NCBI RefSeq assembly: GCF_003347015.1
Contig: NZ_PNFB01000008.1
Location: 62,001-126,000 of the forward strand
Source: Brachybacterium sp. YJGR34
GTDB lineage: Bacteria; Actinomycetota; Actinomycetes; Actinomycetales; Dermabacteraceae
Length of the DNA stretch: 64,000 nucleotides
Direction: 5' to 3'
Shown: positions 1-64,000 of the stretch, one piece after another
Numbering within the stretch: the first letter of the stretch is position 1
How the letters are laid out: every line of letters begins with the position of its first letter
The notes under the pieces: model-generated
What the model was told of the DNA's origin: nothing
The model's input: the letters and a program-made list of their open reading frames with translations, nothing else
Databases searched by the model: none
Translations under genes and position numbers: made by a program

Positions 1-211
1 TGCAGACGGTGATGCCCAGCTGGGCGCCGGCGAGCATGACGGTGAGCTCGTTGATGCTGCGCAGCGCCGCGCGCGCGGACCTGCTGCTGCCGGCCTCGGC
101 CTCCAGGCGGTGGCTGCGCGCTCCCAGCAGGGAGAACTCGATGATGACGAACAGGGCGCTCAGCGCGATCAGGGCCACCGTGATGACGATGACCACGAGG
201 GGGTCACTCAT
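1..211 (-). CDS. CNNM/CorC-type membrane protein, N-terminal part only
   Basis: The first 70 residues are visible; the rest lies beyond the left edge. It opens with one hydrophobic helix (VVIVITVALIALSALFVIIE) followed by an Arg/Glu-rich segment and the motif MLAGAQLGITVC, which closely parallels the neighbouring gene (SGAQLGITVTG). This is the N-terminal transmembrane (CNNM/DUF21) domain of HlyC/CorC-type proteins, which carry cytoplasmic CBS domains and are linked to divalent cation (Mg/Co) handling. Its ATG overlaps the stop of the upstream gene (208..1593) as ATGA, with GGAGG just ahead, so the two are translationally coupled. Tandem CNNM pairs are common in actinobacteria. Function is inferred from family only. 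Confidence 0.85.
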   Translation of the reverse strand, partial: MSDPLVVIVITVALIALSALFVIIEFSLLGARSHRLEAEAGSSRSARAALRSINELTVMLAGAQLGITVC

Positions 212-1593
212 CGGTCCTCCTTCGCGGGGTGGTCGTCGGTCCCGTCGGCGTGGACGAGGCGCACGAGCAGCTCGCTGGGCACGTGGCGGGTGAGGGCGGT
301 GACGTCGATCTGCAGGCGTCGCGGGATCGCCTCGCCGGCGGCGAGCTCACGGGGGTCGGCGGGCAGATCCACGAGCACGCTCTGCCCGGCCTCGGGGAAG
401 TCGCCGAGCTCGGCGATGACGAGGCCCGAGACGGTCTCGTAGTCCCCCTCGGGGAGGTCGTGGCCGACGGTCCGCTCCAGCTCGTCGACATGGACGTCAC
501 CGGCCATCCGCCAGACGTCGTCCTGCTCGGCGACGATCAGTCGCGGGGGTTCCAGGTCGTGCTCGTCGGTGAGCTCGCCGACGAGCTCCTCGGCCAGGTC
601 CTCGCGGGTGATCACCCCGTCGAAGCCGCCGAACTCGTCGAGCACGCAGGCGAGCTGGTGGCGGGAGCTGCTGAGGGTCTCCATGGCGTCGGGCAGCGGC
701 ATCAAGGTCGGCAGCAGCAGGGGCTCGCGCATGATCGAGGTGACCGGATCGCCGGTCCGGACGGCGGGGTCCAGCAGATCCGTCAGGTGCACGACGCCGA
801 CGGGCTGCTGATCCGGGGAGATCACGGGGTACCGGGTGTGTCCGCTCGCCATCAGCGTGCGCGCCTCCCCGATCGTCGCCGACTCGTCCACCGTGCCTAC
901 CTGGGTCCACGGGATCATGGCGTGCTCCACGGTCTCGTGCGGGAAATCGAGGACGCGGTCGATCAGCATCGAGAGATCCTCCGGGAGGTCGCCGCTGTCG
1001 CGGGAGTCGGCGACGATGCGATCGAGGTCCTCCGCCGTCGCCGTGCTGTCGACGTCGTGCACCGGCTCGATCCGCAGCAGTCGGAGCAGGCCGTTGGCCG
1101 CCGCGTCGAACACGACGATCAGCCAGCCGAAGACCGCCAGGTAGATCAGGGTGGTGCGGGCCAGCGCCTTGGCCATCGGCTCGGGGATCGCGAGGGCGAG
1201 GTTCTTGGGGTACAGCTCCCCGACGACCATCTGCACCCCGGTGGCCAGGGCGAGCGCGAGGACCGTGCCGACGGAGATGCTCAGTGCGGCGGGAATGCCC
1301 ACCCCGCCCAGCAGGGTCCCCAGGGCCTCACCGACGAGGGGCTCGGCCACGTAGCCGACCAGCAGACCCGTGACCGTGATCCCGAGCTGGGCCCCGGAGA
1401 GCATGAACGAGGTGCGGCGGGTGACCTTCAGCGCCCGGGCAGCGGCGGCATCTCCCGCGTCCGCCTGCGCGTGCAGGCGCGAGCGGTCCACCGACATGTA
1501 GGCGAACTCCTGGGCCACGAAGTACCCGTTGGCCACGATGATCAGGGCGATCAGGACCAGGCCGAGCGCGAGGAGCCCGATCGCGGCGATCAT
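208..1593 (-). CDS. CNNM/CorC-family protein with CBS domains
   Basis: 461 residues. The N-terminal ~190 residues hold several hydrophobic helices of the CNNM (DUF21) domain, including SGAQLGITVTG and VVGELYPKNLALA. A CBS pair follows at about residues 225-345 (AMIPWTQVGTVDESAT, TRYPVISPDQQPVGVVHLTD, then LACVLDEFGGFDGVITREDL). A C-terminal CorC/HlyC (transporter-associated) domain of about 80 residues contains GDVHVDELERTVG and GDYETVSGLVI. The order and length are typical for the family once called hemolysin-like, now tied to Mg/Co efflux or Mg homeostasis. It is the first full gene of a coupled CNNM pair and lies behind a candidate promoter at 1772-1777 and a short upstream ORF. Substrate is not determined from sequence. 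Confidence 0.9.
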   Translation of the reverse strand: MIAAIGLLALGLVLIALIIVANGYFVAQEFAYMSVDRSRLHAQADAGDAAAARALKVTRRTSFMLSGAQLGITVTGLLVGYVAEPLVGEALGTLLGGVGIPAALSISVGTVLALALATGVQMVVGELYPKNLALAIPEPMAKALARTTLIYLAVFGWLIVVFDAAANGLLRLLRIEPVHDVDSTATAEDLDRIVADSRDSGDLPEDLSMLIDRVLDFPHETVEHAMIPWTQVGTVDESATIGEARTLMASGHTRYPVISPDQQPVGVVHLTDLLDPAVRTGDPVTSIMREPLLLPTLMPLPDAMETLSSSRHQLACVLDEFGGFDGVITREDLAEELVGELTDEHDLEPPRLIVAEQDDVWRMAGDVHVDELERTVGHDLPEGDYETVSGLVIAELGDFPEAGQSVLVDLPADPRELAAGEAIPRRLQIDVTALTRHVPSELLVRLVHADGTDDHPAKEDR

Positions 1594-1724
1594 GCCGGGC
1601 CCCCGGGCGATGCGGAGGCTCGATCACCGGCGGGCGTCCGCGGAGTCGAGAAGGGGAGGACGGGTGAGGGGCAACTGTCCCCCGGGTCGTCGGACGACCC
1701 GGGGTTCTGCAGAGCGCGGCTCAT
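1590..1724 (-). CDS. possible 44-residue leader peptide upstream of the CNNM gene
   Basis: A 44-codon ORF starts at ATG 1724 and ends in a TGA that overlaps the CNNM ATG (ATGA, 1593-1590), so it would be coupled to it. The peptide is rich in Pro, Asp and Ser (SSDDPGDSCPSPVLP) and contains a perfect inverted repeat (1680-1704). The Shine-Dalgarno match is weak. It lies between a good -10 box (1772-1777) and the CNNM start. Acid- and proline-rich leader peptides control some bacterial Mg transporter genes, so a regulatory role is conceivable, but chance is a real alternative in GC-rich DNA where open frames are common. Confidence 0.25.
   Translation of the reverse strand: MSRALQNPGSSDDPGDSCPSPVLPFSTPRTPAGDRASASPGGPA
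1680..1704. repeat. perfect inverted repeat upstream of CNNM gene
   Basis: CCCCGGGTCGTC (1680-1691) and GACGACCCGGGG (1693-1704) are exact reverse complements around one base. As RNA it can form a 10-bp stem with a five-base loop. It sits between the end of the EamA gene and the CNNM gene on the same strand, inside the possible leader ORF. It could be a terminator for the EamA transcript, an attenuator or a protein operator. There is no U-run. Confidence 0.5.
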
Positions 1725-1771
1725 GGGTGTTCTCGGTGGCTCCGTGGCTCGACGGCGGATGTGTCGCGATG

Positions 1772-1777
1772 AGTATA
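1772..1777 (-). promoter_or_regulatory. -10 box of the CNNM operon promoter
   Basis: On the minus strand the hexamer TATACT is one base from the consensus TATAAT and stands out in very GC-rich sequence. The -35 region is poor. It would start transcription near 1765 and give a leader of about 170 nt before the CNNM ATG. Confidence 0.45.
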
Positions 1778-1826
1778 TGGGGGCGGAGGAGTCGCCTCCC
1801 AGGCGATCTGCAGATCCCCGCGACGG

Positions 1827-2873
1827 TCAGCGGCCCGTCCCGGGCGGCTCGTGCTCCTCGGTCCGGAGGTCCTCCTCGGTGAGCACCGGCATCTCCCCGG
1901 TGAGGGTCGAGTGGGTGGGCGTGGGCAGATCCCACCCCGGCGTCTCGTCGACGGGCTGCGGCTCCTCCGGCGCCGTGCCCCGGGCCGTGAGGGTGATCCC
2001 CACGCTGGCCCCGACCACGAGCACCGCGGCGAGGACTCTCAGGGCGGTGGCCTGCTGCCCGAGGAGCAGCACGCCGGCGAGCAGCGCGATCACCGGCTCC
2101 AGGCTGAGCAGGATGCCGAAGACGTGGCGGGGCAGGCGGCGCAGCGCTGCGAGCTCGAGCGTGTATGGCAGCACGGAGGCGAGCAGGGCGGTGCCGACGG
2201 CGAGGGCCAGCAGTCGCACGTCCATCAGCCCGGCGAGCGCGCCGGGAGCTCCCAGCGGCAGCACCACCATCGCACCGACCACCATCGCCACCGCCAGGCC
2301 GTCCTGACCGGGCACCAGGCGCCCCACCCGGGCGCTGGTGAGCACGTACAGGCCCCAGAAGACGGCGGCGACCAGGGCGAACAGCACGCCGACCAGATCC
2401 AGCTCCGCCGCCCCGGTGAGGGACTCGATCCCGAACAGGCCCACGCCGCCGAGCGCCATCGCCACCCACAGCAGGTCCGTGCGCCGCGTGGAGAGCACCG
2501 CGGAGACCGTCAGGGGGCCCAGGAACTCGATCGCGACGGCGGTCCCCAGGGGGATCCGGTCGATCGCCGCGTAGAAGGAGCCGTTCATCGCCCCGATCGC
2601 GCCGCCGAACAGCAGCACCGCGATCCACTGCTCGCGGGTGAAGCGGTGCAGCCGCGGCCGGACGACGGCCATCAGCACCAGGGCCGAGATGCCCAGACGC
2701 AGTGCGGTGGTGCCCCAGGAGCCGAGCGCCGGGAACAGCTGGGTCGCCAGCGCCGCGCCCACCTGGAGCGAGAGGCAGGAGCCGAGGATGAACAGCACCG
2801 GGGTCAGGGGGACCCCGGCGGGTCCGCGCCTCGGAGCGAGGGAGGGCGGAGCGGGGGAGGCGGAGGCGGTCAC
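1827..2873 (-). CDS. EamA-family (RhtA-like) metabolite exporter
   Basis: 348 residues from the GTG at 2873. About ten hydrophobic helices in two EamA repeats are visible, for example LGISALVLMAVV, TAVAIEFLGPLTVSAVL, VAAVFWGLYVLTSARVG and VFGILLSLEPVIALLAGVLL. The motif SLEPVIA near the end of the second repeat is typical of RhtA/YddG-type drug/metabolite exporters, which expel amino acids such as threonine or homoserine. The C-terminal ~45 residues are hydrophilic. The GTG start has GGAGG only one base upstream, so the true start is uncertain and could be an upstream GTG. It is transcribed divergently from a LysR regulator, which probably controls it. Substrate is unknown. Confidence 0.88.
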   Translation of the reverse strand: MTASASPAPPSLAPRRGPAGVPLTPVLFILGSCLSLQVGAALATQLFPALGSWGTTALRLGISALVLMAVVRPRLHRFTREQWIAVLLFGGAIGAMNGSFYAAIDRIPLGTAVAIEFLGPLTVSAVLSTRRTDLLWVAMALGGVGLFGIESLTGAAELDLVGVLFALVAAVFWGLYVLTSARVGRLVPGQDGLAVAMVVGAMVVLPLGAPGALAGLMDVRLLALAVGTALLASVLPYTLELAALRRLPRHVFGILLSLEPVIALLAGVLLLGQQATALRVLAAVLVVGASVGITLTARGTAPEEPQPVDETPGWDLPTPTHSTLTGEMPVLTEEDLRTEEHEPPGTGR

Positions 2874-2928
2874 GCCTCCACTGTGCACGGTGAGTACTGC
2901 CTGGTCCAGCGAATGTTCTCGACCAGTA

Positions 2929-2949
2929 TCGTGAAGCAGAACTTCACGA
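2929..2949. promoter_or_regulatory. inverted repeat, likely LysR operator
   Basis: TCGTGAAG (2929-2936) and CTTCACGA (2942-2949) form a perfect 8-bp inverted repeat with a 5-base spacer, midway between the divergent EamA and LysR genes and just upstream of the LysR Shine-Dalgarno site. The position and form suit autoregulation and control of the exporter by the LysR protein. Inferred from position only. Confidence 0.5.
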
Positions 2950-2963
2950 ACGGAGGAGCCTCC

Positions 2964-3911
2964 ATGCTGAACCTGCACCGCCTCTTCCTGCTGCACGAAC
3001 TCCACAGGCTGGAGACGATGTCGGCCGTCGCCCGAACCCACTCGCTGTCCCCGTCGGCAGTCTCCCAGCAGCTCTCCCACCTGGAGCGGGAGACCAAGGT
3101 CACCCTCTTCGAGCAGTCCGGACGGCGGGTGGCGCTCACCGACGCGGGGGTGCAGCTCGCCCGCCGCGCCGAGGAGATGCTGGGCCTGCTCGAGACCGCG
3201 GAGGCGGAGCTCGCCCACGCCCAGGGTGAGGTGGGCGGGGTGCTGCGGGTCGCGTCCTTCCAGACCCCGATGATCGCGCTCGCGCCCGCGACCGTCAGCG
3301 TGCTGGCGCAGCGGCACCCGGACCTCCGCCTGGAGATGGCGCAGCAGGAGGTCGAGGACGCCTACGAGGGGCTCCTCGCCCACGCCTTCGACGTCATCCT
3401 CGGCGAGGACTACCCGGGCGGCCAGCAGGTGGTGCGCCGCGGCACCGACCGGGAGGGCGTGCTGCAGGATCCGCTGCTGCTGGTGCTCCCGGACCACGGC
3501 CCCTGGGCCGGCGCCCGCTCCCTCGCCGAGCTCGCCGACGCCCCCTGGGCGCTGGACCCGGAGCCCACCCGCACCGGGGTCTGGGAGCGCACCTACCTGC
3601 GCGCGGCGGGAGTGGAGCCGCACGTGCGCTTCGGCACCCAGGATCCGCTTCTGCAGGTCCACCTGGTCCGCTCCGGGCACGCCGTGGCCGTGGTCCCCGG
3701 CATCATCGCCTCGGAGCATCTCGGAGGGACACGGCCGCTGCGCCTGCCGGGGGATCCCCACCGCACGCTGTACACGGCGGCCCGCGCCGGCGCCGCCGGA
3801 CACCCCGCGCTGCTCGCCTTCCGGGCCGCGCTCCGCGAGGCGGCCGCGGCCCTCACCGATCTCCAGGGTCTGGACACGCTCGGGGGCGGCATCCGGGGAC
3901 GGGAGCCCTGA
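2964..3911 (+). CDS. LysR-family transcriptional regulator
   Basis: 315 residues. The N-terminal winged helix-turn-helix is clear at about residues 1-60 (HRLETMSAVARTHSLSPSAV, then SQQLSHLERE). The LysR substrate-binding fold follows, with LRVASFQTPMIALAPATV at its start and AVVPGIIASEHL near the end. The ATG has CGGAGGAG eight bases upstream. An N-terminal extension in the same frame lacks a ribosome site and is rejected. It is divergent from the EamA exporter with a perfect inverted repeat between them, the standard layout for a LysR protein controlling its neighbour in response to the exported metabolite. The effector is not predictable. Confidence 0.93.
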   Translation: MLNLHRLFLLHELHRLETMSAVARTHSLSPSAVSQQLSHLERETKVTLFEQSGRRVALTDAGVQLARRAEEMLGLLETAEAELAHAQGEVGGVLRVASFQTPMIALAPATVSVLAQRHPDLRLEMAQQEVEDAYEGLLAHAFDVILGEDYPGGQQVVRRGTDREGVLQDPLLLVLPDHGPWAGARSLAELADAPWALDPEPTRTGVWERTYLRAAGVEPHVRFGTQDPLLQVHLVRSGHAVAVVPGIIASEHLGGTRPLRLPGDPHRTLYTAARAGAAGHPALLAFRAALREAAAALTDLQGLDTLGGGIRGREP

Positions 3912-3934
3912 GGTATCTTGATCTCAAGATACCT
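3911..3934. promoter_or_regulatory. 24-bp perfect palindrome before tam (TamR/MarR-type operator)
   Basis: AGGTATCTTGA (3911-3921) and TCAAGATACCT (3924-3934) are exact reverse complements separated by TC. The element starts on the last base of the LysR stop codon and ends 20 bases before the tam ATG. It is AT-rich compared with its surroundings and has no U-run, which favours an operator over a terminator. In Streptomyces the MarR-family protein TamR controls tam through an inverted repeat which, from memory, has an ATCTTGA-type half-site. No MarR gene is present in this window. Confidence 0.7.
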
Positions 3935-3954
3935 GTGCGAGGCGAGGAGCACCC

Positions 3955-4722
3955 ATGGAGCACACCTGGAGTCCGGAGCAGTACCTGCGATTCGGGGAGG
4001 AGAGGGGCCGCCCCTTCGCGGATCTCACCGCCCGGATCCGCGCCGTGGATCCCGCGCACGTGGTGGACCTCGGGGCCGGCCCCGGGACGCTCACCGCCCT
4101 GCTCGCCGCGCGCTGGCCGGAGGCGCAGGTGCTGGCCGTCGACTCGAGCCCGGAGATGGTCGCCCGCGCCGGACAGGTCGAGGGCATCACCGCCGTGCGC
4201 GGCGACCTGCGCCGGTGGGAGCCGTCCGCGCCCGTGGACGTGCTGGTCACGAACGCGGCCCTGCAGTGGGTGCCCGGACACCTCCAGCTGCTGCCCCGCC
4301 TGGTCGCGATGCTCGCCCCCGGCGGCTGGTTCGCGATGCAGGTCCCCGGGAACTTCGACGAGCCCAGCCACGCGATCCGTCGTGAGCTCGCCGCCCGCGC
4401 CCCTTACGCGGAGCACCTGCGCGGCGTCGATCATCCCGACGCCCATGACGCCGGCACCTATCTGGGCGCCCTGCAGGACCTGGGGCTCGAGGTCGAGGCA
4501 TGGGAGACCACCTATCTCCACGTGCTCACGGGACCGGACCCGGTCTTCGCCTGGGTGAGCGGCACCGGGGCGCGGCCCACCCTCCAGGCCCTGCCGGAGA
4601 CGCTGCGGCCCGGGTTCGAGCGCACCTTCCGCGCGCGCCTGCGCGCCGCCTACCCGGAGACGGAGCACGGTGTCGTGCTGCCGTTCCGGCGGGTCTTCGC
4701 CGTCGGCCGGCGCCCGTGCTGA
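3955..4722 (+). CDS. tam: trans-aconitate 2-methyltransferase
   Basis: 255 residues, the usual Tam length. The N-terminus (TWSPEQYLRFGEERGRPFAD) is characteristic of Tam. The SAM-binding motif I is VVDLGAGPGTLTALLA (about residues 40-55), followed by the acidic ribose-binding residue in VLAVDSSPEMV and by NAALQWVPGH. The enzyme methylates trans-aconitate, a spontaneous by-product of cis-aconitate that inhibits aconitase, so it protects the TCA cycle, notably in oxidative stress. The ATG has GAGGCGAGGAGC upstream. The gene stands alone behind a perfect palindrome at 3911-3934, which likely carries its regulation. Confidence 0.93.
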   Translation: MEHTWSPEQYLRFGEERGRPFADLTARIRAVDPAHVVDLGAGPGTLTALLAARWPEAQVLAVDSSPEMVARAGQVEGITAVRGDLRRWEPSAPVDVLVTNAALQWVPGHLQLLPRLVAMLAPGGWFAMQVPGNFDEPSHAIRRELAARAPYAEHLRGVDHPDAHDAGTYLGALQDLGLEVEAWETTYLHVLTGPDPVFAWVSGTGARPTLQALPETLRPGFERTFRARLRAAYPETEHGVVLPFRRVFAVGRRPC

Positions 4723-4814
4723 GCGCGCCCGTCGGCAGCGCGCCCTGTGAGCTGCGCCGTCCGCCGGCCCGGCGCCCGCCCCCGGGTCCGCCCCCGCAGT
4801 AGTCTCGGAGCACC

Positions 4815-5549
4815 ATGCAGCAGAAGCTCTACCGCGACCATGCGATCGTCCTGCGCACCCACCCCCTGGGCGAGGCCGACCGCATCATCACGCTGCTCAC
4901 CCGCCGTCACGGCAAGGTGCGCGCCGTCGCCAAGGGCGTGCGTCGCACCGGCAGCCGCTTCGGCGCCCGGCTCGAGCCCTTTACCCTCGTCGATGTGCAG
5001 ATGCACGCCGGTCGGAGCCTGCACACCGTCACCCAGGTGGTCACCATCGAGGCCTTCGCCGGCGCGATCGTGGCGGACTACTCGCGGTTCGCGGCCGCGA
5101 GCGCGATGCTCGAGACCACCGACCGTCTCACCGACGAGGTCGTGGACCCCAGTCAGCGCGGCTTCCTCATGCTGGTGGGTGCGCTGCGCGCGATGGGGGA
5201 GGGGCGCATCGCCCCCACCCTGGTCCTGGACTCCTTCCTGCTGCGCACCCTGGCGATCTCCGGCTGGGCGCCCGAGCTGCGGGTCTGCGCCACCTGCGGC
5301 GCCGCGGGCCCGCACCACGCCATGGACGTGCGCGCCGGCGGACTGGTGTGCACCCCGTGCCGGCGCCCCGGTGCGACGGCCGTGCGGCAGGCCACGGTCG
5401 AGCACCTGATCTTCCTGCTGGCCGGCGACTGGGACAATGTGGTCACCGCCGACGAGACGGTCATGCAGGAGGCCGGTCGTCTCATCGCCGACACCATGAC
5501 CTGGCATCTGGAGCGCTCGGTGCGCTCGCTGCACTACGTCGAGCGCTGA
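4815..5549 (+). CDS. recO: DNA repair protein RecO
   Basis: 244 residues. The N-terminal OB fold begins [20 protein letters not shown] and continues [20 protein letters not shown], both strongly RecO. A helical C-terminal domain carries a four-cysteine zinc site (CATCG and CTPCR, about residues 157-180). RecO binds RecR and SSB and loads RecA onto gapped DNA. A TAnnnT box (TAGTCT) lies just upstream of the ATG at about 4799, which would give a very short leader. uppS follows 44 bases downstream, the usual actinobacterial order. Confidence 0.96.
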
Positions 5550-5593
5550 ACGCCGACCATCGATCACCGGCCCTCCGCCCCCGAGGAGAATCC

Positions 5594-6379
5594 ATGCCCA
5601 CCGAGCCCTTCGAGCACCCCAGCGGCGCGCGCCCGCCGCAGCTGCCCGCCGCCACCGTCCCGGCCCATGTGGCCGTGGTGATGGACGGCAACGGGCGCTG
5701 GGCGAACCGGCAGGGGCTGCCGCGCACCGCCGGACACGAGGCCGGGGAGGCGGCGCTGCTCGACGTCGTCGCCGGTGCCCTGCAGATCGGCGTGACGCAC
5801 CTGTCCGCCTATGCCTTCTCCACCGAGAACTGGAAGCGCTCCCCGGACGAGGTGCGCTTCCTCATGGGCTTCTCCCGCTCCGTGCTGCGCCGCCAGCGCG
5901 ACACCCTGAACTCCTGGGGTGTGCGCATCCGCTGGATCGGCCGCGAGCAGCGGCTGTGGGGCAGCGTGATCCGGGAGCTGAAGGAGGCCGAGCACCTCAC
6001 CCGGCACAACACCCGCATGACGCTGTACATGTGCGTGAACTACGGCGGCCGGGCCGAGATCATCGATGCCGTGCGCGAGATCGCCGCGGAGGCCCGCGCG
6101 GGACGGATCAGCGGCCGGGGCATCACCGAGAAGAGCTTCGCCCGTCACCTCCAGGACCCCGACATGCCGGAGGTGGATCTGTTCCTGCGCACCAGCGGGG
6201 AGCAGCGCACCTCGAACTTCCTGCTGTGGCAGGCCGCCTACGCCGAGCTGGTCTTCGTCGAGGAGCTGTGGCCGGACGTGGATCGGCGCGTGCTGTGGCG
6301 GGCGATCGTGGAGTACGCGCGGCGGGACCGGCGCTACGGCGGCGCGATCGATGTCCCGGACCAGGACTCGGAGGGCTGA
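5594..6379 (+). CDS. uppS: polyprenyl diphosphate synthase (UPP synthase family)
   Basis: 261 residues. The cis-prenyltransferase signature [20 protein letters not shown] near residue 30 holds the catalytic Asp, and [19 protein letters not shown] (about residue 198) holds the basic and polar substrate-binding residues. [10 protein letters not shown] is also typical. The enzyme makes long-chain polyprenyl diphosphate, the lipid carrier for peptidoglycan and other wall polymers. The start has GAGGAGA seven bases upstream. The stop codon directly abuts the stop of the convergent gene at 6380, giving TGA|TCA with no spacer. Confidence 0.95.
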
Positions 6380-6901
6380 TCAGCTCTCCACGATGCGCGA
6401 GGGCTCCGGGGACCCGGAGCGCTCGCCCCGCTCCATCTCCCGGTGGCGGCGACGGCGCCGCAGCAGCAGGAGGATCGCCATCACGGCGAGCACACCGGCC
6501 GCCACGGCCGCCCAGGGCGAGACCAGGAACAGCTCGAGCCAGGCCCGCACGGCCAGCAGGCCCACTGTGGCGTAGACGAGTGCCCAGGCCAGGCCGCCGA
6601 TCGCGAGAGCCGGGAGGTAGCGCCGGGCGGGCATCGCGGTGAGGCCCGCCGCCGCATTGGCCGCGGTCTGGAAGCCGATGGTCAGGAAGCTCAGCGCCAC
6701 CACGGGCGCTCCCCACCGGTTGATCAGCTCGGTGGCGCGCTGCACGCCCGGGGATTCGAGCATCCTCGCGACCCGTCCGCGATGGACGGCGCGCCGCGCG
6801 CCGCGCCCCAGCAGGTAGGTGCCGCCGGCACGGCACCAGATCACGACGTACAGGAACGCCACCGCGGGCAGTAGCGGCAGATCCTGGACCCACTGCATCA
6901 T
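6380..6901 (-). CDS. DedA-like (VTT/SNARE-associated) membrane protein, last gene of zinc operon
   Basis: 173 residues with about four hydrophobic segments: LLPAVAFLYVVIW, GAPVVALSFLTIGFQTAANA, LPALAIGGLAWALVYATVG and an AAVAAGVLAVMAILLLL helix near the end, followed by an Arg-rich cytoplasmic tail. The RWGAPVVALSFLTIGFQ segment and the G-rich second half recall small VTT/DedA proteins. The start ATG overlaps the zur stop as ATGA, so it is translated as part of the znu-zur operon. A role in zinc traffic is suggested only by this context. Its DedA assignment is weaker than that of the gene at 18919-19653. Confidence 0.75.
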   Translation of the reverse strand: MMQWVQDLPLLPAVAFLYVVIWCRAGGTYLLGRGARRAVHRGRVARMLESPGVQRATELINRWGAPVVALSFLTIGFQTAANAAAGLTAMPARRYLPALAIGGLAWALVYATVGLLAVRAWLELFLVSPWAAVAAGVLAVMAILLLLRRRRRHREMERGERSGSPEPSRIVES

Positions 6902-7353
6902 CGCGGCCGGGCCTCGTCCTCCGCCGAGCCTCCGGCGTCCCCGGCGTCGCGGGCCGCGGAGTGCTCGGCGCACAGGCCGAACACCTCGAGGGTGTGGTCG
7001 AGATCGGTGAAGCCGTGCTCGCCCGCGATCGCCGTCATCGCGCTCTCCAGCTTCGGGGCCAGGAACTCGACCGTGCGTCCGCACTCGCGGCACACCAGGT
7101 GATGATGGTGCCCGGTGTCGGCGCACTGGCGGTACAGGGACTCTCCGTCGCCGGCGACCAGGACATCGAGCCGGCCCGCCTGCGAGAGCGACTGCAGGGT
7201 GCGGTACACGGTCGCGAGGCCGACGGTCTCGCCGTCGGCCCGCATCTGCTCGTGGATCTGCTGGGCGCTGCGGAAATCGTCCTGCCGCGAGAGCGTCTCG
7301 AGGATCGCGGTGCGCTGGCGGGTGTTCCGTTGCATCGGGCCATTGTCCCTCAT
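6898..7353 (-). CDS. zur: Fur-family regulator, zinc uptake repressor Zur
   Basis: 151 residues from ATG 7353, which overlaps the znuB stop as ATGA; a second ATG at 7335 would give 145 residues and also has an AGGGA upstream. The winged helix is visible (RQRTAILETLSRQDDFRSAQ, GLATVYRTLQSLSQAGRLDV). The metal region has YRQCADTGHHHHLVCRECGR and a later Cys in FGLCAEH. The HHHHxxC-x2-C pattern is typical of Fur/Zur proteins with a structural zinc site. The assignment as Zur instead of Fur rests on its place in the znuACB operon. Confidence 0.92.
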   Translation of the reverse strand: MRDNGPMQRNTRQRTAILETLSRQDDFRSAQQIHEQMRADGETVGLATVYRTLQSLSQAGRLDVLVAGDGESLYRQCADTGHHHHLVCRECGRTVEFLAPKLESAMTAIAGEHGFTDLDHTLEVFGLCAEHSAARDAGDAGGSAEDEARPR

Positions 7354-8255
7354 CGAGGGGAGGCGTGCGCGGTGCGCTCCGTGCTGTCCTCCGTGCGGCC
7401 GGCCGGGGCGGAGCGCGAGGACAGCACGGCCTTCACGGCGAGCGCGACGACGTACACCGCGATGGTGGCCAGCACGATCACGCCGCCGGGCGGCAGGTCG
7501 ACGTAGACCGTGATCAGCAGCCCGCCCAGTGCGCAGAGGACGGCGATCACCATGGCCGTGCGCATGGTGCGCGCGAAGCCCACCACGAGCTGCTGCGCGG
7601 CGGCCACCGGCACGATCATGAGGGCGGAGACCATGAGGGCGCCGACGATCCTCATCGAGAGGGTGACGGTCAGCGCGGCCATCACCGCGATGAGCACGTT
7701 CACCGTGCGCACTGGCAGCCCGGAGGCACGGGCGAACTCCTCGTCCCCGGTGACGGCGGCGAGCAGGCCGGACAGGCCCAGGCCGATGCCCAGCACCACG
7801 AGGGCGAGTACGAGCGCGATGACGAGATCGGGTCGGGTGACGGTGGACAGCGAGCCGAAGAGGTAGCCCATGAGGTTCTGGGAGGTGCCGCCGGCCAGCT
7901 GGATGATGACCACGCCGCCGGCGATGCCGCCGTAGAACAGGATCGCGAGCGCCACGTCGCGGCTGGTGTGGCCGATCTCGCGGACGTACTCGATCGCGAT
8001 CGCCCCGATCAGTGAGGCGGCCAGAGCGCCGGGGATCGCGAGCAGGTCCGCCGGGGTCGCGGAGACCCATGCGCCGACCAGCCAGCCGACGGCGACGCCG
8101 GTCAGGGCGACGTGCCCGAGCCCGTCGCCGAGCAGGGCCAGGCGCTTCTGCACCAGATAGGTGCCGACCACGGGGGCGGTCAGCCCGATGAGCACCGCGA
8201 TGATCAGCGGGTAGCGCAGCAGGTCCGAGGTGAGGATGTCGAGGGGGGAGATCAT
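7350..8255 (-). CDS. znuB: zinc ABC transporter permease ZnuB
   Basis: 301 residues with about eight hydrophobic helices, matching ABC-3 family permeases. Features include YPLIIAVLIGLTAPVVGTYL, the RLALLGDGLGHVALTGVAVG coupling region, ALMVSALMIVPVAAAQQLV and a TVYVDLPPGGVIVL end segment. It forms the membrane channel for zinc import with ZnuC and ZnuA. Both ends overlap neighbours as ATGA (znuC upstream, zur downstream). The last ~25 residues are hydrophilic. Confidence 0.95.
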   Translation of the reverse strand: MISPLDILTSDLLRYPLIIAVLIGLTAPVVGTYLVQKRLALLGDGLGHVALTGVAVGWLVGAWVSATPADLLAIPGALAASLIGAIAIEYVREIGHTSRDVALAILFYGGIAGGVVIIQLAGGTSQNLMGYLFGSLSTVTRPDLVIALVLALVVLGIGLGLSGLLAAVTGDEEFARASGLPVRTVNVLIAVMAALTVTLSMRIVGALMVSALMIVPVAAAQQLVVGFARTMRTAMVIAVLCALGGLLITVYVDLPPGGVIVLATIAVYVVALAVKAVLSSRSAPAGRTEDSTERTAHASPR

Positions 8256-9013
8256 GCCGGATGGATCTCCTGTCCGAGGCATTCGTGGGGTGGGAGGCTG
8301 TCGAGCGGGTGCTCGTGTCCGGGATCCAGCGGCGGCCGGTCGCGCGCCTGGCCGTCGTGGACCACGCTCCCGTGGTCGAGGACCACCGCGCGCGAGATGT
8401 CCCGCTCGAGCATGCCGGTCTCGTGCAGCACCACCAGGAGCGTGGTGCCGCGGGCGGAGAGATCGCGGAAGGTGCCGGCCAGAAGCTGCTGAGTGGCCAG
8501 ATCCACGCCGGAGAAAGGCTCGTCCAGGACCAGGAACTCGGGGTCGCGGACCAGGGCTCGGGCCAGCATCACCCGGCGACGCTGCCCGCCGGACATGCGG
8601 GTGATCGGACGCCCGCCCAGGTCGGGCAGGCCCACGGCGTCGAGCGCCCGCTGCACCCGCGGGTCGCGGTGGCGGGGCCACCAGGAGCGGGAGGTGAGGA
8701 GCCCGCTGGCGACCGTCTCGCGCGCGGTGGCGGGGATCGAGCCGGCCTCCGGCGAGTCCTGGGGGACGTAGCCGATCCGGTCGTGGGGGCCCGGGCGGTG
8801 CACGTCCTGGCCGAAGAGGCGGGCGGTGCCGGACTCGAGAGGCAGCACGCCCACCACGGCGCGCAGCAGCGTGGACTTGCCGGAGCCGTTGGCGCCCAGG
8901 AGGGCGACCATCTCCCCGGAGCGGATCTCGAGGTCGACGTCATGGAGGATGCGGGTGCCGGAGCGCTGGACGCATGCCCGCCGGACCTCGACGACGGGCG
9001 TCGAGCCGCTCAT
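8252..9013 (-). CDS. znuC: zinc ABC transporter ATP-binding protein ZnuC
   Basis: 253 residues. Walker A is GANGSGKST (about residue 39), the Q-loop is IGYVPQD, the signature is RMSGGQRRRVMLARAL, Walker B is FLVLDEPFSGVD and the switch His is in LVVLHETG. These are all present in normal order. The C-terminal ~30 residues are His- and Pro-rich (HEHPLDSLPPHECLGQEIH), which may be a metal-binding tail. It powers the importer with ZnuB/ZnuA. The start overlaps the znuA stop as ATGA. Confidence 0.95.
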   Translation of the reverse strand: MSGSTPVVEVRRACVQRSGTRILHDVDLEIRSGEMVALLGANGSGKSTLLRAVVGVLPLESGTARLFGQDVHRPGPHDRIGYVPQDSPEAGSIPATARETVASGLLTSRSWWPRHRDPRVQRALDAVGLPDLGGRPITRMSGGQRRRVMLARALVRDPEFLVLDEPFSGVDLATQQLLAGTFRDLSARGTTLLVVLHETGMLERDISRAVVLDHGSVVHDGQARDRPPLDPGHEHPLDSLPPHECLGQEIHPA

Positions 9014-9966
9014 GACCAGCTCTCCACCAGCTTGCGGGCGTTCTCTCGCATGACCGCAGGATAGTCGGCGTCCTCCGAGAGCTGGGTCTCGAGGTTGTCG
9101 AGCTCCTCGCTGCGGATGCCGACGTTCTCCGCGAGGGTCTGGGCGACCTTCGGGGAGGCGGTGGTCTCGAAGAAGATCGTGGTCACGCCCTCCTCGGTGA
9201 TGACCTTCTCGAGCTCGAGCAGGCGCTGGGGCGAGGGCTCGCTCTCGGGGTCGACGCCCGCGATGCCCACCTGGTGCAGCGTGTAGCGCTCGGCAAGATA
9301 TGCGTAGGCGGCGTGGCTGGTGATGAAGGTGCGCTCCCCGTCGACCGCACCGAACTCCTCGGCGAGCTCGGCATCGAGGGCCTCGAGGTCGGTGCGCACC
9401 TCCGCCGCAGCGGCCGTGAAGGCCTCGGCGCCGTCGGGGTCGATCTCGCCCAGGCGGGCCGCGAGCGCATCGCCGATCTCCGCCATCCGCTGCGGATCGT
9501 GCCAGAGGTGCGGATCGTCGCCGCCGTGCGCGTGCTCGTCCTCGCCGCCGCCGTCGGAGGCCTCGTGCTCATGGGAGTGGCCGTCCGCGGAGATCATCGC
9601 GACCACCGAGGAGACGTCCAGCACGTTGTCCCCCGGTCCGGAGGCGATCGCGTCGTCCAGCGCGGTCTGGTAGCCGGGGATCTGCAGGACCAGACCCGCC
9701 TCCTGCACCGCCATCACCTGCTGGACGGACAGCTCGAGACCGTGGGCGTCGGCCCCGGGGGTGGCGAGGTCGGTGAGGGAGACGCGCTCTCCGCCGATCC
9801 GGGTCACCAGGTAGCTCAACGGATAGTTCGAGGTCACCACCTCGATCCCGGCATCGCCTCCGCCGGATCCTTCCTCGCCGCCGCAGGCCGCGAGCAGCGC
9901 GGCGCCCGCGCCGAGCCCGGCGAGGGAGAGGAGGGAGCGGCGGCGGAGCGGAGCGAGGTGCGTCAT
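9010..9966 (-). CDS. znuA: zinc-binding lipoprotein ZnuA
   Basis: 318 residues from ATG 9966. An Arg-rich N-terminus and hydrophobic segment lead to the lipobox LAAC (Cys28), so it is a surface-anchored lipoprotein. The cluster A-I solute-binding fold is visible ([51 protein letters not shown]). A His/Asp/Glu-rich loop (about residues 129-160: [23 protein letters not shown]) is the hallmark of zinc-specific members. It is the first gene of the operon. The Zur-like box overlaps its start codon, and no ribosome site is seen ahead of it, so it is probably translated from a leaderless mRNA. Confidence 0.94.
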
Positions 9967-9980
9967 GACAATCATTCTCA
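9966..9980. promoter_or_regulatory. Zur-like box on the znuA start
   Basis: Read on the plus strand, TGACAATCATTCTCA is a near-perfect palindrome (TGAnAAT-C-ATTnTCA, one mismatched pair). It resembles the AT-rich Fur/Zur operators that contain an AATGATT/AATCATT core. It ends on the first base of the znuA ATG and covers the expected -10 region of a leaderless promoter, with a possible -35 TTGCCC further upstream. Zur with zinc bound would block the whole operon, including its own gene. Confidence 0.7.
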
Positions 9981-10097
9981 CCACGGAGCGGAGGGGTGGG
10001 CAAGTCGTCGGGGCCCCGGGAGGACCTGCCCGTGCGCACCGTCACAGACCGCCCCCGGGGCGGGCCTCGCCCCGGAGCGCGTCCGTGCGCGCGTGGC

Positions 10098-10103
10098 TAT
10101 GCT
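10098..10103 (+). promoter_or_regulatory. -10 box for glyS
   Basis: TATGCT fits the TAnnnT actinobacterial -10 form and lies 37 bases before the GTG start of glyS. No convincing -35 is seen. Confidence 0.4.
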
Positions 10104-10140
10104 GGGCGGGTCCCGATCCCCCGTCTCCAGGAGTCCCCCC

Positions 10141-11532
<1,392 letters not shown>

Positions 11533-11583
11533 CACCGCCCCGTCCTGTGCCCCGGCGGGCACGGAGCGGTGCTCGGAGACCTC

Positions 11584-12630
11584 ATGACCGGCGCACTCCC
11601 CGCGGGGGCCGCCCTCTCGGGCGCCTACTACGAGCAGGTCGTGGCGCCCCTGCTGGGGCGCCGCGCTCCCGGCGTCGAGCACGCCGCGGCGAGGCTCGGC
11701 TCCGGCTCCGACGTGCTCGGCTACGACGACGCCCAGTCCCGCGACCACGACTGGGGCCTGCGCCTCACCCTCCTCGTCGAGGACGGCGGCGCCGCGGAGG
11801 TCGATCAGCTCCTGGCCGCGGAGCTGCCCGCGCGATGGCGGGATCTGCCCACCCGCTTCGCGACCACCTGGGACCCCGTGGTGCGGCACCGGGTCGAGGT
11901 CGCCTCCGCGGCGGACTTCGCCGCCTCCCGGCTGGGCCTGGACGCCTCCGGGGCGCTGGGGCCGACGGGGCGGCTGAGCCTCGAGGACTGGCGCTCGCTC
12001 ACGGGGCAGGCCCTGCTCGAGGTGACGGCGGGGCCCGTCTTCCACGACGGTCCCGGCGTCCTCACCGCGCTGCGGGAGCGTCTGGCCTGGTACCCCCACG
12101 ACCTCTGGCTCTACGCGATCGCGGCGGACTGGCACCGCGTGGGCCAGGAGCTGCCGGACGTGGGCCGTGCGGGCCTGCGCGGGGACGAGGACGGCTCCGC
12201 GCTGATCGCCGCCCGCCACGTGCGCACCCTGTTCCACCTCGCTCATCTGCTGCACCGGCGCTGGCCGCCGTACGGCAAGTGGCTCGCGCGCTCGGCGGCA
12301 GAGCTGCCCGGCGGGGGAGCGGTGCGCGCCGCAGCCCTGGACGTGCTGGGCTCGCGCGACTGGCGGAGGCGGCAGGCCGCCCTGGGCGACCTTGCCGAGC
12401 TGCTGGCCACGGTCCAGGGAGAGGCGGGCCTGCCCACCCTCCTGCCGGCCACCGAGGCCTTCTTCGACCGTCCCCACCTGGGCCTGCGCGGGCTGCCCGA
12501 GCAGCTCGCCGCGGCGATCGCGGATCCGGCCGTCCGGGACCTCCCTCCCGGCGTCGGCACGGCGGAGCAGATCAGCGACAACGTCACCGTGCTGGTCGAC
12601 CCGACGGCACGCCGCCGGCTGGTGGGCTGA
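11584..12630 (+). CDS. DUF4037 protein (nucleotidyltransferase-like N-terminus)
   Basis: 348 residues from ATG 11584, preceded by CGGAGA; a GTG fifteen bases upstream is possible. Residues about 30-60 hold ARLGSGSDVLGYDDAQSRDH with a following D-W-G. The G-S-G-S-D...D-x-x-S-x-D-H-D pattern recalls a nucleotidyltransferase active site. The middle and C-terminal parts are helical and contain the DUF4037 core (RERLAWYPHDLWLYAIAADW, then RHVRTLFHLAHLLHRRWPPY). No reaction is known. It lies 51 bases after glyS on the same strand and may be co-transcribed. Confidence 0.8.
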   Translation: MTGALPAGAALSGAYYEQVVAPLLGRRAPGVEHAAARLGSGSDVLGYDDAQSRDHDWGLRLTLLVEDGGAAEVDQLLAAELPARWRDLPTRFATTWDPVVRHRVEVASAADFAASRLGLDASGALGPTGRLSLEDWRSLTGQALLEVTAGPVFHDGPGVLTALRERLAWYPHDLWLYAIAADWHRVGQELPDVGRAGLRGDEDGSALIAARHVRTLFHLAHLLHRRWPPYGKWLARSAAELPGGGAVRAAALDVLGSRDWRRRQAALGDLAELLATVQGEAGLPTLLPATEAFFDRPHLGLRGLPEQLAAAIADPAVRDLPPGVGTAEQISDNVTVLVDPTARRRLVG

Positions 12631-12645
12631 GACGCTCCGCCGAGG

Positions 12646-12655
12646 GCTGATCAGC
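12646..12655. promoter_or_regulatory. palindrome upstream of the clpP pair
   Basis: GCTGATCAGC is a perfect 10-bp palindrome 51 bases before the clpP ATG and just after the DUF4037 stop. Its GCT...AGCG halves resemble the repeat upstream of the ClgR/PopR-like gene (14369-14383). It might be a binding site for that regulator; this is a guess from two short sequences. Confidence 0.25.
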
Positions 12656-12705
12656 GCAGGACGGAGAACGGCACCCGGCCCAGCGCGAGCGTCCACGCTG
12701 GAGCC

Positions 12706-13344
12706 ATGACCACCCACACCACCCCACCGACCGCCGACGGGCTCGGCACCCTCACCGCCACCCGCCTGCTCCACCATCGCGTGCTCCTGCTGGACCGCGA
12801 GCTGGACCAGGACAACGGCGCCCAGCTCTCCGCCCAGCTCCTGCTGCTCGCCGCCGAGGATCCCGCCACCGACATCACCCTGCTCATCAACTCCCCGGGC
12901 GGTCTGGTCCCGGCCATGCTCGCCATCGGCGACCTCATCGACCTCGTGCCCTGCGACGTGCGCACCGTCGCCCTCGGCATGGCCTACAGCGCGGGCCAGT
13001 TCCTGCTCACCCACGGCACCCCGGGCAAGCGCCTGATCCTGCCGCACGGGAGGGTGCTCATGCATCAGGGGTCCGCCGGCTTCGGCGGCAGCGCCGCGGA
13101 CATCGAGCTGCAGGCCGAGGACCTGCGTCGTGGCCGCGACCTGCTGATCGCCCTGACCGCCGAGCGGACCGGGCAGAGCATCGAGACCATCGCCCGCGAT
13201 TCCGAGCGGGACCGCGTGTGGGAGGCGCACGGTGCTGTCGAGTACGGCTTCTGCGACGCCGTGGTCGAGTCCCTGGACCAGATCCTCCCCGCGATCCCCA
13301 CCATGTCCCGGCCGGTGGCGCTCGGGCAGGGAGGTGGACGATGA
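12706..13344 (+). CDS. clpP: ClpP-family serine protease, complete triad
   Basis: 212 residues. The ClpP fold is clear (TLLINSPGGLVPAMLAI, DVRTVALGMAYSAGQFLL, ILPHGRVLMHQ). By position the triad is Ser95 (in AYSAG, the usual ASMG site), His120 (LMHQ) and Asp169 (SERDR), so it should be catalytic. The nucleophile motif is AYSAG instead of the common AASMG. It starts 75 bases after DUF4037 and overlaps the next, triad-deficient clpP gene as ATGA. ClpP forms a barrel with ClpX/ClpC ATPases. The paired arrangement suggests a mixed barrel. Compared with the housekeeping clpP1-clpP2 pair found beside clpX in most actinobacteria, this is probably an extra, regulated pair. Confidence 0.92.
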   Translation: MTTHTTPPTADGLGTLTATRLLHHRVLLLDRELDQDNGAQLSAQLLLLAAEDPATDITLLINSPGGLVPAMLAIGDLIDLVPCDVRTVALGMAYSAGQFLLTHGTPGKRLILPHGRVLMHQGSAGFGGSAADIELQAEDLRRGRDLLIALTAERTGQSIETIARDSERDRVWEAHGAVEYGFCDAVVESLDQILPAIPTMSRPVALGQGGGR

Positions 13345-13943
13345 GCAGCTACCCCGTCCCCAGCGTCCTCGAGCGCACCCGCGGCGGCGCGGAGCGCAGC
13401 GCCGATGTCTACTCCCGCCTGCTCAGCGACCGCATCATCTATGTCGGCACGCCGATCGACGACGTTGTGGCGAACACCGTCATCGCCCAGATCCTGCACC
13501 TCGAGAACGAGTCGACCGGCGTCCCCCTCCACCTCTACCTCAACTCCTCCGGCGGCGACGCCCAGGCGGTGCTGGCCATCTACGACACCCTGGCCTACGT
13601 GCGCTCACCGGTCGCGGTGACCTGCGTGGGGCAGGTGGTCGCGGCGCCCGTGGTGCTGCTGGCCGCGGGCACGCCGGGCCTGCGTTCGGTGCTGCCGCAC
13701 ACCCGGGTGGTGCTCCATCCGCTGCAGGCGCAGGGGCGCGGCGCGATCCCGGACCTGATCCTCGCCACCGAGGAGGTGGAGCGGATCCGTCGCGCCCTCG
13801 AGGCGCTCCTGGCCCGGCACAGCGGGCAGTCGCTCGAGCGGGTCCGCCAGGACCTCGAGCGCGAGCAGGTGCTGGACGCCCAGGCGACGATCGACTACGG
13901 GCTGGCCGACGAGATCCTGGTCAGGCGGCCCGCAGCAGGGTGA
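13341..13943 (+). CDS. ClpP-like protein lacking catalytic Ser and Asp
   Basis: 200 residues, starting at ATG 13341 inside the end of the first clpP gene. The fold is ClpP (VPLHLYLNSSGGDAQAVLAI, VLPHTRVVLHPLQ, TIDYGLADEIL), and the oxyanion-hole Gly-Gly is kept. At the nucleophile site the usual GQAASMG reads GQVVAAP, placing Ala101 where Ser should be. His126 is kept (VLHPL), and the acidic member is Glu175 (LEREQ) where active ClpPs have Asp. It is therefore predicted to be a non-proteolytic subunit, comparable in idea to cyanobacterial ClpR, that would pair with the active subunit encoded just upstream. The reading frame is intact, so it is not a pseudogene. Confidence 0.9.
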   Translation: MSSYPVPSVLERTRGGAERSADVYSRLLSDRIIYVGTPIDDVVANTVIAQILHLENESTGVPLHLYLNSSGGDAQAVLAIYDTLAYVRSPVAVTCVGQVVAAPVVLLAAGTPGLRSVLPHTRVVLHPLQAQGRGAIPDLILATEEVERIRRALEALLARHSGQSLERVRQDLEREQVLDAQATIDYGLADEILVRRPAAG

Positions 13944-14328
13944 CCCCGGCGGTCCCGCCGGCGCCGGACGGCGCCCGCCGTCCGCGGTGCGCTCCGGGAC
14001 CGGCGGCGCCGTGCAGCTCGAGGACCGCGGGACGGCCGACGACGGCAGGGCGGGCGGAGGCCGCCCGGTCCTCCGCGGCGCCGTCGGCGATCCGCAGCAG
14101 GAGGTCGGGCACGCGGAGACCCAGAGCTCCGGCGATCGCGGCCAGCAGCTCGGAGGACGGATCCTTGCGCCCGCGCTCGACGTCGCTGAGGTGCTGCATG
14201 CTGATCCCGGCCGCGCCGGCGACCTGGGAGAGCGTGCGGGCCTGGCGTCGGCGCTCGGCGCGCAGCACGGCGCCGAGCAGCTCGCGCAGCAGCGGCTCGA
14301 GCTCGGCGGCCTCCCGGTGTCCGTCCAT
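13921..14328 (-). CDS. ClgR/PopR-like XRE-family regulator
   Basis: 135 residues. The N-terminal ~65 residues form a helix-turn-helix close to actinobacterial ClgR: LLGAVLRAERRRQARTLSQV, then GISMQHLSDVERGRKDPSSE and LLAAIAGALGL. The rest is Ala/Pro/Gly-rich and poorly conserved in character. In Streptomyces, ClgR activates clpP1P2 and its paralogue PopR activates the second clpP operon. Here the gene sits tail-to-tail with a clpP pair, overlapping the second gene by 23 bases, so it likely regulates that pair. It is a candidate substrate of the protease it controls, as known for ClgR/PopR. Confidence 0.85.
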   Translation of the reverse strand: MDGHREAAELEPLLRELLGAVLRAERRRQARTLSQVAGAAGISMQHLSDVERGRKDPSSELLAAIAGALGLRVPDLLLRIADGAAEDRAASARPAVVGRPAVLELHGAAGPGAHRGRRAPSGAGGTAGVTLLRAA

Positions 14329-14368
14329 GGGCCGAGACTACGTGCGCCCGATCCCGATCGCGGCGCAC

Positions 14369-14383
14369 TCCGCTGTGAGCGGA
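14369..14383. promoter_or_regulatory. inverted repeat upstream of the ClgR/PopR-like gene
   Basis: TCCGCT and AGCGGA are exact reverse complements around GTG, 41 bases upstream of the regulator's ATG. ClgR boxes have CGC...GCG halves with a wider spacer, so this may be a variant autoregulatory site. Confidence 0.35.
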
Positions 14384-14490
14384 AGCCGGGACGCGTCCCG
14401 GCGCCGACGCGCCCTCCCCGCACCGTTCCGATGCACATCACCCCGCCGTGCACTCCCGCCTGACGCACCCGGATGGGACAATCACGGACG

Positions 14491-15729
14491 ATGACCACCC
14501 TCGACGCCCCGCTCACCGCCGCTCCGCCCCGTCCGGGCGACCGCTCCGCCTCGGCCCCCGGCGGAGCCGCTCGTCGCACCCTCACGATCGGGCCGCACAC
14601 GATCGACACGCCCGTGGTGCTCGCGCCGATGGCCGGGATCACCAATATGGCCTTCCGCCTGCTGTGCCGGGAGTTCGGCGCCCTCCACAGCGCGGACGAC
14701 GGCGGCCTGTACGTCTCCGAGATGGTCACCACCCGGGCCCTGGTCGAGGACCACCGGGAGTCCTGGCGCCTGGTGACCATGGGCGAGCGCGAGACGCCGC
14801 GCTCCGTGCAGCTGTACGGCGTCGAGCCGGCCACCGTGCGCCGCGCCGTGGAGATGCTGCGCGAGCGCGACCTGGTCGACCACATCGACCTGAACTTCGG
14901 CTGCCCGGTCCCCAAGGTGACGCGTCGGGGCGGCGGCGGGGTGCTGCCGTGGAAGAGCGAGCTGTTCACCCGGATCGTGAGCGCGGCGGTCGAGGCCGCC
15001 GGCCCCGAGGTGCCGGTCACCGTCAAGACCCGCATCGGGATCGACGAGGACCACGTCACCTATCGCGACGCCGGGCTGATCGCCCAGGAGGTCGGTGCCG
15101 CGGCGATCGCCCTGCACGGCAGGACCGTCGTCCAGCACTACTCCGGCACCGCCCGCTGGGACGCGATCACCGATCTCAAGGAGCTCGTCACCGACATCCC
15201 CGTGCTCGGCAACGGCGACATCTGGTCCGCCGAGGACGCGCTGGAGATGATGGAGCAGACCGGCTGCGACGGGGTGGTGGTGGGCCGCGGCTGCCAGGGA
15301 CGGCCCTGGCTGTTCGCCGATCTCGCGGCGGGCTTCGCCGGACGCCCGGACCGCGTCCGGCCCACCCTGGGGGAGGTCGCCGCAATCCTGCGGCGCCATG
15401 CCGAGCTGCTGGTGGAGTTCTTCGAGGACGAGGGGCGCGCGCTGCGTGACCTGCGCAAGCACGTCGCCTGGTACTTCAAGGGGTACCCCGTCGGCGGCGA
15501 GATGCGCCACCGTCTGGCCACGATGGAGTCGCTCGCCGACCTCGACGCCAAGATCGCCGAGCTGGACCTCGCCAGTCCCTATCCGGGAGCCGCGGTCGAG
15601 GGGCCGCGCGGTCGCGCCGGCACCCCGAAGAGGGCCGTGGTCCCCGAGGGCTGGATGACCTCGCGGGAGCTGACCGCGGAGCACGCCGCCCGCCTCCACG
15701 AGGCCGAGCTCGACACCTCGGGAGGCTGA
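14491..15729 (+). CDS. dusB: tRNA-dihydrouridine synthase
   Basis: 412 residues from ATG 14491 (an ATG at 14473 would add six). FMN-binding TIM-barrel motifs are present: VVLAPMAGITNMAFRLLCRE at the start, SVQLYGVEP, the catalytic Cys in DHIDLNFGCPVPKVTRRGGG, VKTRIGID, LHGRT and VVGRGCQGRPWLF. The enzyme reduces uridines in the tRNA D-loop. The C-terminal helical domain contains RKHVAWYFKGY. A GACAAT -10-like box at 14477 would make the transcript nearly leaderless. It is followed by dgt after 4 bases, so dus-dgt-dnaG is an operon. Confidence 0.95.
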   Translation: MTTLDAPLTAAPPRPGDRSASAPGGAARRTLTIGPHTIDTPVVLAPMAGITNMAFRLLCREFGALHSADDGGLYVSEMVTTRALVEDHRESWRLVTMGERETPRSVQLYGVEPATVRRAVEMLRERDLVDHIDLNFGCPVPKVTRRGGGGVLPWKSELFTRIVSAAVEAAGPEVPVTVKTRIGIDEDHVTYRDAGLIAQEVGAAAIALHGRTVVQHYSGTARWDAITDLKELVTDIPVLGNGDIWSAEDALEMMEQTGCDGVVVGRGCQGRPWLFADLAAGFAGRPDRVRPTLGEVAAILRRHAELLVEFFEDEGRALRDLRKHVAWYFKGYPVGGEMRHRLATMESLADLDAKIAELDLASPYPGAAVEGPRGRAGTPKRAVVPEGWMTSRELTAEHAARLHEAELDTSGG

Positions 15730-15733
15730 GCCC

Positions 15734-17074
15734 ATGTCCACCACCGGGTCCTCGATCGCCGCCGGCACCGCCCTCGCGCCCCCGCCGGCGGGGTACACCG
15801 CGCCGGATCTCGAGCGCTGGGTGCAGGAGCCGCCGAAGTCGCAGACCCGCACGCCCTTCCAGCGCGACCGCGCCCGGGTGCTGCATTCCTCGGCCCTGCG
15901 GCGCCTGGGCGCCAAGACCCAGGTGCTCGGCGCGGGCGCGGACGACTTCGTGCGCACCCGCCTCACGCATTCCCTCGAGGTCGCCCAGGTGGGCCGCGAC
16001 ATCGGGACGGAGCTGGGCTGCGACCCCGACATCGTCGACGCCGCCTGCCTCTCCCACGATCTCGGCCACCCGCCCTTCGGCCACAACGGCGAGAAGGTCC
16101 TCGACCGGATCGCCGAGGACTTCGGCGGCTTCGAGGGCAATGCGCAGACGCTCCGCCTGCTCACCCGGCTCGAGCCGAAGATCGTGGGGGACGACCGTCC
16201 CTACGGCCTGAACCTCACCCGCGCCTGCGTCGACGCCGCGATCAAGTACCCCTGGGCCCGCGGCGAGGGCCCCGATCCTGATTCCCCGAAGTTCGGCGCC
16301 TATGCCGACGACCTCGAGGTCTACCGCTGGGCGCGCGAGGGCTCCGTGCCCGGGCGCAAGTGCTTCGAGGCGCAGGTGATGGACCTGGCCGACGACATCG
16401 CCTACTCCGTGCACGACATCGAGGACGCCGTCACCGGCCGGGCCCTGGACCTGCGACGGCTGCAGGACCCCATGGAGCGCTCGGCCGCGCTGTTCGTCGT
16501 CCAGGACTGGTACATGCCCCACGAGTCACTCGACGCGCTCGACGAGGCGCTCACCCGGCTCGAGGCCGAGCCCTACTGGATGAGCGGCTTCAGCGGCACC
16601 TTCCGCGCGGCCGCCGGGCTGAAGGACATGACCAGCCAGCTCATCGGCCGCTTCACCCGCTCCGCCGTGCGCGCCACCCGGGAGGCGCAGGGCGAGGGGC
16701 CGCTGTCCCGCTACGCCGGGGACGTGGTGGTCCCCGAGAGCACCCATCTGGAGATCGCCGTGCTCAAGGGGCTGGCCGCCGCGTACGTCATGTCCTCGGC
16801 CACCCAGCAGCCCGTCTACGAGGCCCAGGAGGAGGTCATCCGCGACCTCTACTCGCGCCTGTGGAACACCGGCACGCAGTACCTCAGCCCCCTGTTCGCC
16901 GAGCTCTGGCGCGCCGCCGCGGACGACACCGCCCGGCGCCGCGTGGTCATCGACCAGATCGCCTCCTACACCGACGTCACCGCGCGTCGTCTGCACGAGG
17001 TGCTGTTCGACCGCGACATCACCCACATCACCGCGGCGGACACGCCCCTGCCCGGCCTCGGATCGGAGCTCTGA
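15734..17074 (+). CDS. dgt: dGTP triphosphohydrolase (dGTPase, HD family)
   Basis: 446 residues. The HD metal site is split as in dGTPases: RTRLTHSLEVAQVGR (His) and CLSHDLGHPPFGHNGE (His-Asp), with MDLADDIAYSVHDIEDAV supplying the last Asp. The N-terminal FQRDRARVLHSSALRRLGAKTQ segment is also diagnostic. The enzyme converts dGTP to deoxyguanosine and tripolyphosphate. It lies between dus and dnaG with 4-base gaps on both sides; the dgt-dnaG order is a conserved actinobacterial arrangement. Confidence 0.96.
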   Translation: MSTTGSSIAAGTALAPPPAGYTAPDLERWVQEPPKSQTRTPFQRDRARVLHSSALRRLGAKTQVLGAGADDFVRTRLTHSLEVAQVGRDIGTELGCDPDIVDAACLSHDLGHPPFGHNGEKVLDRIAEDFGGFEGNAQTLRLLTRLEPKIVGDDRPYGLNLTRACVDAAIKYPWARGEGPDPDSPKFGAYADDLEVYRWAREGSVPGRKCFEAQVMDLADDIAYSVHDIEDAVTGRALDLRRLQDPMERSAALFVVQDWYMPHESLDALDEALTRLEAEPYWMSGFSGTFRAAAGLKDMTSQLIGRFTRSAVRATREAQGEGPLSRYAGDVVVPESTHLEIAVLKGLAAAYVMSSATQQPVYEAQEEVIRDLYSRLWNTGTQYLSPLFAELWRAAADDTARRRVVIDQIASYTDVTARRLHEVLFDRDITHITAADTPLPGLGSEL

Positions 17075-17078
17075 TCGG

Positions 17079-19055
17079 GTGGCCCAGGGACTGATCCGCC
17101 GCGCCGACGTCGACCTCGTGCGGGAGCGCGCCCGCCTGGACGAGGTGGTGTCCGAGCACGTCACCCTGCGCACCGCGGGCATCGGGTCGATGAAGGGGCT
17201 GTGCCCCTTCCACGACGAGAAGACCCCCTCCTTCAACATCCGGCCCCAGCTGGGTCACTGGCACTGCTTCGGCTGCGGCGAGGGCGGGGACGTCATCTCC
17301 TTCGTCCAGAAGATCAACCACCTCAGCTTCGTGGAGGCGGTGGAGATGCTCGCCGGCCGCTACGGCGTGCAGCTGCAGTACGAGGAGTCCTCCTCGGGCT
17401 CCCGGGGAGGCGACCGGCCGGATCCCGGCACGCGGCGCCGCCTCCTGGACGCGCACGCGATCGCCGAGGAGTTCTATCGCGAGCAGCTGGGCACCCCGGC
17501 GGCGGAGGTGGGCCGTCGCTTCCTCACCGAGCGCGGCTTCGACCAGGCGGCCGCCGAGCACTTCGGCGTCGGCTTCGCGCCCGAGGGGTGGGACGCGATC
17601 ACCTCGGAGCTGCGCTCCCGCGGCTTCACCGAGGCGGAGCTGGTGGCCAGCGGGCTGGTCTCCGAGGGACAGCGCGGGGTCTACGACCGCTTCCGCGGGC
17701 GCCTGGTCTGGCCCATCCGCGACATCACCGGCGCCACGATCGGCTTCGGCGCGCGCCGCCTGCTGGAGTCCGACAAGGGCCCGAAGTACCTCAACACCCC
17801 GGAGACCGCGATCTATCACAAGTCGTCGGTGCTCTACGGCCTGGACATCGCCCGCAAGGCGATCTCCACGCAGCACCGGGTGGTGGTGGTCGAGGGATAC
17901 ACCGACGTGATGGCCGCGCACCTGGCCGGGGTCACCACCGCCGTCGCCTCCTGCGGCACCGCCTTCGGCGCCGACCACGTGAAGATCGTCCGGCGCGTGA
18001 TGGGGGATTCGAACCCCTCGGCCGGTCTGCGCCTGAACACCGACGGCCGCGGCCTGGGCGGCGAGGTCATCTTCACCTTCGACGGCGACGCGGCCGGCCA
18101 GAAGGCCGCGCTGCGCGCCTTCGAGGAGGACCAGCGCTTCGTCGCCCAGACCTACGTCGCCGTCGAGGGCGGCGGCATGGATCCCTGCGAGCTGCGGATC
18201 GCCCAGGGCGATCAGGCCGTGCGGGACCTCATCGACTCCCGCACGCCCATGTTCGAGTTCGCGATCCGCTCCGCGATCGCCCAGGTGGATCTCGACACCG
18301 TCGAGGGACAGGTGACCGCGCTGCGGATGGCCGCGCCGGTGGTCGCCCGGATCCGCGACCGCGCGATGCGGCCCGAGTACGCACGGCGGCTGTCGGGCTG
18401 GCTGGGGATGGACGAGCGCACCGTGCTGCGCGCCGTCCACGACGCGGCCCGGCAGGACCGCCGCGAGGGGCAGCGCGGCGAGGAGCCGCTGCACAGCCAG
18501 CGGCCCGCCGCACCGGGCGCCGTGGGGGAGGAGCCGCCCGCCCTCCCGCTGCCGCGCCTGGCCGACGTGGTCAGCCCGCGCGACCCGGTGGGCCAGGTGG
18601 AGACCCAGACGCTGGCGGTGATGCTGCAGGCGCCGCAGCTGCTGGACGTGCAGAAGGTGGCCTCGCTCCCGGACGACTCCTTCCACGTGCCCTCGCTGCA
18701 GAGCGTGTGGGACGTGATGCTCGCCGCGGGGACGCTGCTCGATGCCGTGGCCGGCGAGCTCCACCCTGCCCGCTACCTCGAGCAGGTCCTGGAGATCGCG
18801 GGCGAGACCATCCGTCCGCTGATCGTGGAGATCGCGAACCTGGATCTCCCGGCGCGGACGGAGGAGCACCTGGCCCGCCTGGCCGCCTCGCTGCTGGACC
18901 GGCTCTCGGAGCTGTCGATCACCCGTGAGTACTCGGTGCTGAAGCAGCGGCTGCAGCGCACCGACCCCGCGGATGCGGAGCGCTACCAGGAGATCCTCTC
19001 CCGGCTCGTGCAGGTGCAGGAGAAGCGCCGCTCGCTGCGGACGCCGGGGGACTGA
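17079..19055 (+). CDS. dnaG: DNA primase
   Basis: 658 residues from GTG 17079. The zinc-binding domain shows CPFHDEKTPSFNI and WHCFGCGEGGDVISFV (residues about 45-75). The Toprim domain has VVVVEGYTDVMAAHLAG and FTFDGDAAGQKAAL. The C-terminal helicase-interaction region is present. Between the Toprim motifs (about residues 306-325) there is a Gly/Asn-rich stretch longer than I recall for the M. tuberculosis enzyme. The primase makes RNA primers for replication. The last 137 bases overlap the convergent DedA gene. Confidence 0.97.
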   Translation: MAQGLIRRADVDLVRERARLDEVVSEHVTLRTAGIGSMKGLCPFHDEKTPSFNIRPQLGHWHCFGCGEGGDVISFVQKINHLSFVEAVEMLAGRYGVQLQYEESSSGSRGGDRPDPGTRRRLLDAHAIAEEFYREQLGTPAAEVGRRFLTERGFDQAAAEHFGVGFAPEGWDAITSELRSRGFTEAELVASGLVSEGQRGVYDRFRGRLVWPIRDITGATIGFGARRLLESDKGPKYLNTPETAIYHKSSVLYGLDIARKAISTQHRVVVVEGYTDVMAAHLAGVTTAVASCGTAFGADHVKIVRRVMGDSNPSAGLRLNTDGRGLGGEVIFTFDGDAAGQKAALRAFEEDQRFVAQTYVAVEGGGMDPCELRIAQGDQAVRDLIDSRTPMFEFAIRSAIAQVDLDTVEGQVTALRMAAPVVARIRDRAMRPEYARRLSGWLGMDERTVLRAVHDAARQDRREGQRGEEPLHSQRPAAPGAVGEEPPALPLPRLADVVSPRDPVGQVETQTLAVMLQAPQLLDVQKVASLPDDSFHVPSLQSVWDVMLAAGTLLDAVAGELHPARYLEQVLEIAGETIRPLIVEIANLDLPARTEEHLARLAASLLDRLSELSITREYSVLKQRLQRTDPADAERYQEILSRLVQVQEKRRSLRTPGD

Positions 19056-19653
19056 CCCGGGCGCGCCGTCGGGCGCGCATCGCGCGGACGGCCTCCAGCG
19101 AGGCCCCGAGGACGAGCGCGAGACCGATGCCGAGCGCCACTCCCAGCAGCGGCTGCTCGTGGAAGGCGAGCCCGCCGATCACACCGATGCCCACGCTGTA
19201 CGTCGCCCACAGGAGACCGGCGATCGCGGCGAAGCCCACGAAGCGCGCTCGCGGATAGCCGATCACGCCCGAGGCGAGCGTAGTGGCGGTGCGGCCGCCG
19301 GGGACGAAGCGCGCGGAGATCAGCAGCATGCCGCCCCGGGTGCGCAGCTCCTGCTCCGCCAAACCCAGCAGGGAATCGGCCCAGCGGCGACGACGGAGCC
19401 AGCGGGCCAGGGGACCGGCGCCACGGCCCAGATGGTGCGCGGTGATGTCGCCGATCAGCGCCCCTGCCCAGGCGGCCAGCAGGACCAGCAGCGCGACCGG
19501 CTCCCCGGTGACGGCGTAGGCGGCTGCCGAGATGACGACGGTCTCCCCGGGCACGATCGGCAGCACGGCGTCCAGCAGTGCCAGGCCCAGCACGAGGGCG
19601 TAGAGCCAGGGGGAGCTCATCAGGCTCTGGGCCAGCTGCAGAACGGCATCCAT
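18919..19653 (-). CDS. DedA-family membrane protein
   Basis: 244 residues. Core DedA motifs are visible: LDAVLPIVPGETVVISAA near residue 30, WAGALIGDITAHHLGRGAG, then LLISARFVPGGRTATTLASG, which holds the Arg/Gly residues conserved in DedA undecaprenyl-phosphate or lipid flippases. About five hydrophobic helices end near residue 190. The remaining ~50 residues are a low-complexity Ala/Ser/Pro/Arg tail, read antisense through the 3' end of dnaG. The true functional protein may be shorter than the open frame, but no stop occurs earlier. Confidence 0.9.
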   Translation of the reverse strand: MDAVLQLAQSLMSSPWLYALVLGLALLDAVLPIVPGETVVISAAAYAVTGEPVALLVLLAAWAGALIGDITAHHLGRGAGPLARWLRRRRWADSLLGLAEQELRTRGGMLLISARFVPGGRTATTLASGVIGYPRARFVGFAAIAGLLWATYSVGIGVIGGLAFHEQPLLGVALGIGLALVLGASLEAVRAMRARRRARVSPPASAASGASPAPARAGRGSPGSAPHPRGRCAAAAASAPSTHG

Positions 19654-19885
19654 GGGGTCTCCGAACGGTGGGGGAGGACGACTCCTGCCACGCTAGGGAG
19701 ACCGGAACCGAGACAGAACCGTGCTGGCCCTCGCCCCGCGGCAGATCCCTGCACCGCCACCCCGCAGGAAACCGCATCTCGGTCCGGGGGTGCGCCCCCT
19801 GCTGTGCGCACCACGCCGTTGATAGCGTGCAGCGACCGCACGCCCGTGCCCCCGCCGCACCGCCCCCAGCCCTCGGAGCCCACCC

Positions 19886-21064
19886 ATGCGCCTGCCCGAT
19901 CTCTCCGGCATCGAGCTGCCGCGCGAACCGCTCCGCCTCGCCCGGCGTGCCGCCCGGCAGGTGGCCGGGACCGCGCTGGGGCTGGTGCTGGGACCGCTGC
20001 TCGCGCTGAGCGCCCTGCTGCTGCCGCTGCGGCTGCGGAGGCCTTTCCTCCGTATCCGGACCTGGGAGATGCGGCGCCTGCACCGCCTCTACAGCCTGCG
20101 GCTCGACGGCGGCGAGTCGGTTCTCGGCGGCCGGCGCTCCCTGCTGCACGGGCTGATCTCCGGCGTGCTCGGCTACCTGATGTGCTATCTGCTGGTCCTG
20201 GTCGGGGCGGTGGTGCTGGGCAGCTTCCTCCAGTCCTTCTACATCTCGCCGGTGGTGTTCCAGTTCGATCTCTGGGCGATCAGCGGCCCGGCCATGGCGG
20301 TGCTGCTGATCTTCGGCCCGGCCTGTCTGCTCTCCGCCGCGGTCTTCGCCGAGCTGGCGGTGTGGGCGCAGACGAAGGTGCTGGGCCTGTGGACCACCGT
20401 GACCCGCGAGGACGCCCTCGAGGCCCGCATCGGCACCCTGCTGACCACGCGACGCGGCGTGGTGCTCGCCATCGACGACGAGCGCCGACGCATCGAGCGG
20501 GACCTGCACGACGGCGTCCAGCAGAACGTGGTCTCGCTGTCGGTGACCCTGGCCCGGGCCCGCCGGGCGAGCGATCCCGAGCGGGCCGCGGAGCTGCTCG
20601 CCCAGGCGCATGCGCAGTCCCAGTCGCTCATCGAGGAGGTGCGCCAGGTGGCCTGGCGGATCTACCCCAACGCCCTGGACGAGCACGGCCTGGTCGCGGC
20701 TCTCGACCTCGTCGCGGAGACCAGCCCGATCCCCGTGGACGTCGACGTCCGGATCGACGGCGCGCTGCCCAAGGCGGTCGAGTCCGCGGCCTACTTCGTC
20801 GCCCGGGAGGCGGTCACCAACGTCCTCAAGCACGCCGAGGCGCGCAGCATCCGCGTGGTGCTGCGGACCGAGGAGCTGCGCGGTCGCCGGACCCTGCATC
20901 TGAGCGTCCACGACGACGGTGCCGGAGGCGCCGACCCGGCCGGCGGTGGCCTGCAGGGTCTCGCCCGCCGCGTCGCCGCGCTGGACGGTAGCGTGAGCGT
21001 GCACAGCCCGCGCGGCGGGCCCACCCTCATCACCGCGGAGATCCCTGTTGACCGAGACACCTGA
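19886..21064 (+). CDS. NarL-type sensor histidine kinase
   Basis: 392 residues. The N-terminal ~170 residues have hydrophobic helices (LGYLMCYLLVLVGAVVLGSF, LLIFGPACLLSAAVFAELA), a sensor region with little outside the membrane. HisKA_3 dimerisation carries the phospho-His in IERDLHDGVQQNVVSLSV (about residue 210). The HATPase domain has the N box VAREAVTNVLKHAEA and the G box HDDGAGGADPAGGGLQGLA. It phosphorylates the response regulator encoded next, with which it overlaps by 17 bases. The signal is unknown. Confidence 0.93.
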   Translation: MRLPDLSGIELPREPLRLARRAARQVAGTALGLVLGPLLALSALLLPLRLRRPFLRIRTWEMRRLHRLYSLRLDGGESVLGGRRSLLHGLISGVLGYLMCYLLVLVGAVVLGSFLQSFYISPVVFQFDLWAISGPAMAVLLIFGPACLLSAAVFAELAVWAQTKVLGLWTTVTREDALEARIGTLLTTRRGVVLAIDDERRRIERDLHDGVQQNVVSLSVTLARARRASDPERAAELLAQAHAQSQSLIEEVRQVAWRIYPNALDEHGLVAALDLVAETSPIPVDVDVRIDGALPKAVESAAYFVAREAVTNVLKHAEARSIRVVLRTEELRGRRTLHLSVHDDGAGGADPAGGGLQGLARRVAALDGSVSVHSPRGGPTLITAEIPVDRDT

Positions 21065-21725
21065 GAGCACCGCGCCGCTGACCGTCGTGCTCGCCGACGA
21101 CGCGGTGCTCCTGCGCGAGGGCGTGCGCAGCCTGCTCGAGGACGAGGGCATCGAGGTGCTCGCCTCGGTCGGAGACGGCGAGGCCCTGCTGGCGGAGGTC
21201 GCCCGGCATCGTCCGCGGCTCGCCGTGGTGGACGTGCGCATGCCTCCCACGCACACGAACGAGGGCCTCCTCGCCGCGCTGCGGATCAAGCGCGAGCATC
21301 CGGGCATCGGGGTGCTGGTGCTCTCCCAGCACGTGGCGCGCGAGTACGCGAGCGATCTGCTCGCCTCCGAGTCCGCCGGCATCGGTTACCTGCTCAAGGA
21401 CCGCATCACCGAGATCGACGGCTTCCTCGACGCGGTGCACCGGGTGGCGGACGGCGGCACGGTCATCGACCCGGCGGTGGTGCGGGCGCTGCTGCGCGCT
21501 CCGGAGCAGAAGCGGGCGGTCACCCGTCTGACGCCGCGCGAGATCGAGGTGCTCGAGGCGATGGCGGAGGGCCTGTCCAACCGGGGGATCGCCGAGCGCC
21601 TGTTCCTCTCGCTCTCCACCGTGGAGAAGGCGGTCAGCGCCGTCTTCGACAAGCTCGAGCTGCCCGGGGACGAGGGCACCAGCCGCCGTGTGCAGGCCGT
21701 GCTGCGCTATCTCGACGACGCCTGA
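21048..21725 (+). CDS. LuxR/NarL-family response regulator
   Basis: 225 residues from a TTG start inside the end of the kinase gene. The receiver domain has the acidic pocket (VVLADDAVLLREGV), the phospho-Asp in LAVVDVRMPPTHTNEG, Ser in VLVLSQHV and Lys in YLLKDRI. The LuxR helix-turn-helix is RLTPREIEVLEAMAEGLSNR, followed by STVEKAVSAVFDKLEL. It forms a two-component system with the upstream kinase. Targets are unknown. Confidence 0.93.
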   Translation: MTETPESTAPLTVVLADDAVLLREGVRSLLEDEGIEVLASVGDGEALLAEVARHRPRLAVVDVRMPPTHTNEGLLAALRIKREHPGIGVLVLSQHVAREYASDLLASESAGIGYLLKDRITEIDGFLDAVHRVADGGTVIDPAVVRALLRAPEQKRAVTRLTPREIEVLEAMAEGLSNRGIAERLFLSLSTVEKAVSAVFDKLELPGDEGTSRRVQAVLRYLDDA

Positions 21726-21745
21726 GCCCGCGCCGCGCCGTCGGC

Positions 21746-22561
21746 TCAGAGCATGCCCTGGGCCCGAGCGGTGAGCTCCGTGCGACGCTGCTCCTGGCGG
21801 GCCGCGAGCGCTCCCGCGGCGGCCCGGCCGGCCGGGCCGCCGGCGCCGTGCACGGCCCATCGGCGCAGGAAGGACGCGGCGACCACGGCGTCCTGGACGC
21901 CTCCGAGGAGATCCTGCAGGTCCCGGGCCTGCTCGAGATGCTGTGCGGCCGAGGGCTCGATCGGCTCGAGCCACTCGGCGGTGTAGCGCCACCGCTTGGC
22001 CGCCTTCCGGGCGCCGTGGAGGGCTGCCGCCTCGCCCTGCGCCGCACTGATCCGCGCGCGGACCTCGGAGCGGAGGGACGCCAGGAGTCGGGCGGGGAAC
22101 GGCGGGCGCGGGACCGGCGGGTCATCGGACCAGCGCTCGAGCAGCTGCGCCGCCTCCGACAGTGAGTTCTGCGCGGCCACAAGCGCTGCCAGAGCCTCCT
22201 CCCGCTCCAGCGCCACGGCGTCCTCGAGATCGGCGCGCACGGCCGTGGCGACCGCGCGCGGGAGCGAGACGTCGTCGAGCGCGGGGAGGAGGGTCTCGGC
22301 GAGGACGTCGGCATCGCGCACCGCGCCGAGCGGCCCCGCCGCAGCGCGCAGCATCCGCGCCGCGGCCTCGGGCTCCTCGAGGGCATCCGGGGAGGCGCGG
22401 ACCACGGCGCGCAGTCGCCGCAGCGAGGTCCGCGTGTCATGGACCAGGTCCGCGCTGGGCGGGTCGCTGGTCGGCGGCGGGAGGGTCAGCTGCCGCAGAC
22501 CGGCCAGGGCGCGCGCCGCATGCTGGGCCACATACTCCGTCGGAAGCTCCTCGACGGTCAT
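21746..22561 (-). CDS. CHAD-domain protein
   Basis: 271 residues. CHAD domains are alpha-helical with conserved basic residues. Here HDTRTSLRRLRAVVRASPDA (about residue 40), GAVRDADVLAETLLPAL and LHGARKAAKRWRYTAEWLEP (about residue 180) are clear matches to the two His/Arg/Lys signatures. CHAD proteins bind inorganic polyphosphate. There is no CYTH (triphosphatase) domain in this protein or next to it. It is convergent with the two-component pair, 20 bases apart. Confidence 0.9.
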   Translation of the reverse strand: MTVEELPTEYVAQHAARALAGLRQLTLPPPTSDPPSADLVHDTRTSLRRLRAVVRASPDALEEPEAAARMLRAAAGPLGAVRDADVLAETLLPALDDVSLPRAVATAVRADLEDAVALEREEALAALVAAQNSLSEAAQLLERWSDDPPVPRPPFPARLLASLRSEVRARISAAQGEAAALHGARKAAKRWRYTAEWLEPIEPSAAQHLEQARDLQDLLGGVQDAVVAASFLRRWAVHGAGGPAGRAAAGALAARQEQRRTELTARAQGML

Positions 22562-22628
22562 CGCGCACCTCCCTCGCCCCGCTCCATCCTCCCACCGCGC
22601 GGAGCGCGAGGGGCATCCCGCAAGGGCA

Positions 22629-22670
22629 GACGCCCCCGCCGAGGATCCGGGGATCCGAGGCGGGGGCGTC
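22629..22670. terminator. long GC hairpin downstream of the metallothionein-like operon
   Basis: GACGCCCCCGCC (22629-22640) pairs exactly with GGCGGGGGCGTC (22659-22670). The 18-base loop contains a second stem, GGATCC-GG-GGATCC. It lies just past the stop of the gene at 22707 on the minus strand and upstream of the CHAD start. There is no U-run, as with other terminators in this window. Confidence 0.6.
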
Positions 22671-22706
22671 GGGTCGAGGTGCTGACCGGAGATCCGGCTC
22701 CTGCGA

Positions 22707-22949
22707 TCAGCGCCGGCTCCTCACCCCGTTCTCCGCGCCATGGCGGGCGCAGTTCGCGCAGCAGTACACGGAGGCCTCCTGCTCGACGCCGTGGCCGAGG
22801 ATCCGGCATCCGCAGTGCGCGCAGACCGGAGCCATCGCCTGGGCGGCGCATTCGAAGCTGTCGAAGACGCCGACCCGGTCGCCCTGGGAGATGCTGAGCG
22901 GGGTGTGGTACTCGTTGCCGCAGACGTCGCAGGTCGCTGCGGTGGTCAT
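22707..22949 (-). CDS. small Cys-rich metallothionein-like protein
   Basis: 80 residues with nine Cys and several His. CDVCGNEYHTPLSI opens the protein, a middle FECAAQAMAPVCAHCGC follows, then RILGHGVEQEASVYCCANCA and a closing RHG. The CxxCxC...CCxxC spacing resembles bacterial metallothionein/zinc-ribbon-like proteins that bind zinc or copper. Its start overlaps the stop of the 78-residue gene as ATGA, so the two form one translation unit. A zinc-buffering or redox role is inferred from the Cys pattern. It does not look like a transcription factor. Confidence 0.75.
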   Translation of the reverse strand: MTTAATCDVCGNEYHTPLSISQGDRVGVFDSFECAAQAMAPVCAHCGCRILGHGVEQEASVYCCANCARHGAENGVRSRR

Positions 22950-23182
22950 GGTGTCCCGAGACGCCGGGCGAGCAGGGCCTTGGCCTGTTCGCCGCCCTTG
23001 ACGCTCTCGTGCTGCGCCCGGGTGAACAGGTCCACGAGCTCGTCGTCGCCGGCGCGCTCGGCATCGGCCCGGTACGTCTCCAGGCGGAGTGCGTTGGACA
23101 GGCACTTCTCGGTGAACCAGATCAGGTTGTAGTTCGCATCGACGGTGCCGGTGACCTCTCCGGTCTCTCCCGTGTTCGCCAT
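22946..23182 (-). CDS. 78-residue helical protein of unknown function
   Basis: No family is recognised with confidence. After a short Gly/Thr-rich N-terminus, residues 15-75 read as two helices: LIWFTEKCLSNALRLETYRA and DELVDLFTRAQHESVKGGEQ, with one Cys. The pattern of Glu, His and Tyr recalls ferritin/rubrerythrin-like helical hairpins, but no diiron motif is complete. A good AGAGAGGAG site precedes the ATG. It is followed by the metallothionein-like gene with an ATGA overlap and is divergent from the catalase gene, so a stress role is likely. Confidence 0.7.
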   Translation of the reverse strand: MANTGETGEVTGTVDANYNLIWFTEKCLSNALRLETYRADAERAGDDELVDLFTRAQHESVKGGEQAKALLARRLGTP

Positions 23183-23524
23183 GGTCGGCTCCTCTCTGGG
23201 TGTCCTTCGCGGTCCTGCGGACCGGCCCCGTCCGCTGCGGACGGACGGCGTCCGCGTGACGTCGTTCAGCAGCAGTGGACCGGCTCCGCACTCCTCATTC
23301 GACGGCGCCTGCGGTGGGCTGTCAACGGACCGCGGCCGTCTGTGCAGGCCGGCGCACGATCGACCGATCGGATGGTGGCGCCCGGGAGGAGTGCTGGTCC
23401 GCGTCCCGAGCACGTTCTGTTCGCCCGCTCGTGCGGCCGGCCTACCGGACGGAAGCATTCCTTCCCCGTGCTGGTGCGGCGGCGTTACGTTGGCGGCGCC
23501 CCCGGCCAGCGGAAGGAGCACGTC
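23183..23524. other. 342-base divergent control region between small-protein operon and catalase
   Basis: No gene is seen. On the small-protein side are two adjacent tight palindromes: CGGTCC-TGC-GGACCG (23210-23224) and CCGTCCGC-T-GCGGACGG (23228-23244), which would lie in its leader. On the catalase side TACGTT at 23486-23491 is a TAnnnT -10 candidate with a poor -35, and GGAAGGAG at 23511-23518 is the catalase ribosome site. No alternative-sigma consensus was found with confidence. Confidence 0.6.
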
Positions 23525-25744
23525 ATGTCACCCAGCACGACCCCGCCCACCCCACCCCCCGGTCGCCCCGGCACCCGGCCCCCCTCGTTCGAGGAGCCGA
23601 CGGTCCCGACGGGCCCGCTCCCGCCGCCGGCGGATCAGCAGAGCACCCGTCCCCGCACCCCGACCGGCGCGGCACCGGGCGCCGACCCGACCACCACCGC
23701 CCAGCAGGGTGAGCACCTGACCACCTCACAGGGAGCGCGGCTGCGGGACACCGACCACTCGCTCACCGCCGGCCGCCGCGGGCCGGTGCTGCTGCAGGAC
23801 CATCATCTGCGGGAGAAGATCACGCACTTCGACCACGAGCGGATCCCGGAGCGGGTCGTGCACGCCCGCGGCGCGGCGGCGCACGGCGTGTTCGAGGGCT
23901 ACGGCACGGCGGACACGGTCTGCCGAGCGGGATTCCTCGCCCGAGGGAAGCGCACGGAGGTCTTCACGCGGTTCTCCACCGTCGTCGGCTCCCGCGGCTC
24001 GATGGACACCGCCCGCGACACCCGCGGCTTCGCGACGAAGTTCTACACCGAGGAGGGGACCTTCGACCTCGTCGCGAACAACATCCCCGTCTTCTTCATC
24101 CAGGACGGCATCAAGTTCCCCGATGTGGTCCATGCCGTGAAGCCGCACCCGGACCGCGAGATCCCGCAGGCGCAGAGCGCCCACGACACGTTCTGGGACT
24201 TCGTCTCCCTGCACACCGAGGCCCAGCACCACACCCTGTGGTTCATGGGCGACCGCGGCATCCCCCGCTCGTACCGGATGATGGAGGGGTTCGGCGTCCA
24301 CACGTTCCGGCTGTCGAACGCGCAGGGGGAGACCTCGCTGGTGAAGTTCCACTGGAAGCCCCAGCTCGGAGTGCACTCGCTGACCTGGGAGGAGGCCCAG
24401 CTCCTCGGCGGTGCGGACCCCGACTTCCACCGCCGGGACCTCGCGGATGCGATCGAGTCCGGGGCCCATCCGAGCTGGGAGCTGGGGATTCAGGTGTTCC
24501 CGGACACCGCGGAGCAGACCTTCGAGGGCATTGACCTGCTCGACCCCACGAAGTTCGTCCCCGAGGAGCTCGCGCCGGTGCAGCCGATCGGTCGGCTCAC
24601 GCTGGACCGGAACCCTCGCAACTACTTCGCGGAGACGGAGCAGGTGGCCTTCCATCCGGGCCATCTGGTCCCCGGGATCGACGTCACCGACGATCCCCTC
24701 CTGCAGGTCCGCCTGTTCTCGTACGTGGACACCCAGATCACGCGGCTCGGCGGGCCGAACTTCGCCCAGCTGCCGATCAACCGGCCCCACGCCCCGGTCA
24801 ACGACATGCTGCGCGACGGATACGGTCAGCAGGCCGACCATGCCGGCGTCGCGCCCTACCGGCCGAACTCGCTGGACGGCGGATGCCCCTTCCTGGCCGG
24901 CGAGTCCGACGGCGCCGTCACGGACCTTCCCGTGCAGGTGCCCGAGGGGGTCAAGGAGCGGCGGCTCCCGGCGAGCTTCGAGGACCATGTCAGCCAGCCC
25001 CGGCTGTTCTGGCGCAGCATGAGCCCGGTGGAGAAGGACCACATCGTCGACGCCTACGCCTTCGAGCTGGGAAAATGCTACGAGCCCGTGATCCGGGAGC
25101 GGCAGCTGCACTGCCTGGCCGCCATCGACGGGGAGCTGTGCGCGCGGGTCGCCGAGGCGCTGGGCATGCCGGCCCCGGCCCCGGCGTCCGACGGTGCGGA
25201 GACGTCCGACGGCGAGGTGGAGGCCAGCGGCCCGCTCTCGCAGCTCGGCGGTGAGTGGCCGGTCGACGGCCGCCGCCTCGGGATCGTGGTGGATCCCGAG
25301 GAGGAGAACCCCGGCCTGGTCGAGCTCCATGAGGCGATCGTCGCCTCCTCGATGACGCCGGTGCTGATCGCGCCGCGCGGCGGCGAGGTCGCCGGGCTGC
25401 CGGTCGACCGCACCTTCGCCACGGCGGCGTCAGTCGAGCTGGACGCTCTCCTGCTGGGAGGGAACCCGCTGACGGCGCCGGACTCGTCCCCCTCGATCGA
25501 CCCGACGGCCGGAACGCCCGGAGCGCCGACGACCGAGCCGCGGGTCGGCATGCTGGTCGACGAGTGCTGGCGGCACGCGAAGATGATCGGCGCCTGGGGA
25601 GCGGGCCACGAGGCGCTCCGCTCCCGCACCGTTCCGGAGGCACCCGGGATCGTGGCCGGCGACGATCCGGCGGCCGTGCTCGCCGAGGTCTCCACACTGC
25701 TGCGGAGCCATCGCGTGTGGGACCGCTTCCCCGCCCGGTCGTGA
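23525..25744 (+). CDS. katE: large-subunit monofunctional catalase (HPII type)
   Basis: 739 residues, the size of clade 2 catalases. A disordered Pro/Thr-rich N-terminus (~65 residues) precedes the heme domain. Distal His113 is in RVVHARGAAAHG, the catalytic Asn in ANNIPVFFIQD and the heme-ligand Tyr400 in RLFSYVDTQ. The C-terminal ~170 residues form a flavodoxin/GATase1-like domain (RLGIVVDPEEENPGLVEL) typical of HPII. The enzyme breaks down H2O2 in the cytoplasm. The linker before the C-terminal domain is Asp/Ser-rich. An alcohol dehydrogenase gene follows 49 bases downstream. Confidence 0.96.
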   Translation: MSPSTTPPTPPPGRPGTRPPSFEEPTVPTGPLPPPADQQSTRPRTPTGAAPGADPTTTAQQGEHLTTSQGARLRDTDHSLTAGRRGPVLLQDHHLREKITHFDHERIPERVVHARGAAAHGVFEGYGTADTVCRAGFLARGKRTEVFTRFSTVVGSRGSMDTARDTRGFATKFYTEEGTFDLVANNIPVFFIQDGIKFPDVVHAVKPHPDREIPQAQSAHDTFWDFVSLHTEAQHHTLWFMGDRGIPRSYRMMEGFGVHTFRLSNAQGETSLVKFHWKPQLGVHSLTWEEAQLLGGADPDFHRRDLADAIESGAHPSWELGIQVFPDTAEQTFEGIDLLDPTKFVPEELAPVQPIGRLTLDRNPRNYFAETEQVAFHPGHLVPGIDVTDDPLLQVRLFSYVDTQITRLGGPNFAQLPINRPHAPVNDMLRDGYGQQADHAGVAPYRPNSLDGGCPFLAGESDGAVTDLPVQVPEGVKERRLPASFEDHVSQPRLFWRSMSPVEKDHIVDAYAFELGKCYEPVIRERQLHCLAAIDGELCARVAEALGMPAPAPASDGAETSDGEVEASGPLSQLGGEWPVDGRRLGIVVDPEEENPGLVELHEAIVASSMTPVLIAPRGGEVAGLPVDRTFATAASVELDALLLGGNPLTAPDSSPSIDPTAGTPGAPTTEPRVGMLVDECWRHAKMIGAWGAGHEALRSRTVPEAPGIVAGDDPAAVLAEVSTLLRSHRVWDRFPARS

Positions 25745-25793
25745 GGACGACGGTGGACGGATCCGCGAGAGCACTTGACAGGAAGGCAGGACC

Positions 25794-26999
25794 ATGAGAG
25801 CCGTGACCTGGCAGGGCGTCCGGACAGTGAGTGTCGAAGAGGTGCCCGATCCCGGGATCCTCGAACCCACCGACGCCGTCATCCGCGTGACCTCGACCGC
25901 GATCTGCGGCTCCGACCTCCACCTGTACGAGGTGCTCGGACCCTTCATGACCCCGGGCGACGTGATCGGCCACGAGCCGATGGGCGTCGTCGAGGAGGTC
26001 GGGGCGGGGGTCACCGCCGTCCGGGCCGGTGACCGGGTGGTCGTCCCGTTCACCGTCTCCTGCGGCTCCTGCGCGATGTGCAGCGTGGGACTGCAGTCCC
26101 AGTGCGAGACCACCCAGGTCACCGAGCACGGCACGGGGGCCGCCCTGCTCGGCTACTCGGCGCTCTACGGGCAGCTCCCGGGCGGGCAGGCCGAGTACCT
26201 GCGTGTGCCCTGCGCGGACTACGGGCTCATGCGGGTGGCGAAGGATCTGCCCGAGGAGAACTACCTCTTCCTCAGCGACATCCTCCCCACCGCCTGGCAG
26301 GCGGTCCGGTACGCGGACGTCCCCGAGGGCGGGACGCTCACGGTGCTCGGACTCGGGCCCGTCGGCCAGCTGTGCGCCCGCGTGGGCCGGCACCGAGGGT
26401 CCCGGGTCATCGCCGTGGATCCGGTCCCCGAGCGCCGTGCCATGGCCGAGCGCCACGGCATCGAGGTGCTCGATCTGGACGAGGACGTCGCCGGGACGAT
26501 CCGCGAGCGGACCCAGGGGCGCGGACCGGACGCGGTCGTGGACGCCGTCGGGATGGAGGCTCAGGACAGCCCGGTCGCCGGACTCGCGCAGAAGATCGCC
26601 GGGACGCTCCCCGACGGCCTCGCCCGGCCGCTGATGGAGCACGCCGGGGTGGATCGTCTCGCCGCCCTGCACACCGCGATCGACGTCGTCCGCCGCGGCG
26701 GCACCCTCTCCCTGGCGGGGGTCTATGGCGGCGCGGCCAGCCCGATGCCGCTGCTGAGGATGTTCGACAAGCAGATCCAGCTGCGCATGGGCCAGTGCAA
26801 CGTGCGCGCCTGGACCGATGACCTCCTGCCGCTGGTCGAGGACCCCGCGGATCCGCTCGGGGTGGGAGACCTCGTCACGCATCGGCTGCCGCTCGAGGAC
26901 GCCGCGGCGGGCTACGACCTCTTCCAGCGCAAGCAGGACGGCTGCATCAAGGTCGTCCTGGACCCGACGATCCCTCCGACGCCCCGGCGCGAGGGATGA
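25794..26999 (+). CDS. zinc-dependent alcohol/formaldehyde dehydrogenase-like enzyme
   Basis: 401 residues, medium-chain dehydrogenase fold. The catalytic zinc ligands are in STAICGSDLHLYE (Cys) and VIGHEPMGVVEEVG (His-Glu). The structural zinc uses four Cys in SCGSCAMCSVGLQSQC. The Rossmann motif is VLGLGPVGQLCARVG, with an acidic residue after it (VIAVDPVPERR), favouring NAD. The extended C-terminal half resembles the glutathione-independent formaldehyde dehydrogenase subgroup. AGGAAGGCAGGA precedes the ATG. It is probably co-transcribed with the catalase. Substrate is not certain. Confidence 0.9.
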   Translation: MRAVTWQGVRTVSVEEVPDPGILEPTDAVIRVTSTAICGSDLHLYEVLGPFMTPGDVIGHEPMGVVEEVGAGVTAVRAGDRVVVPFTVSCGSCAMCSVGLQSQCETTQVTEHGTGAALLGYSALYGQLPGGQAEYLRVPCADYGLMRVAKDLPEENYLFLSDILPTAWQAVRYADVPEGGTLTVLGLGPVGQLCARVGRHRGSRVIAVDPVPERRAMAERHGIEVLDLDEDVAGTIRERTQGRGPDAVVDAVGMEAQDSPVAGLAQKIAGTLPDGLARPLMEHAGVDRLAALHTAIDVVRRGGTLSLAGVYGGAASPMPLLRMFDKQIQLRMGQCNVRAWTDDLLPLVEDPADPLGVGDLVTHRLPLEDAAAGYDLFQRKQDGCIKVVLDPTIPPTPRREG

Positions 27000-27012
27000 G
27001 CATGGACTCCGG

Positions 27013-27738
27013 CTACGGGGTGAGGGTCCTGGCGTCGTCGCCGGCGTTGAGCCGATCGTTCTGCGCGACGATCTGCGCGGCGAGATCGCGGAGCTTGGTG
27101 TGGTTCTCCTGCGAGAGGCGGCGCAGGACCTCGAAGGACTGATCACGCGTCAGCCCGTACTGACCCATCAGCAGGCCCTGGGCGATGCCGATGACGTTGC
27201 GGCTCTCGAGCGCGGTGCGCAGTCCGCCGTTCTGCTCGGCGGCGAACAGCACACCGGAGGCGATGCGGGCATAGGCCGCACCGATGTCGATGGAGTCGTC
27301 GGAGAACGCGGCGACCTTCCGGGCGTACAGGTTGAGGCTCCCCAGGACTCGTTCGGGCGTCGCGAGGCGGATGCTGAGGACGGAGGCGATGCCGGCCGCC
27401 GCGGCGCGGGGGGACCACGCGGGCCACCGCGTCTCGGCGGCGAGATCGTCCGACAGTCGCACGTTGCCGTCATCCAGCGTGTTCAGGCAGGGCCCGTCGC
27501 CGGAGTCGTACTGCCAGTGATCGAGGGCCTCGGCCAGTGCGTCGTTGGCGGCGGGGGTCTCCGCCCTGCGCCCGGCGCTGCGGAGGCTGATGCTCGCCAG
27601 GGAGCAGCCGGGCACGTGCGCCACGGCCAGCTCCACCACCCGTTCCGGGGTGATCTCCTCGAACGGCTGGGACATCAGCTCCCGGGTGATCATCGCCAGG
27701 CGGCCCTCCGCGGCCGGGTCGGTCGGTGGATGGTCCAT
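27013..27738 (-). CDS. GAF-ANTAR regulator
   Basis: 241 residues. An N-terminal GAF-like domain (residues about 20-160) includes HWQYDSGDGPCLNTLDDGNV and IASVLSIRLATPERVLGSLN. The C-terminal ANTAR domain has RNVIGIAQGLLMGQYGLTRD and QSFEVLRRLSQENHTKLRDL, the three-helix RNA-binding fold. ANTAR proteins bind tandem hairpins in nascent RNA and prevent termination. The target is not evident here. It converges with the dehydrogenase gene with a 13-base gap and is divergent from the STAS-TetR pair. Confidence 0.93.
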   Translation of the reverse strand: MDHPPTDPAAEGRLAMITRELMSQPFEEITPERVVELAVAHVPGCSLASISLRSAGRRAETPAANDALAEALDHWQYDSGDGPCLNTLDDGNVRLSDDLAAETRWPAWSPRAAAAGIASVLSIRLATPERVLGSLNLYARKVAAFSDDSIDIGAAYARIASGVLFAAEQNGGLRTALESRNVIGIAQGLLMGQYGLTRDQSFEVLRRLSQENHTKLRDLAAQIVAQNDRLNAGDDARTLTP

Positions 27739-27947
27739 GGCGTCCTCGCTGTCCGGCAGGGGAGGGGCAGCACAGTGAGGCGCCCGTGATCGGCATGGTC
27801 GGACGGATCAGAATCCAGGATCGGCGCAGGTGGTTGCGCGGATCCCTGTCCCTCTGAGGCCGGTGACGACGCCTGGAGCCCTGATGATGTCACACCCCAT
27901 CTCCGCGCCTGTGGTCGTCCCTGCGGTCGGCGGTCCGGGCAGGTTCC

Positions 27948-27976
27948 TGGACGCGAGGCGTGAGTCACAGTACGAT
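27948..27976 (+). promoter_or_regulatory. promoter of the STAS-TetR operon
   Basis: TGGACG (27948-27953) and TACGAT (27971-27976) are separated by 17 bases and fit a vegetative -35/-10 pair. It lies about 60 bases before the proposed TTG start. The rest of the 296-base gap between the GAF-ANTAR and STAS genes shows no ORF and no obvious ANTAR-type double hairpin. Confidence 0.5.
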
Positions 27977-28034
27977 AACGGTGCGGTCTAGCAGCAGGCC
28001 CGACTCCCTTCGCGTGTGCAGAGGTAGAGCCGAC

Positions 28035-28355
28035 TTGTCTCATCGAATCGCCGTGACCGTCCGAGCTGATGCCGTCACCTCCGAGCTGCGACTGCTGGTC
28101 GCCGGGTGCGTGACCGAGCAGAGCTATCCCGACCTGCTGCCGCTGATGCGCCGAGCACGTGCCATGGCGCAGTTCCGCATCACCATCGACCTGTCCGGAG
28201 CCGATCACATCGACTCCACAGGACTGCTCCTGCTCCGCAAGGACACCGACCGGCTCGAGGACGAGCTGCTCATCGAGCCGGTGGAGCTCGTGGTTCCCGA
28301 CCGCCTGCCGTCCTGCCTGGCGGTCACTCCTGTCGAGGAAGGAGATCGACCGTGA
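28035..28355 (+). CDS. STAS-domain protein
   Basis: 106 residues from TTG 28035, which has GAGG ten bases upstream; GTG codons further upstream would lengthen it. The STAS core is RITIDLSGADHIDSTGLLLL, where the Ser of DSTG is the residue phosphorylated in anti-anti-sigma factors. This suggests a SpoIIAA/RsbV-like switch or a fused-sensor fragment. No anti-sigma kinase or sigma factor gene is nearby; instead the gene overlaps a TetR gene as GTGA, which is unusual for this family. Confidence 0.7.
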   Translation: MSHRIAVTVRADAVTSELRLLVAGCVTEQSYPDLLPLMRRARAMAQFRITIDLSGADHIDSTGLLLLRKDTDRLEDELLIEPVELVVPDRLPSCLAVTPVEEGDRP

Positions 28356-29158
28356 CCGATCGAATCCACATCACGACCCCTCGTCCTGACGCCGAGGCAG
28401 CCACCCGTGAGGAGACGGGACCTGCCACGGAGCCTGTGACGCCGCCCTTCTCGCTGGTCTCGTCCCGGCGGAGGCCGGGCGCGGCCTCTGCTCGCGGGAG
28501 AGCGCCGGTCACCACGACTCCGCGGCCCGCGCGCCCCTCTCGTCGGGAGGCGATCCTCGACGGCGCGTCCGAGATGTTCGCCGAGCACGGGTACTTCGGG
28601 TCGAGCCTGCGCAAGATCGCACAGCACATCGGGATCTCCCACCCGGGGATGCTGCATCACTTCCCCACGAAGGCGGACCTGCTAATCGCCGTGATCGAGC
28701 GGCTGGAGGAGCGTGCGCAGGGGGTCCTGGACCATGTCGACGAGCTGTGCCTCAGCAGCGAGGCGCTCCTGGAGGCGCTCGCCACGACCTGGGACCCCTG
28801 CTCGCCGTCGATCCGACTGTTCGCGACCCTCGACGCCGAGGCGGTCAGCAGGGAGCATCCCGGACGGTTCCGGCTCGCCCGGCTGCACCGGGTGCACGAG
28901 CACGTCCTGGAGCAGTGCTTCCGGGCGATGCGGCGGCACGGCACGCTGCGCGAGGACATCGACCCGGCTTTCGCCGGCCGGTCGATGCTCGCCCTCGTCC
29001 TCAGCCACGCCTGCCGGGAGGGGACGGTCCGCACCATGCAGGGCCGCGCCCACGACGATGCCCCGGTCGCCGACCTGCACAAGCTGCTCCAGTCCTATCG
29101 GGCACCCTCGGCTCCCGCCTCCACGCTCGTGAGCGGCTCTGCCGTGGGGGCCCCGTGA
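28352..29158 (+). CDS. TetR-family regulator with long N-terminal extension
   Basis: 268 residues from GTG 28352, with a strong GAAGGAG eight bases upstream. About 60 disordered residues rich in Pro, Thr and Arg precede the helix-turn-helix (REAILDGASEMFAEHGYFGS, then IAQHIGISHPGMLHHFPTKA). The ligand-binding domain follows. The HTH begins near residue 65, where most TetR proteins begin within 20, so the extension is notable. It is translationally coupled to the STAS gene. Targets are unknown; no operator was recognised upstream. Confidence 0.9.
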   Translation: MTDRIHITTPRPDAEAATREETGPATEPVTPPFSLVSSRRRPGAASARGRAPVTTTPRPARPSRREAILDGASEMFAEHGYFGSSLRKIAQHIGISHPGMLHHFPTKADLLIAVIERLEERAQGVLDHVDELCLSSEALLEALATTWDPCSPSIRLFATLDAEAVSREHPGRFRLARLHRVHEHVLEQCFRAMRRHGTLREDIDPAFAGRSMLALVLSHACREGTVRTMQGRAHDDAPVADLHKLLQSYRAPSAPASTLVSGSAVGAP

Positions 29159-29198
29159 CGGCCCGGGGCGCCGTCGGAGCCTCCACGGAGCACCGGCC

Positions 29199-29447
29199 AT
29201 GACCGCGGGGGCGCCGGCACCGGGACCGACCTCCGCCGGTGCGCACGGGATCCGCCGCCGCCTGTCCGAGGGCCCGGCCGCAGACGGCTCCTGGCGCGGC
29301 CACGAGGCGTACATCGTCGCCTGTGCATGCGGTGCTCTGATCGGCGCCCGCATCGAGGAGGTCGTCGATGACGAGGACGCGACCGCCGCGCGCCGACTGC
29401 TGGCGGAGCAGCGCCACGCGCGTCATGCCGCGGAGAGCGGCGAGTGA
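29199..29447 (+). CDS. small protein of unknown function
   Basis: 82 residues. No known family. The first 30 residues are Pro/Ala/Gly-rich. The core HEAYIVACACGALIGARIEE contains a C-A-C pair and could be a short beta-hairpin, followed by a charged helix. It lies between TetR and the FAD/Rieske oxidoreductase, 13 bases ahead of the latter, and its strand and spacing suggest one transcript. No strong ribosome site is seen before its ATG. Confidence 0.55.
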   Translation: MTAGAPAPGPTSAGAHGIRRRLSEGPAADGSWRGHEAYIVACACGALIGARIEEVVDDEDATAARRLLAEQRHARHAAESGE

Positions 29448-29460
29448 GGAGGGACCCGCC

Positions 29461-30954
29461 ATGAGCTCGCTCTGGCTCGATATGCACGAGGGCTCGCAGA
29501 TGCCCACCGATGCCCTCCCGGGGCGCGCCTCCGTCGACGTGGCGGTCGCCGGCGGCGGGCTCACGGGCCTCGCCACCGCCGTCGCGCTCGCCCGCACCGG
29601 CCGGCGCGTGATCGTTCTCGAGGCGCGCACCGTCGGCGCCGTCGCCACCGGCAACACGACGGCGAAGCTGAGCCTCCTGCAGGGCGCGCGGCTCTCCGAG
29701 ATCCGGCGGCGACATGCGCTCGGCACGGCGGCGGCGTATCTCACGGCGAGCCGTGCGGCGCAGGACTGGCTGCTGGAGCTCTGCCGGACGCACCGGGTCG
29801 AGGTGCAGCGCCGGGACGCCGTCAGCTACGCCGTGGGCGAGGCCGGTGCGCGACGCCTGCGGGCCGAGCAGGAGACCGCCCGTGCGCTGGGGCTGCCCGC
29901 GCGGTGGGAGGACTCCACCGAGCTGCCGTTCCCCGTCGCCGGGGCGCTGAGCCTCGCCGAGCAGGCCCAGTTCGATCCGATGGAGGTGCTTCTCGCCCTG
30001 GCACAGGAGCTGCGAGAGCGCGGCGGGATGATCGTTGACGGGGCCCGGCTGACGGACGTGGCCGGCCGGGATCCCCTGACCGTCTCCACGACCCGGGGGA
30101 CCGTGCACGCGGACCGTCTCGTCCTGGCCACCGGCGTCCCGGTTCTGGGGCGCGGCGGGCACGCCCTGCGGATGGTGCCGCACCGCTCGTACGCCCTCGC
30201 CTACCGGGTGCCGGAGAGCGGGTGGGTGCCCCGCGGGATGCATGTCTCGGTCGATGCTCCGGTGCGCAGCCTGCGCTCGGCGCGATACGGCGACGAGGAG
30301 CTCCTGCTCGTGGGCGGCAACGACCACGTGACCGGGCGCGCGGAGCCCGCAGCGGCGGTCCAGGAGCTCGACACGTGGGCGCGCTCCCTCGTCCCGGGGA
30401 TCGAGCGCACCCACTGGTGGGCGGCTCAGGACTACGAGTCCGCGAGCGGACTGCCTCTGATCGGTGCGCTGCCCGGCAGCGGCGGGAGGATCCTGGCGTC
30501 CACGGGATACGCGAAGTGGGGGATGACCTCTGCCGTCGTCGGCGCCCTGGCCGTCACCGGGACGATCGAGGACCGGCCGCCGTCGTGGCTCGGGGCCCTG
30601 CGGTCCGCAGGCGGAGGGCTCCCCGCGGTCGCGGCGATGGCGGCGCTCACGGCCGCGGCGGGTCGCGAGGCGATGACGGGCTGGGCGGGGGCCGCACTGC
30701 GGCCGCTCCCGTCCCGGCCGCCCTCAGAAGGCGAGGGGGTCGTCGGCCGACGGGGCGCCCGACCGGTGGCCGTCTCGACCGTCGACGGTCGCACCTGCGC
30801 GGTCTCCGGGGTGTGCACTCACCTGGCCGGTGTGCTGCGCTGGAACGATGCCGAGCACACCTGGGACTGCCCGCTGCACGGGTCCCGCTTCTCGGCCGAG
30901 GGCGCGCTCCTCGAGGGCCCGGCGGTGAAGGACCTGGGGACCGAACCGCTGTGA
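29461..30954 (+). CDS. FAD-dependent oxidoreductase fused to a C-terminal Rieske domain
   Basis: 497 residues. The N-terminal DAO-type domain has the FAD motif VAVAGGGLTGLATAVALA, then VIVLEARTVGAVATGNTT, and an FAD-interacting GYAKWGMTSA segment near residue 350. A Rieske 2Fe-2S domain ends the protein: Cys452 and His454 in CTHLAG, Cys470 and His473 in CPLHGSRF. This fusion is a known actinobacterial and proteobacterial architecture annotated as FAD-dependent oxidoreductase with Rieske center; the substrate is unknown. AGGAGGGA precedes the ATG. It is convergent with the CDF-like gene, with a 6-base gap. Confidence 0.9.
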   Translation: MSSLWLDMHEGSQMPTDALPGRASVDVAVAGGGLTGLATAVALARTGRRVIVLEARTVGAVATGNTTAKLSLLQGARLSEIRRRHALGTAAAYLTASRAAQDWLLELCRTHRVEVQRRDAVSYAVGEAGARRLRAEQETARALGLPARWEDSTELPFPVAGALSLAEQAQFDPMEVLLALAQELRERGGMIVDGARLTDVAGRDPLTVSTTRGTVHADRLVLATGVPVLGRGGHALRMVPHRSYALAYRVPESGWVPRGMHVSVDAPVRSLRSARYGDEELLLVGGNDHVTGRAEPAAAVQELDTWARSLVPGIERTHWWAAQDYESASGLPLIGALPGSGGRILASTGYAKWGMTSAVVGALAVTGTIEDRPPSWLGALRSAGGGLPAVAAMAALTAAAGREAMTGWAGAALRPLPSRPPSEGEGVVGRRGARPVAVSTVDGRTCAVSGVCTHLAGVLRWNDAEHTWDCPLHGSRFSAEGALLEGPAVKDLGTEPL

Positions 30955-30960
30955 GCCGGC

Positions 30961-31965
30961 TCAGCCCCGGTGGAAGGCCTGATGCTCCGGGAGCTCGGCG
31001 ACCGGGGCGATGACGACGTCGTGCACCTTCCAGTCCAGGTCGTGCAGCGACGCACGCAGGTCCTCGCACATCGCACCGGTGACCACCTCGCCGGACGCGG
31101 GGACCACGAACATCTCGACGTGGAACACGTGGCCCTCGTCGCGGACACGGCCCGCGGCATCGAGGACCCACGGCGCCTCCTGGGCCCGCTGCTCGAGCCG
31201 GGCGATCAGCGGATGCGGCTCCTCCTCGTCGAAGGTGCGGGCGACGCCATCGGTGAGACCACGGATCGCCGCGCGGAGATTCTTCACCCCGTCACGGGAG
31301 ATGGAGAGCGCGATGAGGAGCGCCGCGACCGCGTCCGCCCACCACAGGCCCAGCCCGATGCCCATGATCCCGGCGATGCTCGCGAGCGAGGAGGACCAGT
31401 CCGCCTTGTTCATGTCGGAGTCGGCGTACAGCACCTTGTCGTGCAGCGGCTCGGCGAGCGCGAGCTTGAGCCGGCCCAGGATCACCGGTGGGATGCAGGC
31501 GATCACGAGCACAGCGATCATCAGCCATCCGGACCACACCGCCTGCCCGAACAGGACGGTGAGGCCCACCGGGGGACGCTCCACGGTCACCAGGCTGATC
31601 GTGGAGTCCACGAGGAGGAAGACTCCCATGTTCAGCAGCGCCACGGCGGCGACCAGATGCGCGACGCCGATCGACCGATGGTGCCCATAGGGGTAGTCGC
31701 GGGTCGGTCCCCGGCGGATACGCCGGGTGGCGACGAGGAAGGCGATCGGCGGGAGGAGAGCGAGCGCGTCCTCGATCCAGGCGGCCTTCATCGCCTGGGA
31801 CTGGCCGGCGAGCGAGGCCACCATCGTCACCGTCACCGCTGTGCAGGCGATCGAGATCCATTCGAGCCGGATCGCCCGGGACAGCAGCGACCTCTGCTCC
31901 TCGGGCAGGGCGTCGCGCCCCGAGTGCGCAGCGAACTCGGGAGCGGGCTCCCCGCGCGCGCTCAC
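30961..31965 (-). CDS. cation-diffusion-facilitator-like transporter
   Basis: 334 residues from GTG 31965, overlapping the stop of the upstream lipoprotein as GTGA. About six hydrophobic helices and a C-terminal cytoplasmic domain (ending in DVVIAPVAELPEHQAFHRG) match CDF transporters, as do YPYGHHRSIGVAHL and WWADAVAALLIALSI. The metal motifs in TM2 (WIEDALALLPP) and TM5 (DMNKADWSSSLAS) differ from the canonical HxxxD/DxxxD pairs, so metal specificity may be unusual. Its coupling with a shortened solute-binding protein is atypical for CDF genes. Confidence 0.85.
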   Translation of the reverse strand: MSARGEPAPEFAAHSGRDALPEEQRSLLSRAIRLEWISIACTAVTVTMVASLAGQSQAMKAAWIEDALALLPPIAFLVATRRIRRGPTRDYPYGHHRSIGVAHLVAAVALLNMGVFLLVDSTISLVTVERPPVGLTVLFGQAVWSGWLMIAVLVIACIPPVILGRLKLALAEPLHDKVLYADSDMNKADWSSSLASIAGIMGIGLGLWWADAVAALLIALSISRDGVKNLRAAIRGLTDGVARTFDEEEPHPLIARLEQRAQEAPWVLDAAGRVRDEGHVFHVEMFVVPASGEVVTGAMCEDLRASLHDLDWKVHDVVIAPVAELPEHQAFHRG

Positions 31966-32456
31966 AGGTCCCCCGAGGCCCGGGCGAGGTACCGCTCGAG
32001 CGCGACCTGGAGGGCGTTCTCGCCGGGCCGGACGCCGAGCACCCTCTTCAGCGTCGAGCCGTCGGGAGCCTGAACGGTCGCATACGGTCTGGTCGGAGAG
32101 ATCTGGGCGGAGAACGGTGTGTCGCTGGTCAGTCCACCGATGATGACATCCAGGCCGTCGTCCTCCATGGTGCGGGCGAGGACGCTCTCGGCGCCGGGGA
32201 TCCACTCGATGCGGGCGTCGATCGTGGCGGCGAAGCCCTCGATCAGCTCCGCCTCGGAGCCGTCGACCGCACCGTCGGCGGTGATGTCGACCCATGGCGG
32301 GTTCTGCGAGGCGCCCACCCGGAGCGTGCCGCCGGTGGCGCGCCGCAGCGTGCCCTGGGCATCGCGCGGGATGCCGGCGCCGCATCCGGTGACGCCGAGG
32401 GCGATGAGGGATCCGGCCAGGACGAGGACGCCTCGCCGGGAAGTGCTGGGACTCAT
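31962..32456 (-). CDS. shortened family-3 solute-binding lipoprotein
   Basis: 164 residues; family-3 binding proteins usually have 240-280. A signal peptide ends in the lipobox GVTGC (Cys25). The first lobe is recognisable (TLRVGASQNPPWVDI, GSEAELIEGFAATI, DGLDVIIGGLTSD, ISPTRPYATV). The sequence then passes to a C-terminal helix (GENALQVALERYLARASGD) without the second lobe. The frame is intact, so this is an internally reduced protein. It is coupled to the CDF-like gene by a GTGA overlap. A sensing or metal-capture role is speculation. Confidence 0.8.
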   Translation of the reverse strand: MSPSTSRRGVLVLAGSLIALGVTGCGAGIPRDAQGTLRRATGGTLRVGASQNPPWVDITADGAVDGSEAELIEGFAATIDARIEWIPGAESVLARTMEDDGLDVIIGGLTSDTPFSAQISPTRPYATVQAPDGSTLKRVLGVRPGENALQVALERYLARASGDL

Positions 32457-32653
32457 GACGGCCCTCCGAGTGCTGTCGGGACGTGTGGCCCGAGACTATG
32501 CCCGTCCCGGTGCCGGGGGACAGCACGACGTCGGCACAGGGCCGCTCCGGCCGTCGCGAGGGCACGCCTGCACCCGGCGAAGGTCCGAGCAGACGTGCAC
32601 GGACGGCCGTGCCGCGGCCGCCGCACGGTCTCACCTTCCGATCGGTTCATCCC

Positions 32654-32683
32654 TTGAGGGCCGCGCCGCGAGGGTCATAACGT
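32654..32683 (+). promoter_or_regulatory. promoter of the KGG-type stress protein gene
   Basis: TTGAGG (32654-32659) and TAACGT (32678-32683) are 18 bases apart and fit a -35/-10 pair. It lies in the 288-base gap divergent to the solute-binding lipoprotein. AAAGGAG at 32731 is the ribosome site. Confidence 0.45.
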
Positions 32684-32744
32684 TCCGGTCACGGGCACGG
32701 TGCTCGGCCGGCACAGGCCGGCGGATGAGGAAAGGAGACCCATC

Positions 32745-33020
32745 ATGGCTGATCAGAACAACCCCGGGCAGTTCGGGAACCGGGACGACACGGAGCAGCA
32801 GGCGCAGCAGGGCGGCCAGGCCAGCTCGGGAAGCTTCGGTGCGGAGAACTCGGCCGATCCGCGCGAGGCGGGCCGGGAGAGCTCGGGCAGCTTCGGGCAG
32901 GAGAACGCCGCCGATCCCGTGGACGCCGGTCGCGAGGGCGGCCGGGAGAGCTCGGGGAGCTTCGGTGAGCAGAACTCGGCCGATCCGCGCGAGGCCGGGC
33001 GTCGAGGCGGCTCCGCCTAG
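32745..33020 (+). CDS. KGG-type hydrophilic stress-protein repeat protein
   Basis: 91 residues, no hydrophobic segment, predicted disordered. Three near-identical repeats begin SSGSFG at residues 27, 46 and 69: each reads SSGSFG, two variable residues, NxADPxxAGRE. The pattern parallels KGG repeats of E. coli YciG-like general stress proteins, with Arg-Glu/Arg-Gly where others have Lys-Gly-Gly. The N-terminal PGQFGNRDD is also typical. Such proteins are induced by stress, desiccation or stationary phase and have no known catalytic activity. Confidence 0.85.
   Translation: MADQNNPGQFGNRDDTEQQAQQGGQASSGSFGAENSADPREAGRESSGSFGQENAADPVDAGREGGRESSGSFGEQNSADPREAGRRGGSA
32823..33011 (+). repeat. three tandem coding repeats in the KGG-type gene
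   Basis: Direct repeats of about 57-69 bases encode the SSGSFG units of the gene 32745-33020. Copies differ mainly at codons 7-8 and in the last unit by an added Gly-Gly. Confidence 0.8.
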
Positions 33021-33119
33021 CTCGCGGGAGTCGGGCGTCCGCTCGATCGCGAGGCGTCGACGGGGAGGGGAGGCGAACGCGCTCCTCTCCCCGTCCGCTG
33101 TCTCGCGGCACCGGATGCG

Positions 33120-33193
33120 TAGCCCAGGCGGGGCTTGAACCCGCGACCGACGGATTATGAGTCCGCTGCTCTGACCGGCTGAGCTACTGGGCC
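33120..33193 (-). tRNA. tRNA with CAU anticodon (Ile2 or elongator Met)
   Basis: The cloverleaf is intact on the minus strand: acceptor GGCCCAG/CTGGGCT (one G-U), D-arm GCTC/GAGC, anticodon arm GCGGA-CTCATAA-TCCGT, T-arm GCGGG-TTCAAGC-CCCGC, discriminator A. CAU is shared by tRNA-Ile2 (with lysidine) and elongator tRNA-Met. The anticodon-stem sequence favours Ile2, but I cannot separate them by eye. It is not the initiator tRNA, because the three G-C pairs of that stem are absent. No CCA is encoded. Confidence 0.85.
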
Positions 33194-33312
33194 GTGCCCT
33201 GCGCGCAGGACCTCGACGAATCTACCACGGTGGCGCCCTGTGACCTGGACTGATGCCACGGCTCGCGAGGCCGTGGACCTGCCGGGCGCGGGGGTCGCGT
33301 GGACGGATTCGC

Positions 33313-33318
33313 TACTGT
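33313..33318 (+). promoter_or_regulatory. -10 box of the LacI-family gene
   Basis: TACTGT is of the TAnnnT form, about 55 bases before the ATG. It is followed at once by GTTG-TCATG-CAAC, a short inverted repeat that could be an autoregulatory site. Confidence 0.35.
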
Positions 33319-33373
33319 TGTCATGCAACACCACGGGCGAGAGGCGCTCGCCCTCGTGCGAGGAGGTCGGACC

Positions 33374-34525
33374 ATGACCACGAGCAGGCAGGACCGGCCC
33401 CGGGGGCGCGGGCGTGGGCAGCGCGTGACGATCGTCGACATCGCCGAGCGTGCCGGGGTCACCGCCGCGGCCGTCTCGCTCGCGGTCAACGGCCGACCAG
33501 GAGTCTCCGACGCCACCCGCACCCGCATCCTCTCCATCGCGCGGGAGCTCGAGTGGGAGCCGTCCCCGGCAGCCCGGGCACTCGCCGGAGCGCCGGTCCT
33601 CACCGCCGGGATGGTGCTGGCCCGTCCCGCGGAACAGCTGGGCAGCGACGCCTTCTTCGGGGCCTTCGTCGCCGGGCTGCAGGAGGTGCTCAGCGCCCGG
33701 GACTACTCCCTGCAGATGAAGATCGTCGACTCTCCCGACGCGGAGGTCGAGACCACCCGGCGATGGTTCGCCCAGCGGAAGGTCGACGGCGTGGTGGTCG
33801 TGGATCTGCGGGTGGACGATCCGCGCATCCCCGCCCTCGAGGACCTCGGCCAGCCCGCTCTGGTGGTGGGAGGGCCCGGTCACCACGGGGCGCTGCCCGC
33901 GGTCTACGTCGACGACGCCCACGCCACGCGCTTGCTGGTGGATCATCTCGCGGACCGTGGACATCGCCGTCTCGCCCGTGTCGCCGGCGACGCGGAGCTG
34001 CTCCACATCGCCCTGCGCGACCGCGCCTTCCGGGAGCGGTGCACCGCGCGTGCCGTCACGGGGACGCTGGACCACGCCGGCTTCGGCACCCGGGGCGCGG
34101 AGGCCGTCACGGCGGAGCTGCTCGCGCGGAGGGAACCGCCCTCGGCACTCCTCTTCGACACCGACGAGATGGCGCTGGCGGGCGCCCGCGTGCTGCAGGA
34201 GGCCGGATGGCGGGTCGGGGAGGACATCGCCGTGGCCAGCTACGAGGACTCTCCGCTGGCCCGGACCCATCGACCACGGATCACCGCCGTCGGCCGCTCC
34301 GCCGTCGAGTACGGCCGGCTCGCCGCCACGCGCCTGCTCGAGCTCATCGGGGAGGGCGGTCGGCACGTTCCGGCGGGAACGCCGGAGCACCCGGGCTCGC
34401 CGGCAGAGGTCGAGGCCCGGGTGATCGAACCCGAGCTCGTGGTCCGCGGGTCGACGGACCCCGCGGCCGACCGGGCGACCGCCGCCGGGACGGACCCTGC
34501 GCACCACGAAGCCCTCGCGAGGTAA
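33374..34525 (+). CDS. LacI-family transcriptional regulator
   Basis: 383 residues from ATG 33374, chosen because AGGAGG lies seven bases upstream; an upstream ATG at 33299 has no such site. The LacI helix-turn-helix is VTIVDIAERAGVTAAAVSLA with VNGRPGVSDATR, and the hinge is SPAARALAG. The sugar-binding type periplasmic-protein-like domain follows (VDGVVVVDLRVDDPRIPALE, ALLFDTDEMALAGARVLQ). No sugar operon is adjacent, so its target is elsewhere or itself. Confidence 0.92.
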   Translation: MTTSRQDRPRGRGRGQRVTIVDIAERAGVTAAAVSLAVNGRPGVSDATRTRILSIARELEWEPSPAARALAGAPVLTAGMVLARPAEQLGSDAFFGAFVAGLQEVLSARDYSLQMKIVDSPDAEVETTRRWFAQRKVDGVVVVDLRVDDPRIPALEDLGQPALVVGGPGHHGALPAVYVDDAHATRLLVDHLADRGHRRLARVAGDAELLHIALRDRAFRERCTARAVTGTLDHAGFGTRGAEAVTAELLARREPPSALLFDTDEMALAGARVLQEAGWRVGEDIAVASYEDSPLARTHRPRITAVGRSAVEYGRLAATRLLELIGEGGRHVPAGTPEHPGSPAEVEARVIEPELVVRGSTDPAADRATAAGTDPAHHEALAR

Positions 34526-34585
34526 CCTTCGTCATAGTCCCCGGTGAGGGGCCCGTTCGAGATGCGGAGGGCCGGAGGGGCCTGC

Positions 34586-34591
34586 TAAAGT
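34586..34591 (+). promoter_or_regulatory. -10 box of tRNA-Asn
   Basis: TAAAGT (TAnnnT) lies 12 bases before the tRNA 5' end, as expected for a tRNA promoter with a short leader. The -35 is not evident. Confidence 0.4.
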
Positions 34592-34603
34592 AGTCCAGGT
34601 TGA

Positions 34604-34675
34604 TCCCGCATAGCTCAACGGCAGAGCATTCGACTGTTAATCGAAGGGTTGTTGGTTCGAATCCAACTGCGGGAG
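34604..34675 (+). tRNA. tRNA-Asn (GUU)
   Basis: Acceptor TCCCGCA/TGCGGGA, D-arm GCTC/GAGC, anticodon loop CTGTTAA, T-arm TTGG-TTCGAAT-CCAA and discriminator G, the usual Asn identity base. The anticodon GTT decodes Asn. No CCA is encoded. A strong hairpin terminator follows. Confidence 0.96.
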
Positions 34676-34687
34676 CCCCAGAAGGAG

Positions 34688-34715
34688 CGCAGCCCCGGAT
34701 CACTCCGGGGCTGCG
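34688..34715 (+). terminator. terminator of tRNA-Asn
   Basis: CGCAGCCCCGGA pairs exactly with TCCGGGGCTGCG around the loop TCAC (12-bp stem), followed by TCGTTT. Confidence 0.8.
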
Positions 34716-34768
34716 TCGTTTCCACCCTCCGCTCAGGTTCCCCACTCTGCTCATGAAGGAGTAGGACG

Positions 34769-35251
34769 ATGCCCGCCCTCCCCGATGACCACTTCGAGCT
34801 CCCGGAGGAGGTCGGCCCCGGCAGCGTCTGGGCGGATCGCACCGGGCACCGCACCCTGATGGGCCGCACCCAGCGCGGGGTCGAGATCCCCATCGGACAC
34901 GGCGACGGCGAGGTCAGCCCCGGCGAGCTGCTGAAGCTCGCGCTGATCGGCTGCGCCGGCATGAGCAGCGACGTGAACCTCGCCCGTCGGCTCGGAGAGG
35001 ACTTCCCGATGCGGCTGTGGGCCCATGGCCTCTCCGACGAGTCCGAGAACCGCTACCTCACCATCGCCGAGCAGGTGCAGATCCCGCTCGAGGGCCTGAG
35101 CGCCCAGGAGATCGCCACCGTGGTGAAGGTCTTCGGCCGCGCCGTCGCCGCCGGCTGCACGGTCGAGCGGAGCATCGCCTCCGGCGTGGAGGTCACCCAT
35201 CAGATCCTCGGCGCCGAGGGCGACGAGCAGGACGAGGAGACCTCGGCGTGA
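34769..35251 (+). CDS. OsmC/Ohr-like family protein
   Basis: 160 residues. OsmC-type features are the first Cys in ELLKLALIGCAGMSSD (about residue 62) and a second Cys in AVAAGCTVERSIASG (about residue 131), the pair that reduces organic hydroperoxides in OsmC/Ohr, plus NRYLTIAEQVQIPLEGLSAQ. It is predicted to detoxify peroxides. The start has GAAGGAG upstream. The gene overlaps def as GTGA, so both are translated together. Confidence 0.88.
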   Translation: MPALPDDHFELPEEVGPGSVWADRTGHRTLMGRTQRGVEIPIGHGDGEVSPGELLKLALIGCAGMSSDVNLARRLGEDFPMRLWAHGLSDESENRYLTIAEQVQIPLEGLSAQEIATVVKVFGRAVAAGCTVERSIASGVEVTHQILGAEGDEQDEETSA

Positions 35252-35739
35252 CCGTCCGCCCCATCCGGATCGTCGGCGATCCTGTGCTGCGCACCCCCTG
35301 CGATCCCATCACGAAGATCACCGAGGGAACCCGCTCCCTGGTGCGGGACCTGCTGGACACCGTCGACGACGACGGGCGGGCCGGCGTCGCCGCCAACCAG
35401 ATCGGCGTCGCCCAGCGGGCCTTCTCCTGGCACCTGGTGGAGACCGGCGAGGTGGGCTACATCCTCAACCCCGTCATCGTCGAGCTCTCCGAGGAGCTGC
35501 AGCACGACGACGAGGGCTGCCTGTCGGTGCCCCAGCTGTTCTTCCCGCGCACCCGCTCCGCCTACGCCCGCTGCGTGGGGACGAACCTCGAGGGCGAGGA
35601 CGTGGAGCTCGCGGGGGAGGGGATCGTCGCACGGCTCATCCAGCACGAGGTGGGACACCTCGACGGGGAGCTCTACATCGACGGCCTGGAGCGTTCGGTG
35701 CGGAAGCAGGCGTTGCGCCAGATCCGGGAGACCCTCTAA
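35248..35739 (+). CDS. def: peptide deformylase
   Basis: 163 residues from GTG 35248. Motif 1 reads RAGVAANQIG (usually GVGLAAPQVG), motif 2 is DEGCLSVPQL with the metal Cys, and motif 3 is QHEVGHLDGEL with the metal-binding His pair. It removes the N-formyl group from nascent proteins. The start overlaps the OsmC-like stop. Motif 1 has Ala-Asn instead of Ala-Pro, a mild deviation from most family members. Confidence 0.93.
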   Translation: MTVRPIRIVGDPVLRTPCDPITKITEGTRSLVRDLLDTVDDDGRAGVAANQIGVAQRAFSWHLVETGEVGYILNPVIVELSEELQHDDEGCLSVPQLFFPRTRSAYARCVGTNLEGEDVELAGEGIVARLIQHEVGHLDGELYIDGLERSVRKQALRQIRETL

Positions 35740-35829
35740 GCTCGGCCACGGCAGGATCCCTGAAGTCCTCCGAACCATTCACGGCACCGATTCGTTGGGG
35801 AAGACGCATCGGAGACCGGAAGGATCGAG

Positions 35830-36321
35830 ATGACCCAGGGCGTACTGTACGTTCACTCTGCTCCGCGAGCCCTCACGCCGCACCTCGAATGGGCCGCCAG
35901 CGGCGTCCTCGGGATGCCCGCCCGCATCCGGTGGGAGGAGCAGCCGGTGGAGCGCGGCCTCCAGCGCGCCGAGATGACCTGGCGAGGACGCGAGGACACC
36001 GGCGCCCAGCTGGTGAGCGCGCTGCGGGGCATGCACGAGGTGCGCTTCGAGGTCACCCAGGAAGCGACCGCGACCGTGGACGGGGCGCGCTGGAGCTGCA
36101 CCCCGGAGCTCGGCATCCATCACGCTGCGACGGACCACGCCGGCAACACGGTGCTCACCGAGGACCACGTGCGCGGCTGCATGGAGCGGGCGGGGAACGA
36201 TCCACGAGCACTCCGGCGCGAGCTCGGCATCGCCCTCGGCGAGCCGTGGGACGAGGAGCTGGAGATCTATCGCCACGCCGGAGCCGGCGTGCCGATGCGC
36301 TGGCTGCACCGCGTCAGCTGA
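35830..36321 (+). CDS. DUF3145 protein
   Basis: 163 residues. The sequence (VLYVHSAPRALTPHLEWAAS at the start, then RWSCTPELGIHHAATD, and DEELEIYRHAGAGVPMRWLH at the end) matches the actinobacteria-restricted DUF3145 family. Function is unknown. It has GGAAGGATCGAG before the ATG. It is convergent with fabF with a hairpin in the gap. Confidence 0.85.
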   Translation: MTQGVLYVHSAPRALTPHLEWAASGVLGMPARIRWEEQPVERGLQRAEMTWRGREDTGAQLVSALRGMHEVRFEVTQEATATVDGARWSCTPELGIHHAATDHAGNTVLTEDHVRGCMERAGNDPRALRRELGIALGEPWDEELEIYRHAGAGVPMRWLHRVS

Positions 36322-36375
36322 GACCTCTGCACAGACGACGCCCGCGCCCGTCCGTCACCGGTCCGCCGACGAGAA

Positions 36376-36426
36376 CGGTGCAGTCCTGAACCGGATCAGT
36401 GGGGATTCTGGTTCAGGACCGCACCG
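36376..36426. terminator. bidirectional terminator between DUF3145 and fabF
   Basis: CGGTGC-A-GTCCTGAACC (36376-36392) pairs with GGTTCAGGAC-C-GCACCG (36410-36426), a 16-bp stem with one mismatch and a 17-base loop, between the two convergent stops. It has no U-run in either direction. Confidence 0.65.
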
Positions 36427-36442
36427 TACTCGCGGAGGTGCG

Positions 36443-37684
36443 TCAGGCGGTGGTGAAGGCCACCGCGATGTCGTGGCCGCCGAAGCCGAAGGCGTTGTTC
36501 AGCACGGCGAAGTCCCCCTCGGGGAGCGACACCGGGGTGTTCTGCGCGATCGCCATCGGGGTCTCGGGATCGAGGGTCTCGATGTTGATCGTCGGCGGGG
36601 CCGTGCGGTGATGCGCGGCGAGCGTCGCGAAGATCGACTCGAGCGCTCCGGCACCGCCCATCAGGTGCCCGGTCATGGACTTCGTAGAGGTCACCACCAG
36701 CTGGTCGGTGACGCCGCCCAGGGCATCGGAGACCGCATTGAGCTCGCCGATGTCGCCGAGCGGGGTCGAGGTGCCGTGGGAGTTGACGTGGGCGACGTCC
36801 CCCGCGGCGAGCCCGGCGTCCTCGAGGGACTCGCGGATGGCCCGGGCCTGCCCCTCGGCCGAGGGAGCCGAGATGTGGTGGGCGTCGGAGGCCATGCCGC
36901 GACCGGCGGCGTAGGCATACACCCGCGCCCCACGGGCCGCGGCGTGCTCCTCGCTCTCGAGCACCAGGATGGCCGCGCCCTCGCCGAGCACGAAGCCGTC
37001 GCGGTCGACGTCGTACGGGCGCGAGGCGTGCTCGGGATCGTCGACCCGGCCGGAGAGCGCCCGGATGTTCGCGAAGGCGGCGAGCGTCATCGGGTGGATG
37101 CACGCCTCCGTCCCGCCGACGACGACCACGTCGGCGCGACCGTCGCGGATCATCCCCATCCCCAGCGAGACGGCCTCGGCGCCCGAGGCGCAGGCCGAGA
37201 CCGGGGTGTGCGCACCGGCCCGGGCACCCAGCTCCATGGAGATCTGCGCGCTCGAGGAGTTCGCCATGAGCATCGGCACGGTGAACGGATTGACCCGTCG
37301 CGCGCCGCGCTCGCGCACCACGTCCCACTGGTCCAGCGTGGTCCAGATGCCGCCGATGCCGGTGCCGACCACGACGCCGAGGCGGGTGGGCTCGACCTCG
37401 GGTGCGCCGGCGTCGGCCCAGGCCTCGCGGGCCGCGACCATCGAGTACTGGCCGGAGGGGTCCAGCTTCTTCGCCTCGGGGCGCGAGAGGGGCTCGAGAG
37501 CGCCGGGAGCGAGCTGGCAGGCGAAGTCGACGGACAGACCGTACTGCTCCTTCCAGTCGTTCTCCAGCGTGCGCGCCGTGGAGGTGCCGGCCAGGGCTGC
37601 CTCCCAGGTCGAGCCGACATCACCGCCGAGGGGGTTGACGGTGCCGAGGCCGGTCACGGCGACTCGGGAGCGGGGAGCGGACAT
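36443..37684 (-). CDS. fabF: 3-oxoacyl-ACP synthase II (KAS II)
   Basis: 413 residues. The Cys-His-His triad is in TPVSACASGAEAVSLGM, VAHVNSHGTSTPLGDIGE and TKSMTGHLMGGAGALES, with the end motif NNAFGFGGHDIAVAF. It extends fatty acyl-ACP and is likely the main elongating synthase here. It is the last gene of the fabD-fabH-acpP-fabF group. It is separated from acpP by a strong hairpin (37722-37751). Confidence 0.96.
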   Translation of the reverse strand: MSAPRSRVAVTGLGTVNPLGGDVGSTWEAALAGTSTARTLENDWKEQYGLSVDFACQLAPGALEPLSRPEAKKLDPSGQYSMVAAREAWADAGAPEVEPTRLGVVVGTGIGGIWTTLDQWDVVRERGARRVNPFTVPMLMANSSSAQISMELGARAGAHTPVSACASGAEAVSLGMGMIRDGRADVVVVGGTEACIHPMTLAAFANIRALSGRVDDPEHASRPYDVDRDGFVLGEGAAILVLESEEHAAARGARVYAYAAGRGMASDAHHISAPSAEGQARAIRESLEDAGLAAGDVAHVNSHGTSTPLGDIGELNAVSDALGGVTDQLVVTSTKSMTGHLMGGAGALESIFATLAAHHRTAPPTINIETLDPETPMAIAQNTPVSLPEGDFAVLNNAFGFGGHDIAVAFTTA

Positions 37685-37721
37685 GCGGACCTCCGGGTCG
37701 GGGTGGGCGTGGGACGACGGC

Positions 37722-37751
37722 GACGCCCGGGACGGCGGAGTCCCGGGCGTC
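37722..37751. terminator. 12-bp hairpin between acpP and fabF
   Basis: GACGCCCGGGAC (37722-37733) pairs exactly with GTCCCGGGCGTC (37740-37751) around a 6-base loop. Located in the 76-base gap between acpP and fabF, it likely reduces read-through into fabF or stabilises the acpP mRNA end. Confidence 0.65.
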
Positions 37752-37760
37752 AGGCGGGGC

Positions 37761-38009
37761 TCAGTTCTGAGCGCCCTGGATGAACCGGACGGCGTCGCCG
37801 ACGGTCGCGAGGTTCTTGACCTCTTCATCGGGGATGCGGACGTCGAACTTCTCCTCGGCGTTGACCACGATGGTCATCATGGAGATGGAGTCGATGTCGA
37901 GGTCGTCGGTGAAGGACTTCTCCAGCTTGACGTCCTCGGTGGCGACACCGGTCTCCTCGTTGACGATCTCTGCGAGGCCCTCGAGGATCTCGTTCTCGGT
38001 GTGTGCCAT
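37761..38009 (-). CDS. acpP: acyl carrier protein
   Basis: 82 residues, acidic. The phosphopantetheine Ser is in DDLDIDSISMMTIV (DSI where many have DSL), within the usual helix II. It carries growing acyl chains for FabH/FabF/FabD. GAAGGAGCACC precedes the ATG. It is the third gene of the fab cluster, set apart by hairpins on both sides, which suits the high expression ACP needs. Confidence 0.96.
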   Translation of the reverse strand: MAHTENEILEGLAEIVNEETGVATEDVKLEKSFTDDLDIDSISMMTIVVNAEEKFDVRIPDEEVKNLATVGDAVRFIQGAQN

Positions 38010-38108
38010 GGGTGCTCCTTCGATCAATGGGTTGGATGGCGCTCACAGACTACCCGCGAGATCGCCGTGTTCCGGGCAGGGAAGAGGATGTCATCCCTGC
38101 GCCGTGAT

Positions 38109-38128
38109 GCGGGTGACAGTCCACCCGC
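38109..38128. terminator. short hairpin between fabH and acpP
   Basis: GCGGGTG (38109-38115) and CACCCGC (38122-38128) form a 7-bp stem with a 6-base loop just past the fabH stop. It could attenuate read-through so that acpP uses its own promoter. Weak evidence. Confidence 0.3.
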
Positions 38129-38143
38129 GGTCCCGCGCAGGGA

Positions 38144-39145
38144 TCAGGGCAGGATGAGCACCTGACCGGCGTAGGCGAGGCCGGCGCCGAAGCCGAACTG
38201 GACCAGCACATCGCCGCTGCGCGCGGCGCCCTCGGCGAGGAGGCGGTGGGTGGCCAGCGGGATCGAGGCCGCGGAGGTGTTGCCGGTGTCGGCGATGTCA
38301 CGACCGATGACGACGTCCTCCGGCAGCTTCAGCTGCTTGGCGAGCTCGTCGATGATGCGCATGTTCGCCTGGTGGGGGACGAACACGTCGACGTCCTCGA
38401 CGGTGAGCCCCGAGCGCTCGAGCATCTCGCGGACCTTCTGGGCGGTGTGCCACACCGCCCAACGGAACACCGTGCGGCCGTCCTGCTCGAGAGTGGGCCA
38501 GCCGATCTTGCCGTCGCGGAAGTCGAGGGAGGAGCCGGTCATGCGGATGGTGTTCCAGTTGTCGCCGGCGCTGCCCCACACGGTGGGGCCGATGCGCGGG
38601 GTGTCGCTGGGGCCGACGACGGCGGCGCCCGCCCCGTCGCCCAGCAGGAAGGAGATCGAGCGGTCGGTGGGGGAGACGAAGTCGGAGAGCTTCTCCGCGC
38701 CGATCACCAGCACGTTGCGGGCCGACCCCGAGCGGATCAGCGCATCGGCCTGCCCGATGCCGTAGGCGAAGCCGGCGCAGGCGGCGGAGATGTCGTAGGC
38801 GATGACGTCCGGCCGGCCCAGCTCGCCGGCCAGCAGGGTCGCGAGCGACGGAGTCGCGTAGGGGAAGGTGATCGTCGAGACGATGATGGCGTCGAGGGTC
38901 TCGAGGTCGATCCCCGAGGTCTCGATCGCCTCCCGGGCCGCGGCGAGGGAGAGGTCCTTGACGCCCACCTCGGCACTGGCGCGAGTGCGCGTGACGATGC
39001 CGGTGCGCTGCCGGATCCACTCGTCGGAGGAGTCGATCGGACCCACCAGATCATCGTTCGGGACCACCAGATCACCGCGGGCCGCGCCGTAGGCGAGGAC
39101 CTGGGAGCCGGCGACCGGTGCCGTGGTGCTGAGGGAGACGGCCAT
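38144..39145 (-). CDS. fabH: 3-oxoacyl-ACP synthase III (KAS III)
   Basis: 333 residues. The triad is Cys in YDISAACAGFAYGIGQADAL, His in VFVPHQANMRII and Asn in IADTGNTSAASIPLA. The N-terminus contains SDEWIRQRTGI. It starts fatty acid synthesis by condensing acyl-CoA with malonyl-ACP. The ATG comes one base after the fabD stop. Confidence 0.96.
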   Translation of the reverse strand: MAVSLSTTAPVAGSQVLAYGAARGDLVVPNDDLVGPIDSSDEWIRQRTGIVTRTRASAEVGVKDLSLAAAREAIETSGIDLETLDAIIVSTITFPYATPSLATLLAGELGRPDVIAYDISAACAGFAYGIGQADALIRSGSARNVLVIGAEKLSDFVSPTDRSISFLLGDGAGAAVVGPSDTPRIGPTVWGSAGDNWNTIRMTGSSLDFRDGKIGWPTLEQDGRTVFRWAVWHTAQKVREMLERSGLTVEDVDVFVPHQANMRIIDELAKQLKLPEDVVIGRDIADTGNTSAASIPLATHRLLAEGAARSGDVLVQFGFGAGLAYAGQVLILP

Positions 39146-39146
39146 G

Positions 39147-40100
39147 TCAGTGCTCCTGGTCGGTGGGGCTGGTGCCGGCGTGCTCGCGCATGAGGGCGCG
39201 GGCGGCGTCGAGATCGTCGGGGGTGTTGAGGTTCGCCAGGGCGATGCCCTTGAGATCGCGCTTGGCCAGTCCGGTGAGGGTGCCGGCGGGGGCGACCTCG
39301 ATCAGCGCGGTGACACCACGTGCACGGAAGGTCTCCATGCAGGCCTGCCAGTCCACGGGCGAGGCCACCTGATCGACGATGAGCTCGAGATAGCGGGCAC
39401 CGGAGGTGACGACCTCGCCGCCGGCGTTCGAGACCAGCGGGACCGCGGGATCGGCGACGGGGAGGGTCGGCGCGAAGGCGGCGAGCTCCTCGCGGGCACC
39501 GGCCATGTACGGGGTGTGGAAGGCGCCGGCGACCTGCAGCGGGATCACACGGGCGCGCGCCGGCGCGTCCTCGCCCAGCGCCGCGATCTGCTCGGCGGTG
39601 CCGGCGGCGACGACCTGGGCGGCGGAATTGATGTTCGCGGGATGCAGGCCGTGGCGCACGATCGCGGCGAGCACGCCCTCGCGGGTGCCGCCGACGACCG
39701 CGGCCATCGAGGTGGGCTCCGCGGCGGCCGCCGCGGCCATCGCTCCGGAGCGCACGGCGACCAGGCGCATCGCGTCCTCGTCGGTGAGCACACGGGCCAG
39801 CGCCGCGGCGGTCAGCTCGCCCACGCTGTGCCCCGCCAGGACGTCCGGGGCGGGGAGCGCCGGCTCACCCTCGGCACGCAGCCGGCCGGCGGCCACGATC
39901 CCCGCCGCCACCAGCAGCGGCTGGGCGACCGCGGTGTCGCGGATGGTCTCGGCATCGGATGCGGTGCCGTGGTGCAGCAGGTCGACGCCGGCGGCCTCGG
40001 AGAGGGAGGACAGCGCCTCGTCGACCCCGGGCAGCTCACGCCAGGGACTCAGGAATCCGGGCTTCTGCGCCCCTTGGCCGGGGCAGACGAACGCGAGCAC
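39147..40100 (-). CDS. fabD: malonyl-CoA:ACP transacylase
   Basis: 317 residues. The N-terminus is LAFVCPGQGAQKPGFLSPW and the nucleophile Ser is in VLAGHSVGELTAAALA; the catalytic His is in LQVAGAFHTPYM. It loads malonate onto ACP. It is the first gene of the fab cluster and sits upstream of fabH with a 1-base gap. A 114-base gap separates it from the aceE stop. Confidence 0.96.
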   Translation of the reverse strand: MLAFVCPGQGAQKPGFLSPWRELPGVDEALSSLSEAAGVDLLHHGTASDAETIRDTAVAQPLLVAAGIVAAGRLRAEGEPALPAPDVLAGHSVGELTAAALARVLTDEDAMRLVAVRSGAMAAAAAAEPTSMAAVVGGTREGVLAAIVRHGLHPANINSAAQVVAAGTAEQIAALGEDAPARARVIPLQVAGAFHTPYMAGAREELAAFAPTLPVADPAVPLVSNAGGEVVTSGARYLELIVDQVASPVDWQACMETFRARGVTALIEVAPAGTLTGLAKRDLKGIALANLNTPDDLDAARALMREHAGTSPTDQEH

Positions 40101-40170
40101 AGGTACCTCCAGGGAGTGAGGATGAGGGACGGCCCGCTCGCGGTGGGAGACGGGCCGTGCAGAGGGAGAC

Positions 40171-40207
40171 CACCGGGCCGCCGCCGCGAACGGCGAGCGG
40201 CCCGGTG
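40171..40207 (-). terminator. terminator of aceE with CGAA tetraloop
   Basis: CACCGGGCCGC-CGCCG (40171-40186), loop CGAA, then CGGCG-A-GCGGCCCGGTG (40191-40207): a 16-bp stem with one bulged A, directly after the aceE stop. It has no U-run. This is the strongest single hairpin in the window and would also insulate fabD. Confidence 0.7.
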
Positions 40208-40214
40208 TCCGTGA

Positions 40215-42959
40215 TCAGGACTCGCCGCCGAAGGAGCCGGACTGGCCCGCGTTGACGTCGGTCAGCTCGTACTTGTCGATGGCCTGACGCACCACCGACG
40301 GGTCGACCTTGCCGTCCTTGGCGAGCAGCTGCAGCGCCTTGACGACCATGGAGTGCGCGTCGATCTTCAGGTGGCGCCGCGCGGCGGGGCGGGTGTCGGA
40401 GAAGCCCCAGCCGTCGGCCCCGAGCACGCCGTAGCGACCGGGGATCCACTCGCGGATCATGTCCGGGACCAGGAAGTCGTAGTCGGAGGTCGCGATGAAC
40501 GGTCCCTCGACGCCGTCGAGGCGCTCGGAGATCCACGGGGTGCGGGGCTCCTCGGGGTGCAGGAGGTTGTGCTTCTCCGCCTCCAGGGCGTCCTTGCGCA
40601 TCTCCGTCCACGAGGTCACCGACCACACGGTGGAGCGCACGCCCCAGTCCTCGGCGAGCAGCTCGCGGGCGTGCCGCGCCCACGGAACGCCCACGCCGGA
40701 GGCCAGCAGCTGGGTCTCGGGGCCCTCGCCCTCGGGCGCGGGCTCGACGACGTACATGCCCTTGAGCAGCCCCTCGACGTCCAGGCCCTCCGGCTCCGCC
40801 GGCTGCACCAGCGGCTCGTTGTAGACGGTGATGTAGTAGAAGACCTCCTGCAGGCGGTCGTCCTCGCCGTACATGCGCTGCAGGCCGTCGCGGATGATGT
40901 GCCCGAGCTCGTAGCCGTAGGCCGGGTCGTAGATGACCGTGCCGGGGTTGGTGTAGGCCAGGATCGGCGAGTGGCCGTCCATGTGCTGCAGGCCCTCGCC
41001 GGCGAGGGTGGTCTTGCCGGCGGTCGCACCGATCACGAAGCCCTTGGCCATCTGGTCGCCGGCTGCCCAGAAGAAGTCGCCGGTGCGCTGGAACCCGAAC
41101 ATCGAGTAGAAGATGTAGAACGGGATCATCGGGAAGTCATGGGTGGCGTACGAGGTGCCCGCCGCGGTGAACGCCGCGGTCGAGCTGATCTCGTTGATGC
41201 CCATGTGCTTGATCTGGCCGGAGGTGGACTCCTTGTAGGCCAGCAGCAGGTCCCGATCCACCGAGAGGTAGTTCTGGCCGTCGGGGTTGTAGATCTTCGC
41301 CGTCGGGAACAGCGAGTCCATGCCGAAGGTCCGCGCCTCGTCGGGGACGATCGGCACCCAGCGCCGACCGGTCTCCTTGTCGCGCATGAGGTCCTTGAGC
41401 AGTCGCACCAGGGCCATCGTGGTGGCGATCTCCTGCTTGCCCGATCCGCGACGGGTGACCTCGTAGGCCTTGTCGCCCGGCAGCTGGAGCGGCTTGTGCT
41501 CGGTGCGGCGGGAGGGGACGGGGCCGCCGAGGGCCGAGCGATGCTCCTTGAGGTACTTCATCACCGGGGCATCGGGCTCGGGCAGGTAGAACGGGGCGTC
41601 GTAGACGCTGCCGGACTCGAGCTGCTCGTCGGAGACCGGGATGCGCAGGGTGTCGCGCAGCGCCTTGAGGTCCTCGAGCGTGAACTTCTTCATCTGGTGG
41701 GTCGCATTGCGGCCCGCGAAGTTCTTGCCCAGGCGGTAGCCCTTGACGGTCTGGGCGAGGATGACGGTCGGCGCGCCCTTGTGCTCGGTGGCGGCCTTGA
41801 ACGCGGCGTGGATCTTCTTCGCGTCATGGCCGCCCCGGTTGAGCTTCCACCAGATGTCGTCGTCGCTGAGATCCTCGACGAGCGCCTTGGTGCGCGGGTC
41901 GCGGCCGAAGAAGTTGTCACGGATGAAAGCGCCGGACTCCGCCCGGTAGGTCTGGTAGTCGCCGTCCGGGGTGGCGTTCATCAGGTCGATGAGCGCACCG
42001 TCATTCGAGGCCTCGAGCAGCGGATCCCATCCGGAGCCCCAGATGAGCTTGATGACGTTCCAGCCCGCGCCGCGGAACTGCGCCTCCAGCTCCTGGATGA
42101 TCTTGCCGTTGCCGCGCACGGGGCCGTCGAGCCGCTGCAGATTGCAGTTGACGACGAAGGTGAGGTTGTCCAGGTGCTCCTTGGCGGCGATGTGCAGCGC
42201 GCCGCGGGACTCGACCTCGTCCATCTCGCCGTCCCCGAGGAAGGCCCAGGTGTGCTGGTCGCTGGTGTCCTTGAGATCGCGGTTGTGGAGGTAGCGGTCG
42301 AAGGAGGCCTGCTCGATCGCGGCGACCGGGCCGATCCCCATCGAGACCGTGGGGAACTCCCAGAAATCCTCCATCGCGCGCGGGTGCGGATAGGAGGGCA
42401 TGCCGTGCTCGCTGGAGAACTCCTGGCGGAAGCCGTCGAGATCCTGCTCCGAGAGCCGACCCATCATGTACGCGCGCGCATAGATGCCGGGGGAGGCGTG
42501 CCCCTGGAAGAAGACGTGGTCGCCGCCGCCGGGATGATCGTGGCCGCGGAAGAAGTGGTTGAAGCCCACCTCGTACATCGTGGCGATGGAGGCGTAGCTC
42601 GAGAGGTGGCCGCCCACGGACACCCCCGGCCGCTGGGCGCGATGGACCACCATCGCCGCGTTCCAGCGGTTGATGTTGCGCAGCTCCTTCTCGAGCTCCA
42701 CGTCACCGGGGTACTCGGGCTGGTTCTGCACGGAGATCGTGTTGACGTAGTCCGTCATCAGCGTGTCCGGCAGATCGAGATCCTCGTCGCGGGCGTGCTG
42801 GACGAGGCTCTGGACGACCTCGGACGCCCGCTCCGGACCGCGGTGCTCGACGAGGCCGTCGAACGACTCCAACCACTCCCGGGTCTCCTCCGGGTCCGGG
42901 TCCTGCGCATGGCTCGGCAGGTTGATGCCGATGGGACGAGGGGTCTCGTGCGAAGTCAC
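40215..42959 (-). CDS. aceE: pyruvate dehydrogenase E1 component (homodimeric AceE)
   Basis: 914 residues from GTG 42959 (AGAAGGACA upstream). The ThDP domain has [20 protein letters not shown], the GDG motif, and [12 protein letters not shown]. The C-terminal transketolase-like part has [20 protein letters not shown]. This is the single-chain E1p of proteobacterial and actinobacterial type, which decarboxylates pyruvate and acetylates E2. In actinobacteria the E2/E3 genes are unlinked, as here. An in-frame N-terminal extension has no ribosome site and is rejected. Confidence 0.97.
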
Positions 42960-43280
42960 ACTGTCCTTCTCTCTACGGGAGGCGATGGACCGGCCTGGGA
43001 GCTGAGGAACGCCGGTGGGCCCGGCTCCGTCGGCCTCGGTGCGAGCAAGCCTACCGTCGCCCTGAGGCTCTGGGATCGCCGTGACCGGCCCCCTGATGTG
43101 ACACGCAGGACACCTGTTTCCCGGATGCGCCCGGCGCCCCGGGGGCGGGACGGAGGTCCCGACGTGCACGAAGGTGGCGCGTGACATAGAATCGGCCGCG
43201 CGCAGCCCGGCCCTGGGCCCGTTCGGGCACCTCCAGGCCTCGCGCGAACGTTTTCGACCCCACCCCTGAGGAGCCCTTTC
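42960..43280. other. 321-base divergent region between aceE and DUF3052
   Basis: No gene is seen. On the plus side TAGAAT (43187-43192) is a good -10 for the DUF3052 gene with a weak -35, giving a leader of about 80 bases. No clear promoter for aceE was recognised. Confidence 0.5.
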
Positions 43281-43700
43281 TTGTCACCGTCGGCCGACGC
43301 CCCTTCGTCCAGCACCCTCAAAGAGGTGCTGAACCTCACTTCGGGTCAGATCGTGCAGGAGATCGGCTATGACGACGACGTCGATCTCGACCTCCGCGAC
43401 GCGATCGAGGACCTCATCGGTGAGGAGCTCGAGGACGAGGACACGCAGGAGATCGTCGATGCCGTGGTGCTGTGGTGGCGCGACGGCGACGGTGACCTCA
43501 CCGACGCCATGGTGGACACGCTCCGCGCGCTGGCCCCGGGCGCCCCGGTCTGGATCGTCACCCCGAAGGCCGGACGCGACGGCCATGTGCTCCCCGGTGA
43601 GATCCAGGAGTGCGCCGGCACCGCGGGCCTGCGCGTGCTGAGCTCTGTGAGCCTGGCCCCGGACTGGACGGGCACGCGCCTGGCCAGCCGCGCCGGCTGA
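43281..43700 (+). CDS. DUF3052 protein
   Basis: 139 residues from TTG 43281, with GAGGAG seven bases upstream. Acidic, with [40 protein letters not shown] and [20 protein letters not shown], all typical of the actinobacterial DUF3052 family. Function is unknown. It precedes tRNA-Val. Confidence 0.88.
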
Positions 43701-43748
43701 TCTCAGCGCTGCGCCCACGCCCGGGCGCAGCAGGGGGAATCCCCGCCA

Positions 43749-43822
43749 GGGTCGTTAGCTCAGCTGGTCAGAGCGTCTGGTTTACACCCAGAAGGTCGGG
43801 GGTTCGAGCCCCTCACGACCCA
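43749..43822 (+). tRNA. tRNA-Val (UAC)
   Basis: Acceptor GGGTCGT/ACGACCC, D-arm GCTC/GAGC, anticodon stem TCTGG/CCAGA with loop TTTACAC, T-arm CGGGG-GTTCGAG-CCCCT and discriminator A. The anticodon TAC reads Val codons. No CCA is encoded. Confidence 0.95.
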
Positions 43823-43834
43823 CCGGTACTCGAG

Positions 43835-43876
43835 AGCCCCTCCCACCGGGCAGCAGGACGGCCCGGGGGAGGGGCT
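43835..43876. terminator. bidirectional terminator between tRNA-Val and the VOC gene
   Basis: AGCCCCTCCC (43835-43844) pairs with GGGAGGGGCT (43867-43876), with an inner CCGGGC/GCCCGG stem. It is followed by TTTCG on the plus strand. It serves tRNA-Val and the convergent VOC gene. Confidence 0.7.
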
Positions 43877-43885
43877 TTCGCGCGT

Positions 43886-44647
43886 TCACAGAGAGTCCGC
43901 GACGAGGGCGCTGCTCGGATCCCCCGCCGTGAGGCGATAGACGTGCCCGGAAGGCGCCATCAGGCGGATCCGCCGCCCGTCGTCCGCGAGCCGGCGGGCG
44001 CCCAGACGTTCGTGGCGCTGGATCTCCGATCGCAGATCGCGCACCAGGACGTCCAGGTTCGCCCGGACGCGCGGTGCGTCACCGAGCCGGCGCTGCAGCA
44101 GGATCCGCGGCGGACCGGTGGGATCGTCATCGCGGAGGACTGCGCTCTCACCACGTGCGCCGAGCGTCATCGGCAGACCGGTCACGCCGCGCCAGAACTC
44201 GAGCTCGACCTCCCAGAACCGCGCGGGGACGGCGAGGCGGACCTGGTCGGCCACCAGGGCGAGCCCGTCCCGCTGCATCCGGGGCCGATGCCCCTCCTCG
44301 CCCAGGGTGTGACAGAACAGGACGCCCCCGGGTGAACGCATGACGGCGACGTCGTGATAGGTCCAGGCGCGTGTGGCGCCGAGGTTGCGGCTGGCGGCGA
44401 TCGCGCCCGGACGGTCAGCGGCGTCCAGGTCGAGGTGCATCCGGGGTGCGGGGGCGTCGATGGCCTGGAGCTTCAACCAGGCGTCGCCGTGCGGCGGGCG
44501 CAGGGTGACGAACTGGCCGTTCTCACCGCGACTCGGCGAGACCGCGGTTCCGGTGATCGCCGCCCAGAACCGGACGGCTGCCCGCCACCGGGCGATCGGT
44601 GTGTCCAGGAACAGGGTCATCCAGTCGGGCCGGGTCACGGGCGTCAC
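43886..44647 (-). CDS. two-domain VOC (glyoxalase-like) protein
   Basis: 253 residues from GTG 44647 (or GTG 44638). Two glyoxalase-like halves are seen: PIARWRAAVRFWAAITGTAV with MHLDLDAADRPGAIAASRNL, then FWEVELEFWRGVTGLPMTLG with RVRANLDVLVRDLRSEIQRH. Metal ligands are not complete, so an enzymatic function is uncertain. It follows the secreted protein gene after 4 bases. No ribosome site is clear. Confidence 0.75.
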   Translation of the reverse strand: MTPVTRPDWMTLFLDTPIARWRAAVRFWAAITGTAVSPSRGENGQFVTLRPPHGDAWLKLQAIDAPAPRMHLDLDAADRPGAIAASRNLGATRAWTYHDVAVMRSPGGVLFCHTLGEEGHRPRMQRDGLALVADQVRLAVPARFWEVELEFWRGVTGLPMTLGARGESAVLRDDDPTGPPRILLQRRLGDAPRVRANLDVLVRDLRSEIQRHERLGARRLADDGRRIRLMAPSGHVYRLTAGDPSSALVADSL

Positions 44648-44651
44648 TCAC

Positions 44652-48594
<3,943 letters not shown>

Positions 48595-48595
<1 letters not shown>

Positions 48596-49458
48596 TGTCC
48601 CGCAGCGAACACCCCACCGTCGGCGCCGTCACCGGCGTCCTCGAGGAGACCTACCCGCTCGCCTGGGCGGAGCCCTGGGATCGCGTCGGGCTGGTGCTGG
48701 GGGAGCGGGCCGCGGAGGTGCACCGGGTGCTGCTGGCCGTGGATCCCACCGTGGCGGTGGCCCGGGAAGCTGTCGAGCGCGACGCCCAGCTGGTCATCAC
48801 CCACCATCCGCTGCTGCTGCGCGGGGCGAGCTTCCTTCCGGCCGACGACGGCAAGGGAGCGGTGGTCACGGCCCTGCTGCGTCACGGCACCGCGCTGTGG
48901 GGCGGGCACACCAACGTGGACCGCTCCTCCCGCGGCACCGTTGGCGCCTGGATCGACCTGCTGGACCTCCAGGGCGTGGCGCCGCTGGTGCCCGGGGCGT
49001 CGGAGTCCGACGGAACGGCCGCCGCCCACGGATCCCGCCGGATCGGGCTCGGAGCCGTCGGCACCCTGCCGGCGCCGACGACGATCGGCGATCTGACCGA
49101 GGCCCTGTCCCACCTGGTCCCTGCCACCGCTCGCGGCATCCTCCACACCGGCGACCCGGACCGGATGGTGCGCACCCTCGCCGTGTGCCCCGGCGCCGGG
49201 GACTCCTTCCTCGGCGCGGCGAGCGCTGCCGGCGTGGACGCCTACATCACCTCCGACCTGCGTCATCACCCGGCCCTCGAGCACCTGGAGTCCGCGGCCG
49301 ATCCGTCGCGGGTGCCGGCCCTGATCGACGTCCCGCACGCGGCGAGCGAGGCGCTCTGGCTGCCGCTGGCGCAGCAGCTGCTGCACGAGACGATGCCCGA
49401 GCTCGAGGTGCTGCGCAGCACCCATCGCAGCGATCCCTGGAACGGTCGCGCCGGCTGA
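48595..49458 (+). CDS. NIF3-family metal-binding protein
   Basis: 287 residues from ATG 48595, which overlaps the sufU stop. NIF3 signatures are WDRVGLVLGE at the start, LVITHHPLLLRG with metal His, HTNVDRSSRG, and the C-terminal DVPHAASE, which ends the metal site. The family is annotated as GTP cyclohydrolase I type 2-like, but the reaction is unproven. Location beside sufS-sufU suggests a role in Fe-S assembly or zinc handling. It is convergent with yaaA. Confidence 0.9.
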
Positions 49459-49483
49459 TCGACCCGGACGCCGTGCCGGCCGG

Positions 49484-50263
49484 TCAGTCCACGGGATCGA
49501 TGACGACCAGCGCGTCGTCCTCGAGCTCGACGCGCAGACCCTCCGGCAGTCCGGCCCGTGCCACATCGACCACCTCGTCCGGCGTGGACGGCACGGTGTC
49601 GGCGGCCAGCAGCGCCCTGGTCACCAGGCCGCGGTAGCGCTTGGCGTCGTGCGAGACGACCGTGCGCGCGCCGCCGCGCTCCTGCACGGGAGAGATCGCG
49701 AGCACGGGCACGTCCCGCGTGCTGCGCACCGCCATCATCGACCGGTAGCTGCCCGACCGCGCGTCGATCACCAGCGGGGAGGCGCCCTCCGCCTGCTCGC
49801 CCAGCAGCTCCGCGGCCACCGGCCGCAGGGAGGCGCGCCACCACGAGCCCACCGAGCCCAGGCGGGACACCGAGGAGCCGGCGGAGAGGCGATACGCCGG
49901 GATCCGGTCGGCACCGGCGTCGACCAGCCCCAGCAGGGCGCTCTGGATCAGCACGCGCCGCTCCTCCGTGGGGATCCAGGCCGGGTCCAGCTGGTCGTAC
50001 AGCACCCCCGAGTACACGCGCAGCGGTGCGGCGGCCGGTTCGGCCTCGAGGTGCAGCATGCGTCCCACCAGCTCCGGGGCGGAGGCGGGCACCCCCAGAC
50101 GGGTGCCGCCGTCCGCGGCGGCGGCGGTGCGCCGGGCGGCGCGCAGCATCGTCTCGCGCGGCCCGTGCAGCGCCGGGAGCGACAGGTCCTCGAGGGAGAA
50201 CGGCGGGGATCCGACCTCCGGGGGTCGCGTCTTCGTCTCCGAGGGCGGCAGCAGGATGAGCAT
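49484..50263 (-). CDS. yaaA: YaaA-family peroxide stress protein
   Basis: 259 residues. The N-terminal LILLPPSETKTRPP and the C-terminal ISPVQERGGARTVVSHDAKR, then YRGLVTRALL, are the family signatures. In E. coli YaaA lowers free iron during peroxide stress and binds DNA. The gene is convergent with NIF3 and divergent from rnpB. Confidence 0.9.
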   Translation of the reverse strand: MLILLPPSETKTRPPEVGSPPFSLEDLSLPALHGPRETMLRAARRTAAAADGGTRLGVPASAPELVGRMLHLEAEPAAAPLRVYSGVLYDQLDPAWIPTEERRVLIQSALLGLVDAGADRIPAYRLSAGSSVSRLGSVGSWWRASLRPVAAELLGEQAEGASPLVIDARSGSYRSMMAVRSTRDVPVLAISPVQERGGARTVVSHDAKRYRGLVTRALLAADTVPSTPDEVVDVARAGLPEGLRVELEDDALVVIDPVD

Positions 50264-50374
50264 CCCTCCATTCTCAGCGGCATCGGGTGGTGGTCCCGGC
50301 CGCTGCCCACGAGACCTTCCGCACGTCATGGCCCGGCGGCCCCGGGGCACGCCGGGAAGGGCCGGCGGGCGGCG

Positions 50375-50380
50375 TAGACT
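50375..50380 (+). promoter_or_regulatory. -10 box of rnpB
   Basis: TAGACT (TAnnnT) lies 7 bases before the predicted RNA 5' end (50388), the expected distance for a stable RNA. The -35 is weak. Confidence 0.5.
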
Positions 50381-50387
50381 CGGCCCC

Positions 50388-50746
50388 GGACCAGTCGGCC
50401 GGGCAGCCGCGTCCTCGGGGCTCGCCCCGGGGCCGAGGAAAGTCCGGGCTCCATCCGGCACGGTGGTGGGTAACGCCCACCCGGAGTGATCCGCGGGACA
50501 GTGCCACAGAGAGCAGACCGCCTCCGCCCCTCGGGGCGGCGGTAAGGGTGAAAGGGTGGTGTAAGAGACCACCGCGGCCTCGGTGACGAGGTCGGCACGG
50601 TAAACCCCACCGGGAGCAAGGTCAGACAGGGGACGCATGAGGGCGCCGGCCCGAGTCCCCGGGTGGACCGCTGGAGGTCGTCGGCGACGGCGACCCGAGA
50701 GGGATGGCTGCCGATCACAGAACCCGGCTTACAGGCCGGCTGGTCC
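50388..50746 (+). ncRNA. rnpB: RNase P RNA (bacterial class A)
   Basis: About 359 bases. Conserved segments are GAGGAAAGTCCGGGCTCC near the 5' end, GGGTAACGCCCACCCGG, GTGAAAGGGTGGTGTAAGAG, AAACCCCACCGGGAGCAAG and AGAGGGATGGCTGCC, with the 3' ACAGAACCCGGCTTACAGGC. The ends pair as helix P1 (GGACCAG with CTGGTCC). It cleaves tRNA precursors. The ends are estimated from this pairing. Confidence 0.95.
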
Positions 50747-50768
50747 GCCCCGCGCTCGGCCGCGGGGC
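50747..50768. terminator. hairpin between rnpB and ppgK
   Basis: GCCCCGCG (50747-50754) pairs with CGCGGGGC (50761-50768), 8 bp with a 6-base loop, directly after the RNase P RNA and before the convergent ppgK stop. Probably bidirectional, without a U-run. Confidence 0.6.
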
Positions 50769-50778
50769 CGTCGGGGCC

Positions 50779-51546
50779 TCAGCGGGAGCGGCGGGCCTTC
50801 TGCTCGGCGCGCGCCAGCACGGCGGCACCGATGATGCCCGCCTCGTTGCGCAGCTCCGCGGGCACGATCTCCGTCGTCAGGTCCAGCAGCGGCAGGAACT
50901 TCTTGTGCTTCTTCGAGACCCCGCCGCCGACGATGATGCGGGTGGGGCTGAAGAGGAACTCGAGATGCGAGAAGTACTCCTGGAGACGTCCGGCCCAGGT
51001 CCCCCAGTCCAGCTCCTCCTTCTCGCGGATGGAGCTGGCCATGTACTTCTCCGCCGAGTCGCCGTGCAGCAGCAGGTGACCCAGCTCGGTGTTCGGCACC
51101 AGCTTCCCGTCGACGAAGGTCGCGCTGCCCACGCCGGTGCCCAGGGTGATCACCTGGACCACCCCGGTGGTGCCGCGACCGGCGCCGAACGTCATCTCGG
51201 CGATGCCGGCGGCGTCGGCGTCATTGACCACGAAGACGTCGTGGCCGGTGCGCTCGGTGAGCAGGGCGTCCACGTCGGTGCCGATCCAGGCGTCGTCGAC
51301 GTTCGCGGCGGTGAGGGCCACGCCGTCCTGGATGACCGCGGGGAAGGTGACGCCCACGGGCATCCCGTCCTCGATCTCGAAGGAGGAGACGAGCTCGGCT
51401 ACCGTGTCCGCCACGGCGTCCGGGGTCGAGGGCTGCGGGGTGGCCAGGCGCAGCCGGTCCGCGGCGAGCTCGCCCTTGCCGAGGTGGACGGGAGCACCCT
51501 TGATGCCGCTCCCGCCGATATCGATCCCGAAGGCCTTCTTGCTCAT
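50779..51546 (-). CDS. ppgK: polyphosphate glucokinase
   Basis: 255 residues, ROK-type kinase of actinobacterial PPGK length. The nucleotide/phosphate motif is [18 protein letters not shown], catalytic Asp is in [15 protein letters not shown], and [16 protein letters not shown] is the second phosphate loop. The C-terminus contains [20 protein letters not shown]. It phosphorylates glucose with polyphosphate or ATP. It is convergent with rnpB and follows map on the minus strand with a 98-base gap. Confidence 0.94.
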
Positions 51547-51644
51547 CGCATCTCCTGAGTCCGGGGGCGCCGAACGGGGGATCGCCCGGCGGATCGGCGT
51601 GCCCGGCCGGGCCGCTCTCACGGCGGCCCAGCGTACCGGAGCTC

Positions 51645-52532
51645 TCAGACGACGGTCAGCAGTTCCGGACCCTGGTCGGTGATGAGCATGGTGTGCTCGA
51701 ACTGGGCGGAGAAGGAGCGGTCCTTGGTGACCACGGTCCAGCCGTCGTCCCACATCTCCCACTCCTGGGAGCCGGCGGTGATCATCGGCTCGATCGTGAA
51801 GGTCATGTTCTCGGTGATGACGTCGTCGAACATCGGCGCCGCGTCGTAGTGCGGGATCACCAGGCCGTTGTGGAAGCCCTCGGCCACACCGTGACCGGTG
51901 TAGTCGCGCACCGACTCGTACCCGCGGCGCGCGGCGTACTTCTCGATCACGCGGCCGATGACGTTGACCTGGCGTCCCGGCCGTGCCGCCTTGATGCCCC
52001 GCATCATCGCCTCGTGCGCCCCCTCGACGAGGTCATGGGCGCGGGGGTGGACCTCGCCCACCTCGAAGGTGGCGTTGCAGTCGCCGTGGACGCCGTCGAG
52101 GAAGGCGGTGACGTCGACGTTGAGCAGGTCGCCCGGCTGCATCACGGTGGAGTCCGGGATGCCGTGGCAGATGACCTCGTTGAGGCTCGTGCAGCAGGAC
52201 TTCGTGAACCCCAGGTATCCCAGCGTGGAGGGGTAGGCGCCGTTCTCGAGGAGCACGTCGTGGACGACGGCGTCGATGTGATCGGTGGTCACGCCGGGGC
52301 GCGCCGCCTCCCCGGCGGCCTGCAGGGCGAGGGCGGCCACGCGCGAGGCCTCCCGGACCCGGGCGATGACGTCCGCGCTCTGGACGAAGGGGCCGGTGTC
52401 GGAGACGGCCTCGTCCTTGTCGACGTACTCGGGGCGCGTGATCCGGCCCGGCACGCTGCGGCGGGGGCCGACGGTGCCGGGAACGAGCACCGCGCGCCCT
52501 TCTGGTCGGGTCCATTCCTGCTCTACAGTCAT
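51645..52532 (-). CDS. map: type I methionine aminopeptidase
   Basis: 295 residues with a short N-terminal extension typical of actinobacterial MapB-like enzymes. Metal ligands are Asp and Asp in [20 protein letters not shown], His in GHGVAEGFH, Glu in FTIEPMI and Glu in QFEHTML. It removes N-terminal Met after deformylation. The ATG 52532 shares its CATG with an antisense ATG on the other strand. Confidence 0.95.
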
Positions 52533-52569
52533 GTCCACCAGTCTCTCACCGACCGCGAAGGAGTCCGAC

Positions 52570-52788
52570 GTGAGCGAGGGCACGCAGTTCTACTACAACC
52601 TCACCACCGGCAGCGTGGAGGAGGGCCGACAGTCCCCGGGCACGGAGCTGATGGGCCCCTACGCCACGCGCGCGGAGGCGGAGCGGGCGCTCGAGACCGC
52701 CGCCACGCGCAACGAGCAGTGGGATGCGGACGATGCCGCCTGGGACGGCGAGGAATCGCCGCCCGCGGAGGCCGACGACCCCCGCTGA
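52570..52788 (+). CDS. small SPOR-like protein
   Basis: 72 residues from GTG 52570, with AAGGAG eight bases upstream. It starts SEGTQFYYNLTTGSVEEGRQ, followed by GPYATRAEAERALETAA, a SPOR-type pattern (aromatic residue, GPYATRAEAERAL helix). It lacks a signal peptide or membrane helix, so it does not act in the usual extracellular SPOR manner. An upstream ATG (52531) would add 13 residues but overlaps map. Divergent from map. Confidence 0.75.
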   Translation: MSEGTQFYYNLTTGSVEEGRQSPGTELMGPYATRAEAERALETAATRNEQWDADDAAWDGEESPPAEADDPR

Positions 52789-52819
52789 GCGCCCGCGGAC
52801 CCGGCGGGCGCCGGGGCCG

Positions 52820-53647
52820 TCAGTCGAAGGAGTGCTCCGGGCCCGGGTAGGTGCCTGCGACGACCTCCTCGCGATACTCCGCGGCCGCGCGCTGCAGGTC
52901 GCCGCGCAGATCCGCGAAGGCCTTCACGAACTTCCCGTGGAAGCCGGAGAGTCCGGCCATGTCCTGCCACACCAGGACCTGGCCGTCGCAGTGGGGCCCC
53001 GCGCCGATGCCGATCGTCGGCACCCGCAGCGCCTCGGTGACGCGCGCGGCGACCGCGGCGGGGACCAGCTCGAGCACCACGGCGAAGGCGCCGGCGTCCT
53101 GGACCGCGAGGGCGTCGTCCACGAGCTTCTGCGCGGCCTCCTCGTCGCGGCCCTGGACGCGGTGGCCGGAGAGGGCGTTGACCGACTGCGGGGTGAAGCC
53201 GAGGTGCCCCATCACCGGGATGCCGGCGGTGACCAGCGTGCGGATCTGCGCGGCGACCTCGGCGCCGCCCTCGAGCTTGACCGCCTCCGCGCCCGCGCGG
53301 ACCAGCTCGACGCCGTGGCGCAGCGCCTCCGCGGTCCCGGCCTCGTAGGTGCCGAAGGCGAGGTCGGAGACCACCAGCGGGCGGTGCACGCTGCGCGTGA
53401 CCGCACCGGTGAAGGTGAGCATGTCCTGGTGGGTGGTGGCCGTGGTGGTGGTGTGCCCCAGCACGGTGGAGCCCACGGAGTCGCCCACCAGCAGCACCTC
53501 GATGCCGGCCTCCTCGAAGACCTGGGCGGAGAACTGGTCGTAGGCGGTGAGCATCGAGAACGGACGGCCGCGGGTCTTGGCCTCCTGCAGGTGACGCAGA
53601 CGGATCTTCGCCGGAGCCGGGGGACCGGCGGGGGACGGGGTGCTCAC
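52820..53647 (-). CDS. panB: 3-methyl-2-oxobutanoate hydroxymethyltransferase
   Basis: 275 residues from GTG 53647. The Mg-binding and substrate motifs are MLTAYDQFSAQVFEEAGIEV, LLVGDSVGSTVLGH and AVKLEGG, then MGHLGFTPQSVN and TIGIGAGPHCDGQVLVW. It makes ketopantoate, the first step toward pantothenate and CoA. No panC or panD is beside it. Confidence 0.95.
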   Translation of the reverse strand: MSTPSPAGPPAPAKIRLRHLQEAKTRGRPFSMLTAYDQFSAQVFEEAGIEVLLVGDSVGSTVLGHTTTTATTHQDMLTFTGAVTRSVHRPLVVSDLAFGTYEAGTAEALRHGVELVRAGAEAVKLEGGAEVAAQIRTLVTAGIPVMGHLGFTPQSVNALSGHRVQGRDEEAAQKLVDDALAVQDAGAFAVVLELVPAAVAARVTEALRVPTIGIGAGPHCDGQVLVWQDMAGLSGFHGKFVKAFADLRGDLQRAAAEYREEVVAGTYPGPEHSFD

Positions 53648-53842
53648 GAGAGGCTCCTGAACAGGGGTGGGACATCGAGGGATCGAGCCCTCAGCCTAGT
53701 CCCGTCCGCGCGATGGCCCTGCCGCCGCGGAGGCTCGGTCCGCCCGATCCATGGGCACCTCTCCCCATCGCCGGACGGTCCGCGCTGTGCCAGGATTCTT
53801 TCAGCCGGCATCCCAGCCGGCATCACGAGGGAGGACAGAGAG

Positions 53843-54442
53843 ATGACGTCGATCATGCGGAGGACCGTGCGGGGAGTGGCCGCAGGCCTGGGGGCGCTCG
53901 CGATCGTCGCCGGTGCGGCGGCCTGCGGGGGGAACGAGGAGGAGCCCACCACCGAGGAGACCGAGGTCGTCGAGGACGAGGGGGCTGCGGCCGACGAAGA
54001 GGACGGCGCCTCCGACGAGGGGGCAGAGGAGGACGCCGCCTCGGACGAAGGCGCCGAGGAGGAGCCCGCTGAGGAGGACGGTGCGGACGAAGGGGCCACC
54101 GAGGTCACCGAGGACGACCTCACAGCCGCTGAGCAGCAGGCGATCGCGTTCTTCAGCGCCATCGGCGAGCAGGACGCCGAGGCCGCGTGCGGTCTCGTCT
54201 ACGATCCGGCAGCCGATGCGCCGATCTCCGGTGACGTGCTCGCCGGTTGCGCCGAGGGTCTCGAGTCCACCGGCATGATGGAGTCGTTCACCCCCGAAGT
54301 GGTCGCGCTCTTCACCGAAGACACCCTCGAGTCGACGGCCAACGAGGACGGCACGATCACTGTCTCCGCCTCCGGATCGCCGTTCACCATGGTCAAGGCC
54401 AGCGACGGCAAGTGGTACCTCTCCCAGGACTTCGGCGGCTGA
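53843..54442 (+). CDS. acidic lipoprotein of unknown function
   Basis: 199 residues. A short Arg-containing N-terminus and hydrophobic stretch lead to a lipobox-like AAAC (Cys28), so it is probably lipid-anchored. Residues about 33-92 are almost only Glu, Asp, Ala and Gly (SDEGAEEDAASDEGAEEE), a flexible acidic linker. The C-terminal ~105 residues have AEQQAIAFFSAIGEQDAEAA and end KASDGKWYLSQDFGG, a NTF2/DUF4878-like shape. GGGAGGACAGAG precedes the ATG. Confidence 0.7.
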   Translation: MTSIMRRTVRGVAAGLGALAIVAGAAACGGNEEEPTTEETEVVEDEGAAADEEDGASDEGAEEDAASDEGAEEEPAEEDGADEGATEVTEDDLTAAEQQAIAFFSAIGEQDAEAACGLVYDPAADAPISGDVLAGCAEGLESTGMMESFTPEVVALFTEDTLESTANEDGTITVSASGSPFTMVKASDGKWYLSQDFGG

Positions 54443-54499
54443 TCTGGCGGTCCCGTTGGTCCAGGCGCCGGCACGACTGAACCTGCCGTCGCTACGGGA

Positions 54500-54542
54500 A
54501 CGCAGCGCCCCGCCCTTGGCATAGGAGGCCGGGGCGCTGCGT
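54500..54542. terminator. 13-bp hairpin downstream of the lipoprotein gene
   Basis: ACGCAGCGCCCCG (54500-54512) pairs exactly with CGGGGCGCTGCGT (54530-54542) around a 17-base loop. It separates the lipoprotein gene from glnA (54615) and has no U-run. Confidence 0.65.
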
Positions 54543-54614
54543 GGTCCGGACCGGCCAGAAGGGGTCTAGGCCCCGTGCTGTCCCCGTCGGCCGCCCCTGC
54601 GGCAGACTGAGCCC

Positions 54615-55952
54615 ATGGAACATCTCCACGACGACGTCATCCGCACCGTCTCGGACCGGGACGTGCGGTTCATCCGCCTGTGGTTCTGCGACATCGCGGG
54701 CACGCTGAAGTCCATCGCGATCTCCCCCTCGGACCTCGAGACCGCATTCACCGAGGGGATCGGGATCGACGGCTCGACGATCGAGGGGCTGACCCGCAGC
54801 TACGAGTCGGACATGCTCCTGCAGCCCGACCCGGGGACCTTCGAGCTGCTGTCCTGGCGGGGGGAGACCAACGCGACCGGGCGCATGATGTGCGACGTGC
54901 TCACCCCGGACGGGGAGCCGGCCGCCTCCGATCCGCGGCGCGTGCTGCGCGACGCGATGGCGCGCGCGGAGGAGAAGGGGCTGGAGTTCTTCGCCCATCC
55001 CGAGATCGAGTTCTACCTGTTCGAGCAGCCCTACCGGCAGGGTGAGCCGCTGGTGCCGATCGACCACGCGGGCTACTTCGACCACGTGCACCGCGGCCAG
55101 GGTCAGGACTTCCGGCGCACCGCGATCCAGCACCTCGAGGCGATGAACATCCAGGTCGAGTACACCCATCACGAGAACGGGCCCGGCCAGAACGAGATCG
55201 ATCTGCGCTACGCCGACGCGATGACCACCGCGGACAACATCGTCACCCTCCGCACCGTGGTCAAGGAGGTCGCGCTGTCCATGGGGCAGGTCGCCTCCTT
55301 CATGCCCAAGCCGATGATCGACCAGCCCGGATCCGGCATGCACACCCACCTGTCGATGTTCCAGGGCGGGAGGAACGCCTTCCACGAACCGGGCGCGGAG
55401 TACGGCCTGTCCCGGATGGGACGCCAGTTCATCGCGGGCCTGCTCCGGCACGCCCCCGAGTACAGCGCCGTCACCAACCAGTGGGTGAACTCCTACAAGC
55501 GGCTGTGGGGCGCGCAGGAGGCGCCGAGCTACGTGTGCTGGGGCCACAACAACCGCTCCGCCCTGGTGCGGGTGCCCTTCCACAAGCCCACCAAGGGCAC
55601 CAGTTCCCGCGTCGAGTTCCGTGGCCTGGACTCCGCCGCCAACCCGTACCTGGCCTTCGCGGTCCTGCTGGCCGCGGGCATGGCCGGCATCGAGGGGGAG
55701 TACGAGCTGCCCGAGGGCGCCGAGGACGCCGTCTGGGAGCTCAGCGAGCGGGAGCGCAGGGCGATGGGGATCGAGCCGCTGCCCACGGACCTCTTCCGCG
55801 CGCTCCAGGTCTTCGAGGAGTCCGAGCTGATGGCCACGACTCTCGGCGAGCAGGTCTTCGAGTTCTTCCTGCGCGACAAGCAGCAGGAGTGGCAGCGCTA
55901 CCGCGAGCAGGTGACCGACCACGAGCTCGCCTCCACCTTCGGACGGGTGTGA
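54615..55952 (+). CDS. glnA: type I glutamine synthetase, GlnA2-like
   Basis: 445 residues, shorter than the ~470-residue GlnA1 type. Catalytic motifs are GIGIDGSTIEG near the start, FFAHPEIEFYLFEQPYRQGE, NQWVNSYKRLWGAQEAPSYV and SSRVEFRGLDSAANPYLAFA. The region of the adenylylated Tyr (NLYDLPPEE in classic GlnA1) reads EGEYELPEGAED, so a Tyr-x-Leu-Pro is kept but the context is changed. glnE follows 10 bases downstream, as next to glnA2 in mycobacteria. Confidence 0.94.
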   Translation: MEHLHDDVIRTVSDRDVRFIRLWFCDIAGTLKSIAISPSDLETAFTEGIGIDGSTIEGLTRSYESDMLLQPDPGTFELLSWRGETNATGRMMCDVLTPDGEPAASDPRRVLRDAMARAEEKGLEFFAHPEIEFYLFEQPYRQGEPLVPIDHAGYFDHVHRGQGQDFRRTAIQHLEAMNIQVEYTHHENGPGQNEIDLRYADAMTTADNIVTLRTVVKEVALSMGQVASFMPKPMIDQPGSGMHTHLSMFQGGRNAFHEPGAEYGLSRMGRQFIAGLLRHAPEYSAVTNQWVNSYKRLWGAQEAPSYVCWGHNNRSALVRVPFHKPTKGTSSRVEFRGLDSAANPYLAFAVLLAAGMAGIEGEYELPEGAEDAVWELSERERRAMGIEPLPTDLFRALQVFEESELMATTLGEQVFEFFLRDKQQEWQRYREQVTDHELASTFGRV

Positions 55953-55962
55953 GGTCACCGGG

Positions 55963-58900
55963 ATGAGCAAGCTGCCCGCGGCGAACGAGCCGCCCACCTC
56001 CACCGGCGCACTGGCCCGCCTCGGCTTCAGCCGCACCGACCGGGTCAGCCGCTTCCTCGCCGACCCGGTGCTGTCCGCGCTGGGCCCGGGGGCGGCCCGG
56101 GCCCTCGGCCGGACCGCGGACGGGGACGACGCGGTGATCGGCCTGCTGCGCCTGGCCGAGGCCGCGGAGGAGGCCGGGCAGCGCTCCCTGATGCGGGAGT
56201 TCCTCGAGGGGGTCGGCACTCCCGGCACGCCGGGGGAGCGGCTGATCCTCCTGTTGGGCACCTCGGTCGCCCTGGGCGACTTCCTCGCCCGCCACCCCGA
56301 GCACCTCGAGGACCTCCGGGAGGGCGACGATCATCTCTCCCTCTCCGCGCAGGCGGTGCGCGAGACGCTCCTGCGCGCCGTCGGTGCCGACCCGTCGGCC
56401 GCGGTCCCCGTCGCCGCGGAGAACGGCCGCGAGGTGCGCGACGCCCTGCGCATCGCCTATCACGCACGACTCGTCCAGATCGCGGCGGCCGACGTCCGGG
56501 CCACCGCCCCGACCGCGCTGCAGCCGCGGGTCTCCGCCGCCATCAGCGACCTCGCCGACGCCGCGCTCGAGGCCGCCTCGGCCATCGCCCGCGCGAGCGT
56601 CGAGGGGCACGAGACGGTGCGCTGGTCCGTCATCGCCCTGGGCAAGACCGGCGCCCGCGAGCTCAACTACATCTCCGACGTCGACGTCATGCACGTGATC
56701 GCCCCGGTCGAGGAGGACGCGGAGATCGAGGAGGAGGCCATCGCCGTGGGCGGGGCCCTCGCCCGCGAGCTGGCCCGCGCCTGCTCGGAGCGCACCGCCG
56801 AGGGCTCTCTGTGGCAGGTCGATGCGAACCTCCGTCCCGAGGGCAAGGACGGCCCGCTGGTGCGGACCCTGGGCTCCTACCGCCGTTACTACACCGAGTG
56901 GGCGAAGTCCTGGGAGTTCCAGGCGCTGTTGAAGGCGCGGGCCTCCGCCGGGGACCCCGCCCTGGGCCGCGCCTTCGAGGAGATGGTGGAGCCGTGGGTC
57001 TGGACGGCCTCGACCCGAGAGGGCTTCGTGGAGGACACCCGGGCGATGCGGCGCCGCGTGGTGGCGCACATCCCGCGCGCCGAGGTCGAGCGCAACATCA
57101 AGCTGGGCCCCGGCGGTCTGCGGGACGTCGAGTTCACCGTCCAGCTGCTGCAGATGGTCCACGGCCGCGTCGACGAGGTGCTGCACGGCCGCTCCACCCT
57201 CGACTCGCTCGCCCGCCTCGGTGACGGCGGCTACATCTCCCGCGTGCACGTCGCGGAGATGGACGAGGCCTACCGCTTCCTGCGCTGCGTGGAGCACCGG
57301 CTCCAGCTGCACCGGCTGCGCCGCACCCAGGTGCTGCCCACCGCCGCCTCGGACCTGCGCCGCCTCGCGCGCTCGATGAGGCTGGGCCCCGACGACTTCC
57401 ATCAGCGCTACCACCGCACCCGGCGGCAGGTGCGACGCCTGCACGAGGAGATCTTCTACCGTCCGCTGCTGCTGACCTCCTCCCAGCTCAGCGACGGGGA
57501 GATCACCCTCAGCGCCTCGTCCGCCGAGGCGCGCCTGGCGGCGATCGGCTATCGCGACCCCGCGCGCGCCCTCTCCCACATCTCCGCGCTCTCCGTGGGG
57601 ATCTCGCGCCGCGCGCGGATCCAGCGCCAGCTGCTGCCGGCGATGCTCGAGTGGTTCGCCGAGGGGATCGACCCCGACATGGGGCTGCTCGCCTTCCGGC
57701 GGCTCTCGGACACCATCGGCTCGTCCCACTGGTACCTGCGCCTGCTGCGGGACTCCGGGCTCGCCGCCAAGCGCCTCACCGCCGTGCTCGCGGCCAGCCG
57801 CTATGTGGGCGAGCAGCTCGAGCAGATCCCCGAGGGCGTGCGCTGGCTGGCCCGCGACGAGCACCTGCGGCCGCTGTCCCGGGACGTCCTGGGGCGGGAG
57901 TTCCTGGCCGTGATCTCCCGGGTGGACTCGGTGGACGTGGCCCGCGACGTGCTGCGGCGCACCCGCAGCCGGGAGCTGCTGCGGATCGCGCTCGCCCATC
58001 TCACGGGGCTCGTGGGTCCGCTCGACGTCGCCCGCGCGCTCACGGACCTGGCCGAGGCCGTGCTCGAGGCGGGCATGCTCGTGGCGCTCCACGTCGTCGC
58101 CCGGGAGCGGAAGGTGGTCGGGGAGGGCGGCGAGACCCTCGACGCCGCGCCGGAGGTCGACGTCGGCACCGCGAAGCGGCTGCGCGAGCGGCGCTCGGAC
58201 CCCGCGCGAGCCCTCGGCATCGAGATGGCGATCCTCGCCCAGGGGAGCTTCGGGGCGGCGGAGATGGGCTACTCCTCGGACGCCGACGTCCAGTTCCTCG
58301 TCCTCGACCGCGGTGCGGGCGGAGCGAGCGTGGAGATCGCGATCGCGGTCGCCACGCAGATGCAGCACATCCTCAACGCCCCGACCGCGCGCTCGGACAT
58401 GAAGCTCAGCGCCGACCTGCGCCCGGAGGGGCGGGTGGGCCCGCTGGCCCGCAGCCTCGCATCCTGGACCGACTACTACTGCCGGGATGCGGAGACCTGG
58501 GAGAAGCAGGCGCTCCTGCGCACGCGCGTGGTGGTCGCCTCCGAGGCGGTCGCCGAGCAGCTGCGGGAGGAGATGGACCGCCACCGCTACCCGGAGGGCG
58601 GGCTGCCCGCCACGGCCCGCCGCGAGATCGCACGGATGAAGGCCCGCGTGGAGTCCGAGCGCCTGCCGCGCAATGCGGACCCCTCCCGGCACGTGAAGCT
58701 GGGCCGCGGCGGGATGTCCGATGTCGAGTGGAGCGCCCAGGTCCTCGCCCTCGAGCACGGCCACCAGGTGCCGTCCCTGCGCACCACGCACACCCTCAGC
58801 CAGCTCGAGGCGGCGATCGAGGCGGAGCTGCTGACCGCCCGCGAGGCGGAGGAGCTCGCCGAGGCGTGGACGCTCGCCTGGCAGATCCGCCGAGGACTGT

Positions 58901-59079
58901 TCCTGTGGAAGGGCCGCGAGGGTGACGTGCTCCCCTCGGACCGCATCGACCTGCGCGCTCTCGCTCTGCTCATCGACGGCGAGGAGGGCTCCGCCTCCGA
59001 GCTCGAGGAGCGCTATCTGCGCCGCACCCGGCGCGCCCGGGCGATCGCCGAACGGGTGATCTTCGAGGCCGACGACTGA
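55963..59079 (+). CDS. glnE: glutamine synthetase adenylyltransferase/adenylyl-removing enzyme
   Basis: 1038 residues. Two nucleotidyltransferase domains are visible: GKTGARELNYISDVDVMHVI (adenylyl-removing side, about residue 227) and GSFGAAEMGYSSDADVQFLV (adenylylating side, about residue 763). It modifies glutamine synthetase in response to nitrogen status, via PII in other actinobacteria. It is coupled to glnA. Confidence 0.96.
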   Translation: MSKLPAANEPPTSTGALARLGFSRTDRVSRFLADPVLSALGPGAARALGRTADGDDAVIGLLRLAEAAEEAGQRSLMREFLEGVGTPGTPGERLILLLGTSVALGDFLARHPEHLEDLREGDDHLSLSAQAVRETLLRAVGADPSAAVPVAAENGREVRDALRIAYHARLVQIAAADVRATAPTALQPRVSAAISDLADAALEAASAIARASVEGHETVRWSVIALGKTGARELNYISDVDVMHVIAPVEEDAEIEEEAIAVGGALARELARACSERTAEGSLWQVDANLRPEGKDGPLVRTLGSYRRYYTEWAKSWEFQALLKARASAGDPALGRAFEEMVEPWVWTASTREGFVEDTRAMRRRVVAHIPRAEVERNIKLGPGGLRDVEFTVQLLQMVHGRVDEVLHGRSTLDSLARLGDGGYISRVHVAEMDEAYRFLRCVEHRLQLHRLRRTQVLPTAASDLRRLARSMRLGPDDFHQRYHRTRRQVRRLHEEIFYRPLLLTSSQLSDGEITLSASSAEARLAAIGYRDPARALSHISALSVGISRRARIQRQLLPAMLEWFAEGIDPDMGLLAFRRLSDTIGSSHWYLRLLRDSGLAAKRLTAVLAASRYVGEQLEQIPEGVRWLARDEHLRPLSRDVLGREFLAVISRVDSVDVARDVLRRTRSRELLRIALAHLTGLVGPLDVARALTDLAEAVLEAGMLVALHVVARERKVVGEGGETLDAAPEVDVGTAKRLRERRSDPARALGIEMAILAQGSFGAAEMGYSSDADVQFLVLDRGAGGASVEIAIAVATQMQHILNAPTARSDMKLSADLRPEGRVGPLARSLASWTDYYCRDAETWEKQALLRTRVVVASEAVAEQLREEMDRHRYPEGGLPATARREIARMKARVESERLPRNADPSRHVKLGRGGMSDVEWSAQVLALEHGHQVPSLRTTHTLSQLEAAIEAELLTAREAEELAEAWTLAWQIRRGLFLWKGREGDVLPSDRIDLRALALLIDGEEGSASELEERYLRRTRRARAIAERVIFEADD

Positions 59080-59121
59080 CCGACCTGCGGCGGTGCGGGG
59101 CGCCGTTCCCCTCTGCGCCCC

Positions 59122-59139
59122 CTCACGGCGTACCGTGAG
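59122..59139. promoter_or_regulatory. 18-bp perfect palindrome upstream of the nuclease-like gene
   Basis: CTCACGG-CGTA-CCGTGAG is self-complementary, 46 bases before the ATG at 59185. Operator or short hairpin after glnE. Confidence 0.4.
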
Positions 59140-59184
59140 CGGGTCCCCTCGCCCCGCGCGACCCCCGCATGATCCAGAGGACCC

Positions 59185-60102
59185 ATGACCACGCCCTCCC
59201 TGAGCGCCGACACCCCCCGTGGCCGCATGTACCGCCTCGAGCCCGACGGCCCCCTGCTGTACCCCTCGATCACCACGGTCGCCGGCATGCGCGCCAAGGA
59301 CTTCCTGCAGGGCTGGTACGCCACCATGGCCTCCCAGCGCGCGCTGGACATGTACGCCTGGCTCGAGCGGAATCCCGACCGCGCCACCGCGGAGATCGCC
59401 CGGGTGACCCGGGACCGTCGGCGCAGCCAGCAGCGGATCGCGGCCGCCGCGCCCGAGTACACGCGCACCGCGGCGGACTTCGGCACGCTCGTGCACGCCG
59501 CCTGCGAGGACTGGGGGACCAGCGGCACCCGGCCCACCCCCGCACGGATCGGCGAGATCGCCGAGCAGATGCGCAGCGAGCAGGGCGCCTTCAGCGCGGA
59601 GAAGGATCCCGCGGCGCTCCTCGCCCGCGCCGCGGTGCGCCTGGACGGCTTCGGGCGCTTCCTCGAGGACTACCAGCCGGAGTTCCTCGAGGTCGAGCAG
59701 ACCGTCGTGAACCACACCGTCGGCTACGCCGGCACCACCGACGCGCTCGTGAGGATCGGCAACACGCTGCTCAGCGCCGACATCAAGACCTCGAAGAAGG
59801 TGCGGGGCGACTACGCCCTGCAGGGTGTGGCGGTCTGCCGCGCCGAGGAGCTGCTGGACGCCGACGGCACCACGCGCGAGATGCCGGAGCTGACCGGTGC
59901 CTTCGTCATCCATCTCCCGGAGGCCGGCGGGTACCGGAGCGTACCGCTGCGGACCGGGGAGGCCGAGTTCACGGTGTTCCGCGCCCTGCGGGAGGCCTGG
60001 TCCTTCGAGCCCGACGAGTGCGCCCTCGAGCCGGCCACCGGCCCCCAGGACCTGCTGCTGTCGCTGCTGCGGAGCAAGAACGGCCTGGACGCGCTGAGCT
60101 GA
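59185..60102 (+). CDS. PD-(D/E)XK nuclease-like protein
   Basis: 305 residues. The nuclease core fits the PD-(D/E)XK pattern: Glu171 (VEQTVVNH), Asp186 (GTTDALVRIG), then Asp199-Ile-Lys201 (SADIKTSKK), and Gln213 (ALQGVAV), the order expected for E...D...DxK...Q, as in Cas4/RecB-type exonucleases. FGTLVHAACEDW (about residue 99) matches the upstream G-x-x-x-H motif of that group. No Fe-S cysteines or helicase domain are seen, and no CRISPR or recombination gene is adjacent. It may act in DNA repair or phage defence; this is not shown. Confidence 0.65.
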   Translation: MTTPSLSADTPRGRMYRLEPDGPLLYPSITTVAGMRAKDFLQGWYATMASQRALDMYAWLERNPDRATAEIARVTRDRRRSQQRIAAAAPEYTRTAADFGTLVHAACEDWGTSGTRPTPARIGEIAEQMRSEQGAFSAEKDPAALLARAAVRLDGFGRFLEDYQPEFLEVEQTVVNHTVGYAGTTDALVRIGNTLLSADIKTSKKVRGDYALQGVAVCRAEELLDADGTTREMPELTGAFVIHLPEAGGYRSVPLRTGEAEFTVFRALREAWSFEPDECALEPATGPQDLLLSLLRSKNGLDALS

Positions 60103-60175
60103 CCCCGCGCCGCTGAGGCCCCGCACCGACGGGCAGGGCGGCCCCTCCGTCCGAGCGAGCGCGAGCCGCGACCCC

Positions 60176-60204
60176 TTGTCTCGGATTGAACACGCGTATA
60201 GCGT
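60176..60204 (+). promoter_or_regulatory. promoter of the tetR-ABC exporter operon
   Basis: TTGTCT (60176-60181) and TAGCGT (60199-60204) are 17 bases apart; the operator palindrome follows at once. Confidence 0.5.
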
Positions 60205-60206
60205 GG

Positions 60207-60220
60207 TGAACACCTGTTCA
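60207..60220. promoter_or_regulatory. TetR operator upstream of tetR-ABC genes
   Basis: TGAACA-CC-TGTTCA is a perfect palindrome 20 bases before the tetR ATG, overlapping the expected transcription start. Another GAACAC half-site lies at 60188-60193. Likely bound by the TetR protein encoded next. Confidence 0.65.
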
Positions 60221-60240
60221 GTCGAGCCGTCGGGAGCGCC

Positions 60241-60903
60241 ATGGATCCCTCACCTCCTGCCGAGGAGCGCATCCTGCAGGCCGCCCTGCGCCGCTTCGCG
60301 CTCGACGGTCTCACCGCACCGCTGCGCACGGTCGCCCAGGATGCCGGGGTCAGCGCCGGCCTGATCATCCATCACTACGGCTCCCGCGAGCACCTGCTGG
60401 AGCGCTGCGACCGCCGCGCGCTCGAGGTGACGCGGGAGAGCAAGGTCGGCGTGCTGACCGGCGGCGCGGGGGTGCTGCTGTCCCAGCTCGCCGAGGCGGA
60501 GCGCTATGCGCCCGTGGTCGGCTACGTGCTGCGCCGGCTCCAGGCCGGCGGCCCGCTGGCCCTCCAGCTGGTCGAGGACTTCGCCGCCCAGGCCGTGGTG
60601 TACCTCGCCGAAGGGGAGCGGGCCGGGACCATCTCGTCCAGCCGCGACCCCGAGGCCCGTGCTCACGTGCTCGTCGAGATGGCGCTCGGTTCGCTACTCC
60701 TCCAGCTCCCGGCCCAGCGCGACCACCTCGATCTCGCGGAGCTCCCGCGCTGGCTGCGCGCTCACAGCGAGCGCATCGTCCCCCCGCTGCTCGAGATCTA
60801 CACCTTCCCGCTGCTCACCGACCGCTCCCTGTACGACGCCCTCCTCACCTCCCTCGAGGGGGAGGAGCCACCCTCACCTCCGACCGACGGGACGCACTCA
60901 TGA
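60241..60903 (+). CDS. TetR-family regulator of the ABC exporter
   Basis: 220 residues. The helix-turn-helix is ERILQAALRRFALDGLTAPL with VAQDAGVSAGLIIHHYGSRE. The C-terminal ligand domain has hydrophobic helices. It overlaps the ABC ATPase start as ATGA, so it forms one operon with the exporter it probably represses. The signal is likely a transported compound. Confidence 0.92.
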   Translation: MDPSPPAEERILQAALRRFALDGLTAPLRTVAQDAGVSAGLIIHHYGSREHLLERCDRRALEVTRESKVGVLTGGAGVLLSQLAEAERYAPVVGYVLRRLQAGGPLALQLVEDFAAQAVVYLAEGERAGTISSSRDPEARAHVLVEMALGSLLLQLPAQRDHLDLAELPRWLRAHSERIVPPLLEIYTFPLLTDRSLYDALLTSLEGEEPPSPPTDGTHS

Positions 60904-61832
60904 CCAGCACCCCCACCGCAGACGCCGCGATCGAGGTCCGGGACCTCACCAAGACCTTCGGCTCCTTCACGGCCCTGGACAGCTTCGAGCTGGTGGTCCC
61001 CCGCGGCCAGGTGACCGGCTTCCTGGGTCCCAACGGCGCGGGCAAGTCCACCACCATCCGCATCCTGCTGGGCCTGCTGAGGGCCAGCTCCGGGCGGGCC
61101 ACCGTGCTGGGCCAGGATCCCTGGACCCGGGCCGTCCGGATCCACCACGACCTCGCCTACGTGCCCGGCGACACCAACCTCTGGCCCGGTCTGACCGGTG
61201 GCGAGGCCATCGACGTCCTCACGCGCCGGGACCGCTCCGCCGCCCATCGTCGACGCCGCGAGGAGCTCATCGAGCGCTTCGAGCTCGATCCCACCAAGCG
61301 CTGCCGCACCTATTCCAAGGGCAACCGGCAGAAGGTCTCCCTCATCGCGGCGCTCTCGCGGGACGTCGAGCTGTACATCATGGACGAGCCCACCTCCGGG
61401 CTCGATCCGCTGATGGAGGCGATCTTCACCGACGAGGTGAGCCGCCTGCGCGAGGACGGTCGGACGGTGCTGCTCTCGAGTCACATCCTGGCCGAGGTCG
61501 AGAAGCTCTGCGACACCGTCACGATCATCCGCGCGGGGCAGGCGGTCGAGAGCGGCACCCTTCCCGAGCTGCGCCACCTGACCCGCTCCACCGTCGTCGC
61601 CACCACCTCCGCCGATCCCGCTCCGCTGCGGGCGCTGGACGGCGTCCACGACCTCGTCGAGGACCGCGGGACGCTCCGCTTCGACGTCGACGACGCGGCC
61701 GTGCACGACGTGCTCCCCGTGCTCACCGCCCTCGATGCCACCGCGCTCACCATCACCCCGCCCTCCCTCGAGGACCTCTTCCTGCGCCACTACGGGGACG
61801 ACCTGACCCAGGACGCGGAGGGGGAGCGATGA
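60900..61832 (+). CDS. ABC transporter ATP-binding protein (exporter)
   Basis: 310 residues. Walker A is FLGPNGAGKSTTIR, Q-loop LAYVPGDTNL (with D in place of Gln), signature TYSKGNRQKVSLIAAL, Walker B LYIMDEPTSGLD and switch His in LLSSHILAE. The signature reads YSKGNRQK where most have LSGGQ, typical of the drug-exporter ATPase subgroup. It pairs with the permease encoded next (ATGA overlap). Confidence 0.93.
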   Translation: MTSTPTADAAIEVRDLTKTFGSFTALDSFELVVPRGQVTGFLGPNGAGKSTTIRILLGLLRASSGRATVLGQDPWTRAVRIHHDLAYVPGDTNLWPGLTGGEAIDVLTRRDRSAAHRRRREELIERFELDPTKRCRTYSKGNRQKVSLIAALSRDVELYIMDEPTSGLDPLMEAIFTDEVSRLREDGRTVLLSSHILAEVEKLCDTVTIIRAGQAVESGTLPELRHLTRSTVVATTSADPAPLRALDGVHDLVEDRGTLRFDVDDAAVHDVLPVLTALDATALTITPPSLEDLFLRHYGDDLTQDAEGER

Positions 61833-63493
61833 GCACCGCCCACCCCCGCACCGCGCAGCCGTCGCATCCCACCCACCGTGCGGACGCGCCTGCGTCCTCC
61901 TCGCTGACGGGCCTGGGATCCCAGATCCGGCTGTACGGCCGCCTCACCCGGCGCGCGGTCATCATCTGGACGCTCTCGATCCTGGTGCTGGTGCCCGCGT
62001 CGATCGTCGCGATGGAGGACGTCTACCCGGACCAGAACACCCTCGATGCCCGGGCGATGCTCCTGGACAACCCTTCGGCCGTCATGATGACCGGACCATA
62101 CTTCGCGGCCGATCACTACACCTTCTGGGCGATGGTCGCCAACGAGCTGTTCCTCTACATCCTGCTGCCCGCCGCGATCATGAGCATCCTGCTGATCACC
62201 CGCCTCACCCGGGCCGAGGAGGAGGCCGGTCGGCTCGAGATGACACGGGCGCTCGCCACGGGGCGGCTGGCAGCTCCGGCCGCGGCCCTGATCATCGTCG
62301 GCCTCGCGAACCTCGCCCTGGGTCTCGCGGTCGCGGTGGGGACGATCGCCACCGGGGGAGCGGTCCCGGACTCCCTCGCCCTGGGGCTGGGCACCACGCT
62401 GACCGGCATGGTGTTCGCCGCCATCGCCGCGGTCACCGCGCAGCTCACCGAGCACGCGGGCACCGCCTCCGGGATGGCGCTGGGAGTGCTCGCGATCGCC
62501 TTCATGGTGCGCGGCATCGGCGACGTGATGGATCGCCAGGGCTCCTGGCTCTCCTGGTTCTCGCCGCTGGCGTGGGCGCAGCAGACGCGTGTCTACGTGG
62601 ACCTGCGCTGGTGGCCGCTGCTGGTCTCGCTGGGCGTGACCGTCGTGCTCCTGGTGCTCGCCGGCGCCCTGTCCCGGCGCCGGGACGTGGGTGCGGGTCT
62701 GCGGGCCGCCGCGGCGGGACCCGGGACGGCCGCGGCCGCGCTGCTGCGCCCGGGCGGACTCGGGCGGCGCCTGCTGTCCTCGACCATGCTGGCCTGGGGG
62801 ATCGGACTGCTGTTCTTCGCGATCGCCTTCGGGTCCCTCGCCAGCTCGCTCGACGATTTCGTCGCCGAGACGCCGGAGCTGACCGCCTGGGCGCCGGTGT
62901 CGCTCGACGACCTCACCGGCTCGTTCTCCGCCTTCGTGCTCACGATGCTCGCGCTCGGACCGATCGCGCTGGCCGTCTCGGGGATGCTGCGCCTGCGCAC
63001 CGAGGAGCTGGCCGGGCGCCTCGCCGGCGTGCTGCTCGCGGGGACCTCACGCACGAGCGTGACCGCCTCCTGGGCAGTGGTGGTGCTGATGGAGACGGCG
63101 GTGATGATGGTGCTGCTGGGCCTCGGGACCGGACTCGGCGTCTGGGCGGCCACCGACGAGACACGCTGGATCGGCGAGCTGACCGCCGGATCCCTGGTCT
63201 ACCTCCCGGCGATCGCCCTGTACGGCGCGATCGCATTGTTCCTGTACGGGCTGAGCGTGCGGGCCACCGGTCTGGCCTGGCTCCTCGTGGTCTACTCGAC
63301 GCTCGTCACCGTGCTCGGGGACATGCTGGGCCTGCCCGACTGGGCGAAGGACCTCTCGCCGCTGCAGCACGTGCCGATGGTGCCCTCCGAGGATCTCGAG
63401 GCCGCGCCGCTGGTCCTCATGGGTGCCGCAGCCGTGGTGCTCGCCGGCGCCGGCCTGCTGCTCCTGCGCCGGCGGGACCTCGCGGCAGGGTGA
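61829..63493 (+). CDS. ABC exporter permease (polyketide/antibiotic exporter type)
   Basis: 554 residues with about 12 hydrophobic helices in two halves: IIWTLSILVLVPASIVAMED, LFLYILLPAAIMSILLITRL in the first half, and MLAWGIGLLFFAIAFGSLAS, ASWAVVVLMETAVMMVLLGL in the second. The layout matches the tetronasin/polyketide antibiotic exporter group, in which one large permease pairs with an ATPase. Substrate unknown; the TetR gene points to an inducible exporter. Confidence 0.88.
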   Translation: MSTAHPRTAQPSHPTHRADAPASSSLTGLGSQIRLYGRLTRRAVIIWTLSILVLVPASIVAMEDVYPDQNTLDARAMLLDNPSAVMMTGPYFAADHYTFWAMVANELFLYILLPAAIMSILLITRLTRAEEEAGRLEMTRALATGRLAAPAAALIIVGLANLALGLAVAVGTIATGGAVPDSLALGLGTTLTGMVFAAIAAVTAQLTEHAGTASGMALGVLAIAFMVRGIGDVMDRQGSWLSWFSPLAWAQQTRVYVDLRWWPLLVSLGVTVVLLVLAGALSRRRDVGAGLRAAAAGPGTAAAALLRPGGLGRRLLSSTMLAWGIGLLFFAIAFGSLASSLDDFVAETPELTAWAPVSLDDLTGSFSAFVLTMLALGPIALAVSGMLRLRTEELAGRLAGVLLAGTSRTSVTASWAVVVLMETAVMMVLLGLGTGLGVWAATDETRWIGELTAGSLVYLPAIALYGAIALFLYGLSVRATGLAWLLVVYSTLVTVLGDMLGLPDWAKDLSPLQHVPMVPSEDLEAAPLVLMGAAAVVLAGAGLLLLRRRDLAAG

Positions 63494-63570
63494 ACCCGGA
63501 GACGCCGCGCCGGCGTCCGGCCCGCACATATTCCGTGGACAGGGCACGGCCGGCATGGTGGGCTCCGGTG

Positions 63571-64000
63571 ATGGCGACGACCCTCACCACTCCCTCCGCC
63601 GGCGAGGTCCCGGCGATGCTCGAGACGCTGCGCAGCTGGCAGCGTGACGACGCCCCGGTGCATCTGCATCCCGGTGACATCGGGTGGCACGGCGGCCGGG
63701 GCGCGGAGCGGACGGCGGCGGACCTCCGTATCTGGTCGCTCGCCGGGGGCCCCACGGCGATCGGGATGCTCGACGGACCCGACCTGCTGCGCCTCGCCGT
63801 CGATCCGGTCCATGTCCGCGACCGGGACCTGGCCTCCCGGATGGCCGATGATCTCTGCGATCCCTCGGGCGGTGCGCTCCCGGACGGCGAGGTGTTCCTC
63901 GAGGCGCGCTCCGCCACAGCGCTGCGCACGGTGCTGGGGGAGCGCGGATGGCAGGAGGACGAACCATGGGTCGTCCTGCGTCGGGATCTCGGCGATCCTG
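63571..64000 (+). CDS. GNAT-like acetyltransferase, 5' part only
   Basis: The reading frame runs off the window end, 143 residues visible. ATG 63571 is chosen; GTG 63568 just before it is also possible. The visible part has LRSWQRDDAPVHLHPGDIGW, a segment RIWSLAGGPTAIGMLDGPDL and GERGWQEDEPWVVLRRDLGD, resembling the N-terminal half of a two-domain GNAT acetyltransferase. The acetyl-CoA loop is not yet in view, so the call is tentative. Confidence 0.55.
   Translation, partial: MATTLTTPSAGEVPAMLETLRSWQRDDAPVHLHPGDIGWHGGRGAERTAADLRIWSLAGGPTAIGMLDGPDLLRLAVDPVHVRDRDLASRMADDLCDPSGGALPDGEVFLEARSATALRTVLGERGWQEDEPWVVLRRDLGDP

Follow-up and report, generated by a model that had tools for sequence, protein, structure and literature searches.

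A clpP3-clpP4-popR type locus in Brachybacterium with a predicted inactive second ClpP subunit, and apparent repeated loss of its catalytic site among actinobacteria

The window analysed here, a stretch of 64,000 nucleotides from Brachybacterium sp. YJGR34, contains two neighbouring clpP genes, called clpP-A and clpP-B in the following, and a gene for a ClgR/PopR-like HTH regulator (Table 1). The ATGA coupling of the clpP genes and the tail-to-tail position of the regulator gene, both pointed out in a preliminary description of this DNA, are indeed seen. The regulator gene is convergent to clpP-B, and the 3' ends of the two overlap by 23 bases. Upstream of clpP-A and on the same strand lies a gene for a DUF4037 protein, which ends 75 bases before the clpP-A start; a candidate operator starts right past its stop codon. 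PADLOC matched neither the ClpPs nor the DUF4037 protein, and its hits to the regulator were all of a generic HTH kind. Four ClpP matches were found in the genome. The remaining two adjoin each other on contig C2 and cluster in a joint tree with the housekeeping ClpP1 and ClpP2 proteins.

Table 1. Genes, coding positions and candidate regulatory elements of the clpP-A/clpP-B locus (positions refer to the window).
Feature	Position	Strand	Basis or remark
DUF4037 protein gene	11569-12630	+	PF13228, 98.9 bits; upstream of clpP-A
Candidate double operator before clpP-A	12636-12665	+	layout 6-3-6-6-3-6, GCTGATCAGC in the middle
Symmetric repeat GCTGATCAGC before clpP-A	12646-12655		
clpP-A (ClpP3 type), predicted catalytic subunit, 212 aa	12706-13344	+	PF00574, 175.4 bits; triad columns; A clade
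clpP-A codon Ser95	12988-12990	+	triad
clpP-A codon His120	13063-13065	+	triad
clpP-A codon Asp169	13210-13212	+	triad
ATGA start/stop overlap, clpP-A/clpP-B	13341-13344	+	
clpP-B (ClpP4 type), without catalytic Ser and Asp, 200 aa	13341-13943	+	PF00574, 178.4 bits; triad columns; B clade; pocket
clpP-B codon Ala101	13641-13643	+	triad column
clpP-B codon His126	13716-13718	+	triad column
clpP-B codon Glu175	13863-13865	+	triad column
ClgR/PopR-like HTH regulator, ends LLRAA (putative degron), 135 aa	13921-14328	-	PF13560, 42.4 bits
Candidate operator of ClgR type, upstream of the HTH gene	14369-14383	-	TCCGCTCACAGCGGA on the coding strand

According to the preliminary description ClpP-A carries a complete Ser-His-Asp triad, and ClpP-B keeps only the histidine, with alanine and glutamate at the other two positions. 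When both are aligned to the housekeeping ClpP1 and ClpP2 of the same genome, all six residues fall in the three triad columns. No alternative serine is available at the nucleophile position of ClpP-B, where the local stretch GQVVAAPVVLL is free of serine, and no substitute catalytic residue is seen in the alignment. The refuting alignment considered in the preliminary description, with another Ser and Asp at the triad, does not arise. Both oxyanion glycines of ClpP-B (E. coli positions 67-68) are retained, as had been noted. ClpP-A has the Ser-His-Asp that characterizes active S14 ClpP peptidases and ClpP-B has not. Single-chain models predict a ClpP fold for both proteins, with a mean pLDDT of 90.1 for ClpP-A and 88.6 for ClpP-B. 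Among solved structures ClpP-B matches best, at 38% identity, a chain from 4u0g, the ClpP1P2 complex of M. tuberculosis.

The second subunit is present at 71% identity or more in 21 of 38 Brachybacterium genomes, its own included. All 21 proteins have the alanine and the glutamate, and in four of them arginine replaces the histidine. Some of these matches show an internal stop because the match extends beyond the end of a 196-aa protein. For 190 Brachybacterium pairs from 20 loci (L019 was left out) the median dN/dS is 0.28 for the second and 0.31 for the first subunit, which are rough figures only owing to the simple count method and the GC-rich genome. The proposed active/inactive pair with its ClgR/PopR-like regulator is supported, as a conserved arrangement under purifying selection. 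A decaying duplicate, i.e. a pseudogene in the making, would fit with the 17 Brachybacterium genomes without an ortholog-level match (the search may have failed in G016 and G030, two of the 17, where not a single ClpP was matched) and with the split open reading frame of the first subunit in loci L019 and L113. However, the dN/dS of the second subunit is not above that of the first, and relaxed selection relative to its partner is not seen. Moreover, the docking tyrosine of degenerate second subunits and the operators are conserved and the partners are intact, as described below, so this explanation is hardly credible. The two split frames may be sequencing errors or real breaks.

We collected 21 Brachybacterium loci, 80 named ones and 189 drawn over phylum, class and order. 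The named loci are biased, as they are the best 80 of 546 when ranked by likeness to a single sequence whose triad is intact. Two rows (L133, L200) were dropped for containing the same genes as L005 and L011. In the 290 loci the first subunit was found in 284 and an HTH gene in 262, of which 261 are convergent. Seven rows were dropped as ordinary ClpPs: L142, L143, L144 and L146 are lone proteins, and L244, L271 and L273 are ordinary ClpP1P2 by the joint tree. The 283 second subunits that remain comprise 275 distinct proteins, since eight loci duplicate an already counted one. In the joint tree the 281 first and the 283 second subunits form one clade each, with a support of 99 and including the Streptomyces rows, separate from 28 ClpP1 and 28 ClpP2 rows. 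Each Brachybacterium subunit clusters with its Streptomyces counterpart, the comparison with ClpP3 and ClpP4 having been suggested in the preliminary description. The two genes adjoin each other in 281 of 283 loci (the exceptions, L053 and L165, are a single cut locus seen twice), and 160 of 281 pairs have the identical four-base overlap.

Of 393 genomes sampled across the class 117 have the module (120 less three), as do 84 of 297 sampled across the order; under the Streptomyces genus code 72 of 150 genomes match, with E values up to 1e-88. A phylum-wide profile count (384 of 396 genomes) did not separate ClpP4 from ordinary ClpPs and does not enter these prevalence figures. Five sampled loci with an HTH gene (L135, L137, L139, L140, L145) lie outside the class, elsewhere in the phylum; alanine stands for aspartate in four of these and for serine in the fifth. 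Among the 120 best protein relatives the named ones outside Brachybacterium are from Saccharopolyspora, Mycolicibacterium, Devriesea and Antrihabitans. These relatives and the wider loci rule out an oddity of Brachybacterium. By gene content and phylogeny the locus is a clpP3-clpP4-popR type of module and no speciality of the Brachybacterium lineage.

Ser-His-Asp is kept in 96 of the 275 distinct second subunits. The other 179 are broken in 25 combinations, 121 at one position, 53 at two and five at three. Counted by locus, 99 of 283 are intact: none of the 21 from the genus, 20 of the 80 named loci (best 80 of 546) and 79 of the 182 sampled. Only three of 121 rows, i.e. the 120 best protein relatives and the query, show Ser-His-Asp. 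Among 273 distinct partner proteins 271 have a complete triad (by locus, 279 of 281), and the two exceptions are the split frames mentioned above. All control triads are intact (28/28 ClpP1, 28/28 ClpP2). Within the named loci (best 80 of 546) the second subunits of Streptomyces show Ser-Gly-Asp in 42 of 43 cases and Ser-Ala-Asp in one. They are broken in three of three Jiangella loci (Glu for Ser, His or Asn for Asp), in two of four Gordonia loci (Gly for Ser) and in nine of 18 Nocardioides loci in four ways, and are intact in one or two loci each of Cellulosimicrobium, Oerskovia, Sanguibacter, Sphaerisporangium, Phycicoccus and Auraticoccus. Second subunits from 19 and 26 further, unnamed loci of the genus code that groups with these Streptomyces loci, at least two of which duplicate a named protein, are also degenerate; the 26 new loci (30 listed, four already known) all have Ser-Gly-Asp and an intact partner.

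Plain parsimony, which is blind to loss versus regain, requires a minimum of 11 or 13 changes between intact and broken on two trees, the latter without L019 and L113. If regain is forbidden, 21 or 23 losses result. Collapsing weak branches at 70, 80, 90 and 95 reduces the 21 losses to 18, 18, 13 and 6, and the 23 losses to 21, 19, 11 and 9. All trees were made with FastTree on short proteins, and in the 21-loss tree the outgroup is not one clade. Judging by the sequences, the second subunit has lost its catalytic site many separate times and via different residues. As a third of the second subunits are intact, inactivity is not necessary for the module.

We looked further for features by which ClpP particles receive their ATPase. 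Positions are given here in E. coli ClpP numbering. Tyrosine occupies this position in 274 of 275 distinct second subunits and in 178 of the 179 degenerate ones. The 273 distinct first subunits have tyrosine in 115, tryptophan in 75 and leucine in 43 cases, and all 21 Brachybacterium ClpP-A proteins have leucine. At position 82 the second subunits carry Phe (166), Tyr (88) or His (21), the first ones mostly Leu (208). In the controls position 62 is aromatic in 28 of 28 ClpP1 and 28 of 28 ClpP2 proteins. The axial-loop motif PxV...GER is found in 256 of 283 second subunits and in none of 281 first subunits. E. coli Tyr62 is a residue altered in published docking mutants (PMC4416901, PMC9765437). 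The distribution suggests, at the level of sequence, that one ring would cut and the other would dock the ATPase. A coupled change of pocket loss in the first and triad loss in the second subunit is not supported: the nine supported independent pairs mostly showed no difference and are too few for significance. Pocket loss could not be linked event by event with triad loss, so the asymmetry may predate the losses.

The same features bear on two other roles for ClpP-B. It might mainly join ClpP1 or other housekeeping subunits and tune or block their particles as an inactive member. Subunit exchange is reported from Streptomyces, where ClpP-ADEP binds ClpP1 and makes an active core with ClpP2 (PMC12607617), and the docking pocket is kept in the second subunit. 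Against this, the gene nearly always adjoins clpP-A, often with the four-base overlap, and a pure blocker would need no partner with an intact triad, which almost every locus has. We regard this role as unlikely. ClpP-B might also serve outside any proteolytic particle, as an ATPase-binding chaperone platform or decoy, with ClpP-A working alone. The lost triad and kept pocket are compatible with any docking role; however, ClpP-A lacks the axial-loop motif throughout and often the docking tyrosine as well, and would therefore alone be poorly placed for receiving substrate, which leaves such a platform quite improbable.

The regulator scores 73.8 bits against the ClgR model NF041677, under the cut-off of 170. 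A second ClgR-like protein (G000:C2:116022-116261) is a better ClgR match with 111.4 bits, also under the family cut-off, and is probably the housekeeping ClgR. The regulator encoded beside the pair ends with two alanines in 237 of 262 loci, where 5.7 are expected from the alanine content, and in 20 of 21 Brachybacterium loci. In PopR two C-terminal alanines are a likely degradation signal. For ClgR and Lon two terminal alanines are given as the likely signal (PMC9775585). According to PMC9765437 and PMC12607617, ClpP1P2 degrades PopR, and on loss of ClpP1P2 PopR drives clpP3clpP4. The module thus includes an adjacent ClgR paralogue with a putative C-terminal degradation signal, which is the predicted activator.

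The symmetric repeats indicated earlier before both transcription units, TCCGCT-GTG-AGCGGA before the HTH gene and GCTGATCAGC before clpP-A, were found as described. The box in the HTH promoter recurs with at most three mismatches in 19 of 21 Brachybacterium loci, and the best of 420 shuffles has four, with the window's own sequence as consensus. A looser pattern, CGC[CT]N3[AG]GCG, occurs there in 14 of 21 loci versus 2.2 in shuffled sequence. Before clpP-A, GCTGATCAGCG is exact in 10 of 21 loci; the best shuffle has two mismatches, a level not surpassed in seven of the 21. The repeat lies within a larger element, TCCGCC-GAG-GGCTGA-TCAGCG-CAG-GACGGA, whose best matches in the 21 loci have 0-10 mismatches and shuffled sequences never fewer than 11, again with one locus's own sequence as consensus. 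Its layout is that of the PopR site of S. lividans as given in PMC9775585. The exact Streptomyces half-sites CTGCC-N3-GGCAG were found before clpP-A in none of the 21 Brachybacterium loci, which therefore show no tandem operator of that form, and the likeness of the 30-base element to the PopR site is one of layout only. Elsewhere, 33 of 79 named loci (from the best 80 of 546) and 63 of 180 sampled ones have these half-sites in the 200 bases upstream of clpP-A, with 0.1 each in shuffled sequence, which maps PopR-type operators directly. The box in the HTH promoter does not point to a wider regulon: CCGCTNNNAGCGG occurs at 23 places of the genome versus 120 for the backward-read control, and the sole other copy with an identical core, CCGCTCACAGCGG, is situated where a carboxyltransferase-like frame ends. 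The box therefore does not serve to mark a regulon.

The sequences themselves show the triads, the orthology, the features for docking, the C-terminal signal and the conservation of the operators. Together with the published systems they make it probable that the locus encodes a backup Clp protease of the clpP3-clpP4-popR type, with a cutting and a docking subunit, which is induced when ClpP1P2 fails. ClpP-A would supply the cutting sites. ClpP-B, having lost its own site but retained its fold together with axial loop and hydrophobic pocket, would form the ring for docking of the Clp ATPase and entry of substrate, and both would probably assemble to a 14-mer with one ring each. The HTH activator would be destroyed by the housekeeping ClpP1P2 through its Ala-Ala signal; with ClpP1P2 failing or poisoned it would survive, bind the element before clpP-A and turn on the spare protease. 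Assembly, activity, ATPase partner, and activator turnover and binding in Brachybacterium are what we infer by analogy, the mixed barrel, its activity and the regulatory loop being carried over from Streptomyces and mycobacterial work.

That the spare barrel is moreover shaped to resist ClpP poisons, and that the recurrent loss of the ClpP4 site reflects adaptive convergence and not drift, is a rather doubtful extension. Without a nucleophile in the docking subunit and with a decayed pocket on the cutting one, the barrel would offer fewer targets for beta-lactones and acyldepsipeptides than ClpP1P2, and a PopR-type activator would signal poisoning by surviving. In line with it, ClpP3P4 is reported as ADEP-insensitive (PMC12607617), and beta-lactones reportedly kill S. 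coelicolor without clpP3 and clpP4 (PMC9775585).

For 25 years a clpP3-clpP4 protease has been on record in Streptomyces. The Streptomyces module with PopR resembles that of Brachybacterium in gene order, neighbouring ClgR-like activator gene, C-terminal Ala-Ala, orthologous subunits and a degenerate second subunit; the Streptomyces loci were equated with the published clpP3-clpP4-popR by order, regulator and operator, not by locus tag. In contrast, the damage to the second subunit differs (Ser-Gly-Asp versus Ala-His/Arg-Glu), and the Streptomyces operator half-sites are absent from Brachybacterium in their exact form. The actinobacterial ClpP1P2 likewise combines a cutting (ClpP1) with an ATPase-docking subunit (ClpP2), according to PMC9765437, PMC9067928 and PMC4416901; its asymmetry is functional, both triads being intact, whereas here the docking subunit lost its site. 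Cyanobacterial and plastid ClpR is a dead ClpP relative beside active ones (PMC9067928), but belongs to a different phylum, and ClpP-B is part of a two-gene module with its own regulator. As a predicted ClpP fold without a full triad ClpP-B would fall under the description of ClpR, a likeness of working; the trees covered ClpP1, ClpP2 and the two subunits of the module. Listeria ClpP1, with Asn for Asp, is also one of two subunits with an altered triad; it keeps serine and histidine, however, and its site works inside the mixed complex (PMC9765437), while the nucleophile position of ClpP-B is occupied by alanine.

In the literature searched, mostly without subscription papers, no account was found of repeated ClpP4 inactivation via different residues, of a triad-less ClpP as the clpP4 orthologue class-wide, of such a wide Ala-Ala module, or of a ClpP3P4 particle. 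No account of the clpP-A/clpP-B pair was found in the Brachybacterium ClpP literature searched either, and the earlier remark that such pseudo-subunits are little characterised in this lineage holds for the genus. It does not hold more widely, as d'Andrea and colleagues (PMC9067928) describe one ClpP allele each of S. coelicolor and Nocardia asteroides without critical triad residues; a dead ClpP in Streptomyces is thus not new. That brief printed remark now becomes a pattern, in which one orthologue would repeatedly have lost its site, whereas the partner retains an intact one wherever its frame could be read. The preliminary description underestimated the spread of the feature considerably, and many actinobacteria carry a spare ClpP beside the everyday one. 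A clear and cheap prediction follows for each subunit of a ClpP3P4-type protease. The broken second subunits resemble a natural repeat of the laboratory serine-to-alanine test on ClpP2, and the intact third offers controls for the use of a second active ring.
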